Assembly (NCBI GenBank): GCA_014859685.1
Contig: JACUTU010000001.1
Location: 273,416-337,415 of the forward strand
Direction of reading: 5' to 3'
Source: Sulfurospirillum sp.
Lineage (GTDB): Bacteria > Campylobacterota > Campylobacteria > Campylobacterales > Sulfurospirillaceae
DNA: 64,000 bases
A model generated the notes under the pieces. It saw only the letters and a list, made by a program, of their open reading frames with translations, had not been told where the DNA came from and made no database searches. The position numbers and the translations under genes are program-made. Within the stretch, counting starts at the first letter, position 1. The number at the start of each line of letters is the position of its first letter. Below, piece after piece: positions 1 through 64,000 of the stretch.

Positions 1-1051
1 TTTGTGAATACCGACTCATGGTAAAACAAAAAGCCCAGAAAATAAAAGTTACAAAAACATAACCCTCGGTTTCCATCCCAAGCCATGTAGAATCTGCTGC
101 TGTTATGCGAACCATAGCAAGCAGATCAAAAAGCCCTATGATAAGCACAAGCGTAGTATCTTGAAAAAGCGATATAAATGCTCCAACAAGATTTGGAATA
201 GCAACTTTTAACGCTTGAGGAAGTATGACAAGTAACATTTTTTGCCAGTAAGAAAGTCCAACGGCATCTGCCGCTTCATACTGCCCTTTTGAGATAGATT
301 GTAAACCACCTCTGATTATTTCAGCTACATATGCTGCTTGAAAAAGCGTAATTCCTATCAAGGCACGGAGTAATTTATCAAAAGTCATACCTTCTGGAAA
401 AAAGAGTGGCAGAATGATAGAAGACATAAACAAAATCGTGATAAGTGGTACGCCTCTGATGAATTCAACATAAGTAATACAGATGCTTCGTATGATGGGC
501 AAATCAGAAGCTCTACCAAATGCGACGATAATGCCTATAGGGAATGAACATATGATACCAACCGCTGCCACAACAACAGTTAGCATCAATCCACCCCATT
601 TGTCTGTTGGAATATGCTCAAGTCCAAAAAAACCACCATTTACCAATATAAAAGCAACTAAAAAATAAATATTGAGCAACAAAAACGAGATTTTATAATT
701 TCGTATAAACTTAAATGCAACCAATAAAACTATAAAAAGTCCCAATGCGGTTTTGAGTCTCCAGATTTCATTTTGTGGATAAAAACCATACATAAACATA
801 TCCATCTTCATCTTTACAAAAACCCAACAAGCACCACCACTTGTACAAGCTTCCCTTGTAGTGCCACTAAAATTTGCATCTATATAAGCCCACTGTACAA
901 ACGGAGGAATTATCCAATACAAAAACACAATTCCTAAAAAAGTCATGATGGAATTAAGTGGCGATGAAAAGAGATTTTCCCTTATCCACGGGATAATTCC
1001 TTGTGTGTTTGAAGGAGCAGTTCGTGTCTTTTTTTGTTCAAAAATTGCCAT
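1..1051 (-). CDS. aapM: Amino-acid ABC transporter permease AapM (C-terminus beyond window)
   Basis: Inner-membrane permease of a general L-amino-acid ABC importer (AapJQMP type). Reading the minus strand from an ATG at 1049-1051 gives about 350 uninterrupted codons running off the left edge, so the gene is partial. The N-terminal half has hydrophobic segments separated by a periplasmic stretch containing two cysteines, as in AapM/BztC. Towards the edge is the permease EAA loop (EIIRGGLQSISKGQYEAADAVG), which docks the ATPase. AAGGATAG upstream is the ribosome site. The start lies one base after the aapQ stop, so the two are co-translated. The ATPase AapP is expected just outside the window. 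The call is firm; substrate range is inferred from the family. Confidence 0.9.
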   Translation of the reverse strand, partial: MAIFEQKKTRTAPSNTQGIIPWIRENLFSSPLNSIMTFLGIVFLYWIIPPFVQWAYIDANFSGTTREACTSGGACWVFVKMKMDMFMYGFYPQNEIWRLKTALGLFIVLLVAFKFIRNYKISFLLLNIYFLVAFILVNGGFFGLEHIPTDKWGGLMLTVVVAAVGIICSFPIGIIVAFGRASDLPIIRSICITYVEFIRGVPLITILFMSSIILPLFFPEGMTFDKLLRALIGITLFQAAYVAEIIRGGLQSISKGQYEAADAVGLSYWQKMLLVILPQALKVAIPNLVGAFISLFQDTTLVLIIGLFDLLAMVRITAADSTWLGMETEGYVFVTFIFWAFCFTMSRYSQ

Positions 1052-1052
1052 C

Positions 1053-2204
1053 TTATCTATCCTTAATTCGCATTTTATGATTGAACCAGTTAAGAATCGC
1101 CGAGACTACTAAACTGATTGTAAGATATACAAGCATAGTGATCGCTATGATTTCTATGGCTTGACCAACTTGGTTTAGCGAAGTTCCTGCAAAAACAGTT
1201 ACAAGCTCAGGATAACCTATCGCTGTTGCTAGTGAAGAGTTTTTAATAAGGTTGAGGTATTGATTAATTGTAGGTGGAATCGCGATACGAATTGCTTGTG
1301 GCAATATAACAAGTTTGAGGGATTGATATTCACTTAATGAAAGTGCAGATGCCGCTTCTTTTTGTCCCTTGTTTACAGCTTCAATACCACTTCTAACCGC
1401 TTCTGCTATAAAAGTTGCTGTGTAAATCACCAAAGCAAAAGTAAGGGCTAAAAATTCTGGGGATATAGATTTTCCACCTTGAAAATTAAAACCTTTGAGC
1501 GCTGGATAATCAAAGTCAAAATTTGCACCGCTGATGAAATATGTCAAACTTGGAACCACAAACAAAAGTATGAGACCTGCTATAAGAACAGAAAAATCTT
1601 GTCCTGTTTCTTCTTGTCTTTTGTTTGCCCATTTATTGATAAAAAAAACTATAATGAAAACAACAAAAAAGCTACATGTGACCATAATAAAAGTAGTATT
1701 TACATGTGGTTGTGGAATGATAAAACCACGATTATTGATAAAAATAGTATCAAAGAGATTTATACTTTCTCTAGGGCCTGGCAGTGATTTTAAGACAACA
1801 TTGTACCAAAAAAATATCTGCAATAAAACCGGAATATTGCGAAATATATCGATATAAGCGGCTGCCAATTTTCGTACGAGCCAGTTTTTAGAAAGTCTCA
1901 AGATCCCGATAATAAGACCTAAAATAGTTGCAAAAACAATGCCTATCACGCTAATGATAAGCGTGTTAAGTAGCCCAACTAAAAAAACTCTCGCATGTGT
2001 ATTTGTTTCACTAAACGAAATTGGTGTTTCATCGATGCTAAATCCAGCCGTTCCATTGAGAAAATCAAATCCTGTTTGAATGCCCCTTTGTTCTATATTG
2101 GCAACTGTGTTGGAACCAATATACCACAAAAATGCAAGCAAGCCTAAAATGGTGAGCAATTGAAAAATAATTCCTCGAATTTTTTGATTTCTTAAAATGT
2201 GCAT
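1053..2204 (-). CDS. aapQ: Amino-acid ABC transporter permease AapQ
   Basis: Membrane partner of AapM in the amino-acid importer; 383 residues, normal for AapQ/BztB. There is one hydrophobic segment at about residues 12-32, then a periplasmic stretch, and at least six later membrane segments. The conserved EAA loop occurs near residues 265-295 (EAVRSGIEAVNKGQKEAASALSLS) followed by LPQAIRIAIPP. It starts with ATG preceded by GGAG and is followed one base later by aapM. A hairpin separates it from aapJ upstream. The order aapJ-aapQ-aapM is the standard operon order. Confidence 0.9.
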   Translation of the reverse strand: MHILRNQKIRGIIFQLLTILGLLAFLWYIGSNTVANIEQRGIQTGFDFLNGTAGFSIDETPISFSETNTHARVFLVGLLNTLIISVIGIVFATILGLIIGILRLSKNWLVRKLAAAYIDIFRNIPVLLQIFFWYNVVLKSLPGPRESINLFDTIFINNRGFIIPQPHVNTTFIMVTCSFFVVFIIVFFINKWANKRQEETGQDFSVLIAGLILLFVVPSLTYFISGANFDFDYPALKGFNFQGGKSISPEFLALTFALVIYTATFIAEAVRSGIEAVNKGQKEAASALSLSEYQSLKLVILPQAIRIAIPPTINQYLNLIKNSSLATAIGYPELVTVFAGTSLNQVGQAIEIIAITMLVYLTISLVVSAILNWFNHKMRIKDR

Positions 2205-2249
2205 AAAAATACTCCATTAAAATTTGATAACATCATATACTATTCAAAA

Positions 2250-2280
2250 AACAGAGCGAAGATCAACACTTCACTCTGTT
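2250..2280 (-). terminator. Hairpin between aapJ and aapQ
   Basis: Arms 2250-2261 and 2269-2280 pair over 12 positions with a 7-base loop. On the minus-strand transcript the single imperfect pair becomes a G-U wobble, and a run of U follows, as in an intrinsic terminator. It lies inside the operon between the binding-protein gene and the permease genes. It probably lowers permease expression relative to AapJ by partial termination or by protecting the aapJ message end. Confidence 0.65.
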
Positions 2281-2295
2281 GGTATTTTAATAATT

Positions 2296-3306
2296 TTATC
2301 TAAATGGTGGGGAATATTGGAGGCCACCTTTGGACCAAAGAGCATTCAATCCTCTTTCGATGTTGAGTGGAGTGCTTGTTCCAACATTGCGTTCAAAAAC
2401 TTCGCCATAGTTGCCAACTTGCTTGATAATTTGATAAGCAAAATCAGCATTGAGTCCTAGGTTAGCACCCATTTTTCCCTCTGTACCTAAGATTCTTTTG
2501 ATTTCAGGGTTGTTTGATTTGAGCATTTCATCCGCATTTTTACTTGTTATGCCTGCTTCCTCAGCCGCAACCATTGCATAAAAACTCCATTTTACAATAT
2601 TGAACCATGCATCATCACCTTGTCTTACAACAGGTCCCAAAGGTTCTTTGGAGATGATTTCTGGTAAAACTATGTGATTTGCTTTGTCTTTAAGTTTTGT
2701 GCGTAATCCATACAATTGTGAAGCATCAGAAGTCAAAATATCGCATCTACCATTTTCATAGCTTTGTATAACTTGATCATTTGTATCATAAGCAACTGTT
2801 TTATAAGTCATATTGTTTGCTCTGAAATAATCAGCAACATTTAACTCTGTAGTTGTACCGGTTTGGATACAGACAGAAGCACCGTTTAGCTCGAGTGCGC
2901 TTTTTACACCAAGATTTTTTCTTATCATAAAACCTTGACCATCATAATAATTTACACCTGCAAAATTGAGACCAAGTGAAGTATCTCTTGTTTGTGTCCA
3001 AGTTGTATTTCGTACAAGAATATCTATCTCGCCGGATTGTAGCGCAGCGAGCCTTTCTTTTGCATTGAGAGCCACATACTTGACTTTTGAGGCATCACCA
3101 AGCACAGACGCAGCAATAGCTTTACAGCCATCAACATCGATACCTTTGTAGACCCCGCCACTGACGACTTCAGAAAAGCCTGGCAAACCACCATCTACAC
3201 CGCATTTTACAAAGCCTTGTTTCTTTGTATCCTCAAGAGTACCAGCAGTTGCACTCATACCAATAAGCACAAAAGCCGTTAATGATAGCTTAGCAAATTT
3301 AGTCAT
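2296..3306 (-). CDS. aapJ: Amino-acid ABC transporter substrate-binding protein AapJ
   Basis: Periplasmic solute-binding protein (SBP_bac_3 fold) that captures amino acids and delivers them to AapQM. The 336 residues begin with a signal peptide (MTKFAKLSLTAFVLIG, cleavage near SATAG). The mature part opens with the family hallmark VKCGVDGGLPGFS. Cysteines at the usual AapJ/BztA places (VKCGV, DGCKA, SVCIQTG, GRCDIL) are present. It is first in the operon, which suits the excess of binding protein over permease seen for such systems. The 156 bases upstream (3307-3462) are AT-rich; I could not choose a promoter there. Confidence 0.92.
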   Translation of the reverse strand: MTKFAKLSLTAFVLIGMSATAGTLEDTKKQGFVKCGVDGGLPGFSEVVSGGVYKGIDVDGCKAIAASVLGDASKVKYVALNAKERLAALQSGEIDILVRNTTWTQTRDTSLGLNFAGVNYYDGQGFMIRKNLGVKSALELNGASVCIQTGTTTELNVADYFRANNMTYKTVAYDTNDQVIQSYENGRCDILTSDASQLYGLRTKLKDKANHIVLPEIISKEPLGPVVRQGDDAWFNIVKWSFYAMVAAEEAGITSKNADEMLKSNNPEIKRILGTEGKMGANLGLNADFAYQIIKQVGNYGEVFERNVGTSTPLNIERGLNALWSKGGLQYSPPFR

Positions 3307-3462
3307 GTGAATCCTTTAAAATAAATTTTTAAACATTTCCAAATAATTTTAAAATATTTAGATTTGCTTAAGTAAAAATTTTACCTAAAAAAATAGTAAA
3401 TAAAATAAATCTATGAACATTTTTTGGGCATTTTCAGAAAAATCGGTTTATTTGATACAAAA

Positions 3463-4353
3463 TCACACTTTTTTACGAAATCTTTTTAAATCTGATAAGG
3501 TAAAAATAGCTAAAGCAAGCCAAATGAGGAAGAAAGTTATAAATTTTTCTTTACCAAAAGGCTCATGATAGATAAAAATAGCAAGCATAAAAGCGATAGT
3601 TGGCCCGATATATTGTAAAAAGCCAAGCTTAAGCATAGAAATTCGTGTAGCAGCACCATTAAACCAAAGCAATGGAATAACCGTTATAAAACCAGCAAAC
3701 ATAAGCAAAATCGAGGTGTGATCCCATGAGAGCTGAAAATTACTTTGTTTACTTAAAATAAGATAACACAAATACGCAAGTGCAAGAGGAGATATAAGCA
3801 AAGTTTCTATAAATAGCCCAGCCATAGATGCTACGAGTGCTTTTTTTCGTGCAAGCCCATAAAATCCAAAGCTAAAAGCTAAAACCAGAGATATAATAGG
3901 TAGTGAACCTAATGATATCACTTGGTAAATTATAGCAATGATGGCAAGCAAAATGGCTAAAATTTGATATCGTGATGGTTTTTCGGCAAAGAAAAGCATC
4001 CCCAAGGCAACATTTACAAGAGGATTAATGTAGTATCCAAGACTTGCTTCGGTTATCTTGTCGTGTCCAATTGCCCAGATAAAAACAACCCAATTGCTTG
4101 CAACTAGAATCGAAGAAAAGAAAAGTATCTTGAGTTGCAATTTGTTTTTGAAAATCGCAAGCACGATATGCCACTGTTTTAAAACCGTAATCATAATAGC
4201 CAACACAACAACTGACCACAAAACGCGATGCACTAAAACTTCAAAAGCAGTTACATGTGACAATGCTTTAAAATATATAGGAACTAAACCCCAAAAAACA
4301 AATGCTAAAGTTGCAAAAAAAGTGCCAAGTTGTTCTTGTGAAAGTTTATTCAA
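3463..4353 (-). CDS. rarD: RarD-type EamA family transporter
   Basis: Integral membrane protein of the drug/metabolite transporter superfamily, RarD subgroup. 296 residues with about ten hydrophobic segments (two EamA repeats). The N-terminus (QLGTFFATLAFVFWGLVPIYFK) and the motif LGYYINPLVNVALGMLFFAE near residue 105 are characteristic of RarD (a chloramphenicol-sensitivity protein in Pseudomonas), but the natural substrate of this family is unknown. It is transcribed alone, divergently from aroF. Confidence 0.85.
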   Translation of the reverse strand: MNKLSQEQLGTFFATLAFVFWGLVPIYFKALSHVTAFEVLVHRVLWSVVVLAIMITVLKQWHIVLAIFKNKLQLKILFFSSILVASNWVVFIWAIGHDKITEASLGYYINPLVNVALGMLFFAEKPSRYQILAILLAIIAIIYQVISLGSLPIISLVLAFSFGFYGLARKKALVASMAGLFIETLLISPLALAYLCYLILSKQSNFQLSWDHTSILLMFAGFITVIPLLWFNGAATRISMLKLGFLQYIGPTIAFMLAIFIYHEPFGKEKFITFFLIWLALAIFTLSDLKRFRKKV

Positions 4354-4400
4354 AAAAGATCCTACATGTAAGATTTGTGGCGTATTATAGCCAACATTAT

Positions 4401-4429
4401 TTGACTTGAAGTGTATTTAACAATATAAT
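4401..4429 (+). promoter_or_regulatory. Sigma-70 type promoter for the DAHP synthase gene
   Basis: TTGACT at 4401-4406, a 17-base spacer and TATAAT at 4424-4429, 28 bases before the chosen start codon. This is a near-consensus promoter. A TACATGTA copy lies at 4363-4370 between it and rarD. Confidence 0.7.
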
Positions 4430-4456
4430 TGTAAAATTTTTTTAAAGGTAATGATA

Positions 4457-5818
4457 ATGAATAATTGGTCAAGAGAGTCGTGGAGAAATTTCAAAATTAG
4501 ACAACAGCCTACTTATGCTGACCAAAATGAACTAAAAAATGTTGTAACACAGCTAAAAAAATTTCCACCGCTTGTATTTGCGGGTGAGGTGAGAAATCTT
4601 AAAAATGATTTAGCAAAAGTACAAAGAGGTGAAGCATTTTTACTGCAAGGTGGCGATTGTGCCGAGAGTTTTAGTGAATTTAATGCTGATAATATCAGAG
4701 ATATGTTTAAGGTAATGATGCAAATGGCAGTCGTTTTAACTTTCGCAGGTGGTTGCCCTGTTGTAAAAGTAGGTAGACTAGCAGGACAGTTTGCAAAACC
4801 TCGCTCAAGCGATTTTGAAGAATTTGGTGGAGTAAAATTGCCAAGTTATCGCGGTGATATCATCAATTCAAATGAATTTACACCTGAAGCTAGAGAACCA
4901 GATCCAAAAAGAATGGTGCAAGCATACAACCAATCAAGTGCTACTATGAACTTACTTCGAGCATTTTCTCGCGGTGGTTTGGCAGATTTACATCAAGTAC
5001 ACAAATGGAATCTCTCATTCATAAAAGATAGCGCTTTAGGTGATCGATACAAAATTTTGGCAGATAAAATCACTGAAACTTTGGCTTTTATGGAAGCATG
5101 TGGCATTACATCTGAAAATAGTCCAACCATAAATCAAACAACACTGTACACTTCGCATGAAGCACTTTTGCTACCGTATGAAGAGGCCTTGACTCGTCAA
5201 GATAGTTTGAGCAAAGATTGGGTTAATTGTTCGGCACATATGCTTTGGATCGGCGATCGTACTCGAGAATTGGACGAAGCACATGTAGCATTTTTGAGCG
5301 GTGTTATCAACCCTATAGGTGTAAAAGCTGGCCCAACTATGACACCTGAAAACCTTGTAGCACTTATAGAAAAACTCAATCCAAACAATGAAGAGGGGCG
5401 TTTAAATATCATCGTTCGCATGGGTGCTACAAAGATAGAAAATGAATTTCCAAAACTTGTTCAAGCGGTCAAAAAAAATGGTAAAAATGTGATTTGGAGT
5501 ATAGATCCAATGCATGGCAATACGATTAAAACGACAAACAATTATAAAACAAGAGAGTTTAACGAAGTACTGCGTGAAGTTAAAGGATTTTTTGCCGTGT
5601 GTGCAACCGAAGGGGTTTTCCCAGGTGGCGTGCATCTTGAGATGACTGGTCAAGATGTTACAGAATGCGTAGGCGGCGCACAAGATATCACAGAAACAGA
5701 TTTAGAAGATAGATATAACACGCATTGTGATCCAAGACTCAACGCAGATCAAGCACTTGAGCTAGCATTTTTGATAGCCCAATCACTCAAGGATGCAAGA
5801 AGCAACTTTAAAAGGTAA
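4457..5818 (+). CDS. aroF: 3-deoxy-7-phosphoheptulonate synthase, class II
   Basis: First enzyme of the shikimate pathway: condenses phosphoenolpyruvate and erythrose 4-phosphate to DAHP for aromatic amino acids. The protein is of the class II (plant/Helicobacter) type, about 453 residues, the expected size. Visible signatures are [11 protein letters not shown] (metal-binding Cys region), [23 protein letters not shown]-like [16 protein letters not shown]-like [22 protein letters not shown] and [16 protein letters not shown] chose ATG 4457 rather than 4451 because AAAGG at 4444-4448 is then eight bases away. It has its own promoter and ends four bases from a convergent gene. Confidence 0.93.
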
Positions 5819-5822
5819 TTCT

Positions 5823-6398
5823 TCACAATCTCACAACTCTATCACTACACCATGAGGCAAGATCCTCATCGTGTGTGATGAGTAAAATTCCAGCTCTATC
5901 TAAAAATTTTATCAATAGTTTCATCACTTCAAATTGGGTTAGATTATCAAGTGCGCTAGTAGGTTCATCTGCTAAGATGAGTTTTGGTTGCATTAAAAGA
6001 GCTCTTAGAATTGAGCATCTTTGTAGCTGTCCCCCGCTTAATTCATGTGGTTTTTTTTCTAGCAAACTAGGTGCAATTTCTAATGATTTACATAACTCTT
6101 TATAGTTTTTTATATTGCATACATCATTTATCTGGTTGAGTATCGTATATGTTGGATGAAATGATGTATAAGGATCTTGAAAGATTTGAGCAAGTTTTGC
6201 ACGCTTGATATTTCCAGTTTTTGGTTTTAGGTTTTGGTTGATAAGTTCAAAAATTGTACTCTTCCCACTACCGCTAGGCCCTAAGATGCTCACTACTTCC
6301 CCGCGCCTTACATGTAAACACAGATCGCTAAAAAGTAAAGGCGAATTTTTATAAGCAAAACTCAAATGCTCTATCTCTAAAACGCTAGGCTCTTGCAT
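5823..6398 (-). CDS. Orphan ABC transporter ATP-binding protein (DppF/NikE-like)
   Basis: ATPase subunit of an ABC transporter, most like peptide/nickel (DppF/NikE) ATPases. About 191 residues from ATG 6398; this start, overlapping the end of proA by 14 bases, leaves only the nucleotide-binding domain. An ATG at 6410 is possible but neither has a strong ribosome site. Walker A is GPSGSGKST, Q-loop IFQDPYTSFHP, signature LSGGQLQR, Walker B LILADEP and the switch His in LLITHDED. It lacks the C-terminal oligopeptide-binding extension common in DppF. No permease or binding protein is adjacent, so its partner must be encoded elsewhere. Confidence 0.8.
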   Translation of the reverse strand: MQEPSVLEIEHLSFAYKNSPLLFSDLCLHVRRGEVVSILGPSGSGKSTIFELINQNLKPKTGNIKRAKLAQIFQDPYTSFHPTYTILNQINDVCNIKNYKELCKSLEIAPSLLEKKPHELSGGQLQRCSILRALLMQPKLILADEPTSALDNLTQFEVMKLLIKFLDRAGILLITHDEDLASWCSDRVVRL

Positions 6399-7620
6399 TG
6401 CCTTGCCCATAAATTTTATATTTGTAAGTTGTGAGATCATTGATACCCATCGGTCCTCTTGCGTGAAGTTTACTCGTACTGATACCAACTTCTGCACCAA
6501 AGCCAAATTCAGCACCATCTGTAAATCTTGTGCTTGCATTAAGATATACACAAGAAGAATCTACATGATTTAAAAAATACTCAGCCGTGCTGTAATTCTC
6601 GGTGATGATTGCTTCTGAGTGTCCTGAGCTGTATTTTGCTATGTGATCACATGCTTCATTGACATCTTTTACTATTTTTATAGAGAGGATATTGTCAAGA
6701 TATTCTATTCCCCAATCAAGCTCACTCGCTTGCTCAACATCTATAAAAGTTTTCGTGTTTGAACATCCTAAAAGCTTTGTAGCATTTGCATCGTACTGCT
6801 CTTTGAGTTGTGGTAAGAGTGTTTGTGCTATTTGAGCATGCACCAAAAGTGTTTCCATGGCATTGCAAACCCCTGTTCTTTGACATTTTGCGTTGATAGA
6901 TATTTTGATTGCATTTTGTATGTTTGCATCCTTGTCGATGAAGATATGGCACAAGCCTTTATCATGTTTAATCACAGGCATGGAGGCATTTTTACTGATA
7001 AACTCGATTAATTTTTCACCGCCTCGTGGAATTACAAGATCGATGAATGTATCCATCTTGATAAGTTTTGCAATTCCCTCGTGCGAACTATCTGGAACCA
7101 AAGAAATAATGTTTTTTGGTAAATGGTTTGTTTCTAAAATATTTTGCAACACGGAAGTGATGGCATAGTTTGAATGCTCTGCTTCTTTGCCGCCCTTGAG
7201 TACGCAAACATTGTTACTTTTAAAGCAAAGTGCTGCTGTGTCACTTGTAACATTTGGTCGTGATTCAAATATAATCGCAATTATTCCGATAGGAATAGAA
7301 ACTTTTTCGATTCGCAAACCACTAGGAACTACCCAACCATCAAGTATCCTACCAACAGGTTCGTTCAAACTCGCAATCTCATCAATAGCATTTGCCATAG
7401 CTTCAATGCGTTCGTGGGTAAGTAAAAGTCTATCCAAAAGTGCTGTTGAGAGGTTGTTCTCTCGAGCGTAGTGCATATCTTTTTCATTTTCTTGCAAAAT
7501 ATACTGAGAATTTTTCAGCAATGCTTGTGCCATCTGTTGCAAAAGATCTATTTTGCAAGCAGAACTCAATGTTGCCATAACTTTTTTAGCATCTTGAAGA
7601 TTTTCCAAAAATTTTTTCAT
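6385..7620 (-). CDS. proA: Glutamate-5-semialdehyde dehydrogenase (gamma-glutamyl phosphate reductase)
   Basis: Second step of proline synthesis: NADPH reduction of gamma-glutamyl phosphate to glutamate semialdehyde. 411 residues, normal length. Signatures include IGIIAIIFESRPNVT, NVCVLKGGKEAEHSN, DLVIPRGGEKLI, the catalytic Cys in CQRTGVCNAMETLL, and the C-terminal region SSCVYLNASTRFTDGAEFGFGAEVGIST. The downstream ABC ATPase overlaps its end and is probably co-transcribed. proB is not in this window. Confidence 0.95.
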   Translation of the reverse strand: MKKFLENLQDAKKVMATLSSACKIDLLQQMAQALLKNSQYILQENEKDMHYARENNLSTALLDRLLLTHERIEAMANAIDEIASLNEPVGRILDGWVVPSGLRIEKVSIPIGIIAIIFESRPNVTSDTAALCFKSNNVCVLKGGKEAEHSNYAITSVLQNILETNHLPKNIISLVPDSSHEGIAKLIKMDTFIDLVIPRGGEKLIEFISKNASMPVIKHDKGLCHIFIDKDANIQNAIKISINAKCQRTGVCNAMETLLVHAQIAQTLLPQLKEQYDANATKLLGCSNTKTFIDVEQASELDWGIEYLDNILSIKIVKDVNEACDHIAKYSSGHSEAIITENYSTAEYFLNHVDSSCVYLNASTRFTDGAEFGFGAEVGISTSKLHARGPMGINDLTTYKYKIYGQGNARA

Positions 7621-7671
7621 GATATAGCCTTGTTTTTTTTGAGAGTTTACATTGTTTTTTCTTAAATTTCC

Positions 7672-7681
7672 TTACATGTAA
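7672..7681. repeat. Highly iterated palindrome TTACATGTAA (example of a window-wide repeat)
   Basis: This copy sits between the divergent genes proA and the M48 peptidase. Exact TACATGTA starts that I found: 4363, 6309, 7673, 9429, 9543, 10079, 12295, 15073, 16533, 20789, 25191, 25332, 25539, 25893, 26003, 26964, 27991, 29314, 32116, 33424, 34739, 36148, 36976, 38178, 39318, 43746, 48535, 49630, 49792, 52858, 54268, 54872, 55746, 58929, 60319, 60701, 62987, 63530, 63895. That is 39, counted by eye. Most are inside genes, many read as Leu-His-Val but others in different frames (Thr-Cys, Val-His-Val, Tyr-Met-stop). Confidence 0.85.
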
Positions 7682-7702
7682 CACAAATATGACTATTTTG
7701 TT

Positions 7703-7731
7703 TTGCATTGTTAATTTGCTTTGGGTAAAAT
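7703..7731 (+). promoter_or_regulatory. Candidate promoter for the M48 peptidase gene
   Basis: TTGCAT at 7703-7708, a 17-base spacer and TAAAAT at 7726-7731, with TGGG just upstream of the -10. Distance and spacing fit, but both hexamers deviate from consensus. Confidence 0.4.
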
Positions 7732-7757
7732 CTTACAAAAAAATTTAAAGGTTCTTT

Positions 7758-8966
7758 ATGCTTTTGTTTTTAATGATTGCTTACACTTTTTATATTGTTT
7801 TAAAGGTTTATATCAGTTTCGCCGAGATTGATTTTGTGAAAAAGGCTTTAAGTGGTTCGGCTGTTGTACTTTCTCCTTTGAAGTTCGCTGAAGCTGGTGC
7901 CTATAAGATAGAAGCACAAAAGTTTTCTGTTGTTTCTTCCTTATTTGATCTTTTGCTCTTTTTTGCATGGCTTACTTTTGGTTTACGAATGCTTGATGCC
8001 GCGGTGTCATTTGAGAATGAGATGCTTAATGCTATCGTTTTTGTTAATGCTTTTATCGCCATCAATTATTTGCTCAATTTACCATTTGATCTTTACCAAA
8101 CATTCAATCTCGATAAACGATACGGTTTTAGTACGATTGATACAAAAACTTTTATAAGTGATCAGATGAAAGGCGCTGTTGTGATGCTGTTGATTGGCTC
8201 AGGACTTATCTGGCTCATCAGCGCTATCATCGCACATTTTGAGAATTGGTGGCTTTGGGGATTTGGAGCGATATTTGTTGTTGTATTGCTTATAAATGTA
8301 TTGTATCCATTTTATATGATGCTTTTTAACAAATTTCAACCACTTGCAAATGCAGAGTTAAAAAACTCGATCGAAGCACTTTTGCAAAAAGCTGGACTTG
8401 CTAGTAGTGGAGTTTTTACTATCGATGCGAGCAAGCGGGACAAAAGACTGAATGCTTTTTTTGGTGGGCTTGGAAAATCAAAACGAGTTGTGCTTTTTGA
8501 TACACTTATCGAAAAACTCTCTAAAAATGAACTTTTAGCTGTTTTAGGACATGAACTGGGACATTTTAAACACAAAGATATCCTCAAAAATATCGCTCTG
8601 AGTGCTGTTATGCTTTTTGTAATGTTTGCCTTTTTTGGCAACCTGCCACTTTCACTTTTTACGCAATTAGGACTTGAGTATAAAGCACATTTGCTTATCG
8701 TTTCTTTTTTTCTTTTTTCACCAATTATCTCATTTTTTATGATGCCACTCATGGGTGCAATTAGTCGTCACAATGAATATGCAGCTGATGAATATGGTAG
8801 TGAGTGTGAAAGCAAAGAGGCATTGGGAAGTGCTTTGATGAAACTAGCAAGTGAAAATAAAAGTTTTCCACTTTCGCATCCTTTTAGCGTCTTTTTTTAC
8901 CATACGCACCCCGAACTTGTTTTACGACTTGAAAAATTAGGCGTTGATGTGAGTACAAAAAATTGA
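7758..8966 (+). CDS. M48 family zinc metallopeptidase (Ste24/CAAX protease-like)
   Basis: Membrane-bound zinc endopeptidase of the M48A (Ste24) subgroup. 402 residues. The catalytic HEXXH is in LGHELGHFKHKD at about residue 268, and the third zinc ligand Glu is in HNEYAADEYG near residue 340. Hydrophobic segments occur near both ends and before and after the active site. The region NLPFDLYQTFNLDKRYGFS matches the Ste24 N-terminal domain. Bacteria lack prenylated a-factor, so the substrate is unknown; roles in membrane protein quality control are known for relatives such as HtpX. AAAGG at 7747-7751 sets the start. It overlaps prmC by four bases. Confidence 0.88.
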   Translation: MLLFLMIAYTFYIVLKVYISFAEIDFVKKALSGSAVVLSPLKFAEAGAYKIEAQKFSVVSSLFDLLLFFAWLTFGLRMLDAAVSFENEMLNAIVFVNAFIAINYLLNLPFDLYQTFNLDKRYGFSTIDTKTFISDQMKGAVVMLLIGSGLIWLISAIIAHFENWWLWGFGAIFVVVLLINVLYPFYMMLFNKFQPLANAELKNSIEALLQKAGLASSGVFTIDASKRDKRLNAFFGGLGKSKRVVLFDTLIEKLSKNELLAVLGHELGHFKHKDILKNIALSAVMLFVMFAFFGNLPLSLFTQLGLEYKAHLLIVSFFLFSPIISFFMMPLMGAISRHNEYAADEYGSECESKEALGSALMKLASENKSFPLSHPFSVFFYHTHPELVLRLEKLGVDVSTKN

Positions 8967-9784
8967 ATATAAAAGAGATTTTAGCGTATGCGAGTGTTTA
9001 TCTTAAAGATGTGAGTGAAATTCCAAATAAAGAATCAAGGATACTCTTGGCGCATCTTTTAGGCTGTGATATACTTTGGCTGATTACGCACGAAGATACG
9101 CTTGTGACTTGTGAAAAGCATTATCAAAAACTTTTAGAAAGAAGAGTAAATCACGAACCTATCGAGTATATCACTAGCAAAGTTTCTTTTTATGGAGAAG
9201 ATTTTTTTGTAGATAAAAGAGTGCTGATTCCACGCCCTGAAACAGAACTGTTGGTGGATTTGGTAGCGCTTGTTGGTAAAGAATTTCAAAAGCCACGCAT
9301 AGTTGAGATAGGTTGCGGTAGTGGCGTTATCTCAATCATGCTAGCAAAACTTTTACCACAAGCAACTATCACCGCAATTGATATCAGCCACGATGCTCTT
9401 GATGTGGCATATATCAATGCAAAAGCCTTACATGTAGACCAAAAAATCAAGTTTTTGCAAAGTGATCTGCTTGCAAATTTTGAACAAAAAAAATTTGATA
9501 TTCTTGTGTCAAATCCTCCCTACATCGCAAATGATGAGAGCTTACATGTAGGGCTTTCTTATGAGCCAGATCTCGCACTTTTTGGAGGAGTTATCGGAGA
9601 TGAGATTTTAGTGCGGATAATCGATGCGTTTTTGTGTACAGATGCGGGTATTTTGGCTTGTGAGATGGGATATGATCAAAGAGAAAAAATTGCTCAATAT
9701 CTCAAAAAGTATGGATTGGTTGCAGAGTTTTATAAAGATTTAGCAGGACTTGATAGAGGGTTTATTCTCAAAAAGGAGCTATAG
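8963..9784 (+). CDS. prmC: Release factor glutamine methyltransferase PrmC
   Basis: S-adenosylmethionine-dependent N5-methylation of the GGQ glutamine in peptide-chain release factors. 273 residues, the usual size. The SAM-binding glycine motif is VEIGCGSGVISI (about residues 114-125) and the catalytic NPPY is in LVSNPPYIAND. The N-terminal helical domain ends with RRVNHEPIEYITSKVSFYG and LIPRPETELLV, typical of PrmC. The start is TTG at 8963, overlapping the upstream stop as TTGA, so translation is probably coupled. Two TACATGTA copies lie inside. Confidence 0.93.
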   Translation: MNIKEILAYASVYLKDVSEIPNKESRILLAHLLGCDILWLITHEDTLVTCEKHYQKLLERRVNHEPIEYITSKVSFYGEDFFVDKRVLIPRPETELLVDLVALVGKEFQKPRIVEIGCGSGVISIMLAKLLPQATITAIDISHDALDVAYINAKALHVDQKIKFLQSDLLANFEQKKFDILVSNPPYIANDESLHVGLSYEPDLALFGGVIGDEILVRIIDAFLCTDAGILACEMGYDQREKIAQYLKKYGLVAEFYKDLAGLDRGFILKKEL

Positions 9785-10404
9785 TGTTTGGGGTACATAA
9801 TTTGGAGATATTTATATTTTCTTGTATCACACTCAACCTTATACCGGCAAATGATACAATTTTTATCATTTCAAAAGCTATAAGTGAAGATAAAAAAGCT
9901 GGAGTAATAGCCGCTTTAGGGATAAACACGGGAGCAGTTTTTCATATCATATTTGCAGCCCTTGGACTTTCGGCGTTATTGTTTTCTTTTTCTTATACTT
10001 TTGACACAATAAAATTTTTAGGTGCTACCTATCTTGTGTATTTGGGCATCACTACACTTTTAAAAAATAAAAAAGGCTTACATGTAAGCCAAATTCACAT
10101 ACAAACTTCACTTTTTAGAACATACAAACAAGCAATTTTAACAAATGTTCTCAATCCAAAAGTAGCACTTTTTTTCCTTGCTTTTTTACCGCAATTTGTT
10201 GATTCAAATACGCCTCATAAGGCATTTTCATTTTTGTTTTTAGGTATTATTTTTTTAGTAACAAGCACAACTTGGTGTATTTTTTTAGCGCTCTTTGCTT
10301 CTTTTAGTGCAAAAAAAATCCAAACAAATGCAAAAACTTTGACAAATATAGCCGCATTTGTCTATATAACTTTAGGATTGAAATTATTTTTTGAGAAACA
10401 TTAA
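9784..10404 (+). CDS. LysE family amino-acid exporter
   Basis: Inner-membrane efflux protein of the LysE/RhtB family, 206 residues with about six hydrophobic segments. The family pattern is visible as LIPANDTIFIISKAISEDKKAGVIAALGINTGAVFHI near the N-terminus (usually PGP in LysE; here PAND) and LNPKVALFFLAFLPQFV in the middle. Substrate cannot be told. The start is GTG sharing one base with the prmC TAG, so it is likely the last gene of an M48-prmC-lysE unit. Confidence 0.85.
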   Translation: MFGVHNLEIFIFSCITLNLIPANDTIFIISKAISEDKKAGVIAALGINTGAVFHIIFAALGLSALLFSFSYTFDTIKFLGATYLVYLGITTLLKNKKGLHVSQIHIQTSLFRTYKQAILTNVLNPKVALFFLAFLPQFVDSNTPHKAFSFLFLGIIFLVTSTTWCIFLALFASFSAKKIQTNAKTLTNIAAFVYITLGLKLFFEKH

Positions 10405-10423
10405 GAGGGATATCCCCTCTTAA
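10401..10423. terminator. Convergent hairpin overlapping both stop codons (LysE gene/ftsZ)
   Basis: TTAAGAGGG at 10401-10409 pairs with CCCTCTTAA at 10415-10423 around a 5-base loop. The LysE stop (10402-10404) and the ftsZ stop (complement of 10420-10422) are inside the stem. It serves both directions, but U-runs are weak on both sides. Confidence 0.6.
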
Positions 10424-11547
10424 TCCATTTGGTGGCGGATATAAGTTGGGATGTCGAGGTATTCTTCTTGTCCTTCGTAGCCACCACTTACTTTTTTGAG
10501 ACGCAAAATTCTTTCTCTTTTAATAGACTCTTGGTTTTCATTGAGTGTTTTTAGCTCTTTTGTTTTTTCTATTTTGTTTTCAAAACCTGTTGCTACGATA
10601 GTTACTTTTACGCATCCATCTGCCATGCTTTCATCTGTAGTAGTTCCAAAGATAACATCTGCATCTTCATCTGCTGCTTCATAAACTATATTCATAGCAT
10701 CGCTAATTTCTGCTATAGGACAAGATGGTGGGATGTGAAAATGGATAAGTACTCCCAAAGCGCCATTTATAGACATATTATCAAGGAGTGGAGATTCGAT
10801 AGCACTTTTAACGGCTTCACATGCAGCCCCACTACCAGAACTTTCACCAACACCCATAAGTGCCATACCTCGATGACTCATAACGGTTTTTACATCCGCA
10901 AAATCAAGGTTTATATCGCTTTGTCCTGAGGAGAGAACAACGAGACTCATACCACTAACGGCACGAGTGAGTACATCATCCACTATTTTGAAGCTATCTT
11001 TGATGCCTAAGTTTTTATCTACGATAGAGAGAAGTTTGTCATTTGGAATAACTACGATAGAATCACACTCTTTTTTAAGTTCATTGAGTCCATTTTCTGC
11101 AAGTTTGAGTCTTTTTCGTCCCTCAAACATAAAAGGTTTTGTAACGACAGCAACTGTGAGCGCACCGATCTCTTTTGCAGCTTGTGCGATTATAGGAGCT
11201 GCACCTGTTCCTGTGCCACCACCAAATCCAGAAGCTACAAATACGATATCTGCATGTTCAAGTGTACTTTTGATCTCTTCATAGCTTTCAAGAGCAGATT
11301 CTCTGCCAATCTCTGGAATCATACCAGCACCAAGACCTTTTGTCTTTTTTTCGCCAAGTTGTAATTTTGTAGGAGCCAATGAATGTTCAAGAGCTTGAGC
11401 GTCAGTGTTGGCTACGATAAGATCAATGCCAACGATCCCTTCTCGTAGCATGTGATTGATCATATTGCCACCGCCACCACCTACGCCGATGACTTTTATC
11501 TTAGCCCCATAACTTCTTTTGGATTCTTCTACGCTAAAGCCATTCAT
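10420..11547 (-). CDS. ftsZ: Cell division protein FtsZ
   Basis: Tubulin-like GTPase that forms the division ring. About 375 residues. The GTP-binding signature is GGGTGTGAAPIIA, preceded by KIKVIGVGGGGGN and NTDAQAL, with the synergy loop region NLDFADVKTVM. The conserved C-terminal tail YLDIPTYIRHQ, which contacts FtsA, is intact. I chose ATG 11547 because GAGGAGAAGAG precedes it; an upstream in-frame start would overlap ftsA and lacks family similarity. It is the last gene of the ppiD-like/ftsA/ftsZ operon, 19 bases after ftsA. Confidence 0.97.
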   Translation of the reverse strand: MNGFSVEESKRSYGAKIKVIGVGGGGGNMINHMLREGIVGIDLIVANTDAQALEHSLAPTKLQLGEKKTKGLGAGMIPEIGRESALESYEEIKSTLEHADIVFVASGFGGGTGTGAAPIIAQAAKEIGALTVAVVTKPFMFEGRKRLKLAENGLNELKKECDSIVVIPNDKLLSIVDKNLGIKDSFKIVDDVLTRAVSGMSLVVLSSGQSDINLDFADVKTVMSHRGMALMGVGESSGSGAACEAVKSAIESPLLDNMSINGALGVLIHFHIPPSCPIAEISDAMNIVYEAADEDADVIFGTTTDESMADGCVKVTIVATGFENKIEKTKELKTLNENQESIKRERILRLKKVSGGYEGQEEYLDIPTYIRHQMD

Positions 11548-11566
11548 TGTCTCTTCTCCTCGTTTT

Positions 11567-12928
11567 TTAAAATAATTGTTTGATGCTATTCCACATGCGA
11601 GAAATAAAACCATCGCTTTCTCTTCGCTCATGGATCTGTGCAATAGCCGCTAGCTTTTCTTTTGGAGATTGTAAGCCATTTTCGTTCCCTAATGGTGAAT
11701 CTTCTGTGCCATCGAGTATATTTTGTACTTTTGAACTCTGCTCAATCATCTCGTTTTTGTATCGTAATTTTTTATTGGAGTCAATTTCATAAGGCGTAAA
11801 ATATCCGCCGCCATATAACACAAGTCCAATAGCACTTGCATAGCCAGGATCTCTAAGAATTTCAAATAATCCATCCATTTCTCGAGGTTTTGCAATGCGG
11901 ACAGGCATATTGTCAAAGATAGCATTTGCAAGTTCACGCAAGCCTTCTAGTTTTGTCATACCTCCTGTAAGTACAATTCCTGCGCCGATTTGATCTTTAA
12001 ATCCGCTATCTTCAAGCATTTTTGCAAGTATCATGAGGGTTTCTTCTACGCGTACATAGATGACATTTGAAACGATATCGAGTGAAACTTCATGTGTTGA
12101 GCCATCATCGCCTATCACGGGAATTTCGATGAGATCTGTGGAATTACCATGTAGTGAACCATAATCCATTTTGATCTTCTCAGCAGCTCCAAGCGGTGTG
12201 TGCAGAGCAGTAGAGAGATCGTTTGTGATATTGAGCGATCCTACGCCTAAAAAATCATTGTAGCGAATAGAATTTCCAGCGTGAATGATGAGATTACATG
12301 TAGCCCCGCCGATGTCTATAACCGCAGCACCGAGTTCTTTTTCATCGTGGTTCAGTACAGCTATGCTTGATGCGTAGCCGCCTAAGACTATATTGTCTAT
12401 CTCTATGCCTGCTGATTTGACAGCTTTTTCAAGATTGCTGAGTGAGGATTTTTGGGTCGTGATGATGTGTACTTGCACTTCAAGTCTCGCACCATTCATG
12501 CCAAGTGGATCTTCTATAAATTCTTGATCATCAACTTTAAAATTGTATGGTAAAACATGGAGTTTTTCATATTCATTTGGGATATTGGCATTGTGATCTG
12601 CCATCTGCATAGCTCTTGTAATTTCACGAATACCTATTTCCCTGTTTGGGATATTGACTACACCATTGCTATCGATACTTTTTGTATAAGCTCCTGAGAT
12701 AGAAACTATCACCTTTTCATACTGAGTTCCAGCAACTCTTTTGGCATCATTGAGGGCATTTTTGATTGATTTTGATGCAAGTTCGATGTTTGTTATGATC
12801 CCTTTTTTGAGTCCTTGGGCTTTTGCTACACCAGCTCCAAGTATTTTGATATCATCATCATTTTTTTCCGCAATAATTGCACAAATCTTGCTAGAACCTA
12901 TATCGATCCCTAAAATCGTAGTGCTCAA
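11567..12928 (-). CDS. ftsA: Cell division protein FtsA
   Basis: Actin-like ATPase that tethers FtsZ to the membrane. 453 residues, slightly longer than the E. coli protein. Phosphate-binding motifs are ILGIDIGSSKICAI at the N-terminus and AAVIDIGGATCNLI in the middle; adenosine motif IVLTGGMTKLEG. The C-terminal amphipathic helix (GFISRMWNSIKQLF) is the membrane anchor. The start is TTG (complement of 12926-12928), immediately after the TAG of the upstream gene and preceded by AAAGGAAA. Translational coupling is likely. Confidence 0.95.
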   Translation of the reverse strand: MSTTILGIDIGSSKICAIIAEKNDDDIKILGAGVAKAQGLKKGIITNIELASKSIKNALNDAKRVAGTQYEKVIVSISGAYTKSIDSNGVVNIPNREIGIREITRAMQMADHNANIPNEYEKLHVLPYNFKVDDQEFIEDPLGMNGARLEVQVHIITTQKSSLSNLEKAVKSAGIEIDNIVLGGYASSIAVLNHDEKELGAAVIDIGGATCNLIIHAGNSIRYNDFLGVGSLNITNDLSTALHTPLGAAEKIKMDYGSLHGNSTDLIEIPVIGDDGSTHEVSLDIVSNVIYVRVEETLMILAKMLEDSGFKDQIGAGIVLTGGMTKLEGLRELANAIFDNMPVRIAKPREMDGLFEILRDPGYASAIGLVLYGGGYFTPYEIDSNKKLRYKNEMIEQSSKVQNILDGTEDSPLGNENGLQSPKEKLAAIAQIHERRESDGFISRMWNSIKQLF

Positions 12929-14389
12929 CTATTTTCCTTTGTAGTAGAGTTCGCTATCATAACGACTACTTAGTTTTTTGATCAAGTTTATATTAAAATC
13001 ACTCCGTTTTGCTTGCATGATATTGTCATTGATGAGCGATGTGTACTGTTCGGCTTTAACTGATGGAAGCAAGTTTTGTTCCAAAATTCTATATAGCACA
13101 ACTTGATCATCTATTATTTCATAACCTGATTTTTCTTGTTTATCAAAAATACTGTTGATTATTTGTGAGCTTTTTGCTTCATCAAATTCGAGTATCTTTA
13201 TGATATTGTCACGACTTACAAAACCTATGTCTTTGCCTTTGAAATCCGGAAGAGTATTTTTAGCTTTCATTTCTAGAGCTGTAGTTCTTTTTTCAGCTAA
13301 AAATTCATTTTGTACTTGTGCTTTGGCTTGTTCAAAGCTTTGTGTTTGCGGCTCATTGATAGCTTTAATTTTCACAACAATATAATTATCATTATACACA
13401 AAAGGTTTAAGTGTTTCCCCAGAAGTCCCTTCTTGCAATTTTTCGATTGGAAATGTGATGTCATTTGCAAAAATCTCTTTTGTTTCAGTTGCAACAGCAG
13501 TATCTTTTTTAAATTCCAAGTAAGCCTCAAGAGCAGATTTTTTAGTAAGCTTGAGCAACAGATCTCTTTTTGCATCTTCTTTGGCTACTTCAAAGCTGAG
13601 TAGTTTTCCATCACTATCAGTGTAGTTGTTTTTATTTTCTTCAAAGTAAGCAAGTAGTTCTTTGGCATCAACTTGTTTGCTGAGTGCTGGAACATTGAGG
13701 ATATCTAGTGTGTAGCTTTTGATAGTTTTGTAGTTATCTTTTCTCTCATCCCAAAACTTTTTGAGCTCCTCTTGTGAAAATTGCAACTCCTCTTGCAAAA
13801 TATCCAAAGTGGCAACTTCTAGTCTATCTTGCATGAGTATCGCAGATTTGAAGAGTTCAAGTTCTGCTTTTGTAGGAATAATCTTGAAAGCATTTTGCAA
13901 TTTTTCAAGCAAAATCTGTTTTTTGAGATTTTTTTCATAATCTTTAGGTGCAAATCCAGCTCTTTTAAGTGCTGCGTAGTAAATATCTTTGTTAAAAGAA
14001 CCATTTTCTTGAAAATTTTCATCATTTGCTATCTTTGTTTTGATTTCACTATCTAATACGCTAAGCCCTATTTCATCGGCATAAGAAAGCATAGTAGCTT
14101 CATCAACAAGACTTTTGATAACCATCTTTTCAAGCCCCATGGCTTCAGCTTTTTCTTGTGTAAGATTGCCACCTAGCATATTGTTATAAAAATTGTAGTA
14201 GTTTGAATAGGCGTATTGGAGTTCTTGAACACTCACTTTTCTATCTCCAACTTTTGCAATCGCACTCGCTCTATCTGTGTTAAAATCATACGCACCCCAG
14301 CCAACAAAGCCTGCACCAACAAAAGCTATGGTGCTAATCCATATAGTTACTACGAGATATTTTTTATTTCTCTGCATCCAAGTTATCAT
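12929..14389 (-). CDS. PpiD/SurA-like periplasmic folding factor
   Basis: Membrane-anchored periplasmic chaperone, 486 residues. A short cytoplasmic N-terminus is followed by one membrane helix (about residues 10-32, YLVVTIWISTIAFVGAGFVGWG), then a SurA_N-type helical domain (VGDRKVSVQELQYAYSNYY to about residue 180). A region around residues 230-350 aligns poorly with parvulin; I do not see the catalytic parvulin motif, so isomerase activity is doubtful. The C-terminal half resembles the second chaperone part of PpiD (ITFPIEKLQEGTSGE, FVYNDNYIVVKI). It heads the ftsA-ftsZ operon, a common Campylobacterota arrangement, linking envelope protein folding with division. Confidence 0.82.
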   Translation of the reverse strand: MITWMQRNKKYLVVTIWISTIAFVGAGFVGWGAYDFNTDRASAIAKVGDRKVSVQELQYAYSNYYNFYNNMLGGNLTQEKAEAMGLEKMVIKSLVDEATMLSYADEIGLSVLDSEIKTKIANDENFQENGSFNKDIYYAALKRAGFAPKDYEKNLKKQILLEKLQNAFKIIPTKAELELFKSAILMQDRLEVATLDILQEELQFSQEELKKFWDERKDNYKTIKSYTLDILNVPALSKQVDAKELLAYFEENKNNYTDSDGKLLSFEVAKEDAKRDLLLKLTKKSALEAYLEFKKDTAVATETKEIFANDITFPIEKLQEGTSGETLKPFVYNDNYIVVKIKAINEPQTQSFEQAKAQVQNEFLAEKRTTALEMKAKNTLPDFKGKDIGFVSRDNIIKILEFDEAKSSQIINSIFDKQEKSGYEIIDDQVVLYRILEQNLLPSVKAEQYTSLINDNIMQAKRSDFNINLIKKLSSRYDSELYYKGK

Positions 14390-14471
14390 CTATTTCCTTT
14401 AAAGTACATTTAGATAAAATTCTATCTTTATTGTTATTAAACGACCATAAAAACGAGAGAAAGGAGTTCAT

Positions 14472-15773
14472 TTGCATAAAAAAAGTCTCATACTAAAGCA
14501 AGAAGATTTACAACACATTTGGCATCCTTGTACGCAAATGAGTGATTATGAAAAATTGCCGCTTATTCCTATTGAAAAAGGGAAGGGTGTTTATCTGTAT
14601 GATTTTGATGGAAATGCTTATATCGACTCTATCAGCTCATGGTGGGTTAATCTTTTTGGGCATTGCAATCCTTATATCGGAAAAAAACTGAAGCAACAAG
14701 TAGATACACTTGAGCATGTAATTTTGACAAGTTTTACGCATGAACCTATCGTGAAACTCTCATCAAGACTTGTTGCCATAAGCCCAAAAGGACTCAATAG
14801 AGTTTTTTACGCAGACAATGGCTCAAGTGCTATTGAAGTGGCTTTAAAGATGAGTTACCAATACCATAAAAATAAAAACCAAGATAAAAAATTTTTTCTC
14901 GCGCTTGAAAATTCTTATCATGGTGAAACTATGGGAGCACTTTCAGTGAGTGATGTTGGTTTATATAAAGAGACTTTCGAAGCTATTTTGCTTAAAAGTA
15001 TCTTTACGCCCGTTCCAAAAGATGCTAGCATCAAGGCTGCTTTGATTGCAGCTAAAGAACTAGAAAAAATCTTACATGTAAGGGCTGATGAGATAGCTGC
15101 TTTTGTACTTGAGCCACTTGTGCAATGTGCTGGTGGTATGCATATGTATCATAGCATGTATTTGCAAAAAGCTAGAGAGTTGTGTGATGCGTATGGGGTG
15201 CATCTCATAGCTGATGAGATAGCTGTTGGTTTTGGACGAACGGGCAAGATGTTTGCTTGTGAACACGCGGGCATAAGTCCCGATTTTATGACACTCTCAA
15301 AAGGCTTAACAGGTGGTTATCTGCCTATGTCTGTGGTGCTTACTACCGATACAGTTTATGATGCTTTTTATTGTGATTATAGTGAGCAAAAAGCTTTTTT
15401 ACATTCGCACTCTTATACGGGAAATCCACTTGCATGTAGCGTTGCAAATGCGACCTTAGATATCTTTGAAAAACAAAATATCTTAGAAAAAAATCAAAGA
15501 AAAATTAGATATATTGCTAAAAAAATGAAACGATTTACAACTCTTGCAAATGTAGCAAATATCCGTCAAACAGGAATGATAATCGCACTTGATATACTGG
15601 GATTTAAGCCAGAAGAGAGGATCGGTTTACAAGTGTTTACATATGCGTTACAAAAAGGAGTATTTTTGCGCCCTCTTGGCAATACGCTTTATTTTATGCC
15701 ACCTTTTGTTATTACCTACAAACAGATAGATAAAATGCTTGATGTAGCATTTGAAGCTTTGCAAAATCTTTAA
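14472..15773 (+). CDS. bioA: Adenosylmethionine-8-amino-7-oxononanoate aminotransferase
   Basis: PLP enzyme of biotin synthesis that makes 7,8-diaminopelargonate using S-adenosylmethionine as amino donor. 433 residues. Signatures: IWHPCTQM near the start, SSWWVNLFGHCNP, FYADNGSSAIEVALKM, HGETMGALSVSD, ADEIAVGFGRTGKMFACE, and the PLP lysine in TLSKGLTGGYLPM. The start is TTG 14472 with AAGGAG at 14461-14466. It overlaps the convergent aldolase-like gene by four bases. No other bio genes are in the window. Confidence 0.95.
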   Translation: MHKKSLILKQEDLQHIWHPCTQMSDYEKLPLIPIEKGKGVYLYDFDGNAYIDSISSWWVNLFGHCNPYIGKKLKQQVDTLEHVILTSFTHEPIVKLSSRLVAISPKGLNRVFYADNGSSAIEVALKMSYQYHKNKNQDKKFFLALENSYHGETMGALSVSDVGLYKETFEAILLKSIFTPVPKDASIKAALIAAKELEKILHVRADEIAAFVLEPLVQCAGGMHMYHSMYLQKARELCDAYGVHLIADEIAVGFGRTGKMFACEHAGISPDFMTLSKGLTGGYLPMSVVLTTDTVYDAFYCDYSEQKAFLHSHSYTGNPLACSVANATLDIFEKQNILEKNQRKIRYIAKKMKRFTTLANVANIRQTGMIIALDILGFKPEERIGLQVFTYALQKGVFLRPLGNTLYFMPPFVITYKQIDKMLDVAFEALQNL

Positions 15774-16339
15774 GAATTGTTCGCATAATAGAGTAATTTA
15801 GCACTATTTTCGAGTAAAGCTATATTTTTTGCTATCTGGTAGATGTCCCTATCATATAGGTACACGCCATAGCCTTTTATGATAAGCACTTGTTTTTTTT
15901 GTTCCTTCATCTGGCGGTAGATCGCAACATTAGCTCGCTCATACCAATCATCAAAAGATTTTGGGTCATAAATTTTTAAATCATTAAAATACTGTGCACC
16001 AAAATAATCTTTTGGAACTATACGATCATGTACCAAAGAATAGGCCGTAAGAAAAGGCGGCATGGCATAACAGACATATTTTGCTTCACTGATATTTTTA
16101 TAGATGCTCAGATGTATGTCCGCATCCATACTTGCATCGTTCCAGCGATAATCTTTTTTGCTGTAAAGTTGCATAAAAGATGTATCTTTGAGATCATCAA
16201 AAATCGCATCTTTTTTGTTAATGATAAAACTATTGTGTTCTATGCGAGCCGAGATAGAGCCATGAAAAATTCCGATAAAATCCTTGCGAAACATTGAGAG
16301 AGAGATATGTTTTAACTCTTCGAGAAGATGTGATTGCAT
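15770..16339 (-). CDS. Class II aldolase/adducin-fold protein lacking metal ligands
   Basis: 189 residues with the class II aldolase/adducin fold: GSISARIEHNSFIINKKDAI corresponds to the substrate loop, DIHLSIYKNISEAKYV to the central helix-strand and IIKGYGVYLYDRD to the C-terminal strand. In active members the zinc is held by HxH followed by PP and by the His of an NHG motif. Here these read YAMPP and GYG, so all three ligands are missing. The protein is therefore probably non-catalytic, a binding or structural relative. It is monocistronic and convergent with bioA. Fold confident; function unknown. Confidence 0.75.
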   Translation of the reverse strand: MQSHLLEELKHISLSMFRKDFIGIFHGSISARIEHNSFIINKKDAIFDDLKDTSFMQLYSKKDYRWNDASMDADIHLSIYKNISEAKYVCYAMPPFLTAYSLVHDRIVPKDYFGAQYFNDLKIYDPKSFDDWYERANVAIYRQMKEQKKQVLIIKGYGVYLYDRDIYQIAKNIALLENSAKLLYYANNS

Positions 16340-16402
16340 CGTTTATTAACCTTTTTTTAGTGCTTTTAAGATATTATATCAAAAAATTAAGGAGAATATA
16401 TT

Positions 16403-17308
16403 TTGCATATTCCTCATATTCCTGTACTCAAAGATGAAGTGCTTAGCGTTTTTGCAGATATAAAAACTGGCTATATTATTGATTGTACTTTGGGTTATGG
16501 AGGACATAGCGAAGCTTTATTGCAACACAACCTACATGTAAAGCTTATCTGTTGCGATCAAGATGCTGAAGCGATTGCTTTTAGCAAGAAAAGACTTGAG
16601 GCTTATGGTGATCGTGTTATATTTGAACATGCAAAATTTTCAAGTATTATTGCTTTATATAAGGATTATGATATCCGTGGCGTTTTAGCAGATATCGGGG
16701 TTTCCTCTTTGCAATTAGACCATAATTCTCGTGGATTTGGATTTGAGAGTGCAGTGCTTGATATGCGTATGAATCCGCAAAATCCCTTGAATGCCTCTGA
16801 AGTTGTCAATACCTACTCGATAACACAACTTGAAGAGATTTTGCGTGAGTATGGAGAGATGAGAAATGCTAAAGAAGTTGCAAGAGCGATTGTTGCAAAT
16901 AGGCCTTTTGAAAGTGCAAAAGAACTTGCAGATATAATGCAATCTTTTAACAGCAAGCCAAAAATTCATCCAGCAACGCTTCTTTTTCAAGCGATAAGAA
17001 TTGAAGTAAATGATGAATTGGGTGAGCTTGATGAGCTTTTAAGAAGCATAGAAGTAGCCAAATTAAAAAATACGCTCATCGCCATCATATCGTTTCATTC
17101 ACTTGAAGACAGGATTGTGAAGCGAACTTTTCAAGCATGGAGCAAAAATTGCATCTGTCCACCATCTCTTATGCGATGTATATGCGGTAATGATCACGCA
17201 ATAGGCAAAATAATTAGTAAAAAACCTATCATTCCAAGCGTAAAAGAACAAAAGAAAAATCCTCGAAGCAGAAGTGCAAAGATGCGTGTTTTTAGGACTT
17301 TTAAGTGA
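16403..17308 (+). CDS. rsmH: 16S rRNA (cytosine-1402-N4)-methyltransferase RsmH
   Basis: Methylates C1402 of 16S rRNA in the decoding centre. 301 residues. The N-terminus HIPHIPVLKDEVL is the family opening; SAM motif DCTLGYGGHSEALL; ADIGVSSLQLD; the C-terminal SFHSLEDRIVKRTF and RSRSAKMRVF are diagnostic. The start is TTG 16403 with AAGGAG upstream. A GTGA overlap leads into the FtsL-like gene, as in the division/cell-wall cluster of other bacteria, although mraZ and the mur genes are not here. Confidence 0.95.
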   Translation: MHIPHIPVLKDEVLSVFADIKTGYIIDCTLGYGGHSEALLQHNLHVKLICCDQDAEAIAFSKKRLEAYGDRVIFEHAKFSSIIALYKDYDIRGVLADIGVSSLQLDHNSRGFGFESAVLDMRMNPQNPLNASEVVNTYSITQLEEILREYGEMRNAKEVARAIVANRPFESAKELADIMQSFNSKPKIHPATLLFQAIRIEVNDELGELDELLRSIEVAKLKNTLIAIISFHSLEDRIVKRTFQAWSKNCICPPSLMRCICGNDHAIGKIISKKPIIPSVKEQKKNPRSRSAKMRVFRTFK

Positions 17309-17598
17309 ATGATAAACAAAGTTTACTGAGCCATTATGATGATGCACAAAAAAAAGAAAAAAATATTGAGTTTAAAACACTGTTGCTCGTTTACGCCTCT
17401 TTGATCGTTGCTTTTTTGGCCATTCTTCCAAAAGTGTATATCAAAAACCAAATTTACTATACAAGTCGCGATATTAGTAAGCTAAAATCTGAATATTCTA
17501 TACTTGAAGAAGAGCATAGATACCTCAAACAAAAGTTAGAATCTATTCGATTTAAAAATCAGATAATTGATTCAGCGCTTATTGATTTAAAGGATTAG
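17305..17598 (+). CDS. FtsL-like single-pass coiled-coil protein
   Basis: 97 residues: a charged cytoplasmic N-terminus, one membrane helix (about residues 26-43, LLLVYASLIVAFLAILPK) and a short periplasmic coiled coil (SKLKSEYSILEEEHRYLKQK). This size, topology and position directly after rsmH match FtsL, the small bitopic divisome protein that partners FtsB and FtsQ. Sequence conservation in FtsL is too low to prove it by eye. It starts at GTG 17305 overlapping the rsmH stop. Confidence 0.6.
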   Translation: MNDKQSLLSHYDDAQKKEKNIEFKTLLLVYASLIVAFLAILPKVYIKNQIYYTSRDISKLKSEYSILEEEHRYLKQKLESIRFKNQIIDSALIDLKD

Positions 17599-17600
17599 AT

Positions 17601-20600
17601 TTGATCAAAAACTTTATAACATTTGGTGTTAAAAAAAATATTCTTAACCATATTTTTTTTATTTTTCTTGTTATCCTCTCTTTGTTTGCTTACAATAAAA
17701 TTCCAAAAGAGATTTTTCCCCCATCAAATCTTGATGCCATCTCGATTACGGGTGCTTATGTTGGTACAAGCCCTGATGTGCTTGATAAACTTATTGTGCA
17801 AGAGCTTGAAGATGATATCAGCAATCTCAACGACATAGATAGAATCGAAAGCTCTATTAGAAATGGTGCTTTTACTATCTCTATCTATCTCAAAGGTGGC
17901 TCAAATAAAGATGCAATGCTTGTAGATGTGAAAGATATAATTTCTGCTAAAAGAAAAGACTTGCCATTGGATATGGATGAGCCAATTGCTCGCATTATGA
18001 CGACAAATTACCCACTTGTTGCTATTGCTATATCTTCTGATAAAGATATACAAGAGATTTTAGAAGTCGCCAATCAGCTCAAATCTGCACTCTCAAAGAT
18101 CCAAGATCTAAGTGATATTTTCATACGAGGCGACGCTGATCAAGAGTTGCTCATAAAGATTAATGAAAAAAAGATACAAGCTTATGGTTTTGCTACACAA
18201 AATGTATTTAGCTCTATCGCTTCATTGAGCGAGGTTTTTCCTGTTGGTATCATCAAAGAAAGAGGCAAACATCTGTTTGTGAGTACAAAAGGTGGCGAGG
18301 GTGATATTCAAAAATTACAAAATACTAGGCTAGTTATCCTCGGAAAAAGTGTTATGCTTAAAGATATCGCAGATGTCTCTTTTGGACTTGCTGACCTTAG
18401 TGAGGTTTCGCATTTCAATGGTAAAACAAATATCTCCGTAAACATTAACAAAGGTAAAAATGGCAATGCTATTGCACTTGTTAAAGAGGTTAAGCAACTT
18501 TTAAAAGAGTTTGAAGCAAAGTATGCTGGATTTTCTTTGCAAACCTATTCAGATACTTCGATTTGGATTCGCAATAGGCTGAATACTGTTATATCAAATA
18601 TCATTTTTGGGCTCATCCTTGTTTCTTTTTCGGTCTATATTTTTATCAATTCTCGCATCGCATTTGTAGTAGGTGTCGGTATCCCCGTGAGTTTCATGAT
18701 AGGACTCATCGCGGCACAACTTTTGGGATATAGCCTCAATATGCTTTCGCTTTTAGGTGCACTCATCGCCTTAGGGATGCTTGTAGATGAGGCTATTGTA
18801 GTTGCCGAAAATATTTATAGACACTTAGAAGAGGGTGAAAGCCCAAGAGAAGCTGCAATCAATGGTGCTTATGAAGTATTTCCAGCCGTACTCACAGCTA
18901 CTGCCACAACGATTTTTGCATTTTTGCCACTGCTTATCATGAGTGGTGAGATGGGCGTATTTATGCGGATTTTACCTATCATGATATCTATATTACTGTT
19001 GAGCTCTTTGTTTGAAGCATTTTTCTTTTTGCCGCTCCATGCAAAAGATTTTCTTACTACTAAGAAAAATACACTCAAAAATCAAGCGTTTTGGTCTTTT
19101 ATGAATGTTTTGTATGCTAAGCATTTGGGCTATGTTTTACGCTATAAAAAAACTTTTTTGATAAGCTTTCTACTCTTTAGTTTTGTAAGTATTACTACGA
19201 TGTTTAAAAGTCTAGATTTTCAACTTTTTCCAAATTTCGATACAACAGAGATCCATATAAGTGGCAAGGTTGATGTAAATTATGAGCTTTTAGATACACA
19301 AAAAATTATCAGTGAAGTAGAGCAGGTATTGCTTGAAAATCTTCCTAAAAATCAAATCTCCTCTGTCGCATCGATTTCAGGTTTTATGCTTGATGCAAAA
19401 TACAAAGCACATTTAGCCGATAACAATTTTCACATCTTCATCAATCTACATGAGCGAGCGAGCGAGAATTTTTTTGATTCTTACATCAACCCCTACCTCT
19501 CATTTGACTATGATGATAGTGATATGATCCGTACTAAAAGTGCGCTTGAAATTTTAGATGAGATAAAAAAACTTACCGAACGATTTAATAAAGATGAGCG
19601 ATTTGAGGAGTTTAAAGCTGTTGTTCCAGGTGCTGGAATTGTGAGTAGTGATGTGGATATAGCATTTTCGAGTGAAGATCCAAAACTTGTGCAAAAAGCC
19701 GTACAAGAGATCACAGCTGCTATGCAAAAAGTGCAAGGTGTTTACAATATAGAAGATGATCTTAAGCCCGGTAAAAAAGAGTTGAAATTGCAAGTCAATA
19801 CTTATGGGCAAATGCTAGGATTTAACGAAGCTACTATTAGCTCGATGCTTCGACCATATTTTTTTAAAGCTGAAGCCGCAAAGATGTTTTACAACGGTGA
19901 AATCATAAAAATTCGCACACAAGAAAAGATGAAAGATACTTTTAACGCAATCGCTTCTTTTGTGATAAGTGTACCGTTTGATGATAAAAAAGTGCGTTTG
20001 AGTGAAGTTGTTGATTTTGAATTTGTGGATGGATACTCAGATATTTATAAAGACGCTTCAAAAAGAGTAAGTTCGGTGTTTGCTTCCTTAGATAAAAAAA
20101 AAGTAACTTCTACTCAGCTTTTTAAAGTGATTGATCCAAAACTTCAAGAGTTGAAAAAAATGGGTATTTTCATAGATATAAAAGGAGAACAAAAAGAGGG
20201 TGATAAGGTAAAAAAAGAGATGAGCATAGCCGCTACTATAGCTGGATTTTTGATTTTTTTAACACTTGTTTGGATGTTTGATTCACTCTTGCTTTCTTGT
20301 ATCATTCTGACAACTATTCCACTTGCACTCTTTGGCGTTTTTGGCGGACATCTGCTTATGGGCATAAATCTAACGATGCCAGCACTTTTAGGTATCGTGG
20401 GACTTTGTGGTGTCGTTGTGAATGATGGTATTATTATGATGGATTTTTTAAAAAAGTCAAAAACGCAAAGCGATGTTTTGGAATTTGCAAGTATGCGTTT
20501 GCGTCCTATTTTGCTTACCTCCATCACTACTGTCTTAGGACTTTCTACGCTGATGTTTTTTGCAACAGGACAAGCAGTTATCTTACAACCTATGGCACTT

Positions 20601-20696
20601 GCTTTAGGCTTTGGCATAGCGTGGGCAACCGTTTTAAATCTGTTTTATATCCCGCTTATTTTTACACTTATAAAACTCAGGGGCATGCATGGATAA
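17601..20696 (+). CDS. RND superfamily efflux transporter (AcrB/HAE-type)
   Basis: 1031-residue inner-membrane proton-driven transporter with the RND duplicated layout: a first membrane helix, a large periplasmic loop, membrane helices near 330-490, a second periplasmic loop and a final helix bundle. Motifs include GALIALGMLVDEAIVVAENI (helix 4 region, with the proton-relay Asp) and AALLGIVGLCGVVVNDGIIMMDF-like text near 930. Neither a membrane-fusion protein nor an outer-membrane channel is adjacent, unlike typical AcrAB operons, so it may work alone or with distant partners. TTG start two bases after the FtsL-like gene; overlaps rmuC by eight bases. Substrate unknown. Confidence 0.85.
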   Translation: MIKNFITFGVKKNILNHIFFIFLVILSLFAYNKIPKEIFPPSNLDAISITGAYVGTSPDVLDKLIVQELEDDISNLNDIDRIESSIRNGAFTISIYLKGGSNKDAMLVDVKDIISAKRKDLPLDMDEPIARIMTTNYPLVAIAISSDKDIQEILEVANQLKSALSKIQDLSDIFIRGDADQELLIKINEKKIQAYGFATQNVFSSIASLSEVFPVGIIKERGKHLFVSTKGGEGDIQKLQNTRLVILGKSVMLKDIADVSFGLADLSEVSHFNGKTNISVNINKGKNGNAIALVKEVKQLLKEFEAKYAGFSLQTYSDTSIWIRNRLNTVISNIIFGLILVSFSVYIFINSRIAFVVGVGIPVSFMIGLIAAQLLGYSLNMLSLLGALIALGMLVDEAIVVAENIYRHLEEGESPREAAINGAYEVFPAVLTATATTIFAFLPLLIMSGEMGVFMRILPIMISILLLSSLFEAFFFLPLHAKDFLTTKKNTLKNQAFWSFMNVLYAKHLGYVLRYKKTFLISFLLFSFVSITTMFKSLDFQLFPNFDTTEIHISGKVDVNYELLDTQKIISEVEQVLLENLPKNQISSVASISGFMLDAKYKAHLADNNFHIFINLHERASENFFDSYINPYLSFDYDDSDMIRTKSALEILDEIKKLTERFNKDERFEEFKAVVPGAGIVSSDVDIAFSSEDPKLVQKAVQEITAAMQKVQGVYNIEDDLKPGKKELKLQVNTYGQMLGFNEATISSMLRPYFFKAEAAKMFYNGEIIKIRTQEKMKDTFNAIASFVISVPFDDKKVRLSEVVDFEFVDGYSDIYKDASKRVSSVFASLDKKKVTSTQLFKVIDPKLQELKKMGIFIDIKGEQKEGDKVKKEMSIAATIAGFLIFLTLVWMFDSLLLSCIILTTIPLALFGVFGGHLLMGINLTMPALLGIVGLCGVVVNDGIIMMDFLKKSKTQSDVLEFASMRLRPILLTSITTVLGLSTLMFFATGQAVILQPMALALGFGIAWATVLNLFYIPLIFTLIKLRGMHG

Positions 20697-21876
20697 TTCA
20701 CTTATTTTTATGTTTTTAGGCGTATTTGTTTTTGTTCTTATCTTTTTTATCGTATTGTTTATACTGTTGCAAAAGCAAAAAGAGTTCTTACATGTAAAGA
20801 TGCAACAAATCGAGGGTAAACTCTTAGATGATGTGCAACACTCAACGCAACAGATAGAGAAAAATGCTGAACTTTTTCACAAGATAGTTTCTTCACAGCA
20901 AGAATTCAAGCTACAATTACAAAAAAATCTATTTGAAATTAGTAAAGAGTTGCGAGAATCCATTGAGAATTCACTGAAAGAACAACGATTGCAAAGTAGT
21001 AAAGATAGTGAAAAACTTTCACTAAAAGTGGAAGAAAAACTCTCTGCAATTAATGAAAAAGTGGAGCAAAGACTTTCAAAAGGGTTTGAAGATATCGATA
21101 AAACCTTCAAAGAAATCATTGTTGGGGTTGCAAAAATCTCAGAAGCACAAAAGAAGATTGAGATCTTAAGTTTAGATGTAAACTCTTTACAAAATGTACT
21201 CACTGATAAAAAATCACGGGGTATTTTTGGAGAAGTGCAGCTCAACAATATCTTGCGTTCTATATTTGGTGAAAAAAGAGATGCGTATGATTTGCAGCAT
21301 ACTTTTGCAAGTGGTGTCATAGCAGATGCGATTATCAATGCTCCAGATCCTCTAGGTATGGTTGCTATTGATGCCAAATTTCCACTTGAAAATTACACAA
21401 GAATGATAGAAGATAAAAAATTTGCTAGTGAATTTAAGCAAAATATCAAAAAACATATCAATGACATAGCACAAAAATACATCATTAAAGGTACAACCGC
21501 CGATATTGCTATCTTGTTTTTACCAGCGGAGGCTATATTTGCTGAGATCAACGCTTACCATGATGATTTGATTGAATATGCAAGGCAAAGAGGTGTTTGG
21601 ATCGCTTCTCCAACCACGCTGATGGCATTGTTGAGTACAATTATGGCGATCATTCGAGATATAAAAACACAAGAGCAAGCAAAGAAAATTCAAGAAGAAC
21701 TTATGAAACTTTCACTGAACTTTAAACGCTATAAAGAGCGATGGGAAAATCTCGCAAGACATATCGAAACAGTCAATAAAGATGTCAAAGAGATAAGTGC
21801 AAGTGCAAACAAAATCACAAGCGAATTTGCTAAAATTGAAAAAGTTGATTTTGAAGAAGATTTAAAACTGCTTTAA
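20689..21876 (+). CDS. rmuC: DNA recombination protein RmuC
   Basis: RmuC family protein, limiting DNA inversions and rearrangements in E. coli; contains a predicted nuclease-like core. 395 residues: N-terminal membrane helix (about residues 5-28), a long coiled coil (30-160), then the RmuC domain with SRGIFGEVQLNNIL, VAIDAKFPLENYTRM, TADIAILFLPAEAIFAEI and WIASPTTLMALL. It starts inside the end of the RND gene, so the two are probably co-expressed, though no functional link is known. Confidence 0.92.
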   Translation: MDNSLIFMFLGVFVFVLIFFIVLFILLQKQKEFLHVKMQQIEGKLLDDVQHSTQQIEKNAELFHKIVSSQQEFKLQLQKNLFEISKELRESIENSLKEQRLQSSKDSEKLSLKVEEKLSAINEKVEQRLSKGFEDIDKTFKEIIVGVAKISEAQKKIEILSLDVNSLQNVLTDKKSRGIFGEVQLNNILRSIFGEKRDAYDLQHTFASGVIADAIINAPDPLGMVAIDAKFPLENYTRMIEDKKFASEFKQNIKKHINDIAQKYIIKGTTADIAILFLPAEAIFAEINAYHDDLIEYARQRGVWIASPTTLMALLSTIMAIIRDIKTQEQAKKIQEELMKLSLNFKRYKERWENLARHIETVNKDVKEISASANKITSEFAKIEKVDFEEDLKLL

Positions 21877-21939
21877 AGTGTTATTTAATAATATTTATGT
21901 AAAATTAATAACTTCAAAGACTATATAAAAGGGGCATTT

Positions 21940-24066
21940 ATGTCTATCCAGAAAAAAATATATATTCCACTCATTGGTGTTTTTGTTCTCTTGTTTCTCT
22001 CTTTAGGAATTAATTATTTCTCATCTATAAAAGAAATTAAGGAAAATGTTTATGCTAAAGAGTCGCAAAATCTGCGAAATTTTTATGCCGGTGAATTAAA
22101 AGTTATTAAAGATATGGGTATAGCAAACGCTCTTGGACTTGCGAAAAATAGAGCTGTAATTGAGTCACTTCTTGATGGCAATAGGCAAACTGCTGCAATA
22201 GGCATCGAGCAATTGTTAGAAGAATATACAAATAGTACTTCAATGAAAAGTCCAAAAGTTCACATTCATACCGCAGATGTTAAAAGTTTTTTACGCCATT
22301 GGAGTCCTAAAAAATTTGATGATGATTTGAGTGGATTTAGACATACTATCTTAGAGGTAAAAAAAACAAAAAAACCTTTAGTAGCTGTTGAACTTGGTCG
22401 TAGCGGACTTGAGATCAGGGGAATATCACCTATTATCGTTTCAGATAATTATATTGGGTCTGTTGAATTTATGCAAGGTTTTAATGATATCGTGGAAAAT
22501 GCCAACAAGTCAAAAAAAGTTTTTACAATTTTGATGAAAAAAGAGTTACTAAAAACGGCAACGCTTTTAGGGGATAAACAAAAGTTAGGAGACTTTGTAA
22601 TCGCAAGTGATGATAAAGGCTTGAATCCAAAATTTATACAAGATTTGACAAGTACGGATATAACCCAAACAAGTAGAAGTTTTACTGGTGAAAATTATCT
22701 TTTTGTTAGTGAAGAGATCAAGGATTTTTCAGGTACAGTGGTAGCCTATGCAATTACAGGTGAAAGTCTCTTGCATGTACTCAAAGTTTTAGAAGACTCT
22801 CGAAAAGTGATTATCAATCAAATGCTTCTTATGGTTATCTCCTGCATCGTTATCTTTATTGTGTTAAGCATTGTATTTTATAAAGGTGTGCTTGCTCCTA
22901 TTAAAAATCTTAAAGATATTGCACAACAGCTTGCGAGTAGTGATGCAGATCTTTCTAAACGAGTCAATATCAATACCAAAGATGAACTCGAAGAGGTTGC
23001 AAAAGGTTTTAATGCTTTTATTGAAAAAGTAGAACAAATTGCCCTGCGTGCTCAAGAAGAAACATATAGAGCTCAAGAGGGACAAAAAAGTTTAGAAAAT
23101 GCAAGTAAAAAAGAGCATTTTAAAGCCAAACTAACAGATGCAATGGCAGTTGGATTTAAAAGAGATACGGCTGATTTACAAAAAAGTTTCTTAGAAAATA
23201 TTGAAATTATCAACAGGGTAAACAGTCTCAATGAAACAAATACAACCGTAAGCATACAAGTGCAAGACAATATCAAAGAGATAGTAAATACCATTGAGGG
23301 TATCGTGCATCTTATCAATGATTCAAAAGAGAGTTCAGAACAGCTTAACCGAAGTGTTGATGACATTTCACAAGTGATTTCTTTGATTAAAGATATATCT
23401 GATCAGACAAATCTTTTGGCACTCAATGCAGCGATCGAAGCAGCAAGAGCAGGCGAACATGGACGCGGTTTTGCTGTTGTTGCTGATGAAGTACGAAAAC
23501 TAGCAGAGCGAACACAAAAAGCAACGGGCGAGATAGAAGTAAGCATCAATGTTCTCAAACAAAACACTTCTTCAATGCTAGACAACGCACAAAAAAGTGA
23601 AGAGAGTGCCGCACATTCTTCAGAAAAACTCTTCACATTTCAAGGAACACTCCAAACGCTCATACAAAATACACAACATATCAAAAAAGACAATGAAACT
23701 ATCTCCTATGTGCTCATAGCCGATCTTGCAAAGATAGATCATGTGATCTTTAAAGTCAATGGCTATGTAACGCTTTTAGATGAAAAGATAACACAAGAGT
23801 TTGCAGATCATCACCATTGTCGCTTTGGAAGATGGTATGAAAGCGATGAGACACAACAAGATTTTAATAATTCAAAAAGCTATAGTTCGATCGTAGAACC
23901 ACATAAAAATGTCCATCAAAAGATAAATTTTGTTGTAGGATTGCTTAAAAACAAACAGCTTGATGAGAAGCGGGATATTGTGCTTGAAAATATGAAAGAT
24001 GTAGAGAGTAACTCCCAAAAACTTTTTGCAAGTCTTGACCAAATGATCGAAGAGAAGAAAGCTTAA
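21940..24066 (+). CDS. Methyl-accepting chemotaxis protein with CACHE sensor and C-terminal CZB domain
   Basis: Chemoreceptor of 708 residues. Two membrane helices (about 7-27 and 285-310) flank a periplasmic dCACHE-like ligand domain containing [19 protein letters not shown], followed by a HAMP domain ([17 protein letters not shown]). The CheA/CheW-contacting hairpin is at about 485-535 ([27 protein letters not shown]). The C-terminus carries a chemoreceptor zinc-binding domain with Cys627 in [10 protein letters not shown] and a later His in [11 protein letters not shown] domains in relatives bind zinc and sense hypochlorous acid or zinc. Monocistronic; stop overlaps the convergent hydrolase gene. 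Confidence 0.92.
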
Positions 24067-26003
24067 TCTATACTCAAAAAAAGTTCGGGGCGGTATTCGA
24101 AATGCATGGTGTCATAATGGTACCATCTTCCGCCCCAAATAAAACCGTGTTTTTCAAAAATATCAACAATCTCTTTAGAAAAATAGTTTGCAAACCTATA
24201 TGATTTATCCCATTTCCAATAATTTGCTCTGTTTACTGCTAAATCAATAGCGATGCCAAAACTATGTGCTGAGAGTCTTTTTGTGCCAGCGATGAAGCGA
24301 TAATTAAAAGTTCCAGCTATATTTTGTAACTCTTTTTGAAAATGTGGTGGTAAGTTTTTGAGCTCATTGATTACTTTTTGCAACTGTTGTGCGGCGTTTT
24401 GTTTTTTATTGAAATCCACTTTTGTTCCATCAATCCAAATGAGTTGCACGAGATTTTTGCGAATTTCTTCTTCATTTGCACCATAAAGTTTTTTGAATAA
24501 ATCTTCTTGACGAATGCGTCCAGCATCTTCTTGTGGCTGCATTATCGGCTCAAATGCTTGATATTTAAGTGAGAGCGTATCTTCAATATCTGCACTCTGC
24601 AACGCTTGTTCAAAAGTTTTTTCTATCCCATCATCATAAGGCATACTTGTGTTATCATCAAACATTACAAGATTGTTTGCCACACTTACAATGCTCTCAT
24701 AGCTTCTACTTAGCGGATGTGCTGGTGCATAAGTGGTTTGTGGAGACACAACCAAGCCTTTGATTCTTTTGATAAGCAAATCTTCTTGTATCACGCCTTT
24801 TTCATATTTACCAAGATAAAGATCAGAGATTATAGCACGACCAATTATAGAGCGATCTTCTTTACCGTTTTTTTTGATTTTTACACCCCAAAGATTGTGC
24901 ATCACAAGGGCTTTTTTATCAACACTTCCGATATACAGCATAATGTGTCCATCAAGATAAATCAAGCTTTGAAAAGCAATGGCATTATGTGCAATGATCT
25001 CCTCTTTTTGGATATCACTTTTGCCCTCAAGTGAGATATAATAACCACTTTTTGATTGGGCAAATGAATTTCTCTCTAGCCAAACTCCAAAACCTAAAAA
25101 ATAATCACGGAGCATAGCTGAGCAGTCACGATTGCCCATAAATCCACCCCAGCCATAGTTTTCACCCAAAAGTTCAGCGGCTATTTTGTTTACATGTAAA
25201 CCATCAAATGCGATTGGAAAAATTTGTGCATCTTGCTTGGAGATAGTGATGCGTGTTTTTTGCGGTGTATAGATATAAGTTTGAAAAGTTGTTGCATCTT
25301 CACTTATGAGCGGAAATAATACGCCAAGTTTTACATGTAAGCGATAATTTTGCTGTGTATCATACAATGCAAGATTATCTTTTGTGATGAGCAATTGTGG
25401 ACTTTTGAAAAATTGCAACCGCTCTTTCGCATCAAGTTCTACAATATCTTTGCGTTCTACCCAGCCTGTAGAAACGGTAGTTTGCACAAATGCCCAAGCC
25501 CCATCAAGGCTTAAATGGGAGATAAACACAGGTTCACTTACATGTAAACGAGTATTTTGCAGATAATCAAAAGGCGCACCCTCTCCACCGATGGAGGGAT
25601 CTTTGTAAAAAGGGCGAAGCGTTGGAAGATTGCGTACTTGTGTTTCTTGCGCTGTGATAGCATATTTGGCAAATGAATTGTAAGCTTGAAAATTTGTATT
25701 TTTTATGATATTTTGCACTGCGTCTTTTTTCCATGGAAGCAAATTTTCGCTAAAATATTTTTCTTCTTTTGCAAAGGCTACATTAGCCCAAGCACTTGTT
25801 GCTCGTTGGAGTTTAAGCGAACTTATTCGCCATGGCAAAAAGTAGCGGGATCTAAAATTTTGAACATTTGTATCAATGCTTTGTAAATCCTTTACATGTA
25901 GAGATATATCTTGTGGATATATAAGCAATGGCTGTTCTTTTTTAGAACAAGCACTAAATAATAAAACCAGCGGTATAATAAGCAACTTAATAAAATATTT
26001 CAT
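24063..26003 (-). CDS. Lipoprotein with NlpC/P60 and M15 peptidase domains (peptidoglycan hydrolase)
   Basis: 646-residue cell-wall enzyme. The signal LLFSAC marks a lipoprotein, with lipidation near Cys19. Residues about 40-270 form an N-terminal helical region and two SH3-like modules. An NlpC/P60 peptidase follows, with its Cys in [12 protein letters not shown], His in DGHIMLYIG and third polar residue in HNLWG. After a linker the last ~160 residues are an M15 (VanY/endolysin) carboxypeptidase with zinc motifs [10 protein letters not shown] and [13 protein letters not shown]. One protein could cut the stem peptide at two different bonds. Four TACATGTA copies occur inside. It overlaps the chemoreceptor gene tail by four bases. 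Confidence 0.82.
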
Positions 26004-26035
26004 ACATGTATAGTAACAAAAAATAGGAACAATCG

Positions 26036-27367
26036 TTGCAGATTTTAGAAAAACTTGAAAAATTATTGGAAAAGAGACATGTGCTACTTACAGGTGGCGC
26101 TGGAGTTGGCAAGAGTTATCTCACTAAAGAGTTGATTGCAAAACAAAAATCTCAAGGCAAGCAAGTTGTCGTTTTGGGTTCAACTGGAGTAAGTGCTGTC
26201 AATATCGATGGACAAACTATTCACAGCTTTTTTGTTTTTGGCATCTCAGATAGCCTCGAAGAGCTAAAAAGACACGATAAATTCACAAAACAACGCATAA
26301 AAGAGTTGCAAAAACTCCTAGAAAGTACTGATCTTTTGATCATTGATGAGATAAGTATGGTGAGTGCAAATTTGCTTGATATGATACTGCATCGTTTGCG
26401 AAACTCTTCATTTTCAGGTTCAATTCTTTTTGTAGGAGATTTTTTTCAATTGCCTCCGATAGTGAAAACAAATGCTCAAAATTCTCTTTTTAATGCCACT
26501 CGTTTTGCTTTTCAAAGTAGTGCATGGCATTATTTTGATCCGCTTATCACACAACTTTCTATTACAAAAAGAACGCAAGATCAAAAATTTTTTGGAATTT
26601 TGCATAAAATAAGAATGGGTATTTGTGATGCGTCGGTGGTTGAATATCTACAAAATTTACAAGAAAATCACCAAGTAAAAGAAAAAAATCCAACTATACT
26701 TTATGGCACAAATAAGCAAGCAGAGTTGAAAAATCTTGAAAGGTTAGAAGCTCTCAGTGAGCCAAAAATAACGCTCAATGCCAAAGAAAAGATACACTTA
26801 CAATCACTCAGTAGCGCACGCATCACAAGTTGGAAAAATGCTTTACCAATTCCAAGTGAACTAGTGCTTAAAAAAGGTGCAATTGTACTTTTTTGTACCA
26901 ACAAATGGGGAAGTTATTATAATGGCGAGCGAGGTGTGATTGAAAGTATAGATGAAGAGTGTATACATGTACAAAAAGAAAATGCACAGATCATCAAGGT
27001 TGAGCGAACCGAATATACACTGAGTGAAAATATGCTTCTCAATGGTGAAATCATCGATTTGCCACTTTGCTCACTTGAACAATTTCCAATCAAACTAGCA
27101 TATGCGATTACGATCCACAAATCGCAAGGTATGAGTATCGATCCATTGCTTTGTAACATCGATAGGATTTTTGAAACAAGCCAATTTTATGTTGCCATCT
27201 CACGAGCGAGTAATCCACAAAATTTGATGCTTGAATACGCAGGTGATAAAGAAGCCTTTACGCGACAAATTTCTCGTGTTATCAAGGTTTGCAAAGAGGT
27301 TGAAAATTTTTATGAAAATGCAGATATGATAGACCTTGAAAGCAATTTACAAGCAACATTGTTTTAG
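26036..27367 (+). CDS. Pif1/RecD-like AAA helicase
   Basis: 443-residue superfamily 1B DNA helicase. Walker A is LTGGAGVGKSYLT (residues about 18-30), Walker B LLIIDEISMV, motif III SILFVGDFFQLPP, and the C-terminal UvrD_C_2-like region KLAYAITIHKSQGMSIDPLL and FYVAISRAS. This fits bacterial Pif1-like helicases, which unwind G-quadruplex or R-loop DNA and remove roadblocks. TTG start at 26036, only 32 bases from the divergent lipoprotein gene; a palindromic TACATGTA lies in that gap. Confidence 0.88.
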   Translation: MQILEKLEKLLEKRHVLLTGGAGVGKSYLTKELIAKQKSQGKQVVVLGSTGVSAVNIDGQTIHSFFVFGISDSLEELKRHDKFTKQRIKELQKLLESTDLLIIDEISMVSANLLDMILHRLRNSSFSGSILFVGDFFQLPPIVKTNAQNSLFNATRFAFQSSAWHYFDPLITQLSITKRTQDQKFFGILHKIRMGICDASVVEYLQNLQENHQVKEKNPTILYGTNKQAELKNLERLEALSEPKITLNAKEKIHLQSLSSARITSWKNALPIPSELVLKKGAIVLFCTNKWGSYYNGERGVIESIDEECIHVQKENAQIIKVERTEYTLSENMLLNGEIIDLPLCSLEQFPIKLAYAITIHKSQGMSIDPLLCNIDRIFETSQFYVAISRASNPQNLMLEYAGDKEAFTRQISRVIKVCKEVENFYENADMIDLESNLQATLF

Positions 27368-27402
27368 ATTTTAGTCGATATAAAAACAAAAAGGAGTGCA
27401 TT

Positions 27403-27918
27403 ATGAAAGTAGAACAATCTCTAACAAGCTTCGCATATGCAAGCTATACAAAAGAAGCAAATGCCATAAATACTGATGATTTACAAAGTAAAAAACTCGA
27501 TGCAAAAACAATTTCAAAAGAGTACTATCTCCAATACCAAGCACAAATCCAAGAAAGTTCTCAAAAAGATTTTACAAGTCAAAATGATATTTTTACGCTT
27601 GCAGATATAGGCTATAGTGGAAAACCTATCGCACAACTTTCACAAAATGAAGCAAAAGAACTTGTGAGTGAAGATGGTTTTTTTGGTGTAAAACAAACAA
27701 GTGAACGGATAGCCGATTTTGTTTTAAATGGTGCTGGCGATGATGTAGCTATGTTACAAGCTGGAAAAGAGGGCATTATGCGAGGTTTTGAGGAGGCTGA
27801 AAAACTTTGGGGTTCGAAACTGCCAGATATTAGCTATGAAACTATCCAAAAAGCGGTTGCTATGATTGATGAAAAACTTACCAAATTGGGTGCAAATGTG
27901 CTTGATCTCAATGTCTAA
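27403..27918 (+). CDS. Conserved Campylobacterota protein of unknown function
   Basis: 171 residues, soluble, no signal peptide. The C-terminal half is the conserved part: GYSGKPIAQLSQNEAKELVSEDG, then FFGVKQTSERIADFV, then GKEGIMRGFEEAEKLWG. I recognise this pattern from Campylobacterota proteins labelled 'hydrogenase-4 component G', a label that seems historical; nothing here suggests a hydrogenase. AAAGGAG precedes the ATG. It is followed after a few bases by a secreted FliL-like protein. Confidence 0.7.
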   Translation: MKVEQSLTSFAYASYTKEANAINTDDLQSKKLDAKTISKEYYLQYQAQIQESSQKDFTSQNDIFTLADIGYSGKPIAQLSQNEAKELVSEDGFFGVKQTSERIADFVLNGAGDDVAMLQAGKEGIMRGFEEAEKLWGSKLPDISYETIQKAVAMIDEKLTKLGANVLDLNV

Positions 27919-27932
27919 AAAAGGTGTATGAT

Positions 27933-28322
27933 TTGAAAAAAATAGTTCTTGTTTTACTTTTTTGTTTGCAACTTTTTGCTAGTGAGATGTTACATGTAGA
28001 TGAATTTACGGTAAGTGTTTATGGAAAAACTTCAAAAAGTCCTGTTTTACTCAATGCTTCCTTGATTTTTGAGGGAAGAGATGTTGATATCAATGATTTT
28101 CGCATTATAGATGGACTCAATGTCATCATAGGAAGTTTTTATGCTGAAGATTTGCTCACTTCAAAAGGCAAAGAAGTATTAAAAAAATCTCTTACTGAAT
28201 ACCTGCAAAAAACATATGCGATTGATATAGACAATATCTATATCCAAAAGCTTTTTATTGACGAGCAAACAACCGCTCAAAAAATTATCGAAGCTATCAA
28301 AAAAGAGGGAATCTGCAAATAA
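27933..28322 (+). CDS. Secreted small protein resembling the FliL periplasmic domain
   Basis: About 129 residues from TTG 27933 (AAAAAGG nine bases before); a GTG nine bases upstream is the alternative. The N-terminus MKKIVLVLLFCLQLFA is a signal peptide. The mature part has SLIFEGRDVDINDF, then LLTSKGKEVLKKSLTEYLQ, then IDNIYIQKLFI, which follows the FliL C-terminal pattern (short strands, a charged helix after a Ser/Lys-Gly-Lys, a final strand). FliL proteins act at the flagellar stator. The resemblance is by eye and the call is tentative. Confidence 0.45.
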   Translation: MKKIVLVLLFCLQLFASEMLHVDEFTVSVYGKTSKSPVLLNASLIFEGRDVDINDFRIIDGLNVIIGSFYAEDLLTSKGKEVLKKSLTEYLQKTYAIDIDNIYIQKLFIDEQTTAQKIIEAIKKEGICK

Positions 28323-28325
28323 AAA

Positions 28326-28847
28326 TCATTGGGTTATGATGTCAAAAGACTTTGGTATATTTGCTTCAAAAAGTAAATCATCTAAAAAAATGTCTGTTGC
28401 TTGATTTTCTAAAATGATACTTATATTGTTATCAAGCTGGTCGTTATATTGTATCTTTTCAATGGAAAGCTTAGCTAAAAAAACAGTATAAGTTATACCC
28501 TCATACATCGCTTCAAACATATTTTCATCTATCTTCTTAGCACTTTGCAAAATTGCTGTTATGTTGGGCGAATTCTTGAGTGTTGTTATGATGACTTGAT
28601 CAATCATAGGCTCTATAATGGTGACTTTATTGTTATTAAAATAGATCTTTTTCTCAACTGGTGTGTCATATATCCACAATGCTTTAGCATCTTTTGTTGC
28701 ATAAAAAGTGCCTTTATAAACAATGCTTGTGTTTTGATCATTTGTGATTGTTTGGATAAAATCACTCTTGATTGTGCTAAATTCAAGCCCGCTAGCTTGC
28801 AAAAAAAGAACACTTACAAATGTAAAAATAAAATACTTCACAGACAA
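28326..28847 (-). CDS. lolA: Outer-membrane lipoprotein carrier protein LolA
   Basis: Periplasmic chaperone that carries lipoproteins from LolCDE to the outer membrane. 173 residues with a signal peptide (YFIFTFVSVLFLQASG). The fold is marked by IKSDFIQTITND, then YKGTFYATKDAKALWIYDTP and the following NNNKVTIIEPMIDQVI, the usual LolA order. It is divergent from secA; a LolC/E-like permease follows secA, so export and lipoprotein sorting genes are neighbours. Confidence 0.85.
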   Translation of the reverse strand: MSVKYFIFTFVSVLFLQASGLEFSTIKSDFIQTITNDQNTSIVYKGTFYATKDAKALWIYDTPVEKKIYFNNNKVTIIEPMIDQVIITTLKNSPNITAILQSAKKIDENMFEAMYEGITYTVFLAKLSIEKIQYNDQLDNNISIILENQATDIFLDDLLFEANIPKSFDIITQ

Positions 28848-28937
28848 CTCCTTAAACTTTCGTATAGTTTTAGCAAATTAATAGTAAAGATATGATAAAA
28901 TCTACCCTTTTTAAAACACGAAATAAAGGTTATGTAT

Positions 28938-31514
28938 ATGTTGGGGATTATACGCAAGATTTTTGGTACGCAAAATGATAGATTAGTAAAAAAATATTTT
29001 GGAGCGGTCTCTAAGATAAATGCCCTTGAAAATAAGTATGAAGCTATGAGTGATGAACAGTTGCAAACATTGTTTAATACGCTGAAGAGTGATGTGCAAG
29101 CTAAAAAAGTAACGCTTGATGAAATAATGTTTGATGTATTTGCAATCACGCGAGAAGCGAGTAAACGAACTACTGGGATGCGACATTTTGATGTGCAGCT
29201 TATCGGTGGTATTGTATTGCATAAAGGTGATATTGCTGAGATGAAAACAGGTGAGGGAAAAACACTTGTTGCAACCTTGCCAGTTGTACTCAATGCCATG
29301 AGCGGCGAGGGCGTACATGTAGTAACAGTTAATGACTATCTTGCCCGTCGCGACGCAATAGAAATGGCAAAAATTTATAATTTTTTAGGCTTAAGTGTTG
29401 GTGTGATTACTGGTGATTTGCAAAGTGATGCAAAACGCAAAGAGCAGTATGATTGTGACATCACTTATGGTACAAACAATGAATTTGGTTTTGATTATCT
29501 TAGAGACAATATGCGCTACTCTCTTGAAGAGAAAATGCAACAAAATCACAACTTCGTAATCGTTGATGAAGTGGATTCTATCCTTATCGATGAAGCAAGA
29601 ACACCGCTCATTATCTCAGGGCCAACCAACAGAACACTTGATGGTTATAAAAAAGCAGATATTGTTGCACAACAATTAAAAAGAGATGAAGATTTTAGTG
29701 TTGATGAAAAAAATAGAACGATTTCACTCAGCGAAAATGGTAATGAAAATGCTGAAAAACTTTTTGGTGTCGGCAACCTCTATAGCCTTGAAAATGCAGT
29801 TTTGGCGCACCATCTTGACCAAGCACTTAAAGCTAGGTATCTGTTTGAAGTTGATGTAGATTATGTTATCAAAGATGGTGAAATTGTAATTGTTGATGAG
29901 TTTACAGGAAGACTTAGCGAGGGCAGACGATTTAGTGAGGGCTTGCACCAAGCACTCGAAGCAAAAGAGGGTGTGGCAATCAAAGAAGAGTCACAAACGC
30001 TTGCGGATATCACTTTTCAAAACTACTTTAGACAGTATAAAAAACTAGCAGGAATGACTGGAACCGCACAAACAGAAGCAACAGAATTTGCACAAATTTA
30101 CAATCTCGAAGTTGTTTCTATTCCAACAAATCTTCCGATGGTTAGAAAAGATTTTAATGATCTTATCTACAAAACAGAAAAAGAAAAATTTGAAGCAGTC
30201 ATCAAAGATATCGCAGAGTGCCATAAGAAAGGACAACCTGTTCTTGTGGGTACAGCATCAATTGAACGCAGTGAGCTTTTGCATACACTACTTAAAAATG
30301 CAAAAATCCCACACTCAGTACTCAATGCCAAAAATCACGAAAAAGAAGCACAGATTATTTTAGATGCAGGTGTTAAAGGTGCTGTAACTATTGCTACAAA
30401 TATGGCAGGTCGTGGTGTTGATATCAAGATAACAGATGAGATCAAAGCTTTGGGCGGATTGTATATCATAGGCACAGAGCGACACGAATCAAGACGAATC
30501 GATAATCAGCTTAGAGGTCGATCAGGTCGTCAAGGAGACCCTGGAAAAAGTAGATTTTACCTCAGTCTTGAAGACAATCTTTTGCGTATTTTTGGTAGTG
30601 ATAAAATCCGCTCTATTATGGACAGACTCGGCATAGAAGAGGGCGAGCATATCGAATCCAAGATGGTAACAAGGGCTGTAGAAAATGCACAGAAAAAAGT
30701 GGAACAGATGCACTTTGAATCAAGAAAACATCTTTTAGAGTATGATGATGTTGCCAATGAACAACGAAAAACAATATACAATTTCAGAAACGATCTTTTA
30801 AATGCAAACTATGATATAGACACAAAAATAAATACAATTACACAAGAGTATGTGGCAGATTTGCTTTTTCGAGCGGAGATTTATGAGGGTGGTGTAAAAG
30901 AGGATTTTGATCTACAGAAATTGATAGCACTTATGAAGAGTGAAACGGGATATGATCTTTCGATGGATGCGTGTAGCGACAAAGATTTTGATGTTTTAAA
31001 AACATTTGTGCTACAAAGCATGCAAGAGTCTTTTAATCAAAAAATGTCTGTTGTAGATGATGCACAAAGAAAAGAGATATGCCGCATCTTGTATTTGCAA
31101 GTTTTAGATAAGGCGTGGCGAGATCATCTTTATCAGATGGATATTTTAAAAACAGGTATCGGTTTGCGAGGATACAATCAAAAAGATCCACTCACAGAAT
31201 ACAAAAAAGAAAGCTACAACCTCTTTATGGAGCTTGTTGATCAAATCAAATTTGAAAGTATAAAAACACTCCATCTTATCCAGCTTCGTGATGAAAAAGA
31301 GGAACAAGAAAGAAAAGCTATGCAAGAGATGCTCGCTGCCATGCAAGAAAAAGCACAAAGTGGTATGAAGCTAGAGCACAGTGATCCAAATCAAAGACCA
31401 GAGCCGATGGTTGAAAAAAAGATTCCACGAAATGAACCATGCCCTTGTGGAAGTGGTAAAAAATACAAGCAATGTTGCGGTAAAAGTGGTCCCAAAAAAG
31501 GGATATTGGCGTAA
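28938..31514 (+). CDS. secA: Protein translocase ATPase SecA
   Basis: Motor of the Sec pathway. About 858 residues. [15 protein letters not shown] is the expected N-terminus; I prefer ATG 28938 to 28932 because AAAGG at 28925-28929 is then eight bases away. Walker [31 protein letters not shown], motor motif [14 protein letters not shown] and [13 protein letters not shown] are present. The C-terminus has the zinc-binding SEC-C motif [13 protein letters not shown], which binds SecB or ribosomes in relatives. Confidence 0.97.
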
Positions 31515-31521
31515 ATACAAG

Positions 31522-32724
31522 ATGCAAGGCTCACTCAGTTTTTATCTTGTTACAAAGTATTTGCGATTTGATAGATCACAGCCTTTTATTAGCGTGAGTG
31601 CTTTGCTCGCTTTTGCGGGTGTTGCTATTGGTGTGATGGTTTTGCTTATCGCTATGGCTATTATGAACGGTTTTGATAAAGAGTTTGAGCGAAAACTTTT
31701 TACAATGAATTATCCGCTCACTTTGCATTCAAATAGTTTCATCTCTATTGATGAGCAAGATGTGCAAAAATTGCAAGCCGCATTTCCTCATCTCCTTTTT
31801 AGTCCCTATATCTCCTCTCAAGTTATTCTCAAAAAAGGTACAAAACTTGAGGGTGGCTTACTTTTTGGTGTTGATTTTGCACAAGAAAAACAGATCAATA
31901 GCATTATCAAAGAAGCATTAGGAGAGAGGAATTTATCCAAATACGATATCCTTGTTGGACAAGAAATCAAAAAGTCTTACTATCTCCAAGATGATGAAAA
32001 ACTCACTCTTATTTTTACACAAAATGATCCAAGCGGCCTTTCTTTGATTCCAAAAATGAAGCGATTTACCTATAAAAGCTTCTTTACATCAGGACTTATT
32101 GCATATGACAAAGTTTACATGTACACTACTCTTGAGAGTTTAGCAACCATCTTAGGCTATAAGCAAGGGATGTATGATGGCGTGCATATCTATACGCAAA
32201 ATCCTTTTGAAGATATAGAAAAGATTAAAGCAGTTTTACCAGATCACATCAGTGTGGTTGGTTGGTGGCAAATGAATGGTAATTTTTTTGCAGCTCTTGC
32301 TCTTGAAAAACGCGCTTTGTTTATCGTGCTGATGCTTATCATTCTCATCGCTTCACTCAATATCGTCAGCTCATTATTGATGACTGTTATGAATAGACGC
32401 CATGAAATCGCCTTGTTGCTTTCTTTGGGTGCTTATAGGGATGAGATTAAAAAAGCTTTTTTTACTCTAGGATGTGTTATTGGTGGTAGCGGAATGCTTT
32501 TTGGTATCTTGCTTGGATTTTTAGGGATCTTTATTTTAGGTTCTTTTTCACTCGTGGATTTGCCGGCTGATGTGTATGGATCTTCAAAATTACCGCTTGA
32601 ACTCTCATTGGTTGATTTTTTGATGATCGTCACAGGTGCTAGCATTATTGTTGGGTTGTCCTCGTTTTATCCAGCGTATAAAGCCACAAAAATAGATGTT
32701 CTAGAAACATTACGCAACGAATAA
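31522..32724 (+). CDS. LolC/LolE-type lipoprotein-releasing ABC permease
   Basis: About 400 residues in the LolC/E layout: an N-terminal membrane helix (about 25-47) after FYLVTKYLRFDRSQPFIS, a large periplasmic domain, and three C-terminal helices with the FtsX/MacB_PCD region MTVMNRRHEIALLLSLGA and LSSFYPAYKATKIDVLETLR. It extracts lipoproteins from the inner membrane for LolA. I chose ATG 31522, seven bases after the secA stop; an upstream in-frame start would overlap the SEC-C motif and adds no family sequence. The ATPase LolD is not adjacent. Confidence 0.88.
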   Translation: MQGSLSFYLVTKYLRFDRSQPFISVSALLAFAGVAIGVMVLLIAMAIMNGFDKEFERKLFTMNYPLTLHSNSFISIDEQDVQKLQAAFPHLLFSPYISSQVILKKGTKLEGGLLFGVDFAQEKQINSIIKEALGERNLSKYDILVGQEIKKSYYLQDDEKLTLIFTQNDPSGLSLIPKMKRFTYKSFFTSGLIAYDKVYMYTTLESLATILGYKQGMYDGVHIYTQNPFEDIEKIKAVLPDHISVVGWWQMNGNFFAALALEKRALFIVLMLIILIASLNIVSSLLMTVMNRRHEIALLLSLGAYRDEIKKAFFTLGCVIGGSGMLFGILLGFLGIFILGSFSLVDLPADVYGSSKLPLELSLVDFLMIVTGASIIVGLSSFYPAYKATKIDVLETLRNE

Positions 32725-32805
32725 TTCCTATCAAAAGACAAAAAATTAGTACGAGCTTCTTCAATATTGAAGTATAATAAATTAAATTTTACAAGGAGTT
32801 GTGTG

Positions 32806-33069
32806 ATGATGAAACATATGCTGTATACAGGGTTGGGCGTTATGAGTGTTTTTAAAGATAAAGTTGAAGAGGAAGTAAAAAAACTTGAAGAAAAAGGCAA
32901 GTTAAAAAAAGAAGATGCAAAAAGCTTTATGGATACTATAGAAAAACGAGGCAAGGAAGAGGATGAGAAAATGAAGCAGAAGATAAAAGATGTGCTTAAA
33001 GAAATCATTGATGAATTGGGTATTGCAACAAAAGAAGATATCCAAAAACTCAAAGAGGAAATGAAATAA
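32806..33069 (+). CDS. Phasin-like coiled-coil small protein
   Basis: About 87 residues, mostly charged helix (EEEVKKLEEKGKLKKEDAKSF) ending in the phasin-family pattern IDELGIATKEDIQKLKEEM. Such proteins are grouped with polyhydroxyalkanoate granule-associated proteins, but many occur in organisms without granules and may simply be oligomeric adaptors. AAGGAG at 32793-32798 supports ATG 32806 or 32809. A UbiB-family kinase gene follows directly, a pairing worth noting. Confidence 0.65.
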   Translation: MMKHMLYTGLGVMSVFKDKVEEEVKKLEEKGKLKKEDAKSFMDTIEKRGKEEDEKMKQKIKDVLKEIIDELGIATKEDIQKLKEEMK

Positions 33070-33122
33070 AAACGCTACATTACTACTCTTTACAAAGAGT
33101 TTATTTTGTATTTCATTTTTTA

Positions 33123-34607
33123 TTGAGCGTGTATCTTGTTATCAAAAAGAAAGAGCGTTTTTTAATTTTTAAGCCTTTAAGTCCTAAAAAATTACACGAT
33201 ACTATCATCTATCTAGGGGCAAGTTTTATCAAGCTTGCCCAAGTATTGGCAACACGAGCGGATTTTTTTTCAAGTGAATATCTTGATGAATTGAAAAACT
33301 TACATGATAAATTGCCTAAAATGAGCGACACAGATTTTCAAGAGATTTATAAACAATCTTTTTCACAAAATCCTTTTGATTCATTTGAGATTGAACCCAT
33401 AGGTTCAGCTTCAATTGGTCAAGTACATGTAGCCTACCTTGATGGACAAAAATTGGCAGTCAAGCTCAGACGAAAAGGTATAGCAAAACAAGTAAATGCA
33501 GATATTCGCATCATCAAATTTTTCAATTCAATCTTCGCGCCACTTTTTTCTTTTTACACAAAAAATTCAATAGATGCGGTGATTTCAGAGTTTTCTATCA
33601 TGATAGCTCAAGAGGTTTCGCTTACACAAGAGTTGGCAAATCTTGAAAAATTTTCACTAACTTACAGTGATAGTGGTATTCGTTTTCCAAAACCATTGCC
33701 GCAGTTTTGCAGTGATGATGCACTTGTGATGAGTTTTGAAGAGGGTTTTCGTTTTGATGATAAAGAAAATATACTCAAATACAATATCAATTTTAAAAAA
33801 ATTATTGAGATGCTTGTAAATTTTTATACAACACAAATGCTCATCAAAGGTTATTTTCATGCCGATCCACATCCTGGAAATATATTGATTACAAAAGAGG
33901 GTGATATCGTAATGCTTGATTTTGGGATGGTAAAAACCGTACCAAATGATACACGAATAGCAATCATAGAGCTTTTAAAAGCAGCCAATGAAAAAAACTA
34001 TGAACTCTATATAAGTGCAAGTAAACGACTTGGAACGATAGCTTATGAAGCACCAACAAGCGAACTTGCTGGATTTACAGAAAAGATGTTTGACATATTT
34101 TCAAATGATAATCTCACGAGTGAATCGATGCAACAATTGGCTTTTGAAGTGCTTGAAACTACACGCAATTTTCCTTTCAAATTACCAAGTGATGCTATTT
34201 ATATTTTGCGTGTAAGTGCTATAATCGAAGGTTTAGGAACAACTTATATCGAAAATTTTAATGGTGTCAAAGATATATTGCCCGTACTTACAAAAAATTT
34301 ACCAAAAGCTTTGGGCGCGAGTGATAGCATCTTGGAGAGTATTGTTGATGAGATACAAGATATTCCTTTTATCTTGAGAGATATAAAAACAGTCGTCAAA
34401 AAAGCTAGTCAAGGGGAACTTAATGTAATGCTTTCACAAGGTCAGCTTGAGTGGATGGTAAAAGAGTTAAAGTCATACACAAAATCAACCATCATTTCAT
34501 TTGGTTTGCTAGTGTTATCTTTTTTTATTTTATTGTATGATAAGGATCTGAAAATCCTCGCAGCTACTTTTGCGTTCATTGGTTTTTTGAGACTAGTCTA
34601 TAAATAA
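33123..34607 (+). CDS. UbiB/AarF (ABC1) family atypical kinase
   Basis: 494 residues. ABC1-family proteins support quinone biosynthesis; this phylum uses menaquinone, so the role is less clear. The kinase core has the family A-rich loop variant GSASIGQVHVA, the lysine in KLAVKLRR, catalytic HADPHPGNI and the metal motif VMLDFGMV. The diagnostic KxGQ motif reads KLAQ, with Gly replaced by Ala. Two C-terminal membrane helices are present. The first usual start is TTG 33123 without a ribosome site, while the frame is open upstream to 33015, so the N-terminus is uncertain. Confidence 0.82.
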   Translation: MSVYLVIKKKERFLIFKPLSPKKLHDTIIYLGASFIKLAQVLATRADFFSSEYLDELKNLHDKLPKMSDTDFQEIYKQSFSQNPFDSFEIEPIGSASIGQVHVAYLDGQKLAVKLRRKGIAKQVNADIRIIKFFNSIFAPLFSFYTKNSIDAVISEFSIMIAQEVSLTQELANLEKFSLTYSDSGIRFPKPLPQFCSDDALVMSFEEGFRFDDKENILKYNINFKKIIEMLVNFYTTQMLIKGYFHADPHPGNILITKEGDIVMLDFGMVKTVPNDTRIAIIELLKAANEKNYELYISASKRLGTIAYEAPTSELAGFTEKMFDIFSNDNLTSESMQQLAFEVLETTRNFPFKLPSDAIYILRVSAIIEGLGTTYIENFNGVKDILPVLTKNLPKALGASDSILESIVDEIQDIPFILRDIKTVVKKASQGELNVMLSQGQLEWMVKELKSYTKSTIISFGLLVLSFFILLYDKDLKILAATFAFIGFLRLVYK

Positions 34608-34617
34608 GGAGTCATAA

Positions 34618-35688
34618 ATGGCGTGTAAAAAATGTGAAGAAAAATTTGAATTGCAAGAACTTGCATCAAATATTTATTTTATGAGTGATGTTAAAGAAGT
34701 AACGCTTAAGTGCATAAAATTTTTTGATAAAATAGGCTTACATGTAGAGCATAAAGAGGGAATTGTTTTTGCACATGTAGACAATGCCGCAAATTTTTTC
34801 TATGAAAATATAGACTATATAAAGTCTAGTTTCAGCGATATTGAAAAAAACTCTATTAGAATTTTTATTGAGGATGTTAAAAATCCATTTGGCTTGCAAG
34901 CTGTTTTGGGTGCAAAATCTTTACAAGTGTATATAAATTTTTTATGCGATAAAGATTTTTTTGATATCATCAATAATGAAAGCATTACCTCACATTTTCA
35001 ACCTATACTTTCACATACAGAGAAAAATATTTTTGGTTATGAAGCCCTTGCTAGAGGCGTAAAACAAGATGGATCTTTGATGTTTCCAGATGAGCTGTTT
35101 ACAAAATCCGCACAAAACAATATGAATTTTAAAGTTGATAGACTCTGTAGAGAGTCTGCACTGAAAAATGCTGCTGTGAAAAAAATTACGCAAAAAGTCT
35201 TTATTAATTTTATTCCAACTACGATTTATGATCCAAAATTTTGTCTAGCTTCTACTGTAAAATGGGCAAATCAGCTTGAATTTGATCCCAAAAATATCAT
35301 TTTTGAGGTGATCGAAACAGAACAAGCAAAAGATGTTGAACACTTAAAAAATATCTTGCTGTATTATAGAAAGCAAGGATATAAGATAGCACTTGATGAT
35401 GTCGGAGCTGGGTATTCTGGACTCAATTTGCTTATAGACCTACACCCAGATATCATCAAAGTTGATCGAAAAATCATCGATGGTATTGATAGAGACAGCT
35501 TGAAACAATCGATTTACAAAGCCTTGTATGATATCTGTAGAATGCATGATATAACAGTGCTTGCAGAGGGTATAGAAACACCTTATGAATACAGTTTTAT
35601 AGAATCTGTAGGGGTTGATTTGATGCAAGGATACTATTTTGCAAAACCAACAGCAGAACCAGTTCGACAAATTAAAAGAATTTTTTAA
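34618..35688 (+). CDS. EAL-domain cyclic di-GMP phosphodiesterase
   Basis: 356 residues with an EAL domain from about residue 125 to the end. Glu142 in YEALARG, the Asn in FINF, FEVIET, the acidic pair in ALDDVGAGYSG, the Lys in KVDRKII, LAEGIET and the Gln in MQGYYFAKP are all present, so it should hydrolyse c-di-GMP. The N-terminal ~120 residues begin MACKKCEEKFELQELA, a CxxC pair that may bind metal or sense redox; I do not recognise this part as a named domain. It overlaps the lipocalin start by one base (TAATG). Confidence 0.88.
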   Translation: MACKKCEEKFELQELASNIYFMSDVKEVTLKCIKFFDKIGLHVEHKEGIVFAHVDNAANFFYENIDYIKSSFSDIEKNSIRIFIEDVKNPFGLQAVLGAKSLQVYINFLCDKDFFDIINNESITSHFQPILSHTEKNIFGYEALARGVKQDGSLMFPDELFTKSAQNNMNFKVDRLCRESALKNAAVKKITQKVFINFIPTTIYDPKFCLASTVKWANQLEFDPKNIIFEVIETEQAKDVEHLKNILLYYRKQGYKIALDDVGAGYSGLNLLIDLHPDIIKVDRKIIDGIDRDSLKQSIYKALYDICRMHDITVLAEGIETPYEYSFIESVGVDLMQGYYFAKPTAEPVRQIKRIF

Positions 35689-36209
35689 TGCGGTTGATAA
35701 TTTTTTCTGTATTTATATCTTTTTTACTCCTTGGCTGTAGTACAAAACCTAGCACACTTCAAAGTGTTGCAAAAGTAGATATAGAAAAATACAGTGGTGA
35801 TTGGTATGAAATCGCTCGTTATGAAAATAGATTTGAAAAAGATTGTATCGGTGCAAGAGCAAATTATACCCCTAAAGGCAGTTCAATAGAAGTCATCAAT
35901 ACTTGTTTCAATGCGGAAGGCAAAAAAATAGCCCAAGCAAAAGGAAGTGCTTATGCCACACAAGATAGCCATAATGCAAAATTACGAGTAAGTTTCTTTT
36001 GGCCATTTTATGGAAATTATTGGATTATTTTATTGCCTAGCGATTATCGTTATGCAGTGATCAGTGAGCCAAAAAAAGAATATTTGTGGATATTGGCTAG
36101 AGAAAAAACACTCCTATCAAGTGATAAAAAAGAGATCTTGGATTTCCTACATGTAAACGGCTATGACGCACAAAAACTATTTTGGACACAATTGGATAAA
36201 CTGCCATGA
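35688..36209 (+). CDS. blc: Bacterial lipocalin lipoprotein (Blc-like)
   Basis: Outer-membrane lipocalin, 173 residues. Lipoprotein signal ends in FLLLGCS. The lipocalin GxW motif is in YSGDWYEIARYENRFEKDC near residue 37; the family block YAVISEPKKEYLWILAREKTL near the C-terminus matches Blc. Relatives bind lysophospholipids and are induced by envelope stress. The start overlaps the EAL gene stop, implying one transcript. It is the last intact gene before the 36.2-37.0 kb scar. Confidence 0.88.
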   Translation: MRLIIFSVFISFLLLGCSTKPSTLQSVAKVDIEKYSGDWYEIARYENRFEKDCIGARANYTPKGSSIEVINTCFNAEGKKIAQAKGSAYATQDSHNAKLRVSFFWPFYGNYWIILLPSDYRYAVISEPKKEYLWILAREKTLLSSDKKEILDFLHVNGYDAQKLFWTQLDKLP

Positions 36210-36224
36210 GATACACGAAAGATA

Positions 36225-36640
36225 TCAAAAGAACAGCAGCGAGTAAATAGAACCGCTCAAAACTAAATTCATTTTAGAGGTATCTTTGTAGTTATCCCAG
36301 ATATTTTGCATGTCTGAATAGATACTGTCATTTATCTATAAAAACTCTTGGAACTCATCGATTACCAGTGTAAATGCTTTTGTGGTTGCTAAGTCCACAA
36401 GGTATTCAAAAAGCTCTTTAAACTTTATTATCTGACCAAATACTTTCACATCTAAAGAGTTTTGAATGATAGATATAAACTCTTCACAAAGCAGAGCTTC
36501 ATTTTTTTTGATACAAAAAGGTATATTTTCTCCTTATACGCTTCTTGAATCAGCTTTGTTTTCCCGATTCTTCTTCGTCCGACTATCACTGTATAAAGCT
36601 TAATGATTTTATATAAGCTAATGAAAACAAAGCGTGGCAA
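36225..36640 (-). pseudogene. Relic of an archaeal-type AAA ATPase (N-terminal part)
   Basis: Minus-strand remnant of a PF01637-type ATPase. Walker A survives as TVIVGRRRIGKTKLI. The frame is then lost at a run of eight T at 36502-36509, and continues in another frame as NEALLCEEFISIIQNSLDV and FKELFEYLVDLATTKAFTLVIDEFQEF. An in-frame TAG follows (complement of 36336-36338), after which NDSIYSDMQNIWDNYKD and LVLSGSIYSLL can still be read. The C-terminal DUF234 part is missing. At least two disabling changes and truncation make it non-functional. Confidence 0.75.
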
Positions 36641-36746
36641 TTTAGTTTTTAAAGGTACATTATAGATCTATCTAATGTTATAGCAATTATTAGAATTTCT
36701 TTATCCTAATATGTGCATTTTATTATTTTCTTGTGCATTTTCCATC

Positions 36747-36980
36747 TTAAAAATTTGTAAGTTCGTTTGCAATCATTTCTGCTTATTTGAGTACCGTTTC
36801 AGTCGCCAACATTTGCATATCCAGCGGATCACCAAACTGTCGCAGAGTTCTTTTAACTATAACTTTTAATTTAGCTCTGACACTCTCTTTGATAGTCCAA
36901 TCAATAGAAGCATTTTCTCGCACCCTCTGAGTCAAAACAACGGCAATTATATTCGCCATTGCTTCTTTTTCCTGATACAT
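36747..36980 (-). pseudogene. Relic of type I restriction enzyme HsdR C-terminus
   Basis: Reading the minus strand gives the HsdR C-terminal (DUF3387-like) pattern VRENASIDWTIKESVRAKLK, then VIVKRTLRQFG and LATETVLK. A TAA at the complement of 36783-36785 interrupts what continues in frame as AEMIANELTNF, so a Gln codon probably became a stop. No other part of hsdR, hsdM or hsdS is present. The 13-mer TTTATTATTTTCT stands on both sides (36719-36731 and 36985-36997), possibly linked with the deletion. Confidence 0.7.
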
Positions 36981-37060
36981 GTACTTTATTATTTTCTAAT
37001 GTATTTTAACTAAATAAGTTAGAGTATTTACCCTTCATAACGATCCAAATCCTTTGTTTA

Positions 37061-37459
37061 TTAGCAAAGTTTGAGTGTTAGTTTTGTATTGTCTTCTATA
37101 AGATTTTGTAATTTGGCAAGTAAGGTATTTGCATTGTCTCCATCTTCCGGAAAACTTACTATATTGTCTTTTGGATCTTGTGAAAGAAATTCTTGAATAC
37201 CCGATAATACTTCAGTTGCACCATTCCAATCAGTTCCTGGAAGCATCACTAAAAAACTATTCTCGATTTGAAAAAGTGCATCTGTTCGCCTAAGAATTCG
37301 GCTAAATATATCAACACTTTGTGCTATTTCTTTGTCTTCTAGGTTAAAAAAGATAACTGAAAAAGGAGCTTCATCTTTTATGCCAAATCGCTCAAGCAGT
37401 GCAATGTGGTGATCGATCAGCGAAATAAGGTCTTTTTGTGAAAACAAAATACTTGACAT
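37061..37459 (-). CDS. Small GGDEF-like protein, degenerate
   Basis: 132 residues, soluble. FSVIFFNLEDKEIAQSVDIFSRILRRTDALFQIENSFLVMLPGTD follows the helix-strand order of a GGDEF domain, with the catalytic GGDEF replaced by IENSF. Length is also below the usual ~160 residues, so diguanylate cyclase activity is unlikely. It lies 29 bases downstream of the sensor kinase gene on the same strand and could be its last operon member. Function unknown. Confidence 0.5.
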   Translation of the reverse strand: MSSILFSQKDLISLIDHHIALLERFGIKDEAPFSVIFFNLEDKEIAQSVDIFSRILRRTDALFQIENSFLVMLPGTDWNGATEVLSGIQEFLSQDPKDNIVSFPEDGDNANTLLAKLQNLIEDNTKLTLKLC

Positions 37460-37488
37460 AATAAATCCTTGGGAAATTTAGGCATATT

Positions 37489-38721
37489 CTACAATAAAAC
37501 ATCCATATTTTCAAAATAAAAATAATTATAACCATTGCTATGTTTATAAGCAAATTTTAGATGGTGTGCTTTGGCGATATTTTCAACGATATAAAGTCCA
37601 AGTCCAAAGCCTTGATGTGTCATCTTTTCTTGAGTAAAAGGCTGTGTATAATGTTCAAGTTCTCTCTCAAGCGGACTTCCCTTGGAGAGAAAAGAGAGTC
37701 TATTTTTACTTAGCGAGATGATAACAAAGTGATCAAGTGAATACTTTATACCATTGTCTATAAGGTTTTTAATGGCAGTTGTAAAGAGTTTAAAATCAAC
37801 TTTGATAATCAAATTTTCACTGATTTCAATTTTGATATTTTCAAATGGCACCATCGATAAATCAATCGCTTCATCCACAATATCAAGCAATCTAGCAGCG
37901 CGTACATTTTGCACCCCAGAGCCTGAAGTGATCTGTTCTATGGATGCAAACTCATTTATAAGGAGTTCTAACTTCTCAAACACTCCGATAAGTCGCTCTT
38001 TTTGTTTTGAATCTTTTATCATCTCAACACTAATGCGGCCTTTCGTAATTGGTGTTTTGAGTTCATGCATAATGTTGCGTAAAAAAAGTTGCCTTGAATG
38101 GTTAAGCTTTTGAATCTGTTGCACAGCATTGTGAAAAGAGTTGGCAACTTGTGAGATTTCATCCGCGCCATCAGACTTACATGTAACATTCAAATCCCCC
38201 ATTGCAAATTTATCCATTTCTCTTTTGAGCTTTCGTAACGGCTTTATCTTGCGAATTGTCATAATGTAAGCGATAATAATGATAAAAATAACAAAGCTAA
38301 ATATAATGCGAATAACATCATAACGGTAGGGCTGATAATCTTCATCTTTTAAAAGTAATAACTTGTCATTATTTTCAATGAGCAAATAGTGATAGTTATT
38401 GTATTTTAAGATTGCACTTGAGCCTATTTTATTAGAAATTTTTTGTATGATATCAGAGTTGGTAATGATTTTATCAACGATATTTTGATCTTTTATTTCG
38501 CTCAAACTATAATCTTGAATTTGTTGTTCAAGTTCACTTTGCGTGATGTAATTGTTGAGATGAAAAAGCGTTGCACGAGCGATAATTGAATACTTCGTGT
38601 TGAGCTTCTCTGTGTACTCTTTTTTGTCATATGCCATTAAAAAGAGTAATGCAAGTATGATACTAACGATAGAAATAAAAAAGATAAAAGTAATACTATA
38701 ATAGATAGAAGATTTGTTCAT
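37489..38721 (-). CDS. cprS: Sensor histidine kinase (CprS-like)
   Basis: 410-residue membrane kinase. Two membrane helices (about 8-30 and 135-157) bracket a periplasmic sensor region; a HAMP segment (MTIRKIKPLRKLKREMDKFA) leads to the phospho-His in RNIMHELKTPITKGR and the ATP-binding GFGLGLYIVENIAKAHH. Position, orientation and the neighbouring htrA, cbpA, hspR and kefB match C. jejuni cprS (Cj1226c), part of an envelope stress/biofilm system. It overlaps the regulator gene by four bases. The name rests on synteny and family. Confidence 0.82.
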   Translation of the reverse strand: MNKSSIYYSITFIFFISIVSIILALLFLMAYDKKEYTEKLNTKYSIIARATLFHLNNYITQSELEQQIQDYSLSEIKDQNIVDKIITNSDIIQKISNKIGSSAILKYNNYHYLLIENNDKLLLLKDEDYQPYRYDVIRIIFSFVIFIIIIAYIMTIRKIKPLRKLKREMDKFAMGDLNVTCKSDGADEISQVANSFHNAVQQIQKLNHSRQLFLRNIMHELKTPITKGRISVEMIKDSKQKERLIGVFEKLELLINEFASIEQITSGSGVQNVRAARLLDIVDEAIDLSMVPFENIKIEISENLIIKVDFKLFTTAIKNLIDNGIKYSLDHFVIISLSKNRLSFLSKGSPLERELEHYTQPFTQEKMTHQGFGLGLYIVENIAKAHHLKFAYKHSNGYNYFYFENMDVLL

Positions 38722-39401
38722 TTTAAAAATTTATAACCAATTCCTCGAATTGCGTGTATATAACGGGGTTCTTTTGAATTTTCCCCTAATTTTTGGCGAA
38801 TTCTACCAATGATTACATCGATACTTTTGTTGGTTGTTTCTTCGTTTATAACTGCAATATTGTAGATGAGTTCCTCCCTTGAAACAACACCCCCATCTTT
38901 TTTCATAAGATATGCAAGAATGCCATATTCTGCTGCTGTAAGATTGAGAATTGAGTTTTTGTAAGCGATAGTCATTCTTGTTTCATCAAGTTCAAAATCA
39001 CTTTTTGTAGTACTCTGTGTTGTTGTATTTTCAAAATCACGATGATGGCGTCTAAGAAGACTTTTGATTCGAGCTTCAAGCTCAAGTGGGTTGTAGGGTT
39101 TTGGCAGATAATCATCTGCACCATTTTGCAAAGCGGTGACTTTATCACCTATGTCGTGGCGAGCTGAAGAGATAATGATCGGGATATCGTACCTTTTTCG
39201 TATCTCTTTGCACACCTCAAGCCCATCAAGACCAGGAAGAGTTAAGTCTAAAATAATGAGATCAAATTTGTGTGTTGCGAGAGTAGAAAGCCCTATATAA
39301 GGATCTTCAGCGATGCTTACATGTATCTCAAACTGCTCAAGATACTCAGAGAGTATCTCGGCAAGTTCTGTATCGTCTTCGATCATTAAGATTTGTATCA
39401 T
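38718..39401 (-). CDS. cprR: OmpR-family response regulator (CprR-like)
   Basis: 227 residues. Receiver domain with acidic pocket (IEDD), phospho-Asp in DLIILDLTLPGLDG and Lys in YLPKPYNP; C-terminal winged helix with NKSIDVIIGRIRQKLG and YIHAIRGIGYKFLK. It is transcribed with cprS and just downstream of htrA. In C. jejuni the orthologue CprR is essential and affects htrA and envelope genes; that this one does the same is inference from conserved gene order. Confidence 0.85.
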   Translation of the reverse strand: MIQILMIEDDTELAEILSEYLEQFEIHVSIAEDPYIGLSTLATHKFDLIILDLTLPGLDGLEVCKEIRKRYDIPIIISSARHDIGDKVTALQNGADDYLPKPYNPLELEARIKSLLRRHHRDFENTTTQSTTKSDFELDETRMTIAYKNSILNLTAAEYGILAYLMKKDGGVVSREELIYNIAVINEETTNKSIDVIIGRIRQKLGENSKEPRYIHAIRGIGYKFLK

Positions 39402-39440
39402 AATCTTGGCAACACCTTTTTTAGAGGGATTATAACATTA

Positions 39441-40859
39441 TTATTTTACAACCACGACTAAATCTCTTCCATTTCTCTTAATATAAACGATTTTTCTATC
39501 TCGTTTTTGTGAGCTCAATGCTTTTTGAATATCTTCAAGGTTTTCAATGATAATGCTATCAATTTGTGTGATAATATCCCCAGCCGCAAAACCATTTTTA
39601 CTGGCCTTTGAGCCTTCTTTGATGTCCACTATCAACACTCCTTTTAGAGTATTTGGCATCTGGTATCTGTATCTTGTCTGTGCGTCTAACTCTTCAAGCA
39701 GTAATCCATCTAAAAATTCATTGTCTCCTGTTTTGAGGGAATTCTTTCCTTTTTCAAGATTGGAAAGTTTCAATTTAGCAGATTTGACTTTGTTGTTTGC
39801 GTCCTCATATTCGACACTTACTTGAGCATTTGGTTTTTTGTTGCCTATAATATTTTTCAAGTCATTGGCATTTTTAACTTTTTGATTATCTATACTTAAG
39901 ATAAGATCGCCTCTTTTGAGTCCAGCTTTTGCAGCAGGGGAATTAGCTTCTACACTCATGATAAATGCGCCATGATCATTTTTGTAAATCTCTTTAAGAT
40001 CATTGCTTAAATCTGCAATAGTAACGCCCAAATAGCCTCTTTCTATTTTTCCATCTTCTATGAGTGATGTAGCCACTTTTTTTGCCATATTTGCTGGAAT
40101 TGCAAATCCTATGCCGTTATTGCCGCCACTTCTTGATAAAATAGCACTATTGATTCCGACAAGAGCGCCCCTACTATCAACAAGAGCGCCTCCTGAATTT
40201 CCAGGATTTATGGAAGCATCTGTTTGTATGAAATTTTCATATTGATTAAGCCCGATACCACTTTTGTTAAGTGCTGAAACGATGCCTTGTGTGATAGTTC
40301 CTCCCACTCCAAAAGGATTACCGATAGCAAATACGACATCTCCTTCAAGTGTTTCATCGGAATTTCCAAATGCAATTGCACGCAGATCTTTCGCATCTAT
40401 TTTTATGATGGCTAAATCAGTTTTTGAATCAAGTCCAACAACTTTTGCCTTGTATTCTTTTTCATTATCTAAGAGTGTTACGACAATTTCATCAGCATTT
40501 TCAACAACATGATTGTTTGTGATAATATAGCCATCATTTGAGATGATAACACCACTTCCAAGTGAACTTGAGCGTCTTTTTTGTTGCGGAAAACCATTGC
40601 CAAAACGATCCCCAAAAAACTCTTTAAAAAATGGATCATTTAAGAAAGGATTGACATTTCTTTGTTCTTTAATTTGTGTGGTTGTGGCTATATTTACAAC
40701 ACTTTTTCTAGCATCCTTGATTGAATCATGATAAGAAAGAATGATATTTTTTTGTGTTGCTATCTCTCTTTGAGAATTATTTGGTGCTTCTTGGATGTTG
40801 AATGAGCCTGCTATAAGTAATGATGTCGTAAAAATAGAGAGAAAAGTTATCTTTTTCAT
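39441..40859 (-). CDS. htrA: Periplasmic serine protease/chaperone HtrA (DegP family)
   Basis: 472 residues. Signal peptide MKKITFLSIFTTSLLIAG. The catalytic triad is His117 (TNNHVVENAD), Asp148 (SKTDLAIIKID) and Ser222 (NPGNSGGAL). Two PDZ domains follow (about 265-355 and 385-472) with GYLGVTIADL and the substrate-binding loop region. It degrades or refolds misfolded periplasmic proteins; in Campylobacter and Helicobacter HtrA is also secreted and cleaves host E-cadherin. It lies upstream of cprR/cprS on the same strand with 39 bases between. Confidence 0.95.
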   Translation of the reverse strand: MKKITFLSIFTTSLLIAGSFNIQEAPNNSQREIATQKNIILSYHDSIKDARKSVVNIATTTQIKEQRNVNPFLNDPFFKEFFGDRFGNGFPQQKRRSSSLGSGVIISNDGYIITNNHVVENADEIVVTLLDNEKEYKAKVVGLDSKTDLAIIKIDAKDLRAIAFGNSDETLEGDVVFAIGNPFGVGGTITQGIVSALNKSGIGLNQYENFIQTDASINPGNSGGALVDSRGALVGINSAILSRSGGNNGIGFAIPANMAKKVATSLIEDGKIERGYLGVTIADLSNDLKEIYKNDHGAFIMSVEANSPAAKAGLKRGDLILSIDNQKVKNANDLKNIIGNKKPNAQVSVEYEDANNKVKSAKLKLSNLEKGKNSLKTGDNEFLDGLLLEELDAQTRYRYQMPNTLKGVLIVDIKEGSKASKNGFAAGDIITQIDSIIIENLEDIQKALSSQKRDRKIVYIKRNGRDLVVVVK

Positions 40860-40923
40860 AGTGTATCCTTAAAATTAATTTTTAAAATTATAAATCAATG
40901 CTTTAAATGCAAAGTAAACAAAA

Positions 40924-40944
40924 CTTGATTGACATACACTAAAG
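40924..40944 (+). promoter_or_regulatory. HAIR-like operator for HspR
   Basis: CTTGATT, seven bases, ACTAAAG. This matches the HspR-associated inverted repeat (CTTGAGT-N7-ACTCAAG) at six of seven positions in each half, with exact spacing. It overlaps the -35 hexamer of the cbpA promoter, where a repressor would block polymerase. HspR is encoded two genes on, so the operon is likely self-repressed and induced by heat. Confidence 0.65.
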
Positions 40945-40957
40945 ATTGTTATATAAT
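40929..40957 (+). promoter_or_regulatory. Consensus sigma-70 promoter for cbpA-hspR-kefB
   Basis: TTGACA at 40929-40934, a 17-base spacer and TATAAT at 40952-40957: both hexamers perfect. A promoter this strong would need a repressor, consistent with the overlapping HAIR-like site. Confidence 0.8.
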
Positions 40958-40990
40958 TTCTATAAAAGTTTAATAAAGAAAGGTTGCAGG

Positions 40991-41836
40991 ATGAGCAATA
41001 GTTTATATGATACGCTCGGCGTTTCACAAAGTGCAACACCCGATGAAATCAAAAAAGCCTATAGGAGACTCGCTAGAAAATACCATCCAGATATCAATAA
41101 AGAATCTGGAGCAGAAGAAAAATTTAAAGAGATAAATGCTGCTTATGAAATTTTAAGTGATGAACAAAAAAGAAACCAATATGATAGATATGGCGATAGT
41201 ATGTTTGGGGGACAAAATTTTCATGATTTTGCAAACCAACAAGGAGGTGCTAATCTTGATGAAATCCTTAGAAGTATCTTTGGTGGCGGCGGTATGGGCG
41301 GCGGCTTTAGTGGTTTTAGTGGCGGCTTTGGAATGCCAGATTTGGATGTCAATGCACGAATTACAGTGCCATTTACCGTTTCTATCTTAGGCGGGAAGCA
41401 CTCGGTAAATTATAATGGACAAAATTTTGATGTAAAAATTCCAGCCGGTATAAAAGATGGAGAAAAACTACGCATTAGAGGTAAGGGTAAAAATTTTCAA
41501 GGCAATAGCGGGGATCTGCTTTTAAGTGTATCTGTGGCAAAATCACCTGAATATGAAAGAGAAGGCAATGATCTTGAAAAAGTTATCGATATTCCACTCA
41601 AAATCGCTCTTTTCGGAGGCAAAATAAAAGTAGAAACGCTACACAAGGAAGTGACGCTAAAAATAGCTCAAAATACAAAAAACAATCAAAGATTTCGCCT
41701 CAAAGAATATGGTGTAGTTGATCGAAGAACACAGGTAAAAGGAGATATGTATCTTAAAGCAAATATCGTTTTGCCAAAGCTTGAAGAACTTGATGGTGAT
41801 TTGCGTACTATCATGGAAGAAAAATTACCACAGTAG
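40991..41836 (+). CDS. cbpA: DnaJ-like co-chaperone CbpA
   Basis: About 281 residues. J domain at the N-terminus ([23 protein letters not shown] in KYHPDINKE) that stimulates DnaK, then a Gly/Phe-rich linker ([15 protein letters not shown]), then the two-part C-terminal substrate domain. The cysteine zinc fingers of true DnaJ are absent, which makes it CbpA type. I chose ATG 40991 (after AGGTTGCAGG); an upstream in-frame ATG would add non-family sequence and begin at the -10 box. First gene of the heat-shock operon with hspR. Confidence 0.93.
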
Positions 41837-41845
41837 GAGTTGAAA

Positions 41846-42214
41846 ATGCATGGATATGATGAGCCAGTTTATTTGATAAGCGTTGTTGCAAAAGTTTTAA
41901 CGATCCATCCCCAAACTCTGAGACAGTATGAGAGAGAGGGTTTGGTGTCTCCATCAAGAACCGATGGTAAGATGCGTTTGTATTCACAAAGAGATATCGA
42001 TAGAATTAAGTTGATTTTGCGATTGACTCGAGATTTGGGCGTCAATCTTGCAGGCGTTGATGTAGTGATGCAACTCAAAGAAAAACTTGATGAAACAGAA
42101 TTATTGCTCGAGGAGTTGCGTGTACAACTTGAAGAATTTAAAGGTGGTGTAAAAACCAAAAATCCTCTTGTTAAAAGAAAAACTAGTTACGATATCATAC
42201 TTTTTGGCGAATAG
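41846..42214 (+). CDS. hspR: MerR-type heat-shock repressor HspR
   Basis: About 122 residues. An N-terminal MerR winged helix (YLISVVAKVLTIHPQTLRQYEREGLVSPSRT) with RLYSQRDIDRIKLILRLT, then a dimerising coiled coil (LKEKLDETELLLEELRVQL). In Campylobacter and Helicobacter HspR, aided by DnaK, represses chaperone genes at HAIR sites. ATG 41846 is preferred to TTG 41840 since AGGAG lies seven bases before it. It ends immediately before the kefB ATG, with no spacer, so translation is coupled. Confidence 0.92.
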   Translation: MHGYDEPVYLISVVAKVLTIHPQTLRQYEREGLVSPSRTDGKMRLYSQRDIDRIKLILRLTRDLGVNLAGVDVVMQLKEKLDETELLLEELRVQLEEFKGGVKTKNPLVKRKTSYDIILFGE

Positions 42215-43816
42215 ATGGACAATGTTATAAGTATAATTTTAAGTGCAATACTCATTGCGACTATTTGTAATATACTCTTAAAAAAATTTCATATACCAAC
42301 AATCATCGGCTATATTTTTACAGGAACTATCATCACATACTCTTTCTCATTGCATAGCATGAATGGAGATACGACACTTACACATGTGGCTGAATTTGGT
42401 ATCGTTTTTCTAATGTTTACTATTGGGCTTGAGTTTTCGCTTGAACACTTAAAAAGCATGAAAAAACAGGTATTTTTTAATGGTTTTATTCAAGTGATGA
42501 TAACTGGCGGTATATTTTCCCTTTCAGCACAATACCTTTTTGATATCCAGCAAAAAAGCGCGATCGTCATCGGTTTTGCTTTGGCACTTTCTTCCACAGC
42601 AATTGTTTTAAAAATTCTTAATGACAACGGCAATATTCACTCACTTTACGGTAGAAAAGTTTTGGGTATTTTGCTTTTTCAAGATATAGCAGTTATTCCG
42701 CTACTTTTAATGATCAATATTTTTTCCCTCACAGGTAGTTCTGTGAGTTCGTTAATCTATGAAACAATCGTGAGTGCTGCAATCGTTATGGTTCTTTTGT
42801 ATATTATGGGTAAATATGTTCTCAACTATTTTCTCTCAAAAGTTGTTTCAGCTGATTCTGAGGAGATTTTTATAGCATCTGTTTTGCTTATCGTTATCGG
42901 TGCTTCATTTCTTGCACATAGTTTTGGCTTTTCCTATTCTTTGGGTGCATTTGTAGCGGGTATAATGCTCGCAGAAACAAAGTACAAACACCAAATAGAA
43001 GCTGATCTTATTCCTTTTAGAGACTTGCTTTTAGGATTATTTTTTATAACTATCGGTATGCAGATTGATGTACAAATTATCTTTGATTATTTTTTCTGGA
43101 TACTGTTTTTGCTCTTTGCCATCATGGCAATCAAATCAGCTATTATATTTGTTTTGCTGATAAACTACACCAATGCAAGAACCGCATTCAAAGCAGCGCT
43201 TTCGATTTCTCAAGTAGGCGAATTTTCACTCGCTGTTTTTGCACTTGCAAGCTCAAGTGATCTTATGGATCCGGTAAACAACCAAATTCTCATTGTAACA
43301 GTTGTTTTAAGTATGATACTAACACCATTCGTGCTAAACAATATAAAAAATATTGCTGATTTTATGATCAAAGAAGAGGCTGATAACGAATATATGGTTT
43401 ATTCCTCTGGTTTTGATGGGCATATCGTTGTGTGTGGTTATGGAAAATTGGGTCAAGAAATCGTGTATAGATTGAAAAAGATGAACATTCCTTATGTTGT
43501 TGTTGAACATGATATCAATCTCGTAAAATTGGGTGAAAGTAGAAATGAGCCAGTATTTTTTGGCAATGCTGCCCGCAAGAGTATTCTTGAACAAGTCAAT
43601 GTAGAAAAAGCAAAATCAGTGATAGTAGCTATCAACAATGAAAAAAAACTACATCTTATTTGCGAAATCCTAGATTCATTTAAAACCCCGATAAATACCG
43701 TAGTTCGTGTTGCTGATTTTGAAGAAAAAAAGATGATCGAATATCTACATGTAAAGCATATTGTAAACGAAGGCAGAGAAGTTGCTAAGACTTTGATCGA
43801 GAAAGCTATTGCGTAG
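42215..43816 (+). CDS. kefB: KefB-type cation:proton antiporter with TrkA-N domain
   Basis: 533 residues: about twelve hydrophobic segments of the CPA2 monovalent-cation/proton antiporter domain (EFGIVFLMFTIGLEFSLEHLK, GFSYSLGAFVAGIMLAET), then from about residue 400 a cytoplasmic Rossmann domain with GHIVVCGYGKLGQEIVYRL, binding NAD(H). In E. coli such proteins release potassium during electrophile stress. Third gene of the cbpA-hspR operon, the same order as in C. jejuni, so it may be heat- or stress-induced. Confidence 0.9.
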   Translation: MDNVISIILSAILIATICNILLKKFHIPTIIGYIFTGTIITYSFSLHSMNGDTTLTHVAEFGIVFLMFTIGLEFSLEHLKSMKKQVFFNGFIQVMITGGIFSLSAQYLFDIQQKSAIVIGFALALSSTAIVLKILNDNGNIHSLYGRKVLGILLFQDIAVIPLLLMINIFSLTGSSVSSLIYETIVSAAIVMVLLYIMGKYVLNYFLSKVVSADSEEIFIASVLLIVIGASFLAHSFGFSYSLGAFVAGIMLAETKYKHQIEADLIPFRDLLLGLFFITIGMQIDVQIIFDYFFWILFLLFAIMAIKSAIIFVLLINYTNARTAFKAALSISQVGEFSLAVFALASSSDLMDPVNNQILIVTVVLSMILTPFVLNNIKNIADFMIKEEADNEYMVYSSGFDGHIVVCGYGKLGQEIVYRLKKMNIPYVVVEHDINLVKLGESRNEPVFFGNAARKSILEQVNVEKAKSVIVAINNEKKLHLICEILDSFKTPINTVVRVADFEEKKMIEYLHVKHIVNEGREVAKTLIEKAIA

Positions 43817-43831
43817 TTGTCAAGTTTCATA

Positions 43832-43865
43832 ACATTACAAGAGAGAAAATTCTCCCTTGTAATGT
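43832..43865. terminator. Bidirectional terminator between kefB and cysK
   Basis: Arms 43832-43846 and 43851-43865 pair over 15 positions with a 4-base loop; the one mismatch on the plus strand becomes a G-U pair on the minus strand. The plus-strand side continues into a T-rich stretch. It lies exactly between two convergent genes. Confidence 0.75.
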
Positions 43866-43870
43866 GTTAA

Positions 43871-44800
43871 TTATTTTTGATATTCATACAAGCCGGTGCT
43901 TAGATATCGCTCGCCGGTGTCACAGAGGATTGTTACTATTGTTTTGCCTTTGAACTCTGGTCTTTTGGCGAGTTCTTTTGCAGCAAATACATTGCCTCCG
44001 GCTGAAATGCCGATGAGTAAGCCCTCGGTTTTTGCTATTTCTCTTGCAGTAGCCGCGGCGTCCTCGTAAGAAACTTGTATGATCTCATCATAACTTTGTG
44101 TATTTAAAACTTCAGGAACAAATCCAGCACCTATGCCTTGTATTTTGTGCGGCCCAGGTTTGCCACCTGAAAGCACCGGCGATACATTCGGCTCCACAGC
44201 ATATATCTTTACATGTTGGTTTTTTTGCTTCAGTACTTCACCTACGCCAGTTATAGTCCCACCAGTACCAACGCCTGCTACAAAAGCATCAACACTTCCA
44301 TCTGTATCATTCCAAATCTCAATTGCAGTTGTTTTTCTGTGAATATCTGGATTGGCTACATTTGCAAATTGTTGTGGAACAAATGAATTTTTTGTGTTTG
44401 CTGCGAGTTCATCCGCTTTTGCAATAGCACCTTTCATGCCAAGTGGCGCTTCAGTCAATACGAGTTCAGCTCCCAATGCACTTAAAAGTTGTCGTCTTTC
44501 CAAACTCATAGATGCAGGCATTGTAAGAATGATCTTCAACCCAAGGCTTGCACAAACACTTGCAAGTCCGATACCTGTATTGCCACTTGTTGGTTCTATG
44601 ATGATTGTGTCTTTATTTATCTTGCCACTTTGTAGAGCCTCGTTTATCATATTGAAAGCAATTCTGTCTTTTACTGAATGTGATGGATTTAGGAATTCAC
44701 ATTTTCCTAGGATCAATGTGCCTGTTTCTTCTGAATATTTATTGAGTTTTACAAGGGGTGTGTTGCCGATGAGTTCTGTAAAATTTTGTGCATATTTCAT
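43871..44800 (-). CDS. cysK: Cysteine synthase (O-acetylserine sulfhydrylase)
   Basis: PLP enzyme that makes cysteine from O-acetylserine and sulfide. 309 residues. N-terminal LIGNTPLVKLNKYS, PLP Lys in NPSHSVKDRIAFNM, substrate loop PTSGNTGIGLAS, phosphate-binding GVGTGGTITGVGEVL and C-terminal GISAGGNVFAAKEL. It is the last gene of metY-rrf2-cysK on the minus strand, so cysteine and homocysteine synthesis from free sulfide share control. Confidence 0.95.
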   Translation of the reverse strand: MKYAQNFTELIGNTPLVKLNKYSEETGTLILGKCEFLNPSHSVKDRIAFNMINEALQSGKINKDTIIIEPTSGNTGIGLASVCASLGLKIILTMPASMSLERRQLLSALGAELVLTEAPLGMKGAIAKADELAANTKNSFVPQQFANVANPDIHRKTTAIEIWNDTDGSVDAFVAGVGTGGTITGVGEVLKQKNQHVKIYAVEPNVSPVLSGGKPGPHKIQGIGAGFVPEVLNTQSYDEIIQVSYEDAAATAREIAKTEGLLIGISAGGNVFAAKELAKRPEFKGKTIVTILCDTGERYLSTGLYEYQK

Positions 44801-44815
44801 AATATATCCTTTATT

Positions 44816-45241
44816 TTAAAGTCCAAATGTGCTAAAAGTCGCATTTGGAGTTTTTGGCTTGCTGTATTTCTTGTGCAAATCATACAAAGAGAGTGCAAAA
44901 ATCTCTTGCAACTCTTTTTTGCTTGAGGCATAAAAACTTTCAAGCACAGCATTGCTGTTGTGTGCATCTACAACACCAATATCTCCCTCAAGTGTGAGAA
45001 AAATATCTTTGATGAAGATCATTTTTGGACTCTTTGCAAGCATATAACCACCATTAACCCCCCGTGTGCTTTTGACAAAATCTGCCTTCTTGAGCAAAAC
45101 GAGAATTTGTTCAAGGTAATTTTGCGGGATATTTGCTCTTGTGGCTATATCTTTTATCTGGAGCGATTTATTGTGATCACTCAAAAAAAGCTCATACAAT
45201 GCTGCCAAACCATACAACCCTTTCGTTGAAATAAGTGCCAT
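44816..45241 (-). CDS. Rrf2-family transcription regulator (CymR/IscR-like, no cluster cysteines)
   Basis: 141 residues. Winged helix with the Rrf2 pattern LISTKGLYGLAALYELFL, IATRANIPQNYLEQILVLLKKADFVKSTRGVNGGYMLAK. The three cysteines that bind Fe-S in IscR/NsrR are absent; this is the condition in CymR, the cysteine-metabolism repressor of Bacillus that works with CysK. Its place between metY and cysK supports the same job here. Probable targets are the divergent promoters at 46.5-46.7 kb. Confidence 0.85.
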   Translation of the reverse strand: MALISTKGLYGLAALYELFLSDHNKSLQIKDIATRANIPQNYLEQILVLLKKADFVKSTRGVNGGYMLAKSPKMIFIKDIFLTLEGDIGVVDAHNSNAVLESFYASSKKELQEIFALSLYDLHKKYSKPKTPNATFSTFGL

Positions 45242-45246
45242 GGTTT

Positions 45247-46509
45247 TTAGCCTATCGCCTGAGCAAGGTCGGCTATGAGATCTTCTGAGCTTTCAAGTCC
45301 AATGCTCAATCTGATCAATCCCTCAGGAATATCAGCAACTTCAAGTTCTTCGCTTGAAAGTTGCTGATGAGTTGTGCTTGCTGGATGCGTGATGATAGAT
45401 TTTGAATCGCCTATGTTTACAACAACAGCAAATATTTTTGTACTATCAAGGATATTTTTTGCACTTTCAAAATCCTCTACTTCAAAGCTCAACAAACCAG
45501 ATGTTTGAGCGTCTTTAAAATACTTAACCGCCTTATCATGTTGCGGATCATCTTCAAGTCCTGGATAATTAACACTTTTTACTTTTGGATGCGATTTGAG
45601 GTATTTTGCCACTTTATACGCATTGCTTGAGTGCTGTTTCATGCGAATTGATAATGTTTCAAGCCCTTGAATAAATAGCCATGAACTAAAAGGAGATGGT
45701 ACTGCACCTATATCGCGGAGCAATGAAAGTCTAGCGCGAAGTGTGAAAAGTGGAAACGGTAAATCAGCATACACTAATCCATGATAACTTTCATCAGGTT
45801 CATTAAATTGCGGATAAAGTGGATTTTTGATCAGTTTTTCGTTGAGTCCAAAACGAGTGATTATAACACCACCTATTGCAAGTCCTTGTCCTGTTATGTA
45901 TTTGCTTGCACTGTGAACGACAACATCAACGCCTAATTTAAGTGGCTGCAAGAGTATCGGTGTAGCAACAGTGTTGTCACAAATACTCACGATATTGTGT
46001 TTTTGTGCGATAGACACTATCTTTTCTATATTTGGGATGGCGATTTGTGGGTTTGAGAGTGACTCAAAGTAAATCGCTTTTGTTTTATCATCGATTAATG
46101 CCTCAAGATCATCAGCCTTGTCACTTTCAAAAGTTTTAGCTTGGATACCAAATCGTTTGAGTGTGTGTGTCAAAAGTGTTGTAGAGCCGCCATATATCTT
46201 GCGTGCTACAAGAATGTTATCACCAGCTTCAGCTAAATTTGCTATTGCAAAAAAGATAGCTGCTTGACCACTTGCGGTAGCCAAACTTGCTTCACCACCT
46301 TCAACTGCTGCAATTCTCGCTTCAAAAACATCCGTTGTAGGGTTATTGAGTCTTGTATAAATAGGTCCTAATTCTTTGAGTGCAAAAAGATTTGCAGCTT
46401 TTTGCGCACTACCAAAATCATACGCAGTTGTTTGATATAGTGGAACTGCCATTGTCCCAAAACCGTCATGTTCATAGCCATAATGCAAAGCCAAAGTTTC
46501 TTGTGTCAT
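45247..46509 (-). CDS. metY: O-acetylhomoserine sulfhydrylase MetY (conventional)
   Basis: PLP enzyme making homocysteine from O-acetylhomoserine and sulfide. 420 residues, the full MetY length. N-terminal TLALHYGYEHDGFGTMAVPLYQTTAYDF, GPIYTRLNNPTTDVFEARIAAVEGG, the PLP Lys in HSASKYITGQGLAIGG and the C-terminal IRLSIGLESSEDLIADL are typical. First gene of metY-rrf2-cysK. A second, different family member (54890-56119) lies in the divergent operon. Confidence 0.93.
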   Translation of the reverse strand: MTQETLALHYGYEHDGFGTMAVPLYQTTAYDFGSAQKAANLFALKELGPIYTRLNNPTTDVFEARIAAVEGGEASLATASGQAAIFFAIANLAEAGDNILVARKIYGGSTTLLTHTLKRFGIQAKTFESDKADDLEALIDDKTKAIYFESLSNPQIAIPNIEKIVSIAQKHNIVSICDNTVATPILLQPLKLGVDVVVHSASKYITGQGLAIGGVIITRFGLNEKLIKNPLYPQFNEPDESYHGLVYADLPFPLFTLRARLSLLRDIGAVPSPFSSWLFIQGLETLSIRMKQHSSNAYKVAKYLKSHPKVKSVNYPGLEDDPQHDKAVKYFKDAQTSGLLSFEVEDFESAKNILDSTKIFAVVVNIGDSKSIITHPASTTHQQLSSEELEVADIPEGLIRLSIGLESSEDLIADLAQAIG

Positions 46510-46544
46510 TTGTGTTCCTTTTTAATTTTTTAATTCCGAGTGAA

Positions 46545-46573
46545 ATTATAGAGTATATTTCTAAATATGTCAA
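46545..46573 (-). promoter_or_regulatory. Consensus sigma-70 promoter for metY-rrf2-cysK
   Basis: On the minus strand TTGACA (complement of 46568-46573), a 17-base spacer and TATAAT (complement of 46545-46550). Both hexamers are perfect. It lies 36 bases before the metY start. Confidence 0.8.
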
Positions 46574-46586
46574 GTAAAAAACTTGA
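46570..46586. promoter_or_regulatory. Candidate Rrf2-regulator operator at the metY promoter
   Basis: Perfect inverted repeat TCAAGT-AAAAA-ACTTGA overlapping the metY -35 hexamer. The half-site ACTTGA recurs at 46683-46688, at the -35 of the opposite promoter. A repressor such as the Rrf2 protein encoded just downstream could shut both. The assignment is inference. Confidence 0.5.
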
Positions 46587-46684
46587 ATATCATAAATTTT
46601 AGAGATTTTTATGTAAATATAGACTAAAAAAACAGAGAAAATACAAATTTATTTGCATAAACTATATTAAATCACTTTATATAC

Positions 46685-46713
46685 TTGACTTAAGAGATAT
46701 TTCTTGATATTAT
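46685..46713 (+). promoter_or_regulatory. Promoter for the sulfate assimilation/Hcy operon
   Basis: TTGACT at 46685-46690, a 17-base spacer and TATTAT at 46708-46713, 28 bases before the first gene. ACTTGA (46683-46688) overlaps the -35 and repeats the half-site seen at the metY promoter. Confidence 0.65.
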
Positions 46714-46741
46714 TTCACGAAATATTGAAAAAAGGAACTCT

Positions 46742-46969
46742 ATGATAGAGCATAAAAAAAGAAGTATTGCCAAAGCAATATCTTGTGAGAAGCTTGGCGC
46801 GATAGATACAGTGCTTATTAATTTTTTAGTAACAAGAGGCTCTTTGAATGCTGTATCCATTGTGTCTTTTGAATTTATCACCAAAACTTTGCTCTACTAT
46901 TTTTATAAAAAGACTTGGAGTAAAATATGTTTTGGGCGTCAAAAAATTGAACCGGAGTATCAGATATGA
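46742..46969 (+). CDS. DUF2061 family small membrane protein
   Basis: 75 residues. The pattern RSIAKAISCEKLGAIDTVLINFLVTRGSLNAVSIVSFEFITKTLLYYFYKKTW fits DUF2061, a family with two short hydrophobic segments often found next to sulfate-assimilation genes. Its job is not known; a role in sulfate or sulfite handling at the membrane is guilt by association. GAAAAAAGGAAC precedes the ATG and it overlaps cysH as ATGA. First gene of the operon. Confidence 0.7.
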   Translation: MIEHKKRSIAKAISCEKLGAIDTVLINFLVTRGSLNAVSIVSFEFITKTLLYYFYKKTWSKICFGRQKIEPEYQI

Positions 46970-47661
46970 ATGCTACATGCAAAGAAAAGATTGCACAAGC
47001 TTTAAAAGTGTTGCAAGAAGAAATAGTCGATAAAAATTATAGAGTTACTCTGGGATTTAGTCACCAAAATGAAGATGTGATAGCGATAGATTTAGCACAA
47101 AAAGCAGGTGTTGCATTTGATGTTTTTACACTGGATACACAAAAACTTTTTCAAGAATCTTTGGCGTATCAAAAGGAGATAGAAGCATTTTTTAACATTA
47201 AAATCAAATCTTTTAGTGCAACAAAAACGCAGATATATGAACTTGAGACAAAAGTTGGCGAAACTGGAATTTTTGAAGATATTGCTTTGCGAAAAGAGTG
47301 TTGTTATGTAAGAAAAATAGAACCGCTCAAGATAGCTTTAGTTGGCTACGATGGTTGGATTAGTGGCATTCGTCAAGCCCAATCACCTACAAGAGCCGAG
47401 GTTTTGCTTGCAACATTTGATGCACAATTCGGGCTTTTTAAGTATAACCCATTGGTTTATTTTAGTGATGCAGATGTAAGTGATTATATGCAAAAAAACG
47501 CATTGCCACAAAATGCTTTGTATGCGAAAGGTTTCAAAAGTATAGGATGTAAGCCCTGTACTCGAGCGGTTAATGCGGATGAGGATATAAGAGCTGGTAG
47601 ATGGTGGTGGGAAGCGCCGCAACATAAAGAATGTGGATTGCATCTACAAAAAAAGGATTGA
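46966..47661 (+). CDS. cysH: Adenylyl-sulfate (APS/PAPS) reductase CysH
   Basis: Reduces activated sulfate to sulfite using thioredoxin. 231 residues. A PP-loop-like N-terminus (VTLGFSHQNEDVIAIDLA) is followed by ECCYVRKIEPL, GIRQAQSPTRA, GCKPCTRAV and the catalytic Cys in KECGLH. The CC pair plus CxxC are the four ligands of a [4Fe-4S] cluster, seen in APS-using enzymes rather than cluster-free PAPS reductases. As no CysC kinase is present here either, APS is the likely substrate. Confidence 0.92.
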   Translation: MNATCKEKIAQALKVLQEEIVDKNYRVTLGFSHQNEDVIAIDLAQKAGVAFDVFTLDTQKLFQESLAYQKEIEAFFNIKIKSFSATKTQIYELETKVGETGIFEDIALRKECCYVRKIEPLKIALVGYDGWISGIRQAQSPTRAEVLLATFDAQFGLFKYNPLVYFSDADVSDYMQKNALPQNALYAKGFKSIGCKPCTRAVNADEDIRAGRWWWEAPQHKECGLHLQKKD

Positions 47662-47664
47662 GCT

Positions 47665-48543
47665 ATGGATCATTTAGATAAACTAGAAGCACAAAGTGTT
47701 TATATCTTGCGTGAAGCGTATAGAAGTTTTCCAAATCTTGCCATGCTTTGGAGTATCGGTAAAGACAGCACGGTGCTTTTGTGGCTTAGTAGAAAAGCGT
47801 TTTTTGGACATGTTCCCTATCCGCTTGTGCATATTGATACAGCTTTTAAGATACCGCAAATGATAGAATATCGAGATACGATAGCTACACAGTGGGATCT
47901 TAATTTGGTTGTCGGACAAAACAAGCAAGCGTTGAATCGTGGTGAGACATTTGTTGATGGACTTGATAGACTGAGTTGTTGTAAAAAACTCAAAAGTGAA
48001 GCACTAAAACATACGCTAGATGGCTCATGGAGTCGCTCAAAATACAATCCCTATAAAAAAATTTGGGAAGAAGAAGTAAATGGTGCGCCTTATACGGGCG
48101 TAATCGTAGGTGTGCGGGCTGATGAAGAAGGAAGTAGATCTAAAGAGAGAGTTTTTTCAGCAAGAGATGAAAAAAGCGAGTGGGATACAAGCACACAACC
48201 TCCAGAACTTTGGAATCAATATAAAACTGATTTTGCACCCGATACACATGTTCGTATTCACCCACTTCTAGAATGGACTGAACTCAATATTTGGGAATAT
48301 ATCCATAGAGAAAAAATCCCTATTATTTCACTTTACTTTAATCAAGGTGACGGAAAACGATACCGTTCTTTGGGCTGTTACCCATGCACTACGCCTGTAG
48401 ATTCGCAAGCAACAACCACGCAAGAGATTATCGATGAGCTTGTAAGTGGTAAATTCAAAGACATAGCCGAACGATCTGGAAGAGCGCAAGATAAAGATGG
48501 TGGCGGAACATTGGAGATTTTAAGAAAAGAGGGGTACATGTAA
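47665..48543 (+). CDS. cysD: Sulfate adenylyltransferase subunit 2
   Basis: Catalytic subunit of ATP sulfurylase (CysDN), forming APS from sulfate and ATP. 292 residues, normal. PP-loop [12 protein letters not shown] at about residue 31; [63 protein letters not shown]. It overlaps cysN by one base, and a TACATGTA covers its last codons. Confidence 0.96.
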
Positions 48544-49892
48544 TGCAAAGACTCAATATAGTAATAACAGGTCATGTGGATCATGGCAAAAGTACACTTA
48601 TAGGAAGGCTTTTGGCAGATACAAACTCCTTACCACAGGGAAAATTAAAAAATGTACAAAAGATGTGTGAAAACAATGCGAGACCTTTTGAATACGCTTT
48701 TTTGCTCGATGCTCTTGAAGATGAGCAAAAACAAGGCATCACGATTGATAGTGCGCGCGTTTTTTTTAAGAGTCAAAAAAGAGAATACATCATCATAGAT
48801 GCTCCTGGTCACATAGAATTTTTAAAAAATATGATAAGTGGCGCATCAAGGGCTGAAGCGGCATTGTTGCTCATTGATGCAAAAGAAGGAGTTGCTGAAA
48901 ATTCAAAAAGGCATGGAATGTTACTCTCTTTGCTTGGGATTAAACAAGTCGCTGTTGTGATAAATAAGATGGATCTCGTAGATTTCAGTGAAGCAGAATT
49001 TTTAAGGATCAAAGAACAATACAGCACTTACTTGCAAACATTGGGGATAGAGAGTGAACAATTTATTCCAATAAGTGCTAGAGAAGGGATAAACCTTGTG
49101 GAAATTTCAGCTAAAACACCTTGGTATAAAGGCAAGAGTGTTTTAGAGGTTTTAGATAGTTTTAAAGGAAGTGAATCGAAGCAGAATGAAGACTTTAGGA
49201 TGCCTTTGCAAGATGTCTATAAATTTACTAGAGACAATGACAATAGACGCATTTATGCAGGAACGATAACAAATGGCACTTTAAGCGTTGGAGATACGGT
49301 TGTTTTTTATCCATCACTCAAACGCTCCGTTGTTGCAAGTATTGAGAGCTTCAATACTCCTGTAAAAACGCAAGTCCATGAGGGTGAAGCGGTGGGTTTT
49401 ACTTTGCAAACACAAATCTATGTGAAAAATGGTGAAGTTGTTGCTAAGGCTGATGAAAGTAAGCCAAAGTGTGCAAAATGCTTTGAAGCAAATATCTTTT
49501 GGCTGGGTGCAAAACCACTTGAGCCAAACAAGGCGTATAAAATTAAAATAGGCTCAGCACAATGCACCGTTTATCTTAAGGCTATCCAACGCGTGATTGA
49601 TGGCGAAACGCTTGATCGCGACAATGGCTTACATGTAGCACTTCATGAAGCTGCGAGTGTTGTATTTGCAACGCATGATATATTGGCGTTTGAAGAATTT
49701 GAAAATAACCAAAAATTGGGTCGTTTTGTTATCGTTGATGAATACGATATAGCAGGCGGTGGGATTATCACGCAAGTGTTTGAAGAATCCTTACATGTAA
49801 GTCAAAATTTACTCTCTTTGGTAGGCGGTGACAATGACTTTGAGGCAGAATTTTTTACACTGCTTCGCAAATATTTTCCACATCAATTTTAA
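48543..49892 (+). CDS. cysN: Sulfate adenylyltransferase subunit 1 (GTPase)
   Basis: GTP-hydrolysing subunit that drives APS formation. 449 residues, no fused CysC kinase domain. G1 [22 protein letters not shown]3 [13 protein letters not shown]4 NKMDLV and the EF-Tu-like beta domains ([19 protein letters not shown]) are all visible. It is somewhat shorter than E. coli CysN (475). It sits after cysD and 12 bases before hcyS. Confidence 0.95.
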
Positions 49893-49904
49893 AGGATAGA
49901 TTTT

Positions 49905-50111
49905 ATGAAAGTGTTAATAAACGGTGAAACAAAAGAGTTTCAAGACAATATAAACTTACTTGAACTGCTCAAAGTGGAAGATGTTGCGCAACCAGATATG
50001 GTTTCGGTGCAACTCAACGATACATTTGTAACAAAAGATGACTATAGCAGTATAGTTTTAAAAGAGGGTGATACAATCAATTTTTTATACTTTATGGGAG
50101 GTGGTGCGTGA
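49905..50111 (+). CDS. hcyS: Sulfur carrier protein HcyS (ThiS/MoaD-like) ending in Gly-Gly-Gly-Ala
   Basis: 68-residue ubiquitin-fold sulfur carrier: KVLINGETKEFQDNINLLELL at the start, LKEGDTINFLYFMGGGA at the end. Normal ThiS/MoaD end in a bare Gly-Gly; the extra Ala is the mark of HcyS from Wolinella succinogenes, where the protease HcyD removes it before the C-terminus is adenylated and converted to a thiocarboxylate. AAAGGATAG precedes the ATG. It overlaps hcyF by four bases. The name rests on this C-terminus and on the neighbours. Confidence 0.88.
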   Translation: MKVLINGETKEFQDNINLLELLKVEDVAQPDMVSVQLNDTFVTKDDYSSIVLKEGDTINFLYFMGGGA

Positions 50112-50914
50112 GAGAATTTAGCGATGAAGAATTGGAGCGATATTCAAGGCATATTATCTTAGAAGATATAGGGATTGAAGGGCAAGAGAAGATAGCACAA
50201 GCAAAAGTTCTTATAATCGGAGCTGGCGGACTTGGATCACCTGTGGCACTGTATCTTGCAGCTGCTGGAATTGGTGAGATCGGTATTGTTGATGGCGATG
50301 TTGTGGATTTAAGCAATCTGCAAAGACAAGTCATTCACTCTACAAAAGATATAGGCGTTGCTAAAGTACAATCAGCCAAAGAAAAGATGGAAGCTATCAA
50401 CCCAAACATACATATCACAGTGTATCAAAAGTTTTTAGACGCTTCAAATATCTTAGATATCGTGAAACAATATGATTTTGTGATCGATGGTACAGATAAT
50501 TTTGCTGCCAAATTTTTAATCAATGACGCTTGTGTGCTTGCAAATATTCCTTATTCGCACGGTGGTATTTTGCGTTTTGGTGGACAAACTATGAGTATTA
50601 GACCACATGAGAGTGCGTGTTATGCTTGTGTATTTGATGCACCACCGCCAACAAATGCTGTTCCTACTTGCTCAAGTGCTGGTATATTGGGAGCAGTGGC
50701 TGGGATGCTTGGCACTATTCAAGCCACAGAAGCACTCAAGTATATCACAGGGGCAGGCGAACCACTCTTTAATAAGCTCTTGAGTTTTGATGCAAAAAGT
50801 ATGCAATTTCGCACTATCAACTTCAAAAAAAATCCAAAATGTCGCGTATGTGGTGAACAAGGCATAACACAGATAAAAGATTATGAAGCGGTTACATGTG
50901 AGGCAAAATTATGA
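50108..50914 (+). CDS. hcyF: HcyF, ThiF/MoeB-like adenylyltransferase for HcyS
   Basis: E1-like enzyme, 268 residues, that would adenylate the C-terminus of HcyS. ATP-binding VLIIGAGGLGSPVALYLAAAG, Arg/Asn motif LSNLQRQVIH, DGTDNFAAKFLIND, the zinc CxxC pairs CYAC and CRVC, and the conserved Cys in PTCSSAGILG. MoeB and ThiF have the same layout; the placement between hcyS and a JAMM protease makes HcyF the best name. Starts with GTG (50108) overlapping hcyS. Confidence 0.88.
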   Translation: MREFSDEELERYSRHIILEDIGIEGQEKIAQAKVLIIGAGGLGSPVALYLAAAGIGEIGIVDGDVVDLSNLQRQVIHSTKDIGVAKVQSAKEKMEAINPNIHITVYQKFLDASNILDIVKQYDFVIDGTDNFAAKFLINDACVLANIPYSHGGILRFGGQTMSIRPHESACYACVFDAPPPTNAVPTCSSAGILGAVAGMLGTIQATEALKYITGAGEPLFNKLLSFDAKSMQFRTINFKKNPKCRVCGEQGITQIKDYEAVTCEAKL

Positions 50915-51330
50915 TAAAAATTCCTCAAAATGTCTATGAAATGATGGTAGAACACGCCAAAAGAGATCTGCCAAATGAAGCATGCGGTTATTTAGCGGGC
51001 AAGCATAAAGAGGTGCATTATGCCATTTGTATGACAAATACAGATGCAAGTTGTGAGCATTTTAGTTTTGATCCGCAAGAGCAATTTGATGCTTTTAAGC
51101 AAACACAAAAAGAGGGCTTGCAACTCATCGGCGTGTACCATTCACACCCACAAACTCCAGCGCGTCCAAGCGAGGAAGATATTGTTTTAGCCTATGATCC
51201 ACGCATTAGTTATGTGATCATATCTTTGTGTGCACAAGAACCAGATATGAAATCTTTTATCATTCAAAATAAAACAGTTGAAAAAGAAGAGATCCAAATT
51301 ATAGTTACACAAAAGGAGACAGCATTATGA
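50911..51330 (+). CDS. hcyD: HcyD, JAMM metalloprotease that processes HcyS
   Basis: 139-residue JAB1/MPN (Mec+) zinc protease. Catalytic Glu in NEACGYLAG and the JAMM motif HSHPQTPARPSEED (HxH, seven residues, Ser, two residues, Asp). In Wolinella HcyD removes the terminal Ala of HcyS and later releases homocysteine from the HcyS adduct. It overlaps hcyF and sir by four bases each, so all three should be made in equal amounts. Confidence 0.9.
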   Translation: MIKIPQNVYEMMVEHAKRDLPNEACGYLAGKHKEVHYAICMTNTDASCEHFSFDPQEQFDAFKQTQKEGLQLIGVYHSHPQTPARPSEEDIVLAYDPRISYVIISLCAQEPDMKSFIIQNKTVEKEEIQIIVTQKETAL

Positions 51331-53615
51331 GTTATTACGCCATTCCACCACTTGTACATGAGGATTTAAAAGTTTTTGCAAAAAATCATGAAGATTTTTT
51401 AGCAGGTAAACTTGATGCACTTACATTTAAAACAATGCGCGTTCCTTTTGGTGTATATGAGCAACGAGAACCCGATACTTATATGGTTCGCATCAAATTA
51501 GGAGGCGGTATCATTACGCCAAAACAACTGTTATCCTTGGCGGAACTTGCAAAAAAATATGCTCATGAAAACTTGCATATAACTACAAGGGGAGGTGTGC
51601 AACTACATTATGTGCATATCGAGGATATCGTGGAAATCATCTACACTTTGCATAGCATAAGCCTTAGCGGGCGTGGCGGTGGCGGCAATACGGTACGCAA
51701 TATCATGGCAGACCCACTTGCAGGAACAGCATGCGATGAAGTATTTGATGTTTCTCCTTACGCACTTGCTCTCACTTCAAAAATGCTGGATCAAAAAGAT
51801 TCTTTTGCGTTACCACGAAAATTTAAAATTACTTTTAGTGGATCAGATGAAGATCGAGGCTACGCAACTATTCATGATGTGGGGTTTATAGCTAAAATTC
51901 AAGATGGCAAAAAAGGGTTTAAGCTTTTTTGTGCAGGTGGTATGGGTGCAAAATCCAATCCATCCGTATTGCTTCGTGATTTTATCCCTGAAGAAGAAGT
52001 TTTTCTCTACTCACAAGCGATCAAACAAGTTTTTGACGCACATGGAAATCGCAAAAATAAACATGCAGCAAGGTTGCGTTTTTTAATGAATGAAGTTGGT
52101 TTAGATGCGTTTAATGAGATGTTAGAAGCCGAACTTGTCAAAGTGCGTGCAAGAGATGATTGGCGTATGCAAACACAAGAAATTGAGAGAAAAGAGGGCG
52201 ATAACAGTGTTACGCCATTTAGCATTCCGCAAGAGATACAACAATGGTGGAATAGATTTGTGTATGCGCAAAAGCAAGTAGGTTTGTACGGCTGTAAAGT
52301 ACCTGTGCATTTAGGGGATATTTTTTATGAGCATGCAAGGCAACTTGCCAATGCTTTGCTTCCTTTTGGTGAAGATGTATTGCGTTTTTGTGGGGATCAA
52401 AATCTTTATATCAGAAATCTTACGGCTCCGCAAATGGCAAGTTTATACGAGTTATTGCAAAATTTCTCAAAAGAAGTGAGCAAACCAACGCTCTTTGGTG
52501 ATATGGTAGCATGTACGGGTGCGGCAACTTGTCAGCTTGGTATCTGTAGGCCACGAGGTGCTGTTGATGCGATACAAAAACGCCTTGATGCACTTTTACA
52601 AACCCGTGATTATGATGCCTTGCAAGGCTTTAAGATTCATCTCTCAGGTTGTCCAAATAGTTGTGGAAAGCACCTTATCGCAGATCTTGGATTTTTTGGA
52701 AAAGTACAAAGAAAAGATGGCTATCCCTATCCAGCTTACAATGTTGTTGCTGGAACAAAAACAGATGCACAAGAAACAGTATTTGCAAAAAAATGTGGTG
52801 ATGTAGCAGCGTTTCATGTGCCAGCTTTTGTGCAAGAAGTGTTGGACACTTGGCTCTTACATGTAAGAAATTTTGCAAGTTTTAGCGATTGGATAGACGC
52901 AGGTGGTGATGCAATTATCAAACAAATTAGCACAAAATTTGTCGAAATTCCAACCATAAAAGAAGATAAAAATCCTTATTTTGATTATGATGCACTGGAA
53001 CTTTTTTCACTCAAAGGCAGAGGTGCCGGAGAATGTAGTGCTGGGATGTATGATCTTATCGAAGCAGATAAAAAAGGATTAAAAGAAGCATTAGAGGAGA
53101 AGGAAAAAAACTTTTCACTTATCCGTTTGCTTGCAGCTAGAATGCTTCTTGTTACTCGTGGCGAAGATGCACGGGATGAGGTTGGCGTATTGCAACTTTT
53201 CAAAAAGCATTTTGTAGATACAACGATTCTCAATGCTTACTTTGGAAAACTTCTTGAGGGTGAAGCTGATGAGCGAAGTTTGGAGCTAGCAGATGAGGTG
53301 ATGAAGCTATATGACAGCATGGACAATACACTCAAATTTGCACGAGAAAAAGAGTTAGCATTACAAAATGCACAAGCAGATGCAGTGCAATCAAAGATTC
53401 ATTTTAAAGATTTGAGCGGTGTAGCATGCCCTATGAATTTTGTAAAAACAAAAATGGAACTTGCTAAAATCGCTAGTGGCGAAGTCTTGGAGATTCTTTT
53501 GGATGATGGTGCGCCGATAGATAATGTGCCAAAATCAGTCTCAAGTGAAGGGCATAGTGTTCAAGAGCCTGTAAAAGAGGGCAAACTTTGGCGTGTGAGG
53601 ATTGTGAAAAAATGA
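51327..53615 (+). CDS. sir: Siroheme sulfite reductase fused to a TusA-like domain
   Basis: 762 residues, longer than usual because of a C-terminal extension. The sulfite/nitrite reductase part has the NIR_SIR ferredoxin-like half-domains (LHITTRGGVQLHYVHIED), GRGGGGNTVRNIMADPLAG, and the [4Fe-4S]-siroheme ligands Cys396, Cys402 (ACTGAATC) and Cys442, Cys446 (CPNSC). A helical segment (about 550-690) follows, then a TusA-like sulfur-relay domain from about 692 with Cys701 in GVACPMNFVKTKMELAKI. The fusion suggests that sulfide, or a persulfide on Cys701, passes directly to HcyS-adenylate. Confidence 0.88.
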   Translation: MSYYAIPPLVHEDLKVFAKNHEDFLAGKLDALTFKTMRVPFGVYEQREPDTYMVRIKLGGGIITPKQLLSLAELAKKYAHENLHITTRGGVQLHYVHIEDIVEIIYTLHSISLSGRGGGGNTVRNIMADPLAGTACDEVFDVSPYALALTSKMLDQKDSFALPRKFKITFSGSDEDRGYATIHDVGFIAKIQDGKKGFKLFCAGGMGAKSNPSVLLRDFIPEEEVFLYSQAIKQVFDAHGNRKNKHAARLRFLMNEVGLDAFNEMLEAELVKVRARDDWRMQTQEIERKEGDNSVTPFSIPQEIQQWWNRFVYAQKQVGLYGCKVPVHLGDIFYEHARQLANALLPFGEDVLRFCGDQNLYIRNLTAPQMASLYELLQNFSKEVSKPTLFGDMVACTGAATCQLGICRPRGAVDAIQKRLDALLQTRDYDALQGFKIHLSGCPNSCGKHLIADLGFFGKVQRKDGYPYPAYNVVAGTKTDAQETVFAKKCGDVAAFHVPAFVQEVLDTWLLHVRNFASFSDWIDAGGDAIIKQISTKFVEIPTIKEDKNPYFDYDALELFSLKGRGAGECSAGMYDLIEADKKGLKEALEEKEKNFSLIRLLAARMLLVTRGEDARDEVGVLQLFKKHFVDTTILNAYFGKLLEGEADERSLELADEVMKLYDSMDNTLKFAREKELALQNAQADAVQSKIHFKDLSGVACPMNFVKTKMELAKIASGEVLEILLDDGAPIDNVPKSVSSEGHSVQEPVKEGKLWRVRIVKK

Positions 53616-54880
53616 GTACTTTAGGTATCGCACTTAAGCCCAAAAAAACACTTCTCATAGGAGCAGGAGCCGTTGGTGCGCAAAAAGCATCGGTACTTGA
53701 TAGCCTTGATTTTACTTATGATGTGGTAGCGCTTGAACTTATTGATACCTATTTTTTAACAAAAGAGATACGCATCAAAGCATTTGAAGATGCTGATGCT
53801 AAAGGCTATGAGATTATCATCGATGCTACAGGTAATGAGGCGGTTACAAATCGTTTAGTTGCTCTCAAACCACATTTGCATTTTTGGCTCAATGTTGTCG
53901 ATGTGCCACACTTGTGTGATTTTTATTTTAGTGCGCTTACGCAAAGAGGTGATATACAAGTAGCAGTAAGTAGCGGCGGTGCATCGCCAAGTCTTGCACA
54001 AGTGATTCGCAATAAAGTTCAAAGACTTTTGCCACAAAATCTCACGCCATTGATCGAGAGATTGAGGAATGAGAGAAAAAATCCTGAGCGAAATATGGCA
54101 AAATTACGGGGCATTGCAAAAGAGGGCGTTGGCAAAGTTTTTCTTATAGGTTGTGGCACAGGATATGTTGGCAATCTGTGTTTAGACGCGTTACATACTT
54201 TTGAAATTCTTGATATAGCACTTGTGGACGCGCTTGTTTCTAAAGAGATTCAAGCACTTTTACCACCTACATGTAAGATCGTAGATGTGAGTAAGAAAAA
54301 AGGGTTTCACTCAAAAAGTCAAGATGAAATCAACACTCTCTTGCTTGGCTATGCAAAACAAGGATTTGTTGTAGGCAGACTTAAAGGTGGTGAGCCACTT
54401 TTGTTTGGCAGGTTGGGTGAGGAAAAAGCTATCTTATCAGAGCATGGCATCGCTTTTGAAGTGATAAATGGTATCAGTTCTGCTTTTCGCTCTTGTATTA
54501 TTGCAGGCATTGTTCCAACAATTCGCGATATATCCAAAGGCGTAACAATCGTCTCTGCACACTTGAGAGAATCGCTTTTTAATGATGATTGGGTGGCATT
54601 AGTGAAACAACCTTTGCATACTGTGATTGTGCTGATGGCACATAGTTTTGCACAAAAAATTCAAAATTCTTGTCATTTGCAAGGTATCGATCCAAACACA
54701 CCAGCTGCTTTTGTCTCAAATATAGATCAAAGCGAACAAGTAACGATTATAGGAGCGATTGGAAGACTTGAGCAGATGAGTAGTTTATGTTCTTCACCAG
54801 CTGTTTTGATAATCGGCGCATGCGTTGCCAAAGAAAACATTATATCCGCTGAAAATAGCGGTAAAATTATCTACATGTAA
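53612..54880 (+). CDS. cysG: Siroheme synthase CysG-like bifunctional enzyme
   Basis: 422 residues: an N-terminal precorrin-2 dehydrogenase/ferrochelatase part (KTLLIGAGAVGAQKASVLDSL, VAVSSGGASPSLAQVIRNKVQ) and a C-terminal uroporphyrinogen-III methyltransferase (VGRLKGGEPLLFGRLGEEKAI, VINGISSAFRSCIIAGIVPT). The usual opening motif GAGPGDP of the methyltransferase is here GCGTGYVG, a notable divergence. It makes siroheme for Sir. I chose ATG 53612, overlapping the sir stop as ATGA, rather than an upstream in-frame ATG inside sir. Confidence 0.85.
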   Translation: MSTLGIALKPKKTLLIGAGAVGAQKASVLDSLDFTYDVVALELIDTYFLTKEIRIKAFEDADAKGYEIIIDATGNEAVTNRLVALKPHLHFWLNVVDVPHLCDFYFSALTQRGDIQVAVSSGGASPSLAQVIRNKVQRLLPQNLTPLIERLRNERKNPERNMAKLRGIAKEGVGKVFLIGCGTGYVGNLCLDALHTFEILDIALVDALVSKEIQALLPPTCKIVDVSKKKGFHSKSQDEINTLLLGYAKQGFVVGRLKGGEPLLFGRLGEEKAILSEHGIAFEVINGISSAFRSCIIAGIVPTIRDISKGVTIVSAHLRESLFNDDWVALVKQPLHTVIVLMAHSFAQKIQNSCHLQGIDPNTPAAFVSNIDQSEQVTIIGAIGRLEQMSSLCSSPAVLIIGACVAKENIISAENSGKIIYM

Positions 54881-54889
54881 GGAAAAAAT

Positions 54890-56119
54890 ATGGGATTTAC
54901 CACAAAAGTATTGCATACAAGAACAAATTTTAAAGATGCCCATAATGCGATGCGATTTCCAATTTACCAAAGTGCCGCATTTGCATTTGAAAAAGCAGAA
55001 GATCTTGAAGCTGTTTTTAAGGGGCAAAAGATGGGACATGTGTATTCACGCTCATCAAATCCAAGCGTTGAAGCATATGAACAAGTTATAAAAGAGGTGA
55101 GTGAATCCTTTGGAGTAGTTGCTACGGCAAGTGGAATGGCAGCTATTTGCAATACTTTCTTTGCACTTATAAAAAGCGGGGACAATATCCTCACGACGCG
55201 GTATCTTTTTGGTCATACACTCTCATTTTTTCAAACACTTATGGATGATTTTGGTGTTTCGGTGCGGTTTGTAGATATACAAAATGAAGCAGATATTAAA
55301 GCGAACATAGATGCAAATACAAGTGCATTTTTTTGCGAGAGTATCAGTAATCCGCAGTTAAAAGTACCTGATTTTTTAGCTATAAAAAGTATTCTAAAAA
55401 CCGCACATATCCCACTTATCGTTGACACAACGATGACACCTTGGAATATTTTTGATGCTAAAGCAAATGGCGTGGATATCGCTGTCATTTCAGCTACAAA
55501 ATATCTCTCAGGCGGCGGTCATGTTTTGGGTGGATTGATTCTTGATCATGGCACTTTTGATTGGTCAAAACACATACATTTGCAAAGTTTTTATAAAAAA
55601 TTTGGACCAAATGCTTTTATAGCAAAGTTGCGTAGTGAAACTTTTAGAAATCACGGTGCAGCCCTGAGTCCGCAGAGTGCTTATATGCTTTCTTTGGGAC
55701 TTGAAACACTTGATTTGCGCGTCCAAAGAAGTTGCCAAAATGCCTTACATGTAGCTCAACATTTGCAAACAAAAACGCAGATTTTAAAAGTTTCTTATCC
55801 ACTGCTAGAAGATAATGATTGTTATATAAATGCGTCTAAACAGTTTAGCGGTGGCGGTGCGATTGTGAGTTTTTTCTTGGCTGATAAACAGAATGCTTAT
55901 ACATTTTTAAATGCCCTCAAGATCATCAAAAGAGGCACAAATGTGCAAGATAATAAATCATTGGCAATCGCGCCTTACCACACGATTTATGCACAATATA
56001 GTGATGAGCAAAAAAGATTATTTCAGATAGATGAGGGTATGATACGCCTTTCAATTGGCATAGAAGAGGTTGCAGACCTTGTTGCAGATATAGATCAAGC
56101 ATTGCTTAATATAACTTAA
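54890..56119 (+). CDS. metY2: HcyS-dependent MetY-type sulfhydrylase (second paralogue)
   Basis: 409-residue PLP enzyme of the Cys/Met gamma family. FTTKVLHTRTNFKDAHNAMRFPIYQSAAF, VYSRSSNPSVEAYEQVI, FCESISNPQLKVPD, PLP Lys204 in SATKYLSGGGHVLGG. It is clearly different from the conventional MetY 8 kb away. In Wolinella the MetY encoded with hcyS-hcyF-hcyD adds the HcyS thiocarboxylate to O-acetylhomoserine. By position this protein is the equivalent; substrate use is inference. The symbol is provisional. Confidence 0.8.
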   Translation: MGFTTKVLHTRTNFKDAHNAMRFPIYQSAAFAFEKAEDLEAVFKGQKMGHVYSRSSNPSVEAYEQVIKEVSESFGVVATASGMAAICNTFFALIKSGDNILTTRYLFGHTLSFFQTLMDDFGVSVRFVDIQNEADIKANIDANTSAFFCESISNPQLKVPDFLAIKSILKTAHIPLIVDTTMTPWNIFDAKANGVDIAVISATKYLSGGGHVLGGLILDHGTFDWSKHIHLQSFYKKFGPNAFIAKLRSETFRNHGAALSPQSAYMLSLGLETLDLRVQRSCQNALHVAQHLQTKTQILKVSYPLLEDNDCYINASKQFSGGGAIVSFFLADKQNAYTFLNALKIIKRGTNVQDNKSLAIAPYHTIYAQYSDEQKRLFQIDEGMIRLSIGIEEVADLVADIDQALLNIT

Positions 56120-56128
56120 AGGAAAAAT

Positions 56129-57148
56129 ATGAAAGTTGCACTTTTGATGAGTGGTGGCGTTGATTCGAGTTATTGCGCCTATCTTTTGCAAGAGCAAGGA
56201 TATGAAGTCATAGGTATTTATCTTAAACTCCATGAAGATGAAAATAAACACGCTACAAACATAAAAAATGTTACAAAAGTTGGCGAATATCTGGGTATTC
56301 AAACTCGTGTGATTGATGCGAAAAAACTTTTTAAAGAGCGAGTGTATGATTATTTTGTAAATTCATATGCAAAAGGCTTAACGCCAAATCCATGTGCATT
56401 TTGCAATCCTTTGATGAAATTTGGTTTTGCTTTTGAGCAGGCACTAGCGTTGGGTTGCGATAAGATAGCAACAGGACATTATGCACGGATAAAAGATGGA
56501 CACATTCAAGAAGCACTCGATAAGAGTAAAGATCAAAGCTACTTCCTTTTTGGTTTAAAAAAAGAAGTTATAGCCCAGATTATTTTTCCTTTGGGTGATA
56601 TGATTAAGGAGCAAATGAAACCGCTTGCTTTGAAAAAATTACCATGGCTTGGTTCACTTGAAAGTTACAAAGAATCACAAGAGATCTGTTTTGTTAATGA
56701 CACTTACATAGAAGTGTTGCAAAAACATCTGCAAACTGAACAAAAAGGGTTTGTGAAAAATACTAAAGGTGAAGTTATCGGCGAACATAAAGGATATATG
56801 CATTACACCATTGGCAAACGAAAAGGAATGCGTATTGATGGCGCACACGATCCACATTTTGTAGTAGATATAGATGCTAAAAACAACACGATCACGGCAG
56901 GTACAAAAGAAGATTTAGCAAAAATACAGATTCAGGCACAAAATTTCTCATTGCGTGAAGATTTTAGTGCTGGTGTCTATGGCGTGAAAGTTCGTTATAG
57001 AAGTCCAAAAGTTTTAGCGGATATTTGTTTGGATGATGATGGCGTGATAAATGCCACTTTGCAAGAACCCGTATATGGTGTAGCTAGCGGGCAAGCACTT
57101 GTGCTGTACCGTGATGACCTTGTTGTTGGTGGCGGTTGGATATCATAA
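56129..57148 (+). CDS. mnmA: tRNA 2-thiouridylase MnmA
   Basis: Installs sulfur on U34 of tRNA Lys, Glu and Gln. 339 residues. PP-loop [15 protein letters not shown] at the N-terminus, catalytic Cys in [21 protein letters not shown], second Cys in QEICFVND, and the C-terminal beta barrel ([12 protein letters not shown]). Ten bases after metY2, so it may read through from the sulfur operon and draw on the same sulfur pool. Downstream lies the scar region. Confidence 0.95.
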
Positions 57149-57165
57149 TGTTACAAAAGATATTC

Positions 57166-57478
57166 ATTGACTGACCTTATGCAACAAGGAATCAAAGTTG
57201 CTTAATCTTAAAGTATGAAAACAGATTACATCGAGCTTTATACAGACTACCTAATCAGCAACAACAACAGGTCTTTCATCAATGATGGACAACGCAGTTA
57301 GCCACGATCAAATAACACGCTTTTTATCAACTGATATTACACACTAAAACGAACTTGTGCGTTTTAGTGGCAGTGACAAATGTCCCTACAACCCCCTATA
57401 GCTACGAAAAGGGTACTTTTTGAGAAAATGAGAGGTATTTACGAACTTTTTTTACAAAAGTGCGCAAGGTCAGTCAAT
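57166..57478. mobile_element. Internally deleted insertion sequence (313 bases)
   Basis: Perfect 13-base terminal inverted repeats: ATTGACTGACCTT at 57166-57178 and its complement at 57466-57478, with weaker matching a few bases further in. Inside are a transposase N-terminus relic and a 10-base-stem hairpin (57342-57351 with 57360-57369). Most of the transposase is gone, so it could move only with a helper. I saw no clear target-site duplication. Confidence 0.75.
57215..57347 (+). pseudogene. Transposase N-terminal fragment, frameshifted
   Basis: ATG 57215 opens MKTDYIELYTDYLISNNN, then the frame is lost to a stop at 57299-57301. From 57270 another frame continues as GLSSMMDNAVSHDQITRFLS and ends at TAA 57345-57347. 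The two pieces together read as the start of a DDE transposase of the type 'ATGLS..D..SHDQ.TRFLS'. Only about 45 residues remain. Confidence 0.7.
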
Positions 57479-57536
57479 AAACTTTAAAAGTTCGTTTTTG
57501 TATTATTATAATTTATAAACGATTAAAAAATAAGGA

Positions 57537-58760
57537 ATGAAAATATTTGTAAATAGACATAAAGAATTACAGCTTTTAAATGACGAATATACAAGCTAGA
57601 AATTCTCTTTTTCTGTTTTATATGGTAGAAGAAGAGCGGGGAAAACAACACTTTTAAAAGAATTTATCAAAGATAAGCCATCTATCTATTTTTTAGTAAC
57701 CTTAGAGAATTTCAATATCGTTTTAAAAAGATTGCAAAGTATAGTAGCTGATTTTTTAGGAGATAATTTTTTAAAGAGTTTAGAAATTAAAGATATTAAG
57801 CAGCTTTTTGAGTATCTCTCACAAAAAGAGTATGAAGATAGACTCATTATTATTGATGAGTTTCAGTATTTGACTAAACTAGACAACTCCATTCTCTCGC
57901 AGTTTCAATATATTGTAGACGAACTGCTAAAAAATAAAAACATTCATCTAGTTTTTTGTGGTTCAATCATATCAATGATGTATGAGCAAACACTTTCATA
58001 TAATTCCCCACTTTATGGAAGAAGAACAAGTGCCATAAAGCTTGAAGCAATAGAGTTTAACTGTCTTATAGAGTTTTTTCCAAACAAATCAAATGAAGAG
58101 CTGATAGAACTCTATAGCATACTCTATGGTGTACCAAAATATTTGGAGATGTTCACTGATAGTGGTGATATTTTTAAAAATATAGAAAAAAATATTTTAA
58201 ATCCTAGCGGCTATTTATACAATGAACCACAATTTATACTCCAAAATGAAGTAAACGAACCAATTACATATTTTTCGATTTTAGAGATCATCGCAAGCGG
58301 TGAACACAAAATTGGAAATATTGCTTCAAAACTTGGCAAAAATGTGCAAAATATAACTTCCTTTATTTCAAAACTTATGAAACTTGATATTATCTTTAAA
58401 GATGTGCCAATTACTGAAACAAATCCACTAAAGAGTAAAAAAGGACTTTATTTTATTAAAGATAATTTCTTTAGATTTTGGTTCACTTATGTGTTGCCTT
58501 ATAAAAGTCAGTTGGAGATGGTGGGATAAAAATGAAGAGATAGATGCCCTTGGAATAGGCGAAGATTTTTTAATAGCTGGGGAGTGCAAGTATTCCAATA
58601 AAAAAGTAGGTACTGATATACTACATGATCTAAAAAAAAAGCGAAGAAGATCAATAGTGATATTCCTATAAAATACTATATTCTTTTTAGCAAAAGTGGT
58701 TTTACTGATGAGTTAAAAAAGCTTCAAGGTGGAGAAATAATTTTAGTTGAGGCAATTTAA
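57537..58760 (+). pseudogene. Broken archaeal-type AAA ATPase with DUF234 C-terminus
   Basis: An ATPase of the PF01637/DUF234 family, broken at three places. ATG 57537 begins MKIFVNRHKELQLLNDEYTS, then TAG at 57597-57599, then SVLYGRRRAGKTTLLKEF (Walker A) in the same frame. Walker B RLIIIDEFQYL, the sensor HLVFCGS, YGVPKYLEMF and FWFTYVLPYKSQLE follow. Near 58515-58529 sequence is missing and the frame changes; WWDKNEEIDALGIGEDFLIA then resumes, shifts again at an A-run near 58632, and ends FTDELKKLQGGEIILVEAI at 58760. A fragment from 57732 could still be translated but would lack Walker A. Confidence 0.8.
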
Positions 58761-58889
58761 ATTTATTGATTGTAACATAACATCAGTCATTAAAAAGCAA
58801 ATTTTCTTGTGTTAAAAATTATTTATCTTTAAATGCTACGCTTCCATTTACAAAAATACGCATAAGTAAGAAAAAGTTTTGTGTGCTTG

Positions 58890-58898
58890 TGGTATAAT
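58890..58898 (+). promoter_or_regulatory. Extended -10 promoter before the DUF2018 gene
   Basis: TGGTATAAT: a perfect TATAAT at 58893-58898 with the TGN extension. No convincing -35 hexamer is seen, which is common in Campylobacterota promoters. The start codon is 27 bases downstream. Confidence 0.55.
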
Positions 58899-58924
58899 CT
58901 GATTTCTTAAATTTTGGAGCAAAT

Positions 58925-59209
58925 ATGTTACATGTAGATGAAGACGATTTTTTAGTAGGCAGTCCGAGAAGTAAATTTTTTGATATAGTTTTTTACGCAA
59001 ACAAGTCGATAGTTACAAATGTTTTAGAAAATCATATTCGCCGCCATGTGGCTATGGAATATCTTTTGGAGCGTTTAGCAAAAAAAGAGGGTTTAGATCT
59101 TGAGTATGAACTCCAAAATATCTTGATTGAACAAGAAGATGATATTTTATTGCGAGAAACTGATTTTTATATCGTTACCACTGGTGAAGTATTGACACAA
59201 AATGAGTAA
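58925..59209 (+). CDS. DUF2018 family protein (HP0242-like)
   Basis: 94 residues, all-helical: DEDDFLVGSPRSKFFDIVFYANKSIV and VAMEYLLERLAKKEGLDLEYEL match DUF2018, whose Helicobacter member HP0242 forms an unusual knotted homodimer. The role is unknown. The family is restricted largely to this phylum. First gene of a unit leading to hemA and proS. A TACATGTA spans codons 2-4. Confidence 0.8.
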   Translation: MLHVDEDDFLVGSPRSKFFDIVFYANKSIVTNVLENHIRRHVAMEYLLERLAKKEGLDLEYELQNILIEQEDDILLRETDFYIVTTGEVLTQNE

Positions 59210-59215
59210 AAATTA

Positions 59216-59650
59216 GTGCTAATACGCATCATTATTTTTGTCTTTTTGACTGTTTCTTTTCTTTTTAGTGCTGAAAAATTTTGGGATCACCAACATCGTT
59301 ATATTTTGAAAAAAGATGAGCTAGCAAACCTAAATATCGCCACAAGTGCATCAAAAGGCTTAGATAAGATACAGTTTTTTTTTCGATGGACACTGTTTGT
59401 AAATGACCGTGTTACCGTGCTTGTAAACAACCAAGGATATCCAAAACAGTTTGTTTTATACAAAAAGCGATCCTTAGATAGTGCGCAGTTTAAATTAATG
59501 GAAAACGGCAGTTTGGAGATAACAGATCAATCGCTACTTTTGCTTGTTTTGCAAGAGATAGATGCGAGCAAAAATGAAGTAAGCTTTGATGTTTTTATCA
59601 AAGATCCTAAAAAAAGAATAATGGTTGATTTTGAAACACCACAACAATAG
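59216..59650 (+). CDS. Conserved secreted protein of unknown function
   Basis: 144 residues with a signal peptide (IRIIIFVFLTVSFLFSA). The mature part has short strands: DKIQFFFRWTLFVNDRVTVLVNNQGYP, YKKRSLDSAQFKL, SFDVFIKDPKKRIMVDF. I do not recognise a named domain. Its place between DUF2018 and the polyprenyl synthase is typical of the phylum. GTG start six bases after the upstream stop. Confidence 0.65.
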   Translation: MLIRIIIFVFLTVSFLFSAEKFWDHQHRYILKKDELANLNIATSASKGLDKIQFFFRWTLFVNDRVTVLVNNQGYPKQFVLYKKRSLDSAQFKLMENGSLEITDQSLLLLVLQEIDASKNEVSFDVFIKDPKKRIMVDFETPQQ

Positions 59651-59658
59651 GAAAAATA

Positions 59659-60555
59659 GTGTTAGAAAAAGTTGAACTACTTATGAAAAGCCACATAGAA
59701 GCTATTGGTGATTCTCATGTTTTGGGACTCTATGAAAAAGTACCTAAAGGAAAGCGACTTCGAGCTAAACTCATCTTGAAAATAGCTTCACAAAACCAGC
59801 AAGCGATAGAACTAGCAGCCGTTGTTGAACTTATTCATGCCGCAAGTCTACTGCACGATGATGTGATAGATGATGCTCTTACGAGACGGGGTGAAGATTC
59901 TATCAATGCTCTTTTTGGCAATAAAACATCGATTATGCTCGGTGATATCTTGTATGCAAAGGGATTTTTTGAACTCTCAAAACTTCCAAGCCAAGTCGCA
60001 CAAATCATTTCAAATGCAGTTGTACAACTCTCGACGGGTGAATTACTCGATGTAGAACTCGCACACGAATTTAACACTAATGCGGAACTTTATTTTGATA
60101 TGATTTACAAAAAAACAGCTTCACTTATAGAAGCCTCAGCTACAGCAGCGGCATATTTAGCCCATAAAGATGTACACAAATACGCCATTTATGGCAAAAA
60201 TCTAGGACTCGCTTTTCAGATCATAGATGATATACTCGATATCACACAAAATGCGCAAACACTTGGAAAACCTGCTCTCAATGATTTTAAAGAGGGTAAA
60301 ACTACATTGCCTTATCTCTACATGTACGAGAAATTAACACAAATTGAACAAGAAAAGTTGTTGGCACTTTTTGCTAAAACTTTAAGCGAAGATGAGGCAT
60401 CTTGGATTCAAGCAAAGATGCAAGATACGCAGGCTATAACACAAGCAATTCAGCATGCTAAAAAACTAGGCGAAGAAGCTCTTCAAATGATAGCAGATGA
60501 AGGATCTACGGACTTAGAAAATATAATGAAAGCGATGATAGAAAGAGAGTTTTAA
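59659..60555 (+). CDS. Polyprenyl diphosphate synthase (octaprenyl/IspB type)
   Basis: 298-residue trans-prenyl transferase that makes the side chain of menaquinone. First Asp-rich motif LLHDDVIDDALTRRG (about residue 68), second LAFQIIDDILDITQ (about 190), plus KTASLIEASA. Product length cannot be read reliably from the sequence. GTG start; the stop overlaps the hemA ATG (TAATG). Confidence 0.9.
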   Translation: MLEKVELLMKSHIEAIGDSHVLGLYEKVPKGKRLRAKLILKIASQNQQAIELAAVVELIHAASLLHDDVIDDALTRRGEDSINALFGNKTSIMLGDILYAKGFFELSKLPSQVAQIISNAVVQLSTGELLDVELAHEFNTNAELYFDMIYKKTASLIEASATAAAYLAHKDVHKYAIYGKNLGLAFQIIDDILDITQNAQTLGKPALNDFKEGKTTLPYLYMYEKLTQIEQEKLLALFAKTLSEDEASWIQAKMQDTQAITQAIQHAKKLGEEALQMIADEGSTDLENIMKAMIEREF

Positions 60556-61874
60556 TGCACTATTTAACACTGAGTTTTACACATAAAAATACAGATATCT
60601 CCATAAGAGAAAGGCTGTCGTTTGCAAATCAAGAAAAAAAACACGCATTTGCTTGTTCATTGCAACAATCTCCTTGCATCAATGAAACGATTATTTTATC
60701 TACATGTAACCGTGTGGAAATCTTTTGCAGCGTATGTGAAACGCATGAAGCCATAGAATACATCTATGCAAAATTAGCCTATTTTTCAAAAGTTTCGCAA
60801 GAAGATTTGGAAAAAAGAGGCAATGTTTATGAGGACAATGGTGCGATTCACCATCTTTTTTCAGTAGCCTCCTCACTAGATAGCCTCGTTGTTGGTGAAA
60901 CACAAATCGTAGGACAACTCAAAGATGCTTTTCGTTTTTCTATGGAACAAGGTTTTTGTGGACAAAAACTGAGCCGCGCGATGCACCACACATTTCGTTG
61001 TGCAGCCTCCGTGCGAGCAAGTACAGAGATCTCAAAAAATCCAATCTCAGTGTCAAGCGTTGCAGTTGTAAAAGCCCAAAATCTTTTAGGCTCGCTCAAA
61101 GATGAAATCGCCGTGGTTGTGGGTGCTGGCGAGATGAGCGAACTTGCTTGTAAGCACTTACTTGCACATGGTGCAAAACTGATTCTTATCAACAGAAGCT
61201 TTGAAAATGCACAAAAACTTGCTGCTTTATTGCAAGGAGAAGTTTCTGTTTTGCCATATGCAAAATTGCAAGAATGTATCAATGTGCATAAACTTCTTTT
61301 TTGTGCAACGGGTGCGCCACATAGCGTAATCACAGAAGATATGGTAATCGAGCGAGATTTTGAACGGTATTGGTTTGATATCGCAGTTCCTCGAGATATT
61401 GAAGTGCAAGATAGCGATAAATTGAGCGTATTTGCTGTTGATGATCTCAAGGAGATAGTGACACAAAATCTTACTATGCGAGAAGATCAAGCGAGAGTTG
61501 CTTATAAGATAGTACATCTTGCCACTATTGAATTTTTTAAATGGTTACAAATGGTGAGTGTGGATCCACTCATCAAAGAATTACGAGAAAAAGCGAGAGA
61601 ATGCTCACAAAAAGAGATAGATAAAGCAATCAAAAAAGGAAATATACCAGCACAGTACGAAGAGCAAATGCAAAAAATCTTGCATTATGCTTTTAACTCT
61701 TTTTTGCACTATCCAACAAAAACACTCAAAAATATCGCTGAAAAACCAGAAGCCGATACGATCGTACAAGCGATGCAAGAAGTATTTGATATCAATGATG
61801 ATAGTGCAAAAAGATTGAATATGTACAAATGTGAATACCAAATGGATATGATGGAGAAAAATAATGAGATATAG
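60555..61874 (+). CDS. hemA: Glutamyl-tRNA reductase
   Basis: First step of tetrapyrrole synthesis in the C5 pathway: reduces glutamyl-tRNA to glutamate semialdehyde. 439 residues. Catalytic Cys51 in ILSTCNRVEIF, SLVVGETQIVGQLKDAF, Rossmann VVVGAGEMSELACKHL, DIAVPRDIE and the C-terminal dimerisation helices. It feeds heme and also siroheme for the Sir enzyme encoded nearby. Overlaps proS by 11 bases. Confidence 0.96.
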   Translation: MHYLTLSFTHKNTDISIRERLSFANQEKKHAFACSLQQSPCINETIILSTCNRVEIFCSVCETHEAIEYIYAKLAYFSKVSQEDLEKRGNVYEDNGAIHHLFSVASSLDSLVVGETQIVGQLKDAFRFSMEQGFCGQKLSRAMHHTFRCAASVRASTEISKNPISVSSVAVVKAQNLLGSLKDEIAVVVGAGEMSELACKHLLAHGAKLILINRSFENAQKLAALLQGEVSVLPYAKLQECINVHKLLFCATGAPHSVITEDMVIERDFERYWFDIAVPRDIEVQDSDKLSVFAVDDLKEIVTQNLTMREDQARVAYKIVHLATIEFFKWLQMVSVDPLIKELREKARECSQKEIDKAIKKGNIPAQYEEQMQKILHYAFNSFLHYPTKTLKNIAEKPEADTIVQAMQEVFDINDDSAKRLNMYKCEYQMDMMEKNNEI

Positions 61875-63576
61875 CAATTTATTTGCACCAACAACAAAAG
61901 AAGCCCCAAAAGACGCAACACTTCCAAGCCACCAGTTTTTGATCCGTGCTGGATTTATCTCCCAATACGGTAGTGGTTTGTACAATTTTTTACCGCTTGG
62001 TAAGATAGTTTTTGACAAGATAAAAGCAGTAGTCAAAGAAGAGATGGATAAAAGCGGTGCCAACGAGATCCAAATGGGCGTTGTAACCCCTGCTGATTTG
62101 TGGCGTGAAAGTGGACGCTATAGCATTTTTGGAAAAGAGCTTTTGCGTTTTCAAGATCGTAAAAACAATGAATTTGTACTTGGACCCACACATGAAGAAG
62201 TAGTTGTGGATATAGTAAAAAATCGAATCACCAGTTACAAACAATTACCGCTACATCTTTATCAAATTACTACAAAATTTCGTGATGAAGCAAGACCTAG
62301 ATTTGGATTATTGCGAGGTCGTGAATTTACCATGAAAGATGGTTATAGCTTTCATAAAAATGAAGCAAGTATGCGAGAAGAATTTGCACATATGGAGCAA
62401 ACTTATACAAAGATTTTTACAAGATTAGGACTTGATTTTAGAGCAGTTGATGCAGATAGTGGCGCTATTGGCGGTAGCGGTAGCAAAGAGTTTATGGTAT
62501 TGGCTGATAATGGCGAAGATGATATAGTTGTGTGTGAAAAATGCTCGTATGCAGCGAATGTTGAAGCGGCCAAAAGAGCAAAACAAACTTGTCAGATTGA
62601 GCCACCACAAGCAGAATTTGCGAAATTTCATACGCCAACACCTGTAAAAGATAGCATTGCACATATTGCAACATTTTTTAAAGTTGATCCATTTTATACG
62701 ATCAAATCAGTTATAAAAAAAGCCATTTATGAAGATCGCGAAGAGATTATCGCATTTTTTATTCGCGGAAACGATACCTTGCAAGAAACAAAAGCACAAA
62801 ATGCTTGTGGTTCGCTTGACCTTGTTGATGCGAGTGAAGAGGAGCTTTTAAGCATTGGGCTAATCGCTGGCTTTTGTGGCCCTTTGAAGCTACCAGAAGA
62901 TGTGCAATTTTTTATTGATGAAGAGTTGCGAGATGAAAAAAATCTTATCTGCGGGGCAAATGAAGACCAGTACCATTTTGTAGGCGTACATGTAGTTAAC
63001 TTTAATGAAGCACGGTATAAAGATTTGGTTGCTGTTCGAATTGGTGATATTTGTCCTTGCTGTGGTGCGTCACTTGGCATAACTAAGGGAATTGAAGTTG
63101 GACATATATTTCAACTAGGACAAAAATACGCAAGTGCAATGCAAGCAACATTTTTAGATGAATTTGGTAAATCTCAAGCATTTTATATGGGATGTTACGG
63201 CATAGGTGTGAGCCGTTTGGTAGCTGTGATGATAGAAGCAAGTCATGATGAGGCTGGATGTATTTGGAATAAGCAAACTACACCATTTATGCTCGATATC
63301 ATCATCTCAAATATCAAAAACGAATCAGATGTACGCTTTGCTACAGATCTGTATGAAAATTTGTCTGCTAGCGGTTTTGAAGTATTGTTGGATGACAGAG
63401 CTGAGCGGTTTGGTGTGAAGATAAAAGATTTTGAACTTATGGGATTTCCTTATGCACTCATCGTTGGTAAAGGGCTTGCAGAGGGCAAAGTTGAATTGGT
63501 TGATCGAAAAACTTTAGAAAAAACAAGCTTACATGTAGAAGATTTGCAAGCACAACTTAAGGAACTACTCTCTTGA
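61864..63576 (+). CDS. proS: Prolyl-tRNA synthetase (bacterial type)
   Basis: Charges tRNA Pro. 570 residues, bacterial form with the YbaK-like editing insert (about 225-390) between motifs 2 and 3. Class II motif 1 region GLYNFLPLGKIVFDKIKAVV, motif 2 TKFRDEARPRFGLLRGREFTMKD, motif 3 CYGIGVSRLVAVMIE, and the anticodon-binding domain at the C-terminus. The start lies within the end of hemA, and the stop overlaps fxsA as TTGA. Confidence 0.96.
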   Translation: MRYSNLFAPTTKEAPKDATLPSHQFLIRAGFISQYGSGLYNFLPLGKIVFDKIKAVVKEEMDKSGANEIQMGVVTPADLWRESGRYSIFGKELLRFQDRKNNEFVLGPTHEEVVVDIVKNRITSYKQLPLHLYQITTKFRDEARPRFGLLRGREFTMKDGYSFHKNEASMREEFAHMEQTYTKIFTRLGLDFRAVDADSGAIGGSGSKEFMVLADNGEDDIVVCEKCSYAANVEAAKRAKQTCQIEPPQAEFAKFHTPTPVKDSIAHIATFFKVDPFYTIKSVIKKAIYEDREEIIAFFIRGNDTLQETKAQNACGSLDLVDASEEELLSIGLIAGFCGPLKLPEDVQFFIDEELRDEKNLICGANEDQYHFVGVHVVNFNEARYKDLVAVRIGDICPCCGASLGITKGIEVGHIFQLGQKYASAMQATFLDEFGKSQAFYMGCYGIGVSRLVAVMIEASHDEAGCIWNKQTTPFMLDIIISNIKNESDVRFATDLYENLSASGFEVLLDDRAERFGVKIKDFELMGFPYALIVGKGLAEGKVELVDRKTLEKTSLHVEDLQAQLKELLS

Positions 63577-64000
63577 GATACCTCCTTATCTATCTTTTTA
63601 TAGAAGTCTTTGTAAGTGTCAATATCGCTTCATCCATTGGTGCTATGGCAACTTTTTTGGAGATCATATTTACAGCGATTGCGGGGAGTATACTTTTGGC
63701 AAATTTTCGTGTAACTTTGTTTGAGAGTATGCAAGCATTACAAGAAAGAAGTATTAGTATGCGTGATTTTCAAAGGCTCAATGCTTTTACACTTTTAGGA
63801 GCAATATTATTACTTTTACCAGGTTTTTTCACAGATATAATTGGCGTGCTGTTGCAATTTAGCTTCTTTGCAACACTGTTTGCAAAAAAGTTCTTACATG
63901 TAAGACAGGAGCCAGATATTTATAATTCAAATCAAAGACAAATTGACGATGATATCATCGATGTTGAAATAATCGATGAGAGTAATGCACAGAAAAAAAA
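63573..64000 (+). CDS. fxsA: FxsA family membrane protein (C-terminus beyond window)
   Basis: Partial: about 142 codons to the right edge with no stop. It starts TTG 63573 overlapping the proS TGA. RYLLIYLFIEVFVSVNIASSIG, a second helix, then LGAILLLLPGFFTDIIGVLLQF are the FxsA pattern; the charged tail after the last helix (DDDIIDVEIIDES) is also usual. FxsA overproduction relieves phage T7 exclusion in E. coli; its normal role is unknown. Confidence 0.85.
   Translation, partial: MRYLLIYLFIEVFVSVNIASSIGAMATFLEIIFTAIAGSILLANFRVTLFESMQALQERSISMRDFQRLNAFTLLGAILLLLPGFFTDIIGVLLQFSFFATLFAKKFLHVRQEPDIYNSNQRQIDDDIIDVEIIDESNAQKK

Follow-up and report, generated by a model that had tools for sequence, protein, structure and literature searches.

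The closest described counterpart of the locus considered here is CymR, the CysK-coupled sulfur regulator of Bacillus subtilis and Staphylococcus aureus, which has the Rrf2 fold and controls cysteine and methionine genes. According to the available parts of the sources, CysK stabilizes CymR on DNA, and O-acetylserine dissociates the complex of CysK with CysE (PMC4961446, PMC12895370). CysE is anchored in CysK by its C-terminal Ile, a motif of this kind being borne by CymR as well (PMC12895370, PMC4961446, as far as their available parts go); deletion or replacement of the terminal Ile of CysE abolishes CysK binding (PMC12895370, available part). No DNA-binding consensus of CymR was found in the available portions of the literature examined for it.

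Other members of the Rrf2 superfamily, e.g., IscR, NsrR, and RirA, are Fe–S regulators. In gamma-proteobacteria, the sulfate assimilation genes are controlled by the LysR-type sulfur regulator CysB; the predicted targets of the regulator discussed below likewise include such genes, whereas its protein family is unrelated to that of CysB. For the sulfur-cycling Campylobacterota (Sulfurospirillum, Arcobacter, Sulfurimonas, and their kin), neither an account of the regulation of sulfur assimilation nor a paper describing the regulon outlined here was found in the literature searched.

In the present work, a 64,000-nucleotide stretch of DNA (the window) from a Sulfurospirillum genome of the order Campylobacterales was analyzed; the same-genus contigs compared with it came from metagenome assemblies of Sulfurospirillum sp. 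The region 46510–46741 of the window probably harbors two operators for the Rrf2 protein of the metY-rrf2-cysK gene string, which would act as a CymR-like, CysK-coupled repressor.

Gene Content of the Locus

The region separates two divergent gene strings (Table 1), with 232 bases between the starts of metY and the DUF2061 gene. The string on the minus strand, in which rrf2 adjoins cysK, is well kept: metY, rrf2, and cysK stand together in 37 of the 40 relative loci fetched, and the other three loci end early or are devoid of one or two of these genes. The plus-strand string was called the “hcy operon” in the initial annotation, which is a fair name, as cysHDN is followed there by the genes of a ThiS-like carrier, a MoeB-like E1, a JAB protease, and a sulfite reductase. 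The carrier (49905–50111) ends in GGGA, and the last gene of the string (siroheme synthase-like, cysG-like) was named from its ORF sequence. The set of carrier, E1, JAB protease, and sulfite reductase–TusA fusion (49905–53615) is, judging by the sequence, consistent with thiocarboxylate-dependent homocysteine synthesis; the thiocarboxylate genes are presumably those named hcyS/F/D. A protein-thiocarboxylate route to methionine is on record for Wolinella (Krishnamoorthy and Begley 2011, cited in the available part of PMC6225789). In other genomes, the DUF2061-cysH operon is located far from metY; a cysH match was present in 23 of the 44 family genomes, own genome counted.

Table 1. Features of the locus (positions in the window).
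Feature	Position	Strand	Details
cysK, cysteine synthase A, proposed regulator partner	43871..44800	-	TIGR01139, 451 bits over cut-off 351
rrf2, Rrf2-family regulator, 141 aa	44816..45241	-	no cysteine; C-terminus ...STFGL
metY, O-acetylhomoserine sulfhydrylase, first gene of metY-rrf2-cysK	45247..46509	-	TIGR01326, over cut-off
Candidate metY-rrf2-cysK promoter	46545..46573	-	TTGACA-N17-TATAAT, 12/12 matches; TTGACA from 46573 downward
Operator-like element at the metY promoter	46564..46597	-	34-column matrix site, 7.0 bits; ACTTGAC 46569–46575
Palindrome TCAAGT-AAAAA-ACTTGA of the initial annotation	46570..46586	.	right arm is real; no conservation of the left arm at N5
Conserved 20-bp dyad AGT-N14-ACT, its frame at metY	46573..46592	-	axis from 85 sites
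Operator-like element at the DUF2061 promoter	46661..46694	+	9.6 bits; half-site ACTTGAC 46683–46689
Candidate DUF2061-cysHDN-hcy-sir promoter	46685..46713	+	TTGACT-N17-TATTAT, 10/12 matches
Gene of the small membrane protein DUF2061, opening the divergent operon	46742..46969	+	PF09834
cysH, cysD, cysN, sulfate activation/reduction	46966..49892	+	cysH, cysD by NCBIfam; cysN from ORF sequence
hcy/sir part: ThiS-like carrier, MoeB-like E1, JAB protease, sulfite reductase–TusA fusion, siroheme synthase-like gene	49905..54880	+	

The Rrf2 Protein and Its C-Terminal Tail

The product of rrf2 belongs to the Rrf2 superfamily (PF02082, 90 bits, E 1.9e-25; TIGR00738, 80.6 bits over the cut-off of 73.3). 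By score, its nearest equivalog model is that of CymR (NF047409), far under the cut-off (87.3 of 195 bits, with 67–108 bits for five relatives); the IscR model gave 59.8 of the 207.6 bits. The initial annotation described the protein as an Rrf2-type regulator without cluster cysteines, and indeed the window protein has no cysteine at all, in line with the lack of Fe–S-ligating cysteines in CymR; its relatives have zero to four. In this respect, as well as in its predicted targets, it is unlike IscR, NsrR, and RirA, with which it shares the superfamily and the fold. The best fold matches of its AlphaFold model (mean pLDDT 83.8) were Thermincola IscR (4cic, the top match), a Listeria regulator, and Bacillus CymR (2y75; TM 0.80 by target length for 2y75_E). 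The residues 131–141 of the model have pLDDT below 50, as for a loose tail.

The end of this tail is a further likeness between the wider Campylobacterales family and CymR. The C-terminal pattern [YF]-x-Ile, defined after the tails had been seen, is present in 60 of 64 Rrf2 sequences (the window protein and one non-orthologue included); the exceptions are three proteins of the window’s genus, ending in TFGL, and the non-orthologue. In an overlapping set of 80 named loci, it was found in 78, both exceptions again belonging to the window’s genus. The window protein itself, ending in STFGL, has no CymR-type C-terminal Ile, which counts against the proposal in view of the effect of the terminal Ile in CysE. 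In the window’s genus, the tail (44816–44840, minus strand) is approximately three residues longer than that of the relatives (NYTTFGL vs. NYTI), with TFGL in three of three genomes.

As a control, 15 other Rrf2 paralogues of these genomes were considered, i.e., those left upon removal of the spurious tblastn matches L337 and L341 and of three regions without a match. None of the 15 has [YF]-x-Ile. Seven of them, including one in the own genome, end in Ile without an aromatic residue (GLGI or IIEI), hence the confidence in both CysK-coupled readings presented here is slightly lowered. Another Rrf2 paralogue possessing four cysteines ends in GGLGI (L336, at G000 C7:502000–503299, as well as L348 and L349) and might dock in CysK, too.

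A terminal Ile was found in none of the 15 genomes whose CysE exceeded the family cut-off (the CysE of G074, below it, was left out). A CysE without the Ile tail has been likened to that of B. subtilis (available part of PMC12895370). The tail proposed here to enter the CysK active site thus resembles the Ile-ending peptide of CysE in the CysE–CysK complex, but it is situated on the regulator. Taken together, the Ile tail on Rrf2, its absence from CysE, and the precedents of CymR and CysE led us to propose CysK as a co-repressor and sensor.

The Promoters and the Conserved Element

According to the initial annotation, a TTGACA-N17-TATAAT promoter faces metY, a TTGACT-N17-TATTAT promoter faces the hcy operon, and ACTTGA is common to their -35 boxes. 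Both promoters are present in the expected orientations, and ACTTGAC overlaps each of the -35 boxes, with ACTTGA recurring at 46683. At the same time, ACTTGAC by itself is not enriched in the 64-kb window (6 found, 6.8 expected), and a promoter scan at a loose threshold, yielding 4 sites vs. 3.6 in shuffles, proves nothing alone; an Rfam gathering scan of the window returned no family at threshold.

A larger element emerged from the comparison of the upstream regions of metY in 38 relatives (40 loci were fetched; L049 and L080, truncated or without metY, were left out) and the window. In all 39 aligned regions, TTGAC is accompanied at N17 (the best of spacings 16–18) by a -10-like hexamer, and 38 of them display ACTTGAC. 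Upstream of the -35 box, the conservation goes on, giving TASTttTTTgATaAanTTACTTGACATT. Of 24 relative loci with the DUF2061-cysH operon, 20 possess the same kind of element at its -35 box.

Collectively, 85 distinct sites have a dyad consensus of AGTAAATCTA and TAGATTTACT, followed by TGACATT. The dyad, in which 14 bases separate AGT from ACT, runs on into ACTTGACATT, and its right half is the -35 box, an arrangement which suits a repressor. The best symmetry axis lies at -9.5 from the -35 start, where a fraction of 0.588 of the pairs is complementary (next axis, 0.436), vs. a mean of 0.34 and a maximum of 0.387 for the shuffled spacer control (1000 shuffles); in 36 sites outside the models, the same axis reaches 0.661 (next, 0.444). 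The full extended form AATGTCAAGT-N14-ACTTGACATT is found at the locus L199 and, with one or two mismatches, at L287 and L289; L189 has a perfect dyad of 22 bases. At the metY site of the window, the right half alone is well kept, and the site’s own left half shows no match. The half-site alone is not specific: WWWACTTGACWW occurs at 12 places in the own genome vs. 16 for the reversed control, including promoters assigned by eye to the rpsJ and clpB types. The sites and genes are of common descent, so these counts are not independent.

The palindrome TCAAGT-A5-ACTTGA, noted in the initial annotation over the first -35 box, is indeed there, and its exact form has a single place in the 2,096,005-base genome. 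As an operator or a genome motif, it was rejected. Its left arm is not retained in the metY alignment, two same-genus relatives are devoid of it at metY, and it is exact in one of the 85 distinct sites, the window’s own. The suggested genome search for TCAAGT-N5-ACTTGA near sulfur genes fails with this motif: at ≤1 mismatch, 13 of the 15 places are inside ORFs, and the sole other intergenic near-match stands ahead of a gene judged by eye to be HrcA-like. Three matches at ≤1 mismatch fall within the window (0.41 expected), and at ≤2 mismatches the genome has 148 per strand vs. 96 for the reversed control. A spacer-1 form, TCAAGT-N-ACTTGA (16 of the 85 sites at ≤1 mismatch), was likewise put aside as TATAAANT overlapping the pattern, since the symmetry there is 0.424 vs. 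0.588.

Distribution of the Element and the Putative Regulon

A matrix of 42 family sites, none of them from the own genome, was run over both strands of the window (about 128,000 positions). The two window promoters ranked second (DUF2061) and third (metY), the next match having 6.1 bits. Since the training sites have a leave-one-out median of 34.9 and a minimum of 11.2 bits, the scores of the window’s own sites are weak; judged by this ranking, both promoters are members of the motif family, as weak ones. The best match (46891–46924, plus strand, 11.4 bits) falls within the DUF2061 ORF, a short way upstream of cysH, which shows that the specificity of the matrix is imperfect. As an operator, this match was rejected: it has no counterpart in relatives among the matches listed in the family scan and was held to be a coding chance. 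At the sequence level, the cross-genome ranking constitutes strong evidence for the shared element.

Two further sequence-only models built from relatives, with the window’s sites left out, i.e., R1 and R2 (the latter without the -10), were used for genome scans with 150 candidates scored per genome. In the own genome, R1 lists as its best match a site ahead of a DUF4395 gene (C12:62122, 35.6 bits, E 1.8e-8) and as its second the metY promoter (24.6 bits, E 5e-5); the site at the DUF2061 promoter is absent among the matches listed by R1 or R2. The DUF4395 gene behind this operator (G000 C12:62146–62177, L203) has a gene for an outer-membrane-like protein after it and is divergent from an ADP-ribosylglycohydrolase gene.

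Over the 44 family genomes, R2 gave a match at E ≤ 0.05 in 42. Among the places listed, 35 neighborhoods were opened; those left unopened are the metY and DUF2061-cysH sites already modelled, the window’s 46891 match, and G015:C56, which points off the contig end. Sulfur-type genes follow 22 of the 35 opened sites: 6 sites are at metY, 7 at operons of DUF4395 or Cys/Met PLP enzymes, 3 at transporters of the MetQNI type, 5 at the gene of a periplasmic binding protein preceding metH, and 1 at that of a sulfonate/nitrate-type binding protein. The remaining 13 comprise groESL, two hrcA-like genes, one ArsR-like gene, one gene of unclear nature, two others, and six places in ORFs. At E ≤ 0.005, 17 of 18 opened sites precede Cys/Met or sulfur-type transport genes, and one precedes groESL. 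Therefore the question raised in the initial annotation, i.e., whether the motif is equally common away from sulfur genes, is answered in favor of the larger conserved element. The domains recognized by Pfam in representatives include DUF4395, Cys_Met_Meta_PP, NlpA, ABC plus NIL, Peripla_BP_6, MetH, and flavocytochrome c sulfide dehydrogenase; the DUF4395 operons of relatives bear the element as well.

Two observations concern individual targets. In L188 (G027), counted among the 17, the operator still precedes what is left of the genes for DUF4395 and the PLP enzyme. In Sulfurospirillum-like genomes (L195, L197, L198, L205, and L217), a Peripla_BP_6-type gene with the operator is located upstream of metH; its product is perhaps a component of a sulfur amino-acid transporter.

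The order scan of 40 genomes listed 71 places, 20 of which were opened. Thirteen of these precede rrf2, cysK, cysD, DUF2061-cysH, DUF4395, transporter, monooxygenase, or sulfide dehydrogenase genes, e.g., extracellular binding proteins of a transporter identified by eye as sulfate-like or a luciferase-like monooxygenase accompanied by a binding protein; seven are not sulfur-type or unclear, including grpE-dnaK and two in ORFs (Pfam). Through these operator-like sites, the regulator may control cysteine and methionine genes as CymR does.

Association of the Element with Rrf2 and Alternative Explanations

Within the order, the element stands before metY in 12 of the 20 genomes with an Rrf2 orthologue and in none of the 15 without it (best, 4.2 bits), Fisher p being 1.8e-4 with kinship uncorrected and with borders set after seeing the list. 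The comparison encompasses 35 of the 40 genomes, i.e., those with a scored metY; the matrix was family-trained, the element was taken as at least 14 bits, and the orthologue border was an Rrf2 match of E ≤ 1e-19, so that three genomes with weaker Rrf2 matches were counted as without. In two of the 12 (G074 and G088), the element has the reverse orientation and is 14 bases away from the metY start. In a further set, 24 of the 80 named loci found with the Rrf2 alignment were left out (site already known, or window’s genus); of the remaining 56 new loci, 47 reach a score of 12 or more (41 distinct sites) and 9 do not, vs. none of the 56 with the reversed matrix (maximum 10.2). Among the loci left out, L385 attains 15.3 when the matrix is reversed.

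The link between the element and Rrf2 is thus suggested by co-occurrence and symmetry. The initial annotation had surmised that one CymR-like repressor could govern both directions, and this idea gained support from an element which is shared by both -35 boxes, stands before sulfur genes, and tracks rrf2; the operator did not hold as drawn at N5, the conserved dyad having the N14 frame instead. On the sequence evidence, a CymR-like repressor acting in both directions is the best reading.

A mere strong sigma-70 promoter (an extended -35 box plus A-tracts) serving high expression of the sulfur genes, with Rrf2 acting elsewhere, would account for a part of the data. Heat-shock and tRNA promoters of the same genomes possess CTTGACA-N17-TATAAT-like boxes, the strong promoters of groESL, hrcA, grpE-dnaK, clpB, and tRNA genes (by eye) also score, chiefly via the -35 half, and neither ACTTGAC in the window nor WWWACTTGACWW in the genome is enriched. 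We regard this explanation as unlikely: the conserved dyad is upstream of the -35 box and outside the hexamers, the -10 is poor at several sites (some of those linked to DUF4395 and metH), and the element is missing before metY in all 15 genomes without the Rrf2 orthologue. CTTGACA-like -35 boxes were seen by eye at heat-shock promoters of the lineage at L139, L142, L200, L206, L207, and L301.

Alternatively, a different, unlinked regulator could bind the element and control the same sulfur genes, with rrf2 being one of its targets. Such a regulator would be compatible with a linkage to Rrf2 seen by co-occurrence only and with the 8 of the 20 orthologue-bearing genomes that have no element before metY. 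It is rendered rather improbable by the genomes G060, G091, and G096, in which the element is directly before rrf2 itself and not before metY, and by the operons of the second Rrf2 paralogue (rrf2 between DUF4395 and the Cys/Met PLP enzyme), which carry the element too. Finally, a repressor dimer sitting on TCAAGT-N5-ACTTGA at metY, with the ACTTGA half-site at the second promoter, is very hard to credit: the palindrome is exact and unique in the genome, but its exactness is confined to one distinct site, it is missing in same-genus relatives, and its near-matches are mostly in ORFs.

Proposed Mechanism and Its Implications

Under the preferred reading, that of a CysK-coupled Rrf2 repressor, the operator would be the AT-rich dyad of AGTAAATCTA and TAGATTTACT, whose right arm continues to ACTTGACATT, holding the -35 box. 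We infer that the Rrf2 dimer binds this element and, when bound, would obstruct sigma-70 RNA polymerase at the two divergent promoters. Following the precedent of Bacillus CymR, its flexible C-terminal tail ([Y/F]-x-Ile; FGL in the window’s genus) would dock in the active site of CysK, so that under sulfur sufficiency the CysK–Rrf2 complex would stay on the operator. Under sulfur limitation, O-acetylserine is expected to accumulate and compete for CysK, lifting the repression; the derepressed functions would comprise sulfur transport and sulfate assimilation along with the synthesis of homocysteine and cysteine.

The likeness to CymR includes the Rrf2 fold, the cysteine-free window protein, and the predicted sulfur targets. 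Unlike CymR, the regulator scores below the NCBIfam cut-off, belongs to another phylum, and is encoded between metY and cysK; its putative operator is positioned on the -35 box, and its tail ends in FGL in the window’s genus. Both the operators and the tail have drifted in that genus, hence the mechanism is better supported for the order than for the own genome.

Tentatively, and with somewhat more doubt than conviction, we suggest that Campylobacterales possess a CysK-gated general sulfur regulator of the Rrf2 family with the tail on the repressor and not on CysE, an autoregulated operon encoding both the regulator and the sensor, and an operator embedded in the -35 box. In the window’s genus, it would be altered (TFGL tail, weaker operators), and the circuit may respond differently there. 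The predicted sulfur regulon takes in DUF2061, DUF4395, and the periplasmic binding protein beside metH. With a defined operator, a regulator, and a likely sensor enzyme at hand, sulfur regulation in Campylobacterota becomes directly testable. If the proposal is true, a circuit of the CymR/CysK type, described in Gram-positive bacteria, would also operate in a Gram-negative phylum.
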